Positions 1-40,045 of a DNA stretch of 40,045 nt are shown piece by piece. Location of the stretch: contig JACCZT010000034.1 of the NCBI GenBank assembly GCA_013695785.1, positions 1 through 40,045 on the forward strand, written 5' to 3'. This DNA is from Nocardioidaceae bacterium. Its GTDB lineage: Bacteria > Actinomycetota > Actinomycetes > Propionibacteriales > Nocardioidaceae. A program made the translations under genes and the position numbers. A model generated the notes under the pieces. It was not told the DNA's origin, made no database searches, and worked only from the letters and a program-made list of their open reading frames with translations. Each line of letters begins with the position of its first letter. Position 1 is the first letter of the stretch.

Positions 1-1
1 G

Positions 2-625
2 AACATCATCCGGGCGGGATTGACCACGATCCTCAACGGCCAACCCGACATCGAGGTGATCGGCCAGGCCGCCGATGGCCACGAGGCCGTCGCGCTCGCT
101 CGCCGGTTACACCCCGATGTGTGCCTGTTCGACATCCGGATGCCGCACCTGGACGGCGTCGAGGCAACCCGCCTACTCGCCGGACCCGACATCGACGAAC
201 CGCTGGCGGTCGTCGTCATCACCACCTTCGACACCGACGAATACGTCAGCGGCGCCCTCAAAGCGGGCGCCAGAGGCTTCCTTCTCAAAGACGCCGGACC
301 AGACCTGTTGGTCCAAGCCATCCACGCCGCCGCCGAGGGCGACGCCCTCATCGCCCCAAGCATCACCGCCCGCCTGCTCGCCAGCTTCGCCGACTCCGCA
401 ACCTCCTCGGAGCGGGCGCAACCATTCGTCCCCCTCACCCAACGGGAGGAAGAAGTTCTCGTCACCGTCGCCAAGGGCTTGTCCAACGCCGAGATCGCCG
501 ACGAACTCCACATCAGCCTCAGCACCGTCAAGTTCCACGTCGCCAGCCTCATGAACAAGATCGGTGCCCGCAACCGCGTCCAGATCGCCATCTGGGCCTA
601 CGAGACCAAGCGAGTGCGGCCCTGA
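2..625 (+). CDS. LuxR/NarL-family response regulator, 5'-truncated by window edge
   Basis: Frame is open to the window edge (NIIRAGLTTILNGQPDIEVIGQAADG); receiver motifs FDIRMPHLDGVEATR and LLKDAG; C-terminal HTH LTQREEEVLVTVAKGLSNAEIADELHISLSTVKFHVASLMNKIGARNRVQ; stop at 623-625. Confidence 0.93.
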   Translation, partial: NIIRAGLTTILNGQPDIEVIGQAADGHEAVALARRLHPDVCLFDIRMPHLDGVEATRLLAGPDIDEPLAVVVITTFDTDEYVSGALKAGARGFLLKDAGPDLLVQAIHAAAEGDALIAPSITARLLASFADSATSSERAQPFVPLTQREEEVLVTVAKGLSNAEIADELHISLSTVKFHVASLMNKIGARNRVQIAIWAYETKRVRP

Positions 626-888
626 CCACTCCCGGACCACGGACATCGCGGACCCACCAAGCCTCACCACCGGTGCGGCCGACAATTTCCGAGGATGCGC
701 GTCTCGTGATGACGGAGGCGCGTCTATCCGCCGCGAGAGACGGGGTTGTCGATCCAGTTCCGCCTCCGACCCGCCAGGCGATGCGTTCGCCGGTCTCCTG
801 CCTTGGCCATGAGGTCCTGGTAAAGGTGTGACTGGTGGGGCAGGCGTGTCGTCGCGGCGATGGGGTGGTGCCGCCCTAGCCTGACACC

Positions 889-1914
889 ATGGCCAGCAGC
901 TTGATGGGGCGCGACATGGCCGTGGACCTCGGCACCGCCAACACGTTGGTGTACGTCCGCGGCCGCGGCGTGATGCTCAACGAGCCCTCCGTCGTCGCCC
1001 TCAACGCGCAGACCCGCGAGATCCTCGCGGTCGGCACCGAGGCCAAGCGCATGCTCGGGCGGACCCCCGAGGCGATCACCGCGATCCGGCCGATGAAGGA
1101 CGGCGTCATCGCCGACTTCGAGTCGACCGAGCAGATGCTGCGCATCTTCATCCAACGCGTGCACCGCCGCCGCTACTTCGCCAAGCCGCGCCTGGTGGTC
1201 TGCGTACCTAGCGGCATCACCTCGGTCGAGCAACGCGCGGTCAAGGAGGCGGGCTACCAGGCGGGCGCGCGCCAGGTCTACATCATCGAGGAGCCGATGG
1301 CGGCTGCGCTCGGTGCCGGCCTGCCCGTCCACGAGGCCACCGGCAACATGATCGTCGACGTCGGCGGCGGCACCACCGAGGTCGCCGTCATCTCGCTGGG
1401 CGGCATCGTCACCAGCATGTCGATCCGTACCGCCGGCGACGACCTCGACCAGGCGATCATCTCGTGGTTCAAGAAGGAACACTCGCTGATGGTGGGGGAG
1501 CGGACCGCCGAGGAGATCAAGATCGCCGTCGGCTCGGCGTTCCCGCTACCCGACGAGCCCGAGGCCCAGATCCGTGGCCGCGACCTGGTCAGCGGTCTGC
1601 CACGGACGGTCACGGTCGCGACGGCCGAGGTGCGTCAAGCCCTCGAGGAGCCGGTGCAGGACATCGTCGACGCCGTGCGGACGACGCTGGACAAGACGCC
1701 GCCTGAGCTCGCCGGAGACATCATGGACCGCGGCCTGGTGCTCACCGGTGGCGGCGCACTCCTGCGCGGGCTCGACGAGCGGCTGCGACACGAGACGCAG
1801 ATGCCGGTGCACATCGCCGAGGACCCGTTGCACTCCGTGGCGATGGGCGCGGGCAAATGTGTGGAGGAGTTCGAGGCGCTTCGGCAGGTGCTCACCTCCG
1901 AGCCCCGGCACTGA
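889..1914 (+). CDS. mreB: Rod shape-determining protein MreB
   Basis: MreB/actin-fold motifs DLGTANTLVYVRGRG, VVCVPSGITSVEQRAVKEA, MIVDVGGGTTEVAVISLGG; followed by mreC and mreD. Confidence 0.97.
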   Translation: MASSLMGRDMAVDLGTANTLVYVRGRGVMLNEPSVVALNAQTREILAVGTEAKRMLGRTPEAITAIRPMKDGVIADFESTEQMLRIFIQRVHRRRYFAKPRLVVCVPSGITSVEQRAVKEAGYQAGARQVYIIEEPMAAALGAGLPVHEATGNMIVDVGGGTTEVAVISLGGIVTSMSIRTAGDDLDQAIISWFKKEHSLMVGERTAEEIKIAVGSAFPLPDEPEAQIRGRDLVSGLPRTVTVATAEVRQALEEPVQDIVDAVRTTLDKTPPELAGDIMDRGLVLTGGGALLRGLDERLRHETQMPVHIAEDPLHSVAMGAGKCVEEFEALRQVLTSEPRH

Positions 1915-1923
1915 GGCGCGCCC

Positions 1924-2787
1924 ATGCTGATGCGTACCCCGCGACGTGATGACAACCGCTCGCGCACCCGGTTGGTGCTCCTGGTCCTTGCCGCCGTCGC
2001 GGTGATCAGCCTCGACGCCGGTCTGGGTACGTCCTCGCCCGCGCAGCCGGTGCGCGACGCCGCCAGCAGTGTCCTCGGACCGGTCGAGTCCGTCGCGCAC
2101 AAGGCGTTGACTCCGGTACGCGCGATCGGCGACCTCTTCACCACCCGCGCCGACCTGCGCCGCGACAACGACGCCCTGCTCGAGGAGAACGCGCGGCTGC
2201 GCAACCAGGCCAACACCGCAGGCGTCGACACCGCACGACTCGAGGAGCTCGAAGGCATCGCCGACCTGAGCACGGCGAACGGGTTCGAGACCGTGCAGGC
2301 ACAGGTCGTCGCCATCGGCGGGGCGCAGTCGTTCTCGCGCGCCGTGACCATCGACGTCGGCACCGCGCAGGGTGTGCGCCGCGACATGACGGTGCTCAAC
2401 GCCGACGGGCTCGTCGGCCGGGTCGTCGGCGTCTCGCGGAGCAACGCGACGGTCCTGCTCCTGGTGGATGCCCGGTCCACGGTCGGTGCACGGCTGTCCG
2501 GTGACAGCGAGCTCGGGTTCGTACGCGGCGACGGTGACCTCTCCGGTGCCGGCCGGTTGACATTGTCGACCGTCGATGCGGCCGCCGTACCCATCGAGGG
2601 CGACAGCGTGGTTTCGTGGGGCTCGCGCGGGCAGGTGCCGTATGTGGCCGGCGTACCGATCGGCCGGGTCGAGAGCGTAGCCTCCAGCCCGCGGGACCAG
2701 TCGCGCACCGTAACGCTTGCGCCGTACGCGGACTTCTCGGCCCTCGACGTCGTCGGAGTCGTCGTCGCGCGGACGAAGGGTCGCTGA
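1924..2787 (+). CDS. mreC: Rod shape-determining protein MreC
   Basis: N-terminal TM plus coiled coil, MreC core (VVAIGGAQSFSRAVTIDVGTAQGVRRDMTVLNADGLVGRVVGV); position between mreB and mreD. Confidence 0.94.
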   Translation: MLMRTPRRDDNRSRTRLVLLVLAAVAVISLDAGLGTSSPAQPVRDAASSVLGPVESVAHKALTPVRAIGDLFTTRADLRRDNDALLEENARLRNQANTAGVDTARLEELEGIADLSTANGFETVQAQVVAIGGAQSFSRAVTIDVGTAQGVRRDMTVLNADGLVGRVVGVSRSNATVLLLVDARSTVGARLSGDSELGFVRGDGDLSGAGRLTLSTVDAAAVPIEGDSVVSWGSRGQVPYVAGVPIGRVESVASSPRDQSRTVTLAPYADFSALDVVGVVVARTKGR

Positions 2788-2788
2788 G

Positions 2789-3322
2789 ATGTCCGCGATC
2801 CGCCCGGCGCTGGTCGCCGTCTGCGTCATCGTCTGCGTCGTTCTCCAGCTCAGCGTGTTCACGCAGCTGGCCGTTGCCGCGGTCGTGCCCGACATCGCCA
2901 TGGTGTTCGTGATCGCTGCGGCGCTGGCCCGTGGCCCGTCCTACGCGGCCGGCCTCGGGTTCTGCGCCGGTCTGGTGCTCGACCTGGCGCCGCCGGCGGA
3001 TCACACACTGGGTCGCTGGGCCCTGACCTTCGTCATCGTCGGCTACCTCGCCGGGCTCGTCCGCCAGGACACCAACCGCTCGGTGGTCGCCTCGGCCGCC
3101 TGTGTCGCCGCATCGGTCTTTATCGGGACGTCGGTGTTCGCACTGTCAGGCATCGTGCTCGGCGAGAGCGGCGTCAGCATCGCCAGGGCCCTGCAGGTGA
3201 TCCCGCTCGCGGTGTTGTACGACGTCGCTGTCGCGCTCGTCCTGCTTCCCGTCGCGCGCGCCGTCCTGGTCGGGCGGGACAGCGCTCCTGCCCAGAGCCG
3301 CGTGGGGGTTGGTGTCCGGTGA
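2789..3322 (+). CDS. mreD: Rod shape-determining protein MreD
   Basis: Hydrophobic multi-TM protein starting MSAIRPALVAVCVIVC; located between mreC and PBP2. Start refined from ORF 2717 to the ATG at 2789. Confidence 0.9.
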   Translation: MSAIRPALVAVCVIVCVVLQLSVFTQLAVAAVVPDIAMVFVIAAALARGPSYAAGLGFCAGLVLDLAPPADHTLGRWALTFVIVGYLAGLVRQDTNRSVVASAACVAASVFIGTSVFALSGIVLGESGVSIARALQVIPLAVLYDVAVALVLLPVARAVLVGRDSAPAQSRVGVGVR

Positions 3323-5403
3323 CCACCCTGACCCGTGGCCGTTTCGTGGTCATCCAGGTCCTCGTGCTCGCACTCTTCTGCTCGCTGCTGGGTCGCCTGT
3401 GGTACCTCCAGGTCGTCGGTGGCGACAGCTACCGGGCGCAGGCGCAGAGCAACGCCGTGCGGGACGTCATCGTGCAGCCGCAGCGAGGTCTCATCGTCGA
3501 CTCCACAGGTCGGTCACTGGTCGCCAACCGGCTCGCGTGGGTGGTGACGGTGGACCGCTCCCGGCTCGCAGTCCTGCCCACCGCCGAGCAGTCCGCGACG
3601 CTACGCCAGCTCGGCCGCACGCTCGGCCTGCCGTACGGCCAGGTCCTCGCCCAGACCAAGCTGTGCGGAGAGAAGGGTGCGCCCGACGCGGGCCTCTGCT
3701 GGAACGGGTCGCCGTACGAGGCGGTCCCGGTCGCGGCCGACGTCGACGAGGACGTAGCACTGGCCATCGCAGAACGGCCGGAGGACTTCCCCGCCGTTGA
3801 GGTCCAGCAGCAGAACGTCCGGTCCTACCCCACGCCCTACGGCGCCAACGCCGCACACCTGCTGGGCTACGTGACGTCGGTGACAGAGGACGAGTACGCA
3901 GCGGCGAAGCAGGACGACGACACCACGCTCAACGCAGCCTCCCAGGTCGGCCGGTCGGGCCTGGAACGGTCGTACGACAGGTTCCTGCGCGGCCTGCCCG
4001 GGTCGACCGGCAAGTCGGTGGACTCCAGCGGCCGCGTCATCGGCAGCGCGGGCGCGACCCCAGCGCGGCCGGGGGACACCCTCGTGACGAGCATCGATGC
4101 CAAGGTCCAGGCCAAGGCCGAGGACGAGCTGCGTGCGGCGATCATGACCGCACGGCAGACCCACGACGACGTCACCGGTGAGGACTACAAGGCGACGTCG
4201 GGCGCGATGGTCGTGATGGAGGCCAAGACCGGTCGTCTGGTCGCCTCGGCGAGCTACCCGACGTACGACCCCGAGGTCTGGGTCGGGGGCATCAGCAGCA
4301 GGCAGCTCAAGAGCCTGTACTCCAAGGACGCCGGCGAGCCGCTGCTGTCACGCGCCACGCAGGGGCAGCTGGCACCGGGCTCGACGTTCAAGCCCGTCAC
4401 GGCCGCCGGAGCACTCGACAGCGGGTACCCCACCTCCACCGAGCTCGACTGCTCCAGCTCGTTCCAGGTCGGCAACCGGATCTTCAAGAACTACGAGTCC
4501 GCGTCGTACGGGCCGATCGACTTCGCCAGCGCGCTGCAGCTGTCGTGCGACACGTTCTTCTACCGCATCGCCTACGCCGAGTGGCTGCGCCAGGGCGGTG
4601 ACGACCCCGACCGAAAGGATGTCCTGGTCGAGAACGCCAAGAGGTTCGGGTTCGGCCGCCAGACCGGCATCGACCTGCCAGGTGAGGCCAGCGGACGGAT
4701 CGCCGACCGGGCCTGGCGCCGCCAGTACTGGAAGGACAACAAGGACTACTACTGCAAGATCGGCCGCTCGTCGTCGGCGAACGACTACCTGCACCTGTTC
4801 GCCCGGGAGTTCTGCGTCGACGGCTATCTCTACCGTGCCGGTGACGCGGTCAACTTCGCCATCGGCCAGGGCGACACCCTCGTCACGCCGATGCAGCTCG
4901 CGGTCGTGTACGCCGCTCTGTCCAACGGCGGCGCGCTGTTCGAGCCGCGTGTCGCTAAGGCGGTCGTGGACCCCTACGGCGACGTCGTCAAACGGATCCC
5001 ACCGCACCGGGCCGGTTCGCTCCCGATCTCCGATCGGCACCGCGACTACATCGACGACGCCCTGCTCGGCACGGCCAAGACCGGGACGATGGCCTGGAAG
5101 ATGCAAGGCTTCCCGCTCGAGGAGGTGCAGGTGCGCGCCAAGACCGGCACCGCGGAGGTGCAGGGCAAGCAGACCACCGGCTGGGTCGCGACGTACGACG
5201 AGAACTACGTGGTGATCATGATGATGGAGCAGGGCGGCACCGGCTCGGGCAGCTCCGGCGACGCCGTCCGGCACATGTGGGAGGCGCTGTACGGCATCGA
5301 CGGCGATCGGGTCGACCCGGCGGCGTCGCTGCTGCCCGCGGGACAGACGCCGTCGTCGCTGCCGGTCTTCGGCCGCGACGGCACGGTGGAAGCGCCCCGA
5401 TGA
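3319..5403 (+). CDS. mrdA: Penicillin-binding protein 2 (class B transpeptidase)
   Basis: PBP dimerisation domain (QPQRGLIVDSTGRSLVANR), catalytic GSTFKP, SCD and KTGTAE motifs; GTG start overlaps the mreD stop. Confidence 0.95.
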   Translation: MTTLTRGRFVVIQVLVLALFCSLLGRLWYLQVVGGDSYRAQAQSNAVRDVIVQPQRGLIVDSTGRSLVANRLAWVVTVDRSRLAVLPTAEQSATLRQLGRTLGLPYGQVLAQTKLCGEKGAPDAGLCWNGSPYEAVPVAADVDEDVALAIAERPEDFPAVEVQQQNVRSYPTPYGANAAHLLGYVTSVTEDEYAAAKQDDDTTLNAASQVGRSGLERSYDRFLRGLPGSTGKSVDSSGRVIGSAGATPARPGDTLVTSIDAKVQAKAEDELRAAIMTARQTHDDVTGEDYKATSGAMVVMEAKTGRLVASASYPTYDPEVWVGGISSRQLKSLYSKDAGEPLLSRATQGQLAPGSTFKPVTAAGALDSGYPTSTELDCSSSFQVGNRIFKNYESASYGPIDFASALQLSCDTFFYRIAYAEWLRQGGDDPDRKDVLVENAKRFGFGRQTGIDLPGEASGRIADRAWRRQYWKDNKDYYCKIGRSSSANDYLHLFAREFCVDGYLYRAGDAVNFAIGQGDTLVTPMQLAVVYAALSNGGALFEPRVAKAVVDPYGDVVKRIPPHRAGSLPISDRHRDYIDDALLGTAKTGTMAWKMQGFPLEEVQVRAKTGTAEVQGKQTTGWVATYDENYVVIMMMEQGGTGSGSSGDAVRHMWEALYGIDGDRVDPAASLLPAGQTPSSLPVFGRDGTVEAPR

Positions 5404-6602
5404 CGGTCCTGCACGCGCCGCGCGTCGTACGGCGGCACCGGTGGGCCGACCTGGACTGGTGGCTCGTCATCGCCGTCGCGTTGCTCGTGCTCATCGGCAC
5501 CGTGCTCATTTGGTCGGCGACCTCGCACCGTGACGACCTGACCGGTGGCCGCCCGACGGCCTACTTGTCCAAGCAGGGCGTCAACGTCGTCATCGCCGTC
5601 ACCCTCGGCGGCCTCATCGCTGCGACGGACCGCCGGTCGATCCGCGTCTGGGCTCCCCTCATCTACATCGGTTCGGTCGTGGGGCTGCTGCTCGTCTTCG
5701 TGCCCGGCGTCGGGGCGACGATCAACGGCTCCCACTCCTGGTTGGACGTCGGTGGTCTGTCGATCCAGCCTGTGGAGTTCGCCAAGGTCGGCGTGATCGT
5801 GGGGATGGCGCTGGTCCTGGCCGAACGAGCCGAAGCCGGCCTGCGAAGCGTCATGCGTGACTCGGACCTGCTGCCCGCCCTCGCGATCGCCGCTGTGCCG
5901 GCGGTCCTCATCCTGGCTCAGCCCGACCTCGGCTCACTGATGGTCCTGGCCGCCATCGTCTTCGGTGTCCTCGCGATGGCCGGGACCGCCAAGCGTTGGC
6001 TGGGCGCGTTGCTGGCCGTCGGCGTCACCGCCCTGGTGCTCGCCGTGGCCGTCGGGGTGTTGCAGGAGTACCAGCTGTCGCGCTTCGAGGCCTTCGCCGA
6101 TCCGTCCCTGGACCCGCGGGGTGCTGGCTACAACACCATCCAGGCACGCATCGCGATCGGCAACGGTGGCGTGCTCGGCCAAGGACTGTTCCAGGGGTCG
6201 CAGACCCAGAGCGGCTTCGTCCCCGAGCAGCACACCGACTTCATCTTCACCGTCGCCGGAGAGGAGCTCGGGCTCGTCGGGTCCGCCGCCGTCATCATGC
6301 TGCTCGGCGTCGTGCTGTGGCGGTGCCTGCGGATCGCCCGTCAGGCCGACGACCTCTTCGGCCGGCTCGCCGCGGTCGGCATCGCCTGCTGGTTCGGGTT
6401 CCAGTCGTTCCAGAACATCGGCATGTGCCTGGGGATCATGCCGGTGACGGGGGTCCCGCTGCCGTTCGTCTCCTACGGCGGTACGTCGATGTTCGCGTCC
6501 ATGATGGCGGTGGGGCTGCTGCTCAACATCCGCCGCCGGGCCGGTGGGCCCACCGGTCACGGTGTCGTGGTGCGGTCACGCCTGCAGCGCAGCCGCTTCT
6601 GA
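5400..6602 (+). CDS. rodA: Rod shape-determining protein RodA (SEDS glycosyltransferase)
   Basis: SEDS motifs (GSHSWLDVGGLSIQPVEFAKVG, SGFVPEQHTDFIFTVAGEELG, PVTGVPLPFVSYGGTSM); ATGA overlap with the PBP2 stop. Confidence 0.95.
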   Translation: MTVLHAPRVVRRHRWADLDWWLVIAVALLVLIGTVLIWSATSHRDDLTGGRPTAYLSKQGVNVVIAVTLGGLIAATDRRSIRVWAPLIYIGSVVGLLLVFVPGVGATINGSHSWLDVGGLSIQPVEFAKVGVIVGMALVLAERAEAGLRSVMRDSDLLPALAIAAVPAVLILAQPDLGSLMVLAAIVFGVLAMAGTAKRWLGALLAVGVTALVLAVAVGVLQEYQLSRFEAFADPSLDPRGAGYNTIQARIAIGNGGVLGQGLFQGSQTQSGFVPEQHTDFIFTVAGEELGLVGSAAVIMLLGVVLWRCLRIARQADDLFGRLAAVGIACWFGFQSFQNIGMCLGIMPVTGVPLPFVSYGGTSMFASMMAVGLLLNIRRRAGGPTGHGVVVRSRLQRSRF

Positions 6603-6642
6603 GGGGCCGGCGTCGCCGCGACCAGCGGCTAGGCTGTGCCGC

Positions 6643-8586
6643 ATGCCTGCGCCCACCGCCCTGAGCGTCTTCGACCGCCTGGAGCCGCTGTTGCCGAGGA
6701 TCGGCAAGCCGATCCAGTACCTCGGCGGGGAGCTCAACTCCACGGTCAAGGTCTGGGACTCGGTCACGGTCCGCTGGGCGCTGATGTACCCCGACGCGTA
6801 CGAGGTCGGACTGCCCAACCAGGGCGTGCAGATCCTCTACGAGATCCTGAACGAGCGCGACTGGATCCTGGCCGAGCGGACGTACGCCGTCTTCTCGGAC
6901 ATGGAAGACCTGATGCGCGCCCACGGCATCCCGCAGTTCACCGTCGACGCGCACCGGCCGGTGCGTGCCTTCGACCTGCTGGGGATCTCCTTCTCCACCG
7001 AGCTCGGCTACACCAACATGCTCACCGCACTCGACCTCGCAGGCATCCCCCTGCACGCCGCCGACCGTACCGACGACGACCCGCTCGTGCTCGCCGGTGG
7101 ACACTCGGCCTTCAACCCCGAGCCGATCGCCGACTTCATCGACGCGGCCGTCCTCGGCGACGGCGAGGAGATCGTCCTCGCCATCAGCGACCTGGTCCGC
7201 GAGTGGAAGGACGAGGGCTGCCCGGGTGGTCGCGACGAGGTGCTCATGCGGCTCGCCGCGTCCGGCGGCGTGTACGTCCCGGCCTTCTACGACGTCTCCT
7301 ACCTCCCGGACGGGAGGATCCAGCGCGTGGTGCCCAACCGCGCCGGCGTCCCGTGGCGGGTCAGCAAGCACACCCTGATGGACCTCGACGCGTGGCCGTA
7401 CCCCAAGAACCCCCTCGTGCCGCTGGCCGAGACCGTCCATGAGCGCTACTCGGTGGAGATCTTCCGTGGTTGCACGCGGGGCTGCCGGTTCTGCCAGGCC
7501 GGCATGATCACCCGACCCGTGCGCGAGCGCAGCATCACCACCATCGGGGCGATGGTCGAGAACGGCCTGGCCAAGTCCGGTTTCGAGGAGGTCGGGCTGC
7601 TGAGCCTGTCCAGCGCGGACCACTCCGAGATCGCCGAGGTCGCCAAGGGCCTCGGCGACAGGTACGAAGGCACCAACACCTCCCTGTCGCTGCCGTCCAC
7701 CCGCGTGGACGCCTTCAACATCACCCTGGCCAACGAGTTCAGCCGCAACGGCCGCCGGTCCGGCCTGACGTTCGCGCCCGAGGGTGGCAGTGAACGGCTG
7801 CGCAAGGTGATCAACAAGATGGTCAGTGAGGAGGACCTGATCCGGACCGTCTCGGCGGCGTTCTCGCACGGCTGGCGCCAGGTCAAGCTCTACTTCATGT
7901 GCGGGTTGCCCACCGAGACCGACGACGACGTCATGCAGATCGGCGACCTGGCGCGCAAGGTGATCGAGACCGGACGGGAGGTCTCGGGGCGCAAGGACAT
8001 TCGGTGCACCGTCTCGATCGGGGGGTTCGTACCCAAGCCGCACACGCCGTTCCAGTGGGCGAGCCAGCTCGACCACGAGACGACCGACGCCCGCCTGGCC
8101 AAGCTGCGCGAGTCGGTGCGCTCGGACAAGAAGTACGGTCGCTCGATCGGCTTTCGCTACCACGACGGCAAGCCCGGCATCGTCGAAGGCCTGCTGTCGC
8201 GCGGCGACCGCCGGGTCGGGCGCATCATCGAGGCGGTCTGGCGTGACGGCGGCAGGTTCGACGGCTGGAGCGAGCACTTCTCCTACGACCGCTGGGCCGA
8301 GTGCACCGAGCAGGTGCTCGCCGGCGAACCGGTCGACCTGGACTGGTACACCGTGCGCGAGCGCGACCACGCCGAGGTGCTGCCCTGGGACCACCTGGAC
8401 TCCGGCCTGGACAAGGACTGGTTGTGGGAGGACTGGCAGGACGCCCTCGACCCCGAAGGCGCGATCGAGGTGGAGGACTGCCGCTGGACGCCGTGCTTCG
8501 ACTGCGGGGTGTGCCCGCAGATGGGCACCGACATCCAGGTAGGCCCCACCGGAGCCAAGCTGCTCCCCATCACGCCCGTGTCGTGA
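6643..8586 (+). CDS. B12-binding-domain radical SAM protein, TIGR03960-like
   Basis: Radical SAM CX3CX2C (EIFRGCTRGCRFCQAGMITRPVRERS), N-terminal B12-binding-like region, C-terminal Cys cluster WTPCFDCGVCPQMGTDIQVG. ATG at 6643 with a -10-like TAGGCT 7 nt upstream. Confidence 0.93.
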   Translation: MPAPTALSVFDRLEPLLPRIGKPIQYLGGELNSTVKVWDSVTVRWALMYPDAYEVGLPNQGVQILYEILNERDWILAERTYAVFSDMEDLMRAHGIPQFTVDAHRPVRAFDLLGISFSTELGYTNMLTALDLAGIPLHAADRTDDDPLVLAGGHSAFNPEPIADFIDAAVLGDGEEIVLAISDLVREWKDEGCPGGRDEVLMRLAASGGVYVPAFYDVSYLPDGRIQRVVPNRAGVPWRVSKHTLMDLDAWPYPKNPLVPLAETVHERYSVEIFRGCTRGCRFCQAGMITRPVRERSITTIGAMVENGLAKSGFEEVGLLSLSSADHSEIAEVAKGLGDRYEGTNTSLSLPSTRVDAFNITLANEFSRNGRRSGLTFAPEGGSERLRKVINKMVSEEDLIRTVSAAFSHGWRQVKLYFMCGLPTETDDDVMQIGDLARKVIETGREVSGRKDIRCTVSIGGFVPKPHTPFQWASQLDHETTDARLAKLRESVRSDKKYGRSIGFRYHDGKPGIVEGLLSRGDRRVGRIIEAVWRDGGRFDGWSEHFSYDRWAECTEQVLAGEPVDLDWYTVRERDHAEVLPWDHLDSGLDKDWLWEDWQDALDPEGAIEVEDCRWTPCFDCGVCPQMGTDIQVGPTGAKLLPITPVS

Positions 8587-9059
8587 CCGTACGCCCCGCC
8601 GGTCGAGCGGACTATGCGGCGCTCGTGGAGCTGCGGCGACGGTCGCGGCTGGAGACCGACGGCGTCGGCCTCGATGCCGAGCCAGAGTTCGACGAGCGGT
8701 TCACGGCGTGGCTGGACGTCCAGCTGGCGCGCGGCTCGCTGGCGTGGGTCGCCGAGGACGCCGGATCGATGGTCGGGATGCTGCTGATGTTCGTGCTGGA
8801 GCGCATGCCCGCACCGGAGCGTCCGCCCTCGCGGTGGGGTTACGTCGTCAACGCCTTCGTCCTTCCCGAGCATCGCGACCGCGGCGTCGGCACGCAGCTC
8901 GTCGCCGCGGCGACCGAACACGCCGATGCTCAGGGGTACGCGCGCCTCGTGCTCACCGCCAGCGATCGAGCCGTCCCCTTGTACGCCCGCGCCGGCTTCT
9001 CCCGCGACCACCCGCTCCTGGTCCGCGAGCCGACTCCGCGGGACCACGTGGGACGCTGA
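8583..9059 (+). CDS. GNAT-family N-acetyltransferase
   Basis: GTG start at 8583 (MTVRPAGRADYAALVELRRRS); acetyl-CoA motif VNAFVLPEHRDRGVGTQLVAAATEHADAQGYARLVL; overlaps the upstream stop. Confidence 0.9.
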   Translation: MTVRPAGRADYAALVELRRRSRLETDGVGLDAEPEFDERFTAWLDVQLARGSLAWVAEDAGSMVGMLLMFVLERMPAPERPPSRWGYVVNAFVLPEHRDRGVGTQLVAAATEHADAQGYARLVLTASDRAVPLYARAGFSRDHPLLVREPTPRDHVGR

Positions 9060-9102
9060 GCTGGCACTCGGTGCGTCGTCGCGGTGCGTCGTGGAGATGG
9101 GC

Positions 9103-10287
9103 TCAGTCGAAGAGCTGGGGACGGTTGATGTAGCGGCCGACCGGGATGAGCGGCAAGGCGAGCACGGCCAGGACGGTCACCGGCACCGCCCACGAGCCGG
9201 TGACGTCCTGCAACAGACCGGCGCCGAACGGTCCGATCGCGGCCATGAGGTAACCGACCCCTTGCACGAAGCTGGACAGGGCCGCGGTGCCGCCGGGGGT
9301 ACGCGAACGCTGCCCGAGCATCGTCATCACCCAGGAGAACGATGCGCCGCCGAGACCGAGCAGCAGCGCCCACAGCCACGGTGCCGTGGTAGCGAACAGC
9401 AGTACTCCGACCCAGCCGGCGGCGGTGGTGATCCCGAAGATCCATGGCAGGACGGGGCGCGCACCCACGCGGCGCATGATCGCGGGGAGGGCGAGGGTCG
9501 TCGGGATGCCGACGCCGCTGACGATCGTCTGCATCAACGCGGCCGTGCCCGGAGTGAGTCCGGCGGCGGTGTAGATCTCTGGCAGCCAGCCGAATTGTGT
9601 GTACGCCTGCGCCGACTGCAGCGCGAAGAAGAGTGCCATCGCCCATGCCAACCGCGAGCGCATCGTCTGCCGCAGGGTGACCGCCGACGGATCAGTCGTC
9701 GCAACTCGTACGTCGTGGCGCAGCAGGAACAGCCACGGCAGCAACGTGATGCCGGCGACGACTCCCCAGGCGAGCAAGCCGCCGCGCCAGCCGCCGGTGA
9801 CGTCGGACAACGGCACGGTCACCGCCGAGGACAAGGTCGCGCCGGTCAAGATGGCGGCGGTGTAGAAGGCGCTGACCGTCGGCACATGGCTCGGGAAGTG
9901 TCGCTTGACGAGCGCGGGCAGGATCACGTTGCCGGTCGCCGCGCCGGCGAGGGCGAAGCCCGACGCCAGGTTGAACAGCGTCGGCGAGGACGTCATCACG
10001 CGCAGGACCAGCCCCGTCGCGATGACGAGCAACGAGAGCGCCGCCGTACGGTGCAGGCCGATGCCGCGGACGACTCCACCCGCGGTGCTGCCGAACACCG
10101 CGAAGCACAACACCGGCAGCGTCGTGACGACACCTCCGACCGTCGCGGACATGCCGAGGTCGGCACGGACGGCGGCCAGCACCACACCGACGCTTCCGAC
10201 GGCGGCACGCAGGTTGAGGGCGAGAAGTATCAGGGCGACCAGGACGAACACTCGCGCGGCACGGGACTCGGGGCGGGCGTTGGACAC
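9103..10287 (-). CDS. MFS transporter, CynX/NimT-like
   Basis: Twelve-TM-like hydrophobic pattern; NLRAAVGSVGVVLAAVRADLGMSATVGGVVTTLPVLCF is typical of CynX-like MFS. Start taken at GTG 10287 (VSNARPESR). Confidence 0.87.
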   Translation of the reverse strand: MSNARPESRAARVFVLVALILLALNLRAAVGSVGVVLAAVRADLGMSATVGGVVTTLPVLCFAVFGSTAGGVVRGIGLHRTAALSLLVIATGLVLRVMTSSPTLFNLASGFALAGAATGNVILPALVKRHFPSHVPTVSAFYTAAILTGATLSSAVTVPLSDVTGGWRGGLLAWGVVAGITLLPWLFLLRHDVRVATTDPSAVTLRQTMRSRLAWAMALFFALQSAQAYTQFGWLPEIYTAAGLTPGTAALMQTIVSGVGIPTTLALPAIMRRVGARPVLPWIFGITTAAGWVGVLLFATTAPWLWALLLGLGGASFSWVMTMLGQRSRTPGGTAALSSFVQGVGYLMAAIGPFGAGLLQDVTGSWAVPVTVLAVLALPLIPVGRYINRPQLFD

Positions 10288-10321
10288 CGCCCCATCCTGC
10301 ACCGACCGGTAACCTGCGTCC

Positions 10322-11080
10322 GTGCCACCACCTGAAGAGGTCCCCAATCCGCAGCTGCCGATCGTGCAGCGACTGCGGATCCGCTACGCCAAGCGCGGGC
10401 GGCTGCGGTTCACCAGCCACCGCGACTTCGCCCGCGCCTTCGAACGTGCCGTACGCCGCGCCGGCGTCCCCATCGCCTTCTCCTCCGGCTACTCGCCCCA
10501 CCCCAAGATCTCCTACGCTGGTGCGTCGCCGACGGGAGCGTCGAGCGAGGCGGAGTACCTCGAGATCGCGGTCACCCGCAGGTGCGAGCCCGCGCGGGTC
10601 CGGGACGCCCTCGACGCCGCGCTGCCCGACGGCCTCGATCTGCTCGAGATCGTGGTGGGTGACCCTGAGCGCGGCTCGCTCGCTGACCGCCTCGATGCCA
10701 GCGAGTGGCAGATTCGGCTGCCCGGCGTCGAGCCGGCAGAAGCGGCAGCGGCCGTCGACGCGTTCCTTGCCGCCCGCGAGGTCGAGGTCGAGCGCATGAC
10801 CAAGAAGGGAGTGCGCACCTTCGACTGTCGCGCGGCCGTGGCGAGCCTCTCTGCCACGTCCGATGCGGATCCTGACCAACCGTGTGCGATACTCGTCATG
10901 GTTGTACGGCATGCAACACCCGCTGTGCGACCCGACGATGTTCTCGCCGGACTCCGTGCGATCGCGGGGCTCGTGCCACCGGTTTGGCCACACGCGAACC
11001 GCGCGGCACAGGGGCCCCTCGACGAACGAACCGGCACGGTCGGCGATCCGTTCGTTCTCGACCGCGACGCGTCGCGCTAG
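10322..11080 (+). CDS. TIGR03936-family radical SAM-linked protein (DUF2344)
   Basis: RLRIRYAKRGRLRFTSHRDFARAFERAVRRAGVPIAFSSGYSPHPKISYA is characteristic; located upstream of RNase E/G. Confidence 0.93.
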   Translation: MPPPEEVPNPQLPIVQRLRIRYAKRGRLRFTSHRDFARAFERAVRRAGVPIAFSSGYSPHPKISYAGASPTGASSEAEYLEIAVTRRCEPARVRDALDAALPDGLDLLEIVVGDPERGSLADRLDASEWQIRLPGVEPAEAAAAVDAFLAAREVEVERMTKKGVRTFDCRAAVASLSATSDADPDQPCAILVMVVRHATPAVRPDDVLAGLRAIAGLVPPVWPHANRAAQGPLDERTGTVGDPFVLDRDASR

Positions 11081-11283
11081 CAGCGCCCCACCGGGCGGGG
11101 CCGGCGTGCACGCTGACCGCGGCAGTGCGAGGGAGAGCCGTGACAGGCCGGCAACCATGGAGGACGTCGCCGAAGCCCGATCATCTCGGGCTCCACCGCA
11201 GGCTTCAGTTCGGCGCAACCCACCGAACGACAGACACGGCCCCGCGCGACTCAGCATGATCGCGCCAGGGCGAAGGAGAGCTG
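11081..11283 (+). promoter_or_regulatory. Candidate structured 5' leader of the RNase E/G mRNA
   Basis: About 200-nt non-coding gap with several inverted repeats: GCCCC/GGGGC (11085-11101), AGCCCGA/TCGGGCT (11174-11192), CGCCGAA/TTCGGCG (11168-11215), GTTCGG/CCGAAC (11208-11228), GCGCGA/TCGCGC (11244-11265), then GAAGGAGAG before the ATG. Confidence 0.5.
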
Positions 11284-14067
11284 ATGCTCGACGACACCGA
11301 CACACCCAAGAACGCCACCACCACCGGACGCACCCGCCGGCGCGCGGTCTCCCGCCCGTCCGGCCCACCCGCCGAACCCCCGGCTGCCGCCGCTGAGGCA
11401 ACACCGGACGCGAGCGGGCATGACACCGACGCACCGACATCCACCGCACCGGACGCGAGCGGGCATGACACCGACGCACCGACATCCACCGCCAAGAAGG
11501 CCCCGGCGAAGAAGACCGCCGCGAAGAGGTCGACCGCCAAGAAGTCAGTAGCCAAGACGTCGGTGGCCGCGACACCTGACGAGCCGGCCGCCGAGGTCAA
11601 GACCGAGAGCGCGGCCGAGCCAGCCACAGACACAGACACACCGGCCCGCAAGAAGCCGGCGCGCAGGCCCGCCAAGCAGGCTCCCGCCGTCTTCTCGGGC
11701 ATGGACGACGACCCTGAGTCCACGGTCGGGACGACGCCTCGGCGTCGAGCCAAGAAGGCGACCGCCGCAGCAGATGGCCCAGACGAGCTGGCAGCTGCTT
11801 CGCCTGAGGCGCCGGCGACGTTCGTCGCACCGCTGTTCCAGGCGCCGGACTCGAGCAAGGCCGCAGCGCGCAAGCCGGCCAAGAAGGCCGCCCAGCCAAG
11901 TCTCGCGCCGGCCGCCGATGACGACGCCGACAGGCCCCCCACCGACGTGGAACAGAGCGACGACGCCGACGACACCGATGAGGACGGTGCTCCGCGTCGT
12001 CGTCGTCGCCGCGGTGGACGACGCCGTCGCAAGAGCGGAGCCGACGGCGAGTCACTCGACGAGGCCTCGGACGACGTGGCCGTACCCGCTGACGGAGCCG
12101 ACGGAGCCGCTGCCGCGAGCGCGGCCGACAGCGGCGAGGAGGACGGCGGGCAGGACGACGCCGAAGACCCCGAGGACGCCGAAGGTGGCGGCAGCACGAC
12201 TCGTCGCCGTCGTCGTCGCCGCCGCCGCGGCGAGGGTGACGACCTGTCGTCGGACGACGCGCCCAACACCGTCGTACGCATCCGCGAACCCCGCAACGCC
12301 GCGGACGAGATCACCAGCGTCTCGGGCTCGACCCGCCTCGAGGCCAAGAAGCAGCGTCGCCGTGAGGGACGCGAAGCCGGCCGTCGTCGCGCACCGATCG
12401 TCTCTGAGTCTGAGTTCCTGGCCAGACGAGAGTCGGTCAAGCGCGAGATGGTCATCCGTCAGAGGTCGGACCTCACCCAGATCGCGGTGGTGGAAGATGA
12501 CGTGCTGGTCGAGCACTACGTCGCGCGGGAGTCGCAGACGTCGCTGATCGGCAACGTCTACCTCGGCCGCGTCCAGAACGTCCTGCCGAGCATGGAGGCG
12601 GCGTTCGTCGACATCGGCAAGGGTCGCAACGCCGTCCTGTACGCCGGAGAGGTCGACTGGAACGCCCTCGGGAACGGCAAGCAGCGCAAGATCGAGGAGG
12701 TCCTGAAGTCGGGCCAGACGGTCCTGGTCCAGGTGACCAAGGATCCGATCGGGCACAAGGGCGCGCGCCTGACCAGTCAGGTCAGCCTCGCCGGACGCTT
12801 CCTCGTCTACGTGCCGGCTGGCCAGACCAGTGGCATCTCCCGCAAGCTTCCCGACGGCGAGCGCAACCGTTTGAAGGGTCTTCTCAAGGATGTCCTGCCC
12901 GAGGACGCCGGCGTCATCATCCGTACCGCCGCTGAGGGAGCGACCGAGGAGCAGCTGACCCGCGACGTCAGTGCGTTGACCGCACGCTGGGACGACATCG
13001 AGCGCAAGGCCAACGACGGCAAGGCTCCGCAGCTGCTGTACGGCGAGCCGGACCTGATGATCAAGGTGGTCCGCGACCTGTTCAACGAGGACTTCGCCCG
13101 CCTCGTCGTCGAGGGTGACGACGCCTGGGACATGATCGAGGGGTACGTCGGCCACGTCGCACCTGACCTCGCCGACCGACTGCAGCGGTGGGGCGCCAGC
13201 GAACCCAAGAACACGTTCGAGGCGTATCGGATCGACGAGCAGATCGCGAAGGGCATGGACCGCAAGGTCTGGCTGCCGTCGGGCGGATCCTTGGTCATCG
13301 ACCGCACCGAGGCCATGACCGTCGTCGACGTCAACACCGGCAAGTTCACCGGATCCGGCGGCAACCTGGAGGAGACGGTCACCAAGAACAACCTCGAGGC
13401 GGCCGAGGAGATCGTGCGCCAGCTACGGCTGCGTGACATCGGCGGCATCATCGTCATCGACTTCATCGACATGGTTCTGGAGAACAACCGCGACCTCGTC
13501 CTGCGCCGGCTCGTCGAGTGCCTGGGCCGTGACCGTACGCGACACCAGGTCGCGGAGGTGACGTCGCTCGGGCTCGTCCAGATGACGCGCAAGCGGATCG
13601 GTACCGGCCTGCTGGAGGCGTTCAGCGAACCCTGTGCGCACTGCCACGGTCGTGGGCTCACCGTCCACGACCAGCCGGTCGAGCCGCACAGTCACGACGA
13701 CTCTGCCGGCCGCGGCACCCGGCGTCGCGGCGGTAGGGGTGGGGACAACCTGGCCGGCGGCGGCGGCAACAGCCGAGGCCGCGGCGAGCGCACTCCCGAA
13801 CCGGCTCCCCAACCGGCGCCCGAGCCAGTGTCCGAAGCCTCGCCTTCCGCGCCAGAGCCGGCGTCTGCCTCGACCGAGCCGGCGCCGACAACGCCGCCAC
13901 GACCGGCGATGCAACCCGCTACCACGCCGACCGCGACGACCCCACAGGCGACCAGCCCCCAACCGCCTCGTCGGCGCAGTGCTCGTCGCCCGGCCGGTGC
14001 GGCCACCGTCGCTGATGCGCCGCAGGCACCGGATTCCGTTTTGACCAGCGAGGGCCAGGCTCCGTAG
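11284..14067 (+). CDS. rne: Rne/Rng family ribonuclease (RNase E/G), with long disordered N- and C-terminal extensions
   Basis: S1 and catalytic core (IGNVYLGRVQNVLPSMEAAFVDIGKGRNAVLYAGEV; MTVVDVNTGKFTGSGGNLEETVTKNNLEAAEEIVRQLRLRDIGGIIVIDFIDM), Zn-link CAHCHGRG, Arg/Ala/Pro-rich termini. Confidence 0.96.
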   Translation: MLDDTDTPKNATTTGRTRRRAVSRPSGPPAEPPAAAAEATPDASGHDTDAPTSTAPDASGHDTDAPTSTAKKAPAKKTAAKRSTAKKSVAKTSVAATPDEPAAEVKTESAAEPATDTDTPARKKPARRPAKQAPAVFSGMDDDPESTVGTTPRRRAKKATAAADGPDELAAASPEAPATFVAPLFQAPDSSKAAARKPAKKAAQPSLAPAADDDADRPPTDVEQSDDADDTDEDGAPRRRRRRGGRRRRKSGADGESLDEASDDVAVPADGADGAAAASAADSGEEDGGQDDAEDPEDAEGGGSTTRRRRRRRRRGEGDDLSSDDAPNTVVRIREPRNAADEITSVSGSTRLEAKKQRRREGREAGRRRAPIVSESEFLARRESVKREMVIRQRSDLTQIAVVEDDVLVEHYVARESQTSLIGNVYLGRVQNVLPSMEAAFVDIGKGRNAVLYAGEVDWNALGNGKQRKIEEVLKSGQTVLVQVTKDPIGHKGARLTSQVSLAGRFLVYVPAGQTSGISRKLPDGERNRLKGLLKDVLPEDAGVIIRTAAEGATEEQLTRDVSALTARWDDIERKANDGKAPQLLYGEPDLMIKVVRDLFNEDFARLVVEGDDAWDMIEGYVGHVAPDLADRLQRWGASEPKNTFEAYRIDEQIAKGMDRKVWLPSGGSLVIDRTEAMTVVDVNTGKFTGSGGNLEETVTKNNLEAAEEIVRQLRLRDIGGIIVIDFIDMVLENNRDLVLRRLVECLGRDRTRHQVAEVTSLGLVQMTRKRIGTGLLEAFSEPCAHCHGRGLTVHDQPVEPHSHDDSAGRGTRRRGGRGGDNLAGGGGNSRGRGERTPEPAPQPAPEPVSEASPSAPEPASASTEPAPTTPPRPAMQPATTPTATTPQATSPQPPRRRSARRPAGAATVADAPQAPDSVLTSEGQAP
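11402..11491 (+). repeat. 45-bp perfect tandem duplication (two copies) within the RNase E/G N-terminal extension
   Basis: Units 11402-11446 and 11447-11491 are identical; in frame, encoding PDASGHDTDAPTSTA twice. Confidence 0.97.
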
Positions 14068-14070
14068 ACT
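14041..14070 (+). promoter_or_regulatory. Candidate sigma70/HrdB-type promoter for rplU-rpmA
   Basis: TTGACC (14041-14046), 18-nt spacer, TAGACT (14065-14070), overlapping the RNase E/G stop codon. Confidence 0.6.
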
Positions 14071-14077
14071 GGCTCTT

Positions 14078-14160
14078 CGGTGTGTGCCTCGCACGCCGTC
14101 ATTCGCCCCGCACAAGGCGCGTCCGCAGACGCCGCCTGACCAACAGGAAGTGAGTCCGCG
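14078..14160 (+). promoter_or_regulatory. Candidate rplU (L21) mRNA leader with hairpins
   Basis: CGGTGTGT/GCACGCCG 8-bp stem with 2 GU pairs (14078-14085/14091-14098) and GCGTC-CGCA-GACGC (14119-14132). Confidence 0.4.
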
Positions 14161-14469
14161 GTGTACGCGATCGTGCGCAGTGGCGCCAAGCAGCAGAAGG
14201 TCGTCGTCGGCGACGTCATCGAGATCGACAAGGTGTCCACGCCGGCCGGCGAGTCCATGCAGCTTCCCGCGGTCCTGCTCGTCGACGGCGACACCGTGAC
14301 CTCCGATGCACCCTCGCTGGCCAAGGTGTCGGTGACGGCGGAAGTCGTGGGCGCGTCCAAAGGTCCCAAGATCCGCATCCAGAAGTTCAAGAACAAGACT
14401 GGTTACAAGAAGCGCCAAGGGCACCGCCAGCACTACACCCAGGTGAGAGTCACCGGCATCAACGCGTGA
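14161..14469 (+). CDS. rplU: 50S ribosomal protein L21
   Basis: [25 protein letters not shown]...[26 protein letters not shown]. Confidence 0.98.
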
Positions 14470-14496
14470 CCCGAAGACACAGGCAGGACTGAAGAC

Positions 14497-14751
14497 ATGG
14501 CACACAAAAAGGGCGCGGCCTCCACCAGGAACGGTCGCGACTCCAACTCGCAGCGCCTCGGCGTCAAGCGCTTCGGCGGCCAGCAGGTCAACGCCGGTGA
14601 GATCATCCTCCGCCAGCGCGGCACCCACTTCCACCCCGGAGCCGGCGTCGGGCGCGGCGGCGACGACACCCTCTTCGCCCTTGCCGCCGGCGCTGTCGAG
14701 TTCGGCACCCGACGCGGCCGCAAGGTCGTCAACATCGTCCCGGCCGAGTAG
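14497..14751 (+). CDS. rpmA: 50S ribosomal protein L27
   Basis: [48 protein letters not shown]. Confidence 0.98.
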
Positions 14752-14776
14752 TCAGGACGCAGTGACGAGGTAACCG

Positions 14777-16294
14777 ATGGCGATTCCGACGTTTGTCGAC
14801 CGCGTGACGTTGCACGTCTCCGGCGGCTCTGGCGGAAACGGGATCGCATCGGTGCACCGGGAGAAGTTCAAGCCGCTCGGCGGCCCCGACGGCGGCAACG
14901 GTGGGCATGGCGGCGACGTGACCTTGAAGGTCACAGCCGACGTCACCACCTTGATCGACTACCACCACGAGCCGCACCGTCGCGGGCAGAACGGTTCACA
15001 CGGCAGCGGCGGCCACCGCAACGGCGCCCATGGCGACTCGCTCGTCTTGGCTGTGCCCGACGGCACCCTCGTCCGGGGTAGCTCCGGCGAGATCCTCGCC
15101 GACCTGGTCGGGTCAGGCACCGAGCTCGTGATCGCCGCCGGTGGCCACGGCGGCCTCGGCAATGCCGCCCTGGCCTCCAGCAAGCGCAAGGCTCCCGGCT
15201 TCGCCCTCAAGGGTGAGCCGGGCGACGAGCTCACGATCACGCTCGAGCTCAAGGTTGTTGCTGACATCGGCCTTGTCGGCTTCCCCAGTGCGGGCAAATC
15301 AAGCCTGATCGCCGCCCTGTCCCGGGCGCGGCCCAAGATCGCCGACTACCCGTTCACCACCCTCGTGCCCAACCTTGGTGTCGTCGTCGCCGGGTCGACC
15401 ACCTTCACGGTCGCAGACGTGCCCGGACTGATCGAGGGCGCGAGCCAGGGCAAAGGCCTCGGCCACGACTTCCTACGGCACGTCGAACGCTGCGCCGCAC
15501 TCGTGCACGTCATCGACTGCGCCACGATCGAGCCGGGACGCGATCCCGTGAGCGACCTCGACGTGATCGAGCACGAGCTGTCCGAACACGGCGGGCTCGA
15601 CGACCGCCCGCGGCTGATCGCCCTCAACAAGGTCGACGTGCCCGACGCCGCCGAGATCGCCGGGTTCGTCCGCTCCGATCTTCGAGAACGCGGGTACGAC
15701 GTCTACGACGTGTCGGCGTCGAGCCACACCGGACTGCCCGAGCTCGCATTTGCCATGGCAGCCATCGTGCGGGCCAAGCGGTCGGCGAGCCCGGTCGCGC
15801 AGACGACACGCATCGTTCTGCGTCCGCCGAGCCAGGACGCTGAGATGTTCACCATCGACAATATCGACGGGCGCTGGGTCGTCCGGGGCGAGAAGCCGCT
15901 GCGCTGGGTACGCCAGACGGACTTCAGCAACGACGAGGCGGTCGGGTTCCTCGCCGATCGGCTCGCACGGATCGGCATCGAGGACAAGCTGCTCGCGCTC
16001 GGAGCAGAAGCCGGTGACGACATCGTGATCGGCGAGGACGCCGACTCGGTCGTCTTCGACTTCGACCCACAGGTGCAAGCGGGCGCAGAGATCCTCGGCC
16101 GACGCGGTGAGGACCTACGGCTGGAGCAGAACACCCGCCGTACGACCAAGGAACGTCGCGACACGTTGGCCGAGCACCGCGAGCACGAGGCGCTGGCCCG
16201 GGCTGCCCGCACGTCAGGCAAGGACCCGGCCGTCCCGCCGGCTCCGGCCGGTGCGGCGCCTGCGGGGGAGTTCTCCGACTTCGAGGAAGCCTAG
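14777..16294 (+). CDS. obgE: GTPase ObgE/CgtA
   Basis: Obg glycine-rich domain ([31 protein letters not shown]), G1 [11 protein letters not shown]3 [10 protein letters not shown]4 NKVD, C-terminal OCT domain. Confidence 0.97.
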
Positions 16295-16302
16295 GCAACG
16301 AC

Positions 16303-17397
16303 GTGCGCATCGTCGTCAAGGTCGGTTCGTCCTCACTGTCGACCGTGCACGGCGGACTCGACCTGGACCGGCTCGACCTGCTCGTCGAAGCGCTTGCCGG
16401 CGCACGGCGACGTGGTGATGAGGTCGTGCTGGTCAGCTCCGGTGCGATCGCCACTGGTCTCGCGCCGCTCGGTCTCTCCACCCGACCGCGCGACCTCGCC
16501 ACCCAACAGGCTGCCGCGAGCGTTGGCCAGGGCCTGCTGATCGGGCGTTACACCGAACGTCTCGCCTCGCACGGCCTTGTCGTCGGTCAGGTGCTGTTGA
16601 CCGCTGATGACGTCACCCGGCGCAATCACTACCGCAACGCCTACCAGACCCTCGCGCGCCTGCTCGAGCTCGGTGTGCTGCCTGTCGTCAACGAGAACGA
16701 CACCGTCGCCACGAGCGAGATCCGCTTCGGTGACAACGACCGGCTCGCGGCACTCGTCGCCCACCTCGTCCACGCCGACCGGCTCGTGCTGCTGTCCGAC
16801 GTCGACGGCCTCTACGACGGCGACCCCGACGCACGCGGCTCACAGCTGATCACCGACGTGCGCTCAGAAGCCGACCTCGACGGCGTCCAGATCGTCCGTG
16901 CCCGCTCCTCACATATCGGCACCGGCGGTATGGTCACCAAGCTCGAAGCGGCGCGGATCGCCACCGGCGCGGGTATCGACGTCGTGCTGGCAGCTACCCC
17001 GTCGGTCGCCACGGTGCTCACCGGCGGACGGGTCGGTACGTACTTCCACCGGACCGGCCGCCGCCGGCCGACCCGGCTGCTGTGGCTGGCGCACGCGACA
17101 CAAGGCCTAGGACAGCTGATCCTCGACGACGGCGCCGTACGCGCGTTGCAGGGGCGCAAGGCGTCGCTGCTCCCGGCCGGAGTGGTCGGCGTGCGCGGGG
17201 ACTTCAGCGCCGGTGACCCGGTCGACCTGGTGGACCGCGCCGACGTCGTCATCGCGCGGGGGTTGGTCAACTACGACAGCGGTGAGGTGCCTTCGTTGAT
17301 CGGGCGGTCGACCCGCGACCTCGCCGAGGAGCTCGGAGCGGCCTACGAGCGTGAGCTGGTCCATCGTGACGACCTCGTACTTCTGCGCCGATCCTGA
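16303..17397 (+). CDS. proB: Glutamate 5-kinase with PUA domain
   Basis: VVKVGSSSL, VSSGAIATGLAPLG, NENDTVAT, FGDNDRLAALVA, GTGGMVTKLEAARIAT; C-terminal PUA-like domain. Confidence 0.97.
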   Translation: MRIVVKVGSSSLSTVHGGLDLDRLDLLVEALAGARRRGDEVVLVSSGAIATGLAPLGLSTRPRDLATQQAAASVGQGLLIGRYTERLASHGLVVGQVLLTADDVTRRNHYRNAYQTLARLLELGVLPVVNENDTVATSEIRFGDNDRLAALVAHLVHADRLVLLSDVDGLYDGDPDARGSQLITDVRSEADLDGVQIVRARSSHIGTGGMVTKLEAARIATGAGIDVVLAATPSVATVLTGGRVGTYFHRTGRRRPTRLLWLAHATQGLGQLILDDGAVRALQGRKASLLPAGVVGVRGDFSAGDPVDLVDRADVVIARGLVNYDSGEVPSLIGRSTRDLAEELGAAYERELVHRDDLVLLRRS

Positions 17398-17451
17398 CCC
17401 GGGCGCTCTTCACATCGTCTACCGTGGGGATTCAACGGCGGAGGGAAGTTG

Positions 17452-17814
17452 ATGGACCACCAGCAACGTCTCTGGCACGTGACGGTGACGGCCGCCGGCA
17501 ACGCCCGCGACCCCGAGATCGTCCGCGACGCGATGGAACGCCTCGGGCACCAGCACGCGTTCTTGCACTCGATCCGCTACGCGCACGACCGAGCAGAGAT
17601 CTGCTACTGGGAAGAGGCGCCGGAGATGCTCGACGCGGCCGCGATGGCGATGCGGGTGTGGAACGAGCATCGTGAGACCGCCGGGCTGCCCCGCTGGGAG
17701 GTGGTCGGGCTCGAGGTCCTCGAGCGCGCGACCTACCAGGCACGACAACAGCCGGCGACCCGACCCAGAGCAGTCGCCGTCGGGCTCAGCTCGCCGAGCC
17801 CCCTACCCTTCTAA
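17452..17814 (+). CDS. Conserved hypothetical protein (~120 aa)
   Basis: ORF with native codon bias (MDHQQRLWHVTVTAAGNARDPEIVRDAMERLGHQHAFLHSIRYAHDRAEICYWEEAPEM); ATG 17452 preceded by GGAGGGAAG. Confidence 0.7.
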   Translation: MDHQQRLWHVTVTAAGNARDPEIVRDAMERLGHQHAFLHSIRYAHDRAEICYWEEAPEMLDAAAMAMRVWNEHRETAGLPRWEVVGLEVLERATYQARQQPATRPRAVAVGLSSPSPLPF

Positions 17815-17858
17815 CGAGCCGCTGCCGGAGCGGGCAGGTGGCCCGGTGCCGGGACGGG

Positions 17859-17864
17859 TAGATT
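17859..17864 (+). promoter_or_regulatory. -10 element TAGATT of a predicted leaderless promoter for the small TM ORF and nadD operon
   Basis: TAGATT-gtggcc-ATG: hexamer ends exactly 6 nt before the ATG at 17871. Confidence 0.55.
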
Positions 17865-17870
17865 GTGGCC

Positions 17871-18020
17871 ATGTCCTTCACCGTCCGCGCCGCCGAGGCC
17901 GCCGAGCAGACCCGTGAGCTCCCGATCGAGCCGTGGGCAGTCGGCCTGCTGTCCTTCGTCGTGCTCGTCCTGCTGCTGCTCGCGGTGCTGTCCTTCGGCA
18001 AGGGGCGCGAACACACCTGA
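17871..18020 (+). CDS. Small single-TM membrane protein (49 aa), not in the supplied ORF track
   Basis: ATG 17871 to TGA 18020: [49 protein letters not shown]; stop overlaps the nadD ATG (TGATG). Confidence 0.75.
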
Positions 18021-18691
18021 TGAGCCTGCCGCACATGGGTGTACGCCGCCCACGGATCGGCGTCATGGGCGGCACCTTCGATCCGATCCACCACGGTCAC
18101 CTCGTCGCCGCGAGCGAGGTGCAGGCCTGGTTCGATCTCGACGAGGTCGTCTTCGTCCCCACCGGTCGCCCCTGGCAGAAGCACGAGCGTGTGGTCTCGC
18201 CAGCTGAGCACCGTTACCTGATGACCGTGGTCGCCACCGCCGCCAACCCGAGATTCTCCGTCAGCAGGGTCGACATCGACCGGGACGGTCCGACGTACAC
18301 GATCGACACGCTGCGCGACCTCAAGGCTGAGTTCGCCGGTGCCGAGCTCTACTTCATCACCGGCGCGGACGCCCTTGCGGCGATCCTCACCTGGCGCGAC
18401 CACAACGAGATGTTCGAGCTCGCCGAGTTCGTCGGGTGCACGCGGCCCGGGCACAACATCGACGCCGACACCCTCTCTGGACTGCCCGGCGACCGGGTGA
18501 CGATCGTGGAGATCCCGGCGCTGGCGATATCGTCGACCGACTGCCGTGAACGGGTCCAGCGCGGCGAGCCGGTGTGGTACCTCGTTCCCGACGGTGTCGT
18601 GCAGTACATCGGCAAGCATCAACTCTACCGCTCACCGCCCCCCGCACCTGTGCCCCACTCCACGACCAGCACCCCGAAAGGATCGGAGTGA
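18020..18691 (+). CDS. nadD: Nicotinate-nucleotide adenylyltransferase
   Basis: [24 protein letters not shown]-terminal [28 protein letters not shown]. Confidence 0.96.
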
Positions 18692-19059
18692 CCGCAACTG
18701 ATCGCGCGCTCGAGCTCACCCGTGCCGCCGCGGCGGCGGCGACGGACAAGCTCGCCAACCAGGTCATCGCCTTCGACGTCTCCGACCAGCTCGTCATCAC
18801 CGACGTGTTCGTCATCTGCTCAGCCGGCAACGATCGCCAGGTACGTGCCATCGTCGACGCCGTCGAGGAGCGTCTGCTGGTCCTCGGCGCCAAACCGGTG
18901 CGGCGCGAGGGGCAGCGAGAGGGCCGTTGGGTGCTCCTGGATTTTGCGGACATCGTGGTGCATGTCCAGCACGAACAGGAGCGGGCGTACTACGCACTGG
19001 AGCGGCTGTGGAGCGACTGCCCTGCCATCACTCTCGCCGGCCCCGACGGGCAGCAGTGA
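18688..19059 (+). CDS. rsfS: Ribosome silencing factor RsfS
   Basis: [36 protein letters not shown]...[35 protein letters not shown]. Confidence 0.96.
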
Positions 19060-19688
19060 GACGACGCATCGTGCTGTGGCGCCACGGGCGTACCCAGTGG
19101 AACGCCAAGGGCCTGGTGCAGGGCCAGACCGACACCGAGCTCGACCATGTCGGCCGCCGTCAGGCACGGTCCGCCGCGGCGCGGCTTGCCTTGCTGGAGC
19201 CGGTACGAATCGTGAGCTCGGACCTGGCGCGCGCCCACGACACCGCCACCGTGCTCGGCGACATGACTGGCGTGGCTGTGGAGAAGGATCAACGGCTCCG
19301 CGAGATGAGCTTCGGCCAGCGCGAGGGCAAGACCTTCGACGAGGCGATGGAGCAGTTCCCCGAACAGATGCGCCGCTGGCTCGACGGTGACGACACCAGG
19401 TTCGCCGGCGCCGAGACCTACGCAGAGGCGGGTGCTCGGTTCTCGCACGCGGTCGAGGACGTCGCCGGGCGGCTCGGCGACGACGAGACCGCGGTCGTCG
19501 TCGCGCACGGTGCTGTCCTGCGGGTCGGGATCTGCGCCTTTCTCGGGCTCCCACAGGAGTTCTGGGTCAAGCTCGGTGGCTTCAACAACTGCTCGTGGAC
19601 GGTGCTCGGAGAGGGTCGCGGCGGTTGGCGGATCGAGGAGTGGAACGCCGGCTCGCTGCCCACTCCGGTGCTGTCCGACGACGAGTGA
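19056..19688 (+). CDS. Histidine phosphatase family protein (possible GpgP-type phosphatase by synteny)
   Basis: RHG motif LWRHGRTQWNAKGLVQGQTDTELDHVGRRQA; nadD-rsfS-phosphatase order resembles M. tuberculosis Rv2421c-Rv2420c-Rv2419c. Confidence 0.9.
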   Translation: MRRRIVLWRHGRTQWNAKGLVQGQTDTELDHVGRRQARSAAARLALLEPVRIVSSDLARAHDTATVLGDMTGVAVEKDQRLREMSFGQREGKTFDEAMEQFPEQMRRWLDGDDTRFAGAETYAEAGARFSHAVEDVAGRLGDDETAVVVAHGAVLRVGICAFLGLPQEFWVKLGGFNNCSWTVLGEGRGGWRIEEWNAGSLPTPVLSDDE

Positions 19689-19745
19689 CCCGGGTTCGCG
19701 CGCCGGTGCCGCAGCGGTTAGGATCGACCTCGCTCGCGAGAGCGC

Positions 19746-19821
19746 GGGGCTATGGCGCAGTTGGTAGCGCGCTTCCATGGCATGGAAGAGGTCAGGGGTT
19801 CGAATCCCCTTAGCTCCACCA
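19746..19821 (+). tRNA. tRNA-Ala (anticodon GGC), CCA encoded
   Basis: Cloverleaf: acceptor GGGGCTA/TAGCTCC, anticodon arm CTTCC-ATGGCAT-GGAAG, T arm AGGGG-TTCGAAT-CCCCT, ACCA end. Confidence 0.96.
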
Positions 19822-19869
19822 CTCCGACGGCTTGCCACACCGCAGCTACACGACCACGCAGGGAGCCGC

Positions 19870-22015
<2,146 letters not shown>

Positions 22016-22023
<8 letters not shown>

Positions 22024-24490
22024 GGCGCGGCACCCCAGCACGCCGACCGCGACCTACCGGCTGCAGCTGCACGCCGGCTTCGGCTTCGACGACGCACGCG
22101 AGCTGGTGCCGTACCTCGCGCAGCTCGGTGTCTCACACCTGTACCTCTCGCCGATCCTGCAAGCCGCGACCGGGTCGCTGCACGGGTACGACGTCGTGGA
22201 CCACGCCCGCGTCAGCGCCGCGCTCGGTGGCCGCGAGGCTCTGACGCATCTGTCGGAGGTCGCGCATGCACACGACCTCGGCATCGTCGTCGACGTGGTG
22301 CCGAACCACATGGCGCTCGTCGCTCCCGAGCACGCCAACCGGGCGCTGTGGGACGTGTTTCGGCTGGGCCGTGTGGCACCGACCGCGCACTGGTTCGACG
22401 TCGACTGGGAGCACACCGGCGGTCGGTTCGGGCTGCCGCTGCTCGGTGACACCGTGGACGCCGAGCTCGAGGCGGACACCCTGCGGCTCGACGTGCTCAG
22501 ACCCCAGGAGGCGGCCGGGCTCGGCGGCCAACCGGTGCTGCGCTACTTCGACCACGTCTTCGCGCTGGCGCCGGGCAGCGTTCCGGACACGGGGGACTCA
22601 CCGGCCTCGGCCGATCTGCGCCTGGTGCTCGAACGCCAGCACTACCGGCTGTCCTCGTGGCGGGAGAAGACCCAGACGCTCGCGTACCGCCGGTTCTTCG
22701 ACGTCGACTCGCTCGTCGCCGTGCGCGTCGAGCTGCCCGACGTCTTCGACGACACCCACCGACTGCTCATCGACCTGCACAGCGCCGGCGTCGTCGACGG
22801 TTTCCGCATCGACCATCCCGACGGTCTGGCCGACCCGCAGCGCTATCTCGAGCGGCTTCGAGACGCCACCGGTGGAGCGTGGGTGGTGGTCGAGAAGATC
22901 CTGGAGGGAGACGAGTTGCTGCCGCAAGGGTGGGCGTGCGCCGGCAGTACGGGGTACGACGCGCTGCGCGCGGTGCAGCAGGCACTCGTCCCACCGACCG
23001 GTGACGAGCTGCACAAGATCTGGGTCGAGATCGGTGGGAGTGCGGACCTGCACCTCGTGCAGCAGCGGGCGAAGCGGGAGGTCGTGCAGACCCTCCTGCA
23101 ACCTGAGCTGCACAGGCTCGTCCGCGTCGCCGTCCAGGCAGCGGCCGACGACGGTGAGGTCGTCGACGCCGACCGGATAGGCGACGCGCTGGGTCAGCTG
23201 CTCGTCCAGGTCGACGTCTACCGCGCGTACGTCCGACCGGGCCACCGTGTCGACGAGGCCTCCGCCGCTCGCCTCGCCGCGGCGCATGAGCGCGCACGCA
23301 CGGACCGTCCCGACCTCGCGGCAGAGCTGGCGCTGCTCGTACGGCTGCTGCTCGACACCGAGACCGCCAGCCCAGCTGGCCGCGACCTGATCGTGCGCTT
23401 CCAGCAGACCTGCGGACCCGTGATGGCCAAGGGGGTCGAGGACACGACGTTCTACCGCTGGCACGAGCTCGTCGCCCTGAACGAGGTCGGCGGCGACCCG
23501 GCGGATCTGCACGACCCGAGCGTCCAGCCGCTGCACGCCTGGGCTCGTCGGCAGGCGGCAGGCCACCCGTACGGGATGACGACGTTGTCGACCCACGACA
23601 CCAAGCGCAGCGAGGACGTTCGCGCCCGACTGCTCGCGGCCGCCGGCGACCCGGCGGCCTGGTGTGCCGCCTGGGAGCCGGTGCGCGCCGCCGCCGGCCA
23701 CGCCGGTGTCGACGCGCCCACGGCGTACCTCCTGCTGCAGACCGTCGTCGGCACCTGGCCGATCGACCACGAGCGACTCGAGCGCTACGTCATCAAGGCA
23801 ACCCGCGAGGCCAAGCGCCGTACGACGTGGACCGACCCCGACGTCGAGTACGAGGCCGCCGTCACCCGCCTCGCCCGACAGGTCGTCGACGACCCCGGCC
23901 TGCACGGGCCCGTGGTGGCCCTGCTGTGCGCCACCGAGGACGCGGTGCGCGCCACCACGTTGGGGGCGAAGATCCTGCAGCTCACCGTGCCCGGCGTACC
24001 CGACACCTACCAGGGCTGCGAGATCGTGAACCTCTCGCTCGTCGATCCCGACAACCGCCGCCCGGTCGACCACGACGAGCTCCAGCGGCGTCTGACCCGC
24101 CTCGACGCCGGTGCGCGGCCCCGTGACCTGCATGATGAGAAGCTGCTGGTCACCTCGCGGGCTCTACGTCTGCGCCGCCAGCGTCCCGACCTGCTGGGAC
24201 CGCACGCAACCTACGAGCCCCTTCCTGGGTGCGGCCCGCACCTGATCGCGTTCCTGCGCGGCCCGCAGGACCCCGCGGCCGACGGCGCGGCGCTGGTGAC
24301 GCTCGCCACGCGATGGCCCACCGGGCTCGCGTCGACCGGCGGCTGGAGGGACGTGACGGTTGCCTTGCCGTCGGGGCGCTGGGCCGACGTGCTCACCGGT
24401 GCTGAGGTCGACGGTGGCGTCCAGCCGGTCGCCGACCTGCTCGAGCAGCTGCCGGTGGCACTGCTGGTCCGACAGCTTGCGCCGGCATGA
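22016..24490 (+). CDS. treY: Malto-oligosyltrehalose synthase
   Basis: TYRLQLHAGFGFDDARELVPYLAQLGVSHLYLSPILQAATGSLHGYDVVDHARV; GFRIDHPDGLADP; YGMTTLSTHDTKRSEDVRARL. Confidence 0.96.
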
Positions 24491-26259
24491 CCACGGGGAC
24501 CCGGCCACGGGTGTGGGCGCCGGCTGCCCAGCGGTCGGTCGACCTGGTGACGCAGGACGAGACGCTGCCGATGGACCGGCGCGCCGGTGACTGGTGGGAG
24601 AGCGAGCACGAGCTCGCGCCCGGCACCCGGTACCGCTTCGCGCTCGACGACGGCGACCCACATGCTGACCCGCGGGCGCTGCGGCTGCCAGATGGCCCCG
24701 ACGGGCCCTCCGAGGTCGTGGACCTGGGGGCGTACACCTGGGGCGACGCCGAGTGGCGCGGGGTGCAGCTGTCCGGTGCGGTCCTGTACGAGCTGCACGT
24801 CGGCACGTTCACGCGCACGGGTACCTTCGACGCCGCGATCGACCGGCTCGACGACCTCGCCCGGCTCGGCGTCGACATCGTCGAGGTGATGCCGGTCGCC
24901 AGCTTCCCCGGTCGGCACGGCTGGGGCTACGACGGCGTCGGCCTCTACGCGGTGCACGAGCCGTACGGTGGTCCCGCGGGTTTTCAGCGGTTCGTCGACG
25001 CGTGCCACACCCGCGGTCTCGGTGTCTGCCTCGACGTCGTCTACAACCACCTCGGCCCCAGCGGCAACCATCTGGGGACGTTCGGCCCTTACTTCACCGA
25101 CAAGTACCAGACACCGTGGGGCGCGGCGGTCAACCTCGATGACGCCGGCAGCGACGAGGTCCGTGCGTACGTCATCGACAACGCCCTGATGTGGTTGCGC
25201 GACTTCCACGTCGACGCGCTGCGGCTCGACGCCGTGCACGCCCTGCGCGACGACCGGGCGGTCCACCTGCTCGAGGAGCTGTCGACCGACGTCGACGCAT
25301 TGTCGGTGCGGGTCGGGCGACCGCTGTGGCTGGTGGCGGAGTCGGATCGCAACGATCCTCGCACCACCACCCCCCGCGCCGCTGGTGGGCTCGGCATCCA
25401 CGCGCAGTGGGCCGACGACGTCCACCACGGCCTGCACGTGCTGCTCACCGGCGAGAAGCGAGGTTACTACGCGGACTTCGCCGAGCCGGGGGCGCTGGCC
25501 AAGGTGCTGACCGGGGTATTCCTGCACACCGGCACCTGGTCGTCCTTCCGCGGTCGAACCCACGGTCGCCTGCTGGACCGGGTACGCATGCCCGGCTGGC
25601 GGTTCGTGGCGTCGCTGCAGACGCACGACCAGGTCGGCAACCGTGCCGTCGGTGACCGGCTGTCGGCGTCGCTCGACCCCGGGACGCTCGCCGGTGGTGC
25701 GGCGCTGCTCCTGACTGCTGCCACCACGCCCATGCTGTTCATGGGTGAGGAGTGGGCCGCCTCGACGCCGTGGGCGTACTTCACCGACCACACCGACCCG
25801 GTCCTCGCAGCGGCGGTGCGCCAGGGCAGGCGCGACGAGTTCGCCGCGCACGGCTGGGACGGCGATGACGTACCCGACCCCCAGGACGTCTCGACCTTCG
25901 AGGCATCGCGACTGGACTGGGACGAACGCCGGGAGGCGCCGCATGCCCGGGTGCTCGCGTGGTACCGCGACCTGATCGCGCTGCGCCGGGCCCGGGCCGA
26001 CCTGCGTGACCCGCGGTTGGACCGCGTGGTCGTACGCCATGACGAGGCCGGCCGTACCGTCGTCGTCGAGCGCGGGGCACACCGGGTCGCCGTAAACCTC
26101 GCCGCCGACCCCGCGCTGCTCGATCTGGACACCGACGAGGCGTTGTCGATCCTGCTCGCGTGGGAGGCCGATGGCACCGTCGTGGACGGCACCGGCGTAC
26201 GTCTGCCCGGCCGCAGCGCCGCGGTTCTCGGACCCGTCCGGGCACCGACGTCGGGCTGA
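24487..26259 (+). CDS. treZ: Malto-oligosyltrehalose trehalohydrolase
   Basis: LYELHVGTFTRTGTFDAAIDRLDDLARLGVDIVEVMPVASFPGRHGWGYDGV; LRLDAVHAL; SLQTHDQVGNRAVGDRL; overlaps the treY stop. Confidence 0.96.
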   Translation: MTTGTRPRVWAPAAQRSVDLVTQDETLPMDRRAGDWWESEHELAPGTRYRFALDDGDPHADPRALRLPDGPDGPSEVVDLGAYTWGDAEWRGVQLSGAVLYELHVGTFTRTGTFDAAIDRLDDLARLGVDIVEVMPVASFPGRHGWGYDGVGLYAVHEPYGGPAGFQRFVDACHTRGLGVCLDVVYNHLGPSGNHLGTFGPYFTDKYQTPWGAAVNLDDAGSDEVRAYVIDNALMWLRDFHVDALRLDAVHALRDDRAVHLLEELSTDVDALSVRVGRPLWLVAESDRNDPRTTTPRAAGGLGIHAQWADDVHHGLHVLLTGEKRGYYADFAEPGALAKVLTGVFLHTGTWSSFRGRTHGRLLDRVRMPGWRFVASLQTHDQVGNRAVGDRLSASLDPGTLAGGAALLLTAATTPMLFMGEEWAASTPWAYFTDHTDPVLAAAVRQGRRDEFAAHGWDGDDVPDPQDVSTFEASRLDWDERREAPHARVLAWYRDLIALRRARADLRDPRLDRVVVRHDEAGRTVVVERGAHRVAVNLAADPALLDLDTDEALSILLAWEADGTVVDGTGVRLPGRSAAVLGPVRAPTSG

Positions 26260-26286
26260 GACTGTCCTTTACACCGCCAGGTGGCC

Positions 26287-26306
26287 TAACCTACGGTGAC
26301 GTAACC
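26287..26306. promoter_or_regulatory. Candidate operator/promoter element upstream of the acyl-ACP desaturase
   Basis: TAACCTACGGTGACGTAACC: inverted repeat TACG-gtga-CGTA (26292-26303) flanked by TAACC direct repeats, 21-40 bp upstream of the ATG. Confidence 0.35.
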
Positions 26307-26326
26307 AAGACGATAGGTGATTCTCG

Positions 26327-27277
26327 ATGTCCCAGACGGACCTGACCCAGACCGAGCTCTTGCTCGAGCTCGAGACTGTCGCGGAGGAAAACCTCAACCG
26401 ACACATCCGGACCGCACAGGACTGGTTCCCGCACGAGTACATCCCCTGGAGCGAGGGCCGCACGTTCGACGGCCACCTCGAGGGGGAGCCGTGGTCGATC
26501 GAGGACAGCGAGATCTCGGACGTCGCCCGTTCGGCGATGATCGTCAACCTGCTCACCGAGGACAACCTGCCGAGCTACCACCACGAGATCGCCGTCCTGT
26601 TCGGGCGCGACGCCGCCTGGGGTGACTGGGTGCACCGGTGGACCGCCGAGGAGGGGAGGCACGGGTACGCGATCCGCGACTACCTGCTCGTCAAACGGGC
26701 CGTCGACCCCGTCGAGCTCGAGGAAGCCCGGATGCGCCACATGTCGACCGGGTACGCCAACGCCACACCCAACGATCTGGTCGCCTCGCTGGCGTACGTC
26801 TCCTTCCAGGAGCTCGCGACCCGCGTGTCGCACCGCAACACCGGCCGAGTGACCGGTGACCCGGTCGCCGACAAGCTGCTGGCGCGGATCGCGGTCGATG
26901 AGAACCTGCACATGATCTTCTACCGCAACCTGCTCGGCGCTGCGCTGGAGGTGTCGCCGGACCAGACGATGGTCGCGATCAACCACGTCGTCCAGAACTT
27001 CGCGATGCCCGGTGCCGACATCGCCGGCTTCCAGCGCAAGGCCGTCGAGATGGCGGTCGCCGGAGTCTATGACCTGCGCCAGCACCGTGACGACGTCGTC
27101 GCGCCGGTGCTGCGGTACTGGAAGGTCTTCGACATCGAGGGGCTCGGCGCCCGAGGTGAGCAGGCGCGTACCGAGCTCGCGGCCTTCATGGAGACCCTCG
27201 AGGCGAACGCGCAGCGGTTCGAGGACCGCCGCGACGCGCTCAAGGCGCGGTTGGAGAGCCGCCGCGCCTCGGCCTGA
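26327..27277 (+). CDS. Acyl-ACP desaturase (ferritin-like diiron, fatty acid desaturase type 2)
   Basis: ELETVAEENLNRHIRTAQDWFPHEYIPWSEGRTFDG; diiron-ligand motifs TAEEGRHGYAIRDYL and AVDENLHMIFYRNLL. Confidence 0.93.
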   Translation: MSQTDLTQTELLLELETVAEENLNRHIRTAQDWFPHEYIPWSEGRTFDGHLEGEPWSIEDSEISDVARSAMIVNLLTEDNLPSYHHEIAVLFGRDAAWGDWVHRWTAEEGRHGYAIRDYLLVKRAVDPVELEEARMRHMSTGYANATPNDLVASLAYVSFQELATRVSHRNTGRVTGDPVADKLLARIAVDENLHMIFYRNLLGAALEVSPDQTMVAINHVVQNFAMPGADIAGFQRKAVEMAVAGVYDLRQHRDDVVAPVLRYWKVFDIEGLGARGEQARTELAAFMETLEANAQRFEDRRDALKARLESRRASA

Positions 27278-27336
27278 GACCGCACTTGGGCACAGGTGGC
27301 GGGCGGGGCGTTCGCGTCGCACTTCACCGGGCGTAC

Positions 27337-27425
27337 CGTCACCTCACCGAGGTTGCATCCCAGGTGAGGTGACGCCGTACCAGGAGAACCTGGTACAGCG
27401 GTGACTCAGCAGGGGTGCAGCTGAG
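27337..27425. repeat. Cluster of three consecutive inverted repeats (hairpins)
   Basis: CGTCACCTCACC(27337-27348)/GGTGAGGTGACG(27363-27374); GTACCAGG-AGAA-CCTGGTAC (27377-27396); CTCAGC(27405-27410)/GCTGAG(27420-27425). Confidence 0.85.
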
Positions 27426-27446
27426 CGCACGTCCTACAGTTGGCCC

Positions 27447-27977
27447 ATGTCGACCGACGACCACGCGAGCCGCGAGCTGCTGACCGATTCGTTCCAACGC
27501 ATCGCCGACCTCGTGGTGGGCGTCACCGACAACCTCGCCGCCGCGACCGCCGCCTATCGGTTGGACGCCGAGGCCAACACGGTGGCCTGGCTGGTCTGGC
27601 ACCTCAGCCGTATCCAGGACGACCACGTCGGCGACCTGGCCGGGTCGGAGCAGGCTTGGACGTCGGCCGGTTGGCACGAGCGCCTCGAGCTTCCGTTCGA
27701 GGTCGCCGACACCGGCTACGGCCACACCCCCGAGCAGGTCGCCGAGGTGCAGGTAGCTGCGGAGCTGGTCGCCGGCTACCACGCGGACGTGCACCGCCGG
27801 ACGCTGGCGTACGTCCGATCGATCGACGGCAGCGAGCTCTCCCGGGTCGTCGACGACTCGTGGAACCCGCCGGTGACCGCCGGTGCGCGACTCGTGAGCG
27901 TGATCGGCGACGCGCTGCAGCACCTCGGACAGGCGGCGTACGTCCGCGGTGTCGCCGAACGCAGTATCTCCTCGTGA
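27447..27977 (+). CDS. DinB/DUF664 family protein (mycothiol-transferase-like fold)
   Basis: VAWLVWHLSRIQDDHVGDLAG, SVIGDALQHLGQAAYVRG: metal-binding His pattern of DinB/DUF664. Confidence 0.85.
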   Translation: MSTDDHASRELLTDSFQRIADLVVGVTDNLAAATAAYRLDAEANTVAWLVWHLSRIQDDHVGDLAGSEQAWTSAGWHERLELPFEVADTGYGHTPEQVAEVQVAAELVAGYHADVHRRTLAYVRSIDGSELSRVVDDSWNPPVTAGARLVSVIGDALQHLGQAAYVRGVAERSISS

Positions 27978-28849
27978 CACCGCGGGTAGGCGTCGTCGTC
28001 CTCACCCAGGGCAAGCGTCCGGACGACCTGCGCGTCGCTGTGGAGTCCGTGCTGGCGCAGTCTGCGGTCGACCTCGACGTGGTGTGCGTGGGCAACGGCT
28101 GGGAGCCGGCCGGACTGCCCGGCGAAGTACGCACACTCGCCCTCGCCGAGAACGTCGGGATCCCCGCGGGACGCGCGGCAGGGGTGCCGCACGTGAACGG
28201 CGAGCTGCTGCTGTTCATCGACGACGACGCGCGACTGCTGGACGACGACTTCCTGTCGGACGTCGCTGCGAGGTTCGCGGCCGATCCTCACCTCGGCATC
28301 GTGCAGCCGCGGGTCGACAGCCCCGGGCCCACCTCGGCGCCCACGCGGTGGATCCCGCGGATGCGCAAGGGTGACCCGAGGCACTCCTCGCCGGTGTTCT
28401 CGCTGTGGGAGGGCGTGCTGGTCGCCCGCCGCGCCGCCTACGACGCCTCCGGCGGCTGGGGGGCGCCGTACTTCTACGCCCACGAGGGCATCGAGCTGGC
28501 ATGGCGGGTCTGGGACGCCGGTTACACCGTCTGGTACGCCGGCGACCTGCGCTGCGAGCACCCGGCGATCGACCCCGCCCGACATCGTGCCTACTTCCGC
28601 CTCAACGCGCGCAACCGGGTGTGGTTGGCCCGCCGCAACCTCCGCTGGCCGTTCTCCTGGCTGTACGTCGGCTCGTGGACCGCCGTCCAGCTGGTCCGTA
28701 CGGTACGGCGGCCCGCGACGTGGGGCAGCCTGAGACCGTGGTGGGGCGGCTGGCTCGAAGGGTGGCGCAGCGACCCGGGCGGTCGCCGCCCGCTGCGCTG
28801 GTCGACGATCTGGCGGATGACCCGGCTCGGCCGCCCACCGGTCATCTAG
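27974..28849 (+). CDS. Glycosyltransferase family 2 protein
   Basis: GVVVLTQGKRPDDLRVAVESVLAQS...IPAGRAAGVPHVNGELLLFIDDDARL (GT-A, DDD); GTGA overlap with the preceding stop. Confidence 0.9.
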   Translation: MTPRVGVVVLTQGKRPDDLRVAVESVLAQSAVDLDVVCVGNGWEPAGLPGEVRTLALAENVGIPAGRAAGVPHVNGELLLFIDDDARLLDDDFLSDVAARFAADPHLGIVQPRVDSPGPTSAPTRWIPRMRKGDPRHSSPVFSLWEGVLVARRAAYDASGGWGAPYFYAHEGIELAWRVWDAGYTVWYAGDLRCEHPAIDPARHRAYFRLNARNRVWLARRNLRWPFSWLYVGSWTAVQLVRTVRRPATWGSLRPWWGGWLEGWRSDPGGRRPLRWSTIWRMTRLGRPPVI

Positions 28850-28895
28850 GCTGCCGAGACCTAGGCTGCCGACATTCAGACTGCCGACATTCAGT
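28846..28895. repeat. 15-bp-period degenerate tandem repeat between convergent genes
   Basis: ctaggctgccgagac|ctaggctgccgacat|tcagactgccgacat|tcagt; contains the stop codons of both converging genes. Confidence 0.85.
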
Positions 28896-29847
28896 ACGTG
28901 TCGTAGTCGTCGTCATCGTCGTCGACGCGGCGCGGCCGTTCGGCCTTCTTGTCCTTGTTGCGGGTCTCGCGTGAGCTGGTGCCGTCGTTGCTCTCGCCAA
29001 CGGTGGAGGGGTCGTCGGCGATTGCCCGCTCGCGGTCCTCCTTGCGCTTGCTGACCTGCTCGCGACGCAGCTCGGCGGCCTCGTCGGAGTCGGCGTGGTA
29101 CTGCTCGAGCACCTCGGCGATGGGCGCGTCCATGATCAGCTTGCCTTCTTGCATGTACAGGCCCCGGCTGCAGAAGCGCTTGAGGTCCCGCGCGTTGTGC
29201 GAGACGAGGAACAGCGTGCGTCCGTCGTCGATGAGCTCCTCGATGCGTTCCCAGCACTTCTCGCGGAATGCCCGGTCGCCGACGGCGAGGACCTCATCGA
29301 CCAGCAGGATGGGCTCCTCCAGGCGCGAGACGACGGCGAACGCGACTCGTACCCGCATGCCAGAGGACAGGTGCTTGTAGGGGGCGTCCAGGAAGTTCTC
29401 GATCTCGGCGAACTCGACGATGTCGTCGAAGCACCCGGCGACCTGCTCCTTGTTCATGCCGTGCAGCCCTGCGGTCAAGGTGATGTTGTCGCGCACGGTC
29501 AGGTCCCCGACGAAACCGCCGGTGATCTCGATCAGCGGCGCGACCCCACCGCGCACCTCCACCGTGCCGTCGTCGGGCATCAGGACGCCGGCGAGCGCCT
29601 TGAGCAGGGTGGACTTGCCCTGGCCGTTGCGTCCGATCACCCCGATCGCCTCACCGTGCTGGACGTCGAAGGTCACCCGGCGCAGCGCCCAGAACTCCCC
29701 GGCCCGCACCCCGGACTGGCCCTTGAACAGCAGGTCGCGAACACTACGGTTGCGTCGCGACTTGTGGAAGCGGACCGAGAGGCCGTCGACCGAGATGACG
29801 GGCTCGGCAAGCGCGCTGTCGGTAGCGCCGGTGGTCTGGGTGGGCAT
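28891..29847 (-). CDS. ABC transporter ATP-binding protein, Wzt/TagH-like polysaccharide exporter
   Basis: Walker A GVIGRNGQGKSTLLKALAG, signature HLSSGMRVRVAFA, Walker B EPILLVDEVLAVGD; next to a TagG-like permease. Start ATG 29847. Confidence 0.94.
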   Translation of the reverse strand: MPTQTTGATDSALAEPVISVDGLSVRFHKSRRNRSVRDLLFKGQSGVRAGEFWALRRVTFDVQHGEAIGVIGRNGQGKSTLLKALAGVLMPDDGTVEVRGGVAPLIEITGGFVGDLTVRDNITLTAGLHGMNKEQVAGCFDDIVEFAEIENFLDAPYKHLSSGMRVRVAFAVVSRLEEPILLVDEVLAVGDRAFREKCWERIEELIDDGRTLFLVSHNARDLKRFCSRGLYMQEGKLIMDAPIAEVLEQYHADSDEAAELRREQVSKRKEDRERAIADDPSTVGESNDGTSSRETRNKDKKAERPRRVDDDDDDYDTY

Positions 29848-30683
29848 CAGATCTCCTTGAGAGCCGTGCGCTCGAGGCGGGCGAACACGAACCAGCCGAG
29901 GGCGAACACCGCCGTCGAGATGGCGGCGGCGATGCCGACGTGCCCCCAGTTCATCAGGTCGCCGAAGATTCCAGATCGGTAGAGCTGCAACAGGTCGCCC
30001 ATCGGGTTGACCACGTAGATCCACTGGTACGACTCCGGCACCCGGTCGACGCTGTAGAGGACCGGTGAGGCGTAGAAGCCGAGGCGGAGCATCACCTTGA
30101 TGAGGCGTTCGAGGTCACGTACCAGCACGATCAGCGGGGCCAGCAACAACCCGATACCGGTGAGCAGCACGAACTGGATGGCCATGGCCAGCGGCAGCGT
30201 CAAGATGTAGATGTTGACCGACTTCTGGTAGATCAGCATGAACGCCACGAGCACCGGCAGGCTCATCACGTACTCGCAACCCTTGGACATCACGACCTGC
30301 AAGATCCAGATCTCGCGTGGCAGGTCGGTGGACTTGACGAGCTTGCGGGAGGCGCGAAAGGCCTTGGCCGACTCGTTCACCGAACTGGTGAACCAGTTCC
30401 AGGCGAGCACGCCCGCGACCAGGAAGATGATGTACGGCTCCTCGCCGGCGCCTCGGGGGAACACCTGCGTGAACACGAACCAGTAGACCGAGCACATCAG
30501 CAACGGGTCGAGCACTGTCCACACGTAGCCGAGGGCCGATCCGGCGTAGGTGACCTTGAGGTCGCGTACGACGAGGAGCCACAAGATCTTGCGGACCCGC
30601 CAAACCGCTCGCGCTCGCGCTATCGGCGAGCGCTGGTCACTTCGGTTCAACGGCACATCCTCGTTCGGGCCCACGGGGGGCAC
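29847..30683 (-). CDS. ABC transporter permease, Wzm/TagG-like
   Basis: ABC-2-type hydrophobic profile (LRVVRDLKVTYAGSALGYVWTVLDPLLMCSVYWFVFTQVF in translation; YASPVLYSVDRVPESYQWIYVVNPMGDLLQLYR); ATGA overlap with the ATPase start. Confidence 0.93.
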   Translation of the reverse strand: MPPVGPNEDVPLNRSDQRSPIARARAVWRVRKILWLLVVRDLKVTYAGSALGYVWTVLDPLLMCSVYWFVFTQVFPRGAGEEPYIIFLVAGVLAWNWFTSSVNESAKAFRASRKLVKSTDLPREIWILQVVMSKGCEYVMSLPVLVAFMLIYQKSVNIYILTLPLAMAIQFVLLTGIGLLLAPLIVLVRDLERLIKVMLRLGFYASPVLYSVDRVPESYQWIYVVNPMGDLLQLYRSGIFGDLMNWGHVGIAAAISTAVFALGWFVFARLERTALKEI

Positions 30684-30772
30684 ACGTCAGCGACTTACTG
30701 TACGCACCTGACCGGGCGAAGCCACGACAACCCGGCTCCGAGGGTCGGTCAGGGCAAGTTACCCTCGTGGGC

Positions 30773-32179
30773 GTGAGCACCCTACGCAACGTCGCGGTCG
30801 TCCTGGCCGGAGGAACCGGATCGCGGGTCGGACTGTCCATCCCCAAGCAGCTGATCAAGATCGCCGGCAAACCCATCATCGAGCACACGATCGCGACGAT
30901 GAACGCCTCGCCGCTCATCGACGAGATCATCGTGATGATGACGCCGGGGCACCTCGACCCCGTGCGCTCCGTCGTCTCCAAGGGCGGCTACGACAAGGTC
31001 ACCCAGATCCTCGAAGGCGCTGAGACCCGCAACGGCACCACCAGCAAGGCGCTCGACGCGCTCGGTGAGGAGGAGTGCAACGTGCTCCTCCACGACGCCG
31101 TACGCCCCCTGGTCTCGCAGACGATCATCGCGGAGTGCGTCGCCGCGCTCGCCGACTACGAGGCGGTCGACACCGCGATCGCCTCGGCCGACACCGTCGT
31201 CCAGGTCGATGAGAGGACCGGTGCCATCTCCGACGTCCTGCCGCGTCACCTGTTGCGCCGCGGCCAGACGCCGCAAGGGTTCCGGCTGTCGGTGATCCGC
31301 AAGGCGTACCAGAACGCCGCGAAGGACCCCCACTTCGTGGCGACCGACGACTGCACCGTCGTGCTGCGCTACCTGCCCGAGGTCCCGATCGCGGTCGTCA
31401 ACGGCCACGAACGCAACATGAAGGTGACCGAGCCGATCGACATCTACATCGCCGACAAGCTGTTCCAGCTGACCTCGGCGGACCGTCCGGCGAGCCTGAG
31501 CGACGAGCAGTACCGCGAGGCGCTGGAGAACAAGATCGTGGTCGTCTTCGGCGGGTCGTACGGCATCGGCGGCGACATCGCCGACCTCGCCGAGAAGCAC
31601 GGCGCGACGGTCCACCGGTTCTCCCGCTCGTCGACCAAGACCCACGTCGAACGGCGCGGTGACGTGGCCGCAGTTGCCCAGCAGGTGCTCGCCGAGAGCG
31701 GACGCATCGACTTCGTCGTCAACACCGCCGGCGTGCTGCCGCGCGGCGAGCTGTCCGAGACCAGCGAGGAGACGATCTACAACGCCACCGAGGTCAACTA
31801 CCTCGCCCCGATCTTCATCGCCCAAGAGTTCTACCCCTACCTCGCCGAGACCGGTGGGTCGCTGCTGCTGTTCACGTCGTCGTCGTACACGCGGGGGCGC
31901 AGCGGCTACTCGCTGTACTCCTCGGCCAAGGCCGCCGTCGTCAACCTGACCCAGGCGCTGGCCGACGAGTGGGCGGGCCAGGTGCGGGTCAACTGCGTCA
32001 ACCCCGAGCGCACCGGCACGCCCATGCGTACCAAGGCCTTCGGCGACGAGCCTGCCGGCACGCTGCTCACCTCGCAAGAGGTGGCGGTCAAGTCCCTCGA
32101 CGTCCTCGTCTCGGCCCAGACCGGCCACGTGATCGACATCCGGCGCGGGGACGGCCCCGCGGCCATCGTCAACGGTTGA
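30773..32179 (+). CDS. Bifunctional cytidylyltransferase/SDR oxidoreductase, Bcs1/TarI-TarJ-like CDP-ribitol synthase
   Basis: N-terminal IspD/TarI-like VVLAGGTGSRVGLSIPKQLIKIAGKPIIEHTI and LLHDAVRPLVS; C-terminal SDR VVVFGGSYGIGG...YSLYSSAKAAVVNLTQAL. Start taken at GTG 30773, 7 nt after TACCCT. Confidence 0.88.
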   Translation: MSTLRNVAVVLAGGTGSRVGLSIPKQLIKIAGKPIIEHTIATMNASPLIDEIIVMMTPGHLDPVRSVVSKGGYDKVTQILEGAETRNGTTSKALDALGEEECNVLLHDAVRPLVSQTIIAECVAALADYEAVDTAIASADTVVQVDERTGAISDVLPRHLLRRGQTPQGFRLSVIRKAYQNAAKDPHFVATDDCTVVLRYLPEVPIAVVNGHERNMKVTEPIDIYIADKLFQLTSADRPASLSDEQYREALENKIVVVFGGSYGIGGDIADLAEKHGATVHRFSRSSTKTHVERRGDVAAVAQQVLAESGRIDFVVNTAGVLPRGELSETSEETIYNATEVNYLAPIFIAQEFYPYLAETGGSLLLFTSSSYTRGRSGYSLYSSAKAAVVNLTQALADEWAGQVRVNCVNPERTGTPMRTKAFGDEPAGTLLTSQEVAVKSLDVLVSAQTGHVIDIRRGDGPAAIVNG

Positions 32180-32200
32180 AGCACGCATAGGGTGCGGAGC

Positions 32201-33184
32201 ATGTCCACCGACCCGTCGTACCCCGGAGTCTCGGTGTTCATGACGGTGCGCAACGAGGAACGCCATCTACGGACCTGTGTCCGGCAAATCCTGGCGCAGG
32301 AATACGCCGGCCACCTCGAGCTCGTCGTCGCGGTCGGACCGTCGACCGACGCGACCGCGCGGATCGCCCGCGAGCTCGCCGCGGAGCGGCCGCAGGTGAC
32401 CGTGGTCGACAATCCCTCCGGCTTGACCCCCAACGGCCTCAACGCCGCCATCGCCGCCGCCAAGCACGACCTGCTCGTGCGCGCCGACGGGCACGCGCTC
32501 TTCCCGCCCGGTTACGTCGCGGAGGTCGTACGGGTCCTCGACGCGACCGGGGCCGCCAACGTCGGTGGTCGCATGGTGCCCGAGGGCACCAACGCCTTCG
32601 CCCGGGCGGTGGCGAAGGCTATGTCGTCTCCCTTTGGGATCGGGGGGGCGGCCTTCCACACCGGTGGCGACGCCGGACCGCAACCGACGGTCTACCTCGG
32701 CGCGTTCCGGCGCGATGCCATCGAGAAGGTCGGCGGGTACGACGAGTACTTCACCCGCGCCCAGGATTGGGAGCTCAACCACCGGATCCGCGAGTCCGGC
32801 GAAGTCGTCTGGTTCGAACCCGGGCTCGCCGTCGTCTACCACCCACGCGACACGTTGAAGGCGTTCGCCCGCCAGCAGTTCCATACCGGTGGCTGGCGTC
32901 GCAAGGTCATGAGCAAGCACCCGGAGTCGGTGTCGTTGCGTTACCTGGCGCCGCCGCTGGTGGTGCTGGCGTCGGTGCTCGGGGTACTGGTAGGGCTCGT
33001 CGGGGTGTTCACCTGGCCTTGGTTGATGCTGGGGCTCGCGGTCCCGCTGGTCTACCTGCTCGGTGTGCTCGTCATCGGGTGGTTCGAGGGCTGCGATCTC
33101 GACCCACCGGCCCGCCGCCGGTTGCCGCTGGTGATGGCGGTGATGCACCTGTCATGGGGCGCAGGGTTCTTGCGCAACGCCTGA
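32201..33184 (+). CDS. Glycosyltransferase family 2 protein with C-terminal TM segments (ExoA-like)
   Basis: VSVFMTVRNEERHLRTCVRQILAQEYAGHLELVVAVGPSTDATARIA; LLVRADGHALFPPGYVAEVV; C-terminal hydrophobic helices. Confidence 0.9.
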   Translation: MSTDPSYPGVSVFMTVRNEERHLRTCVRQILAQEYAGHLELVVAVGPSTDATARIARELAAERPQVTVVDNPSGLTPNGLNAAIAAAKHDLLVRADGHALFPPGYVAEVVRVLDATGAANVGGRMVPEGTNAFARAVAKAMSSPFGIGGAAFHTGGDAGPQPTVYLGAFRRDAIEKVGGYDEYFTRAQDWELNHRIRESGEVVWFEPGLAVVYHPRDTLKAFARQQFHTGGWRRKVMSKHPESVSLRYLAPPLVVLASVLGVLVGLVGVFTWPWLMLGLAVPLVYLLGVLVIGWFEGCDLDPPARRRLPLVMAVMHLSWGAGFLRNA

Positions 33185-33185
33185 G

Positions 33186-34385
33186 TCAGAGCAACGGCAG
33201 CGGGTTGTCCGCCGCGTAGGCGATCGCCTCGTCGACGGCGGCGTGGAAGCGCGCCGTGCTGGCCCGGTGGGCGGTCTCGCCGAAGTAGTGGTGGACCAGT
33301 GCGTCGTCGATGGTCGCGGACCGGCTGTCCTTGAGCAGCAGAGCCAGGACGTCACCCACGGCGTCGGCCCCCGACGTCGCGATGGTCGGCACCTCGCTGA
33401 GGAACGTGGACTCGGGGAAGAGGGCGTGCTCGTTGTCGGGCACGGTGACGAGCAACGGCTTGCCGGTCGCCAGCCAGTCGTAGGCGACCGAGGAGACGTC
33501 GGTGATGCAGACGTCGGCGAAGTCCCATTGCCACCCGTAGTCACCGGTGTCGACCAGGTGGCGTTCGCCGTGTCCGTGCAGGATCGCCCGGATCTCGCGG
33601 TCGGCTTGGGCGTGGGCGGCGGAGTTGAACCCCGATCGCGGGTGCGGCCGGTACACGATGCGCCAGCGCGGGTCGGCCGCCAGCTGTCGCATCATCGCGA
33701 CGCCGTGGCTGGCGACGGATCCATAGCCCATGCTCGGGCGGTCGCCCTCCCAGGTGGGGGCGTAGAAGACACGGGTGGCGCCGTCGACCGCCCACGCCGG
33801 CGCCCCGGCGTACTCGTGGTCGAGCTGCGGCCGGCCGATCAGGCGTACGTGGGCGTCGGCGTCGAAACCGCGCAGATGCGTGGCGATGCGCTCCTTGGCT
33901 GCCTCGCCGGCGACGAAGACGCGGTCGTAGGCCTTGTTCTGGTTGGAGATGCTCGAGTCCTTGTCGCTCTCCCCGTGGCCGAGGTAGACGTGGACGGGGG
34001 AGGCGAAGCGGATCATCCGGAAGTTGAGCTCGACGTGGTTGACGTAGAGCACCACGGGGACGGCGTGTGCGCGGACGAGGCGTTCGAGGGCGATGCTTCC
34101 CGGAGCAAACGCGACCGGGAGGGAGCTCACCTCGAGCACCTTCGTCCCGGTGTCTGGCCGGGAGACGATGACGAAGACCGGGCGGGTCTGGTGGAGACGT
34201 TCCAGCGGCCGCAGCCAGTGCTCGAGCTGGTAGACGTTCTCCGGGCCGGTAGAGAAGAAGACCGCGATCGAGCCGGCGGCGATGTCGCCGCTCCCGACGC
34301 TGCGCCGCGCGAAGCTCTTCGCGCGGACCCGGTTGGTGACGAGCCGGCCGCCCTCGCGGGTGTATCTCCGGGCTCGGCTCAGCAC
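33186..34385 (-). CDS. CDP-glycerol glycerophosphotransferase (TagB/TagF-like) family protein
   Basis: VYLGHGESDKDSS, VFYAPTWEGDRPSMGYGSV, YRPHPRSGFN, ITDVSSVAYDWLATGKPLLV. Start refined to GTG 34385, preceded by TAGGGT plus 7 nt. Confidence 0.88.
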   Translation of the reverse strand: MLSRARRYTREGGRLVTNRVRAKSFARRSVGSGDIAAGSIAVFFSTGPENVYQLEHWLRPLERLHQTRPVFVIVSRPDTGTKVLEVSSLPVAFAPGSIALERLVRAHAVPVVLYVNHVELNFRMIRFASPVHVYLGHGESDKDSSISNQNKAYDRVFVAGEAAKERIATHLRGFDADAHVRLIGRPQLDHEYAGAPAWAVDGATRVFYAPTWEGDRPSMGYGSVASHGVAMMRQLAADPRWRIVYRPHPRSGFNSAAHAQADREIRAILHGHGERHLVDTGDYGWQWDFADVCITDVSSVAYDWLATGKPLLVTVPDNEHALFPESTFLSEVPTIATSGADAVGDVLALLLKDSRSATIDDALVHHYFGETAHRASTARFHAAVDEAIAYAADNPLPLL

Positions 34386-34429
34386 GTCTGCCACCCTACT
34401 GCGATCAGAGCATTCGGCTGACTCGGTCG

Positions 34430-34852
34430 CTAAGGGCTGTGATCTGTGGCGAGCCAGGCGGCTCTTCTGCGGTTCGAAGCCTGAGCGAGCCAGGCGTCCT
34501 GCACCACCTCGGCCAGCTCCTGGTACGTCAGCTCGCCGATCCGGCTGGCCCGCAGGAGCACCGAGCGGTGGCCGTCGAAGTGCGCGGTGGTGAAGAACGG
34601 CGAGTGCGAATCCTGGACCAGCGCTTGCTTCTCCGCCTCCGACTCCACCCAGAAGACGATCACGTCCGAGTAGCGCTCCCCGGTCTGGGGATCACACGCA
34701 TCCGGTCGGGGGGTGCGGAAGAACACGAAGGACTTCCCGCCCACCTGGTAGACGGGATTCTCGCTCGACCGCCGGTCAACCGTTACGTGGGGCATGGCGA
34801 GAGCTAGCTCGTGAACGTCCTCCACCCGTGCGAACCGCGACTCCGCGTCCAT
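34430..34852 (-). CDS. MmcQ/YjbR-family protein
   Basis: VEDVHELALAMPHVTVDRRSSENPVYQVGGKSFVFFRTPRPDA...FFTTAHFDGHRSVLLRASRIGELTYQELAEVVQDAWLAQA. Start ATG 34852, preceded by TACCCT plus 6 nt. Confidence 0.85.
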   Translation of the reverse strand: MDAESRFARVEDVHELALAMPHVTVDRRSSENPVYQVGGKSFVFFRTPRPDACDPQTGERYSDVIVFWVESEAEKQALVQDSHSPFFTTAHFDGHRSVLLRASRIGELTYQELAEVVQDAWLAQASNRRRAAWLATDHSP

Positions 34853-34869
34853 GCTGACAGGGTATGCAG

Positions 34870-36765
34870 TCACGCCCGGTGCGGCGCGCGTTCGCGTCCG
34901 GCCCTGTCGCACAGGGCGTCGACGGCGTGTTGGAAGGTCGCGAAGGTACGCGAGGTGGCGGGACCGAGCAGGTACTCCGCGAGACGCGAGCGATCGGTCA
35001 TGCGGTCGTCAGGGGCGTCCCCGGCGACGACGGCGACGAACTCCTCGATGCCGGTGCCGTTACCCATCACGGTTGTCCCCGCGGCGGCTGAGGGGAAGTC
35101 GGCGACGAACCGGTCGGCGTCGGTGTGGGTCGGGTTGAACACCGCGTACGGTTTCTCGCTGGCGACGAAGTCCGACAGGACGCTGGAGATGTCGGCGACC
35201 AGGGCGCTGGACTCGTTGAAGCACGACACCAGGGTCGGGTCGCTCGCGCCGGGCTGGACCACGACGTGCGCAGCGGGGTCCAGTCCCTCCCAGAAGGAGC
35301 GGTCCACCAGTGCGTGTGCTGCCTGCTCGGCCACTGCCGAGCCTTCCGGGTCGAGGGTGACGGACAGGGTCGAGGTGTACGCGCCGTCGGTCCGCCCCGA
35401 CGTGTTGGCTGCCTCGATGCGCCGCACGATCTGCAGATGCGCGTCGCGGACGCGGGGGTCGCGGGCTCCGATCAGCGGGTGCGGACGATAGACGAGACGC
35501 AACCTGCCGGGCATCGACAAGACGTGTTCGACCAGCCGGTCACCGATCGCGAGCACCGAGGAGTACGCCTGTCCGGAGTTCCACCCTTCCCAGGTGGGGG
35601 CGTACAACACGGTCGGTACCGGAGGCGGCGGGCGCTGCGAGGCCGTCTCGACGTCGGTGATCTGAGGCCGGCCGACGCGGACGAAGGCGTCGTCGGCGAT
35701 GCCGAGGGCGGCGCGGCGGTAGCGGTCGGCACCGGCCTCGCCAGCGACCCAGATCTCGTCGTACACGCGCGCGTAGGGGATCGCTGACGCGCTCTTGTCG
35801 CTGTCGCCGTGCCCGATGAACGCGCTCATCAGGGTGGGCAACCGGAGGATGTGGATGTTGTTGCCGATGTTGGTGGGAAACAGCGCCACTCGGACGTGGG
35901 ACAGGTCGAGGCTCATCAGGTCCGAGCCGCTGGCGGCGCAGATGACCGGGAGGCTCGTGGCGTCGAGCGCATGAAAGAGCTCGTCGTCGCGCAGCACGAT
36001 GAGGGTGCGCTGCCGCAGGCGTTCGAGGGTCGGGAGCCACACGTTCACCTGGTACGCGGAGGTCTTCGAGCCGCTGAGGTGGAGCACGACCTCCGGTCGG
36101 TAGTCGTCGATGAACGTCTGGATCGGGACCATCTTGGGTTTGCGTACGCCGTCTCCCCGCGCGGTCCGGGAGGCGAGGACGTCGGCGACCGGCCCGATCA
36201 CCAGCATCATCTGCAGGGTCACCGCGAGGGTACCGAGCACCCACACGACCCAGCTGCCCTCGGTCACGCAGATGGCCGGTACGACCACCGCCAGCTGCGC
36301 CGGAACTTCTCGACGCCAGCGGTGGGGCCTGATGCCCCACACCTCCCGGGCCCCGGCGGCAGTATCGACGTTGCGGGTGAGTACCGGGCGCGAGTGCGCC
36401 TTGCGGAGCTGGGCGACGCAGAATGCGTGCGCACAGTGCAGCAGCAGGTAGGCGCCGAAGACCACGGCGAAGGCGACGGCGGGCCACCGCGACTCCCACA
36501 GGCCGACCCCGGCGAGGGCGACGACGCCACCACGCAGCGCGGCACGGGTGGTGGGGCCAAGGTCCGCCTGACCGAGCAGCCGCCCGAACGTCGGCGCGTA
36601 CCTCTGGACCAGCGGCTCGCACAGGACTGAGGCGGCAAGGGCCGCGATGGTCACCAGCTGCCAGTGTGCGAGGGCGCCGACCAGCGCGAGCAGGGACGTC
36701 GCAGCGAGCAGCGCCACCGATCCGAGCTCACCGGAGGCCCCGGCCCGGACAAGGCGTCTGCGCAT
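34870..36765 (-). CDS. CDP-glycerol glycerophosphotransferase-like protein with N-terminal multi-TM domain
   Basis: N-terminal ~210 aa hydrophobic; C-terminal TagF-like FIGHGDSDKSASAIPYARVYDEIWVAGE, LYAPTWEGWNSGQAYSSV, YRPHPLIGARD, LVADISSVLSDFVASEKPYAVF. Confidence 0.87.
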   Translation of the reverse strand: MRRRLVRAGASGELGSVALLAATSLLALVGALAHWQLVTIAALAASVLCEPLVQRYAPTFGRLLGQADLGPTTRAALRGGVVALAGVGLWESRWPAVAFAVVFGAYLLLHCAHAFCVAQLRKAHSRPVLTRNVDTAAGAREVWGIRPHRWRREVPAQLAVVVPAICVTEGSWVVWVLGTLAVTLQMMLVIGPVADVLASRTARGDGVRKPKMVPIQTFIDDYRPEVVLHLSGSKTSAYQVNVWLPTLERLRQRTLIVLRDDELFHALDATSLPVICAASGSDLMSLDLSHVRVALFPTNIGNNIHILRLPTLMSAFIGHGDSDKSASAIPYARVYDEIWVAGEAGADRYRRAALGIADDAFVRVGRPQITDVETASQRPPPPVPTVLYAPTWEGWNSGQAYSSVLAIGDRLVEHVLSMPGRLRLVYRPHPLIGARDPRVRDAHLQIVRRIEAANTSGRTDGAYTSTLSVTLDPEGSAVAEQAAHALVDRSFWEGLDPAAHVVVQPGASDPTLVSCFNESSALVADISSVLSDFVASEKPYAVFNPTHTDADRFVADFPSAAAGTTVMGNGTGIEEFVAVVAGDAPDDRMTDRSRLAEYLLGPATSRTFATFQHAVDALCDRAGRERAPHRA

Positions 36766-36771
36766 CGTCGC

Positions 36772-37635
36772 TCAGTGCTCCAGGTCGGCGGCGTCGGTGG
36801 CGTCCGCGGTGGGAGCGCGCAGGCGCGTCGAGGCCATGATCGTCGCGAAGTGGCCGACGACGGCGAGCACCGACAACGGCGCGAGCGCGAGGAGGAGAAC
36901 CTGGGTTCCGGCGACGGAGGTGTCGACGATGATGGCGACGACGGTGGCGGCGAAGGCGAGAAGGGTCAGCTCGACCGAGTGGTACAAGCGGTGGAAGGGC
37001 AGGTAGCGGACAACGCGGCGCAGGCGCGAGACCAGGCCGGGGCGAGGGGCGGTAGCGGCGGCGGTGTCGGGGAGACGGCCCATGCCGGCGAACGCACGGG
37101 AGACGTGCACCATGTCGTTGAGCGCCTTGTTGAGGAGGATGACCACGGCGAGCAGGGCGCCGAGCGTCGTCCACTCGTAATGGCCGCTGATGTCGCCCAC
37201 GCCGCCGGCGGCGCGGACCCCGAGCGCGATGGGGATGAGGGACTCGGTGGTGTAGTGGCCGACCTTGTCCAAGAACACGCCGGCGGGGGAGAACGTGCCT
37301 CGCCAGCGGGCGACCTCGCCGTCGCAGCAGTCGATGAGCTGCTGCAGCTGACCGAAGAACACTGCGAGCGCGACACCGGCGATGCCGGGGATCAGCAGTG
37401 ATCCCGCCGCGCACCAACCGGACAGGATCATCAGGTAGGTGACGGCGTTGGCGCTGAACCCGAGGCGGACCAGTGGGCGGGAGAGGTACGGCGAGATGTC
37501 GCGCAGGTACAGGTCAGCAGTCCAGTGCTCGGCGCTCTTGCGTGCCCGCACCTCCGGCGGTTGGGCGATGGCCCGGAACTCCGCGAAGCTCGGGTTGGCC
37601 GGGCGGGCTGGGCCTGGTGGGTTCGGGCGGGGCAC
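36772..37635 (-). CDS. CDP-alcohol phosphatidyltransferase family protein (variant active site)
   Basis: DCCDGEVARWRGTFSPAGVFLDKVGHY matches D-xx-DG-xx-AR-x8-G-xxx-D-xxx-(H in place of D). Start GTG 37635, preceded by TAGTTT plus 7 nt. Confidence 0.9.
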   Translation of the reverse strand: MPRPNPPGPARPANPSFAEFRAIAQPPEVRARKSAEHWTADLYLRDISPYLSRPLVRLGFSANAVTYLMILSGWCAAGSLLIPGIAGVALAVFFGQLQQLIDCCDGEVARWRGTFSPAGVFLDKVGHYTTESLIPIALGVRAAGGVGDISGHYEWTTLGALLAVVILLNKALNDMVHVSRAFAGMGRLPDTAAATAPRPGLVSRLRRVVRYLPFHRLYHSVELTLLAFAATVVAIIVDTSVAGTQVLLLALAPLSVLAVVGHFATIMASTRLRAPTADATDAADLEH

Positions 37636-37683
37636 GGCGGTCAAACTAGCACGGGGCGCAGCCCGTACCCGCGTCCCGAAGCG

Positions 37684-38667
37684 TCACTGCGGAGGGGTTC
37701 CTTCTCCGAACGGGCGTCCACCGAGCTCGGAGCGGGTATGGGGAAGCAGCCAACTGGACTCGTCCGGACCTTTCGGCACGATCTGGGTGGGATTGATGTC
37801 GGTGTGGACGATGTAGTAGTGCTGCTTGATCTGCTCGAAGTCGACCGTGTCGCCGAAGCCGGGGGTCTGGTACAGGTCGCGTGCGTAGTCCCACAGGACC
37901 GGCATCTCGCTGAGCTTCTGCCGGTTGCACTTGAAGTGGCCGTGGTAGACCGCGTCGAACCGCACGAGGGTGGTGAACAGTCTGACGTCGGCCTCGGTGA
38001 TGGTGTCGCCGACGAGGAAGCGCTGCTCGGCCAGGCGGTCGCTGAGCCAGTCGAGCCGCGCGAACAGACGGTCGTATCCGCGCTCGTACGCCTCCTGTGA
38101 GCCGGCGAAACCACACCGGTAGACGCCGTTGTTGACGTCGGTGAAGACGAGCTCGGCGACCTCGTCGATCTCCTTGCGCAGGGGCTCGGGGTACAGGTCG
38201 GGCGCGCCGGGGCGGTGGTGGTCGGCCCACTCCGTGGAGAGGTCGAGCGTGATCTGCGGGTAGTTGTTGGTGACGACCATGCCGGTTGCGATCTCGACCA
38301 TTGCCGGGACGGTGATCCCCCTCGGGTAGTCGGAGAACCGGGCGAAGTACGCCTGTTGGAGGCGCTCGATGCCGAGGACGGGATCGATACCGCCGGGATC
38401 GAGGTCGAAGGTCCAGCTGCGCTCGTCGTGGGTGGGGCCGCAGACACCCATCGAGATGGAATCCTCGAGACCGAGCAGGCGGCGCACGATGATCGAGCGG
38501 TGCGCCCAAGGACAGGCGCGGGCAACGACGAGGCGGTAGCGACCGGACTCGACGGGCCAGCCGTCGCGGCCGTCCTTGGTGATCCGGTCCTCGATGTAGT
38601 TGGTGTCGCGGGTGAACTCCTTGCCGGTCTCGACGTATGCGCCGGTGGTGCTCTGATCGGTGCTCAT
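37684..38667 (-). CDS. Xi-class glutathione S-transferase-like protein (YqjG/ECM4, S-glutathionyl-hydroquinone reductase-like)
   Basis: RLVVARACPWAHRSIIVRRLLGLEDSISMGVCGPTHDERSWTF; FARLDWLSDRLAEQRFLVGDTITEADVRLFTTLVRFDAVYHGHFKCN. Confidence 0.92.
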   Translation of the reverse strand: MSTDQSTTGAYVETGKEFTRDTNYIEDRITKDGRDGWPVESGRYRLVVARACPWAHRSIIVRRLLGLEDSISMGVCGPTHDERSWTFDLDPGGIDPVLGIERLQQAYFARFSDYPRGITVPAMVEIATGMVVTNNYPQITLDLSTEWADHHRPGAPDLYPEPLRKEIDEVAELVFTDVNNGVYRCGFAGSQEAYERGYDRLFARLDWLSDRLAEQRFLVGDTITEADVRLFTTLVRFDAVYHGHFKCNRQKLSEMPVLWDYARDLYQTPGFGDTVDFEQIKQHYYIVHTDINPTQIVPKGPDESSWLLPHTRSELGGRPFGEGTPPQ

Positions 38668-38700
38668 GGATCCAGTCTGCCTGACCGCGGTGGTGCTGGC

Positions 38701-39603
38701 TCAGCTGGTGAGCAGTGGAGTGGCTTCTTTGATGGTCAGGGTGGTCGGTGGTCCTTGGGTGGTGAGGGTTTGGTCGATGGTCTGCCAGTTGCGGTCGTTG
38801 ACGCGGAATCGGATCTGGTAGGTGATGTGGAGGCGGGGGTGCAGGTTGGTGGCGCGGTGGTGGTAGCGGTGGACGATGGAGCCTTGGGGGTAGGGGGCGC
38901 CGGGGGTGGTGGTTGTCAGTGTTTCGCCGTCTCCGGTGTGCCAGGTGTAGCGGGCCGGGTGGGCGATGATGTCGATGTCGTAGCCGAGGAGTCTGGTGGT
39001 GTGGTTGAAGACGGGTTCGGTGGTGTAGAAGATGGTTTCGAGGTTGACCAAGGTGGTGTCGGCTGGTTGGACCTGGATGCGGCGGGTGGGTAGGCCGATG
39101 GTGCGGACCTCGCGCAGGACCACTGCTGGGGTGACCTGCGGCCGCCGTGTGACCGGCGGGCTGCCGTCGGCTGGTGGCGGTGGTGGTTGCCCGGCGTAGC
39201 AGACGGTGTTGACCGGTACCCAACTGCGACCGGGCGGCTGTTCCCAAAGGGTCCATTTCAACTGACCGACAGGACAGGTCTGCGCCGCACCGCAGGAAAC
39301 CGCGTCGCCGGGCAGTGAATTCTCCGAGCACGCAGGTCGCCACATGTACTTAGGCGTGGGAGCATCGTCGACGTCGACAGGAGTCGACGACCCAGGAGCC
39401 GGGGAGTCCGACGGTGGCGAGCTGGCATCAGCAGATCCCGGTACCGTGTCATTTGCTACAGCATTGAGGCTTGGGTTCTTCGGATTCGCAACGACGTTCG
39501 CTCCATCGCCGTCATCGGCGAACACACCCTGTGCGATGCTCGCCGATTGCCCGCAGATGGCAGCGAGGATTGCAGCCACCACAACCACCAGAACGGCCTT
39601 CAT
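38701..39603 (-). CDS. Secreted uncharacterised protein with PKD-like domain
   Basis: N-terminal signal MKAVLVVVVAAILAAICGQSASIAQG; Cys-containing segment (CSENSLPGDAVSCGAAQTC); PKD-like RYTWHTGDGETLTTTTPGAPYPQGSIVHRYHH. Confidence 0.75.
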   Translation of the reverse strand: MKAVLVVVVAAILAAICGQSASIAQGVFADDGDGANVVANPKNPSLNAVANDTVPGSADASSPPSDSPAPGSSTPVDVDDAPTPKYMWRPACSENSLPGDAVSCGAAQTCPVGQLKWTLWEQPPGRSWVPVNTVCYAGQPPPPPADGSPPVTRRPQVTPAVVLREVRTIGLPTRRIQVQPADTTLVNLETIFYTTEPVFNHTTRLLGYDIDIIAHPARYTWHTGDGETLTTTTPGAPYPQGSIVHRYHHRATNLHPRLHITYQIRFRVNDRNWQTIDQTLTTQGPPTTLTIKEATPLLTS

Positions 39604-40045
39604 CGGTCGAGGGCTTTCTGTTCAGTGAGTTCAGTAACGGCCCACGCCCCGGCACGGAAGGCCGTTGCGATTCGCAGTTTGTAGCGACCGCCCTCGCCGA
39701 CCTTGATTTGATCCCCCTTCTTGAGGGCGAATCTGGTCCGCGGCGCGTCGATGTCAACTAACACAGTCGCCGTGGGGCCATCGAGGTAGGCGACTGGGTC
39801 GCCGGGTTCCCAACCGTCGTCTTTGAAGAAGCCGCCGTTGGCGTAGGTCTTGCGGTACAGGTCGATGTAGTTGTCGCATCCCTGGCACTCGGGCGATGTC
39901 TTTGCTTGTAGCGGTTTGACGTCGCCTGTTGCGGAGGCGTGGTTCATGAGGTCGATGTAGTGCTGGACGAATCTTGCGGCACCTTTGGCCGTGTTGGGTT
40001 TGGCGGCGGCAGGGAGGGTTGGTGGTGTGGGATCGGTCGGTGATG
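39600..40045 (-). CDS. DUF6318-like protein, 5'-truncated by window edge
   Basis: Frame is open upstream of ATG 39947 to the window end (...PTDPTPPTLPAAAKPNTAKGAARFVQHYIDLMNHASATGDVKPLQAKTSPECQGCDNYIDLYRKTY); ATGA overlap with the PKD-like gene. Confidence 0.7.
   Translation of the reverse strand, partial: SPTDPTPPTLPAAAKPNTAKGAARFVQHYIDLMNHASATGDVKPLQAKTSPECQGCDNYIDLYRKTYANGGFFKDDGWEPGDPVAYLDGPTATVLVDIDAPRTRFALKKGDQIKVGEGGRYKLRIATAFRAGAWAVTELTEQKALDR

Follow-up and report, generated by a model that had tools for sequence, protein, structure and literature searches.

The window, a 40,045-nt stretch of DNA from a Nocardioidaceae bacterium, carries on its minus strand, at positions 36772 to 37644, a gene for a membrane protein with the fold of the CDP-alcohol phosphotransferases (CDP-APs) and with His in place of the fourth signature aspartate (D4). 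The assignment came from a match to Pfam family PF01066 (CDP-OH_P_transf; E = 1.9e-5), an AlphaFold2 model, and Foldseek. The open reading frame starts at TTG (37644) or GTG (37635) and encodes 287 to 290 amino acids; residues are numbered here from the GTG. Translation of positions 36772 to 37635 on the minus strand gives ...LIDCCDGEVARWRGTFSPAGVFLDKVGHYTTESLIP..., that is, D-x2-D-G-x2-A-R-x8-G-x3-D-x3-H, and translation and alignments place the signature D1xxD2G1xxAR-x8-G2xxxD3xxxH at 37255 to 37332 (minus strand). The first three aspartates (D1, D102; D2, D105; D3, D123) are intact, and the D4 position is occupied by H127, encoded by CAC at 37255 to 37257. Retranslation gave the same residues (DCCDGEVAR-x8-GVFLDKVGH) and the codons GTC GGC CAC TAC at the D4 position, and in a profile-profile alignment the His fell on D4 without a gap. 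The preliminary description of this region had reported a minus-strand CDP-AP with His at D4 and the other aspartates kept, and the translation, the PF01066 match, and the alignment all bear this out. The PF01066 score (25.5 bits) was just above the gathering score of 22, and this was the only domain found in a Pfam search, with DUF5941 absent. NCBIfam matches were to archaetidylinositol phosphate synthases, IPCT-DIPPS, and phosphatidylinositol phosphate (PIP) synthases, all far below threshold; the PIPSynth score, for example, was 19.4 bits against a cutoff of 170. Matches to designed pentatricopeptide repeat proteins in a phmmer search were discarded because they reflected a short repeated match to VTYLMILSGWCAAGSL.

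A 6-bp gap separates the CDP-AP gene from the next gene, which encodes a TagF-like polymerase with a hydrophobic N-terminal part (34870 to 36765, minus strand; PF04464, E = 2e-5); after it are a YjbR-like open reading frame and a gene for a second TagF-like CDP-polyol phosphotransferase (33186 to 34394, minus strand; PF04464, E = 2.1e-8). Next come two genes on the opposite strand, encoding a GT2 glycosyltransferase (32192 to 33184, plus strand; PF13641, E = 4.3e-20; PF00535, E = 7.3e-20) and a CDP-ribitol-synthase-like fusion of an IspD-like cytidylyltransferase with a short-chain dehydrogenase (IspD-SDR; 30767 to 32179, plus strand; PF01128 and PF00106), whose best matches include the ribitol-5-phosphate cytidylyltransferase structures 4jis and 6xhp. 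Beyond these are genes for a TagG-like ABC-2 type permease (29847 to 30683, minus strand; PF01061, E = 7e-15) and a TagH-like ABC ATPase (28891 to 30024, minus strand; PF00005, E = 1.3e-19). A genome search located another GT2 gene at the far end of the cluster (27983 to 28849 for the matched part, plus strand), with 59% identity to the GT2 that usually adjoins CDP-APs of this type. The YjbR-like frame, taken from its first start codon (34430 to 34912), lies on the same strand as the first TagF-like gene and shares about 43 bases with the end of that gene. Elsewhere in the window, positions 889 to 6602 were recognized by eye as a cell-shape gene cluster headed by an MreB-like protein.

The AlphaFold2 model, made from a 44-sequence input, had a mean pLDDT of 89.8 and a pTM of 0.86. 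We compared the predicted fold with solved CDP-APs, as the preliminary description had envisaged. The confident Foldseek matches were all CDP-APs, led by the archaeal protein AF2299 (4o6m, 4o6n, and 4q7c) and followed by PIPS, IPCT-DIPPS, and PgsA1; the probability was 1.00 for AF2299, PIPS, and IPCT-DIPPS, and TM-scores of the predicted model to solved CDP-APs were moderate, at about 0.4 to 0.6. A profile built from 25 homologs likewise matched AF2299 best (E = 1.2e-14), then IPCT-DIPPS (E = 9e-8) and PgsA1 (E = 2e-4), so that AF2299 and IPCT-DIPPS ranked above the phospholipid synthases. AF2299, the closest solved structure by both measures, shares D1 to D3, G1, A, R, and G2 of the signature but has Asp at D4 (LDGVLDR), where the window protein and its relatives have His or Ala, with Tyr as the next residue in nearly all of them. 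By descent and fold, the window protein is a member of the CDP-AP superfamily, which makes most membrane phospholipids. We withhold the label of canonical CDP-AP because D4 of the catalytic signature is missing, although the protein most likely works like one.

In characterized CDP-APs, D4 is a ligand of the second metal and the presumed base (PMC6506517; PMC8633023), and it is counted among eight absolutely conserved residues of the superfamily (PMC4634129). Formally, its replacement in a single protein could reflect a sequencing error or a one-off mutation, but His-bearing homologs rule this out; we found no support for it and give it next to no chance. Close homologs with Asp, which the preliminary description had named as a ground for refutation, were looked for, and close homologs instead carry His: the two closest (75% identity) do, and so do all 80 of the relatives found in a collection of named genomes (including Mumia, Agromyces, Leifsonia, Cryobacterium, Brevibacterium, Arthrobacter, Curtobacterium, and Nanopelagicales) and nearly all others. 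Among 211 sequence copies, comprising all the collected sequences with the N-terminal EHW motif of this clade and including some loci fetched twice, the D4 residue was His in 194, Ala in 17, and Asp in none. The preliminary description had proposed checking whether the His is conserved in homologs: Asp never occurs at this position, but His is not universal in the clade. Paired with the residue four positions on (D4+4), these copies divide into His/Glu (188), Ala/Asp (17), and His/Asp (6). Of 83 motif matches in this DNA that do not belong to the clade, 81 had Asp at D4, and the remaining 2 look like chance frames. A census of DNA patterns for the His motif returned three chance matches without EHW (L155, L156, and L162); the counts were therefore taken from alignments and from translated motifs accompanied by EHW. 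In a search within Actinomycetota, the clade was found across that group, and matches of some kind occurred in 148 of the 395 genomes in the class. The clade is a widespread branch of the CDP-APs and is apparently undescribed in the open-licence literature.

For alignment and tree building, the clade was thinned to 57 sequences. D102, D105, G106, A109, R110, G119, and D123 were invariant in this set, as were E36, H37, W38, R45, S48, T66, E107, R180, E222, and S269. Also kept is an N-x-x-T sequence in TM1, corresponding to the cytosine-binding P(D/N)xx(T/S) motif of CDP-APs (PMC4634129). The D4 residue was His in 52 of the 57, and the residue after it was Tyr in 54, with Thr, His, or Trp in the others. 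Ala at D4 was confined to some Streptomyces strains plus one relative and was always accompanied by Asp replacing Glu at D4+4; in the thinned set, positions 127 and 131 were the only ones at which all Ala-type proteins part from the His-type consensus. Actinobacterial PIP synthases (MtPgsA1 and RsPIPS) share with the clade the fold, the motif up to D3, and an acidic residue at D4+4. They differ in that their D4 Asp is needed for activity, their donor is CDP-diacylglycerol, and D4 is followed by an Arg, which in Mycobacterium tuberculosis PgsA1 (R94) is needed for inositol phosphate (PMC6506517) and is Tyr in the window protein. The invariance of the donor and metal residues, together with the change of this Arg to Tyr, suggests that the donor side has been retained and the acceptor side altered, and loss of the Arg speaks against an inositol-phosphate acceptor. 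The preliminary description had raised a possible link to a lipid or inositol anchor, which is speculative.

To place the clade, we built a tree from the 57 thinned sequences and 56 Asp-type CDP-APs, most of which came from the same genomes. A branch supported at 100/99, with a long stem, set the clade apart, and no Asp-type protein fell inside it; the placement of the clade among the CDP-APs is unsure, as the tree program warns of long branches meeting there. In a tree built without the two trait columns, the distribution of Ala requires two changes. Grouping of the Ala sequences as a single clade was rejected (AU test, P = 0.002), a value that is optimistic, as the test was chosen after the first tree. 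Ala therefore arose at least twice, although a single gain plus a single return to His would cost the same number of changes. This phylogeny bears on the possibility that the window protein is an ordinary phospholipid-type CDP-AP (such as a PIP synthase or a phosphatidylglycerol phosphate synthase) that tolerates the substitution. The NCBIfam matches to archaetidylinositol phosphate and PIP synthases point in that direction, far below cutoffs as they are, but the clade is separate and strongly supported on its long stem, an ordinary Asp-type CDP-AP is encoded elsewhere in the same genome (L226), the neighboring genes are those of cell wall polymers, and the Arg after D4 is lost. We consider such an identity very unlikely. 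The preliminary suggestion of a divergent protein within a TagF-like, CDP-polyol gene cluster is instead upheld by the PF04464 neighbors, the IspD-SDR gene, and the conserved clade.

Gene neighborhoods were counted at 159 loci, within about 4.7 kb and with uneven sampling that includes many Microbacteriaceae. The GT2 gene that usually adjoins these CDP-APs was present at 140 of the 159 loci, and an ABC ATPase gene was present at 95; the same GT2 type was also found in all seven genomes that were searched whole, that of the window included. The preliminary description had proposed testing whether the His tracks with TagF-like and Bcs1-like neighbors. A specific association of this kind did not hold up: in contrast to the GT2 and ATPase genes, IspD-SDR occurred at only 7 of the 159 loci and TagF-like genes at roughly half. 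LCP genes were also frequent near these CDP-APs, alongside ABC exporter, TagF-like, and nucleotidyltransferase genes. A recurrent, Streptomyces-type order is an Asp-type CDP-AP fused to DUF5941 (CDP-AP-DUF5941), nucleotidyltransferase, a glycerol-1-phosphate dehydrogenase-like protein, the D4-less CDP-AP, GT2, ABC permease, and ABC ATPase, exemplified by CNQ36_RS31075 to CNQ36_RS31105 of S. fungicidicus. Over all loci, the glycerol-1-phosphate dehydrogenase-like gene was found at 45 of 159 and the Streptomyces-type nucleotidyltransferase gene at 44 of 159. The former, as seen at L131 (8410 to 9618, plus strand; between the nucleotidyltransferase and the D4-less CDP-AP), scores 237 bits against PRK00843, below the 413-bit cutoff. 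Its presence in Streptomyces-type operons hints at a CDP-alcohol derived from glycerol-1-phosphate in bacteria. One passage in the literature describes a Streptomyces CDP-alcohol phosphatidyltransferase family gene as syntenic with tagG, tagH, and araM, and that passage is silent on the active site (PMC13118837). The Streptomyces-type operon holds both His-type (L143, L185, L187, and L191) and Ala-type (L131, L183, L189, L193, and L195) proteins, which argues that His is not a strictly required base across the clade. Further Ala-type copies in Streptomyces (L190, L192, L194, and L196) were found without the usual partner genes nearby, the L190 stretch being short, and may be paralogs with another role.

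D4 is the textbook catalytic residue, and members of a clade that lacks it must either manage without it or be something other than normal enzymes. Substitution of Asn for D4 in M. tuberculosis PIP synthase leaves substrate binding but nearly abolishes activity (PMC4634129), and by analogy proteins that lack D4 could have lost catalysis. The window protein might then be a CDP-alcohol-binding or scaffolding subunit partnering an Asp-type CDP-AP-DUF5941 or a TagF-like polymerase. The occurrence of Ala at D4 in Streptomyces is consistent with this, as is the presence of a CDP-AP-DUF5941 gene within about 4.7 kb at 57 of the 159 loci. These fusions (PF01066 plus PF19365; e.g., L131, 6018 to 7820, plus strand, and L126, 7385 to 9178, plus strand) are actinobacterial members of the same superfamily, often encoded beside the D4-less CDP-AP, but they have Asp at D4 followed by Arg, carry extra domains, and lie outside the clade in the tree. 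Searches of the open-licence literature found no paper on DUF5941 and none joining CDP-ribitol with CDP-alcohol. Against a noncatalytic role, the remaining signature residues are all invariant in the thinned set, and no full-length CDP-AP-DUF5941 was found in the genome of the window (81% complete) or in seven others (G005, G021, G369, G037, G046, G149, and G171; 99 to 100% complete), so the partner is not required there; for the group of the window, we rejected an obligate partnership on these grounds. We judge loss of catalysis to be unlikely.

The conserved donor site and the gene neighborhood make an active CDP-polyol transferase the best reading. As the best explanation of these sequence, clade, fold, and neighborhood data, we infer, with close to an even chance of being right, a CDP-polyol:acceptor phosphotransferase that would act in synthesis of a teichoic acid-like polymer, its donor and metal site intact and its acceptor side rebuilt. 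D1, D2, and D3 with Mg2+ would bind a CDP-polyol, for which CDP-ribitol and CDP-glycerol are the likeliest candidates in this cluster, and the polyol phosphate would be moved to an acceptor made or extended by the partner GT2, with release of CMP. This transfer would be a priming or linking step, after which the TagF-like enzymes would lengthen the polymer and the ABC transporter would export it. The identities of donor and acceptor are guesses from neighboring genes. A soluble CDP-polyol donor, as proposed here, has a counterpart in IPCT-DIPPS (4mnd), a CDP-inositol:inositol-phosphate transferase; its nucleotidyltransferase is fused, whereas that of the clade is often a separate gene nearby, and it differs further in having Asp at D4 and serving another pathway.

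Within a CDP-polyol transferase, the His at D4 would probably bind the acceptor and, where present, deprotonate it, perhaps together with Glu131, which lies a helical turn further along; in Ala-type proteins, which would work without it, Asp131 or water could take over. A role for His in activating the acceptor is plausible in the window protein by analogy with CHPT1 and CEPT1, whose catalytic His-Glu pair in TM3, near the phosphate (His133 and Glu129 in CHPT1), resembles the His and acidic residue of the clade. Mutation of either residue almost abolishes activity of the Xenopus CHPT1, and the pair can join in proton transfer within the CDP-AP fold (PMC10182977). In those enzymes, however, the His is an extra residue adjoining D3, with D4 still present (G2ExxD3HxxD4), whereas the clade His replaces D4; the window sequence GVFLDKVGH lacks the Glu after G2, the His after D3, and D4 itself, and so the parallel is functional only. 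An acidic residue at D4+4 is not peculiar to the clade, since Asp or Glu is found there in PIPS-like and DUF5941 proteins of the Asp type too, and this weakens the idea that the clade invented a His-Glu dyad. Moreover, the replacement of His by Ala in Streptomyces operons of the same makeup indicates that a base role for His is not general. These alternations would also fit transfer that needs no general base, the acceptor being a phosphate (e.g., polyprenyl phosphate or a phosphorylated sugar lipid) and already an anion. Removal of the Asp would then take away a repelling charge, His would help to hold the phosphate, and Ala would be tolerated. That no acidic residue occurs at D4 in the clade, that His and Ala alternate within one operon type and the Ala-type proteins differ consistently only at positions 127 and 131, and that Tyr stands in place of the inositol phosphate-binding Arg of PgsA1 (PMC6506517), as in a rebuilt acceptor pocket, are all consistent with such a reaction. 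The retention of His in most of the clade, however, suggests a positive role. Furthermore, we know of no CDP-AP that uses a phosphate oxygen as the nucleophile, and this want of precedent weighs against the base-free reaction, which we regard as unlikely. More doubtful still is its corollary, that such transfer would yield an intermediate of a new kind, a lipid-linked polyol diphosphate or something similar, in the synthesis of actinobacterial cell wall polymers.

Whichever chemistry applies, a large natural clade without D4 offers a direct test of the role of this residue, since His and Ala versions occur in equivalent operons. The clade also points to a step in the synthesis of cell wall polymers in Streptomyces, Microbacteriaceae, and their relatives, including organisms used in biotechnology.
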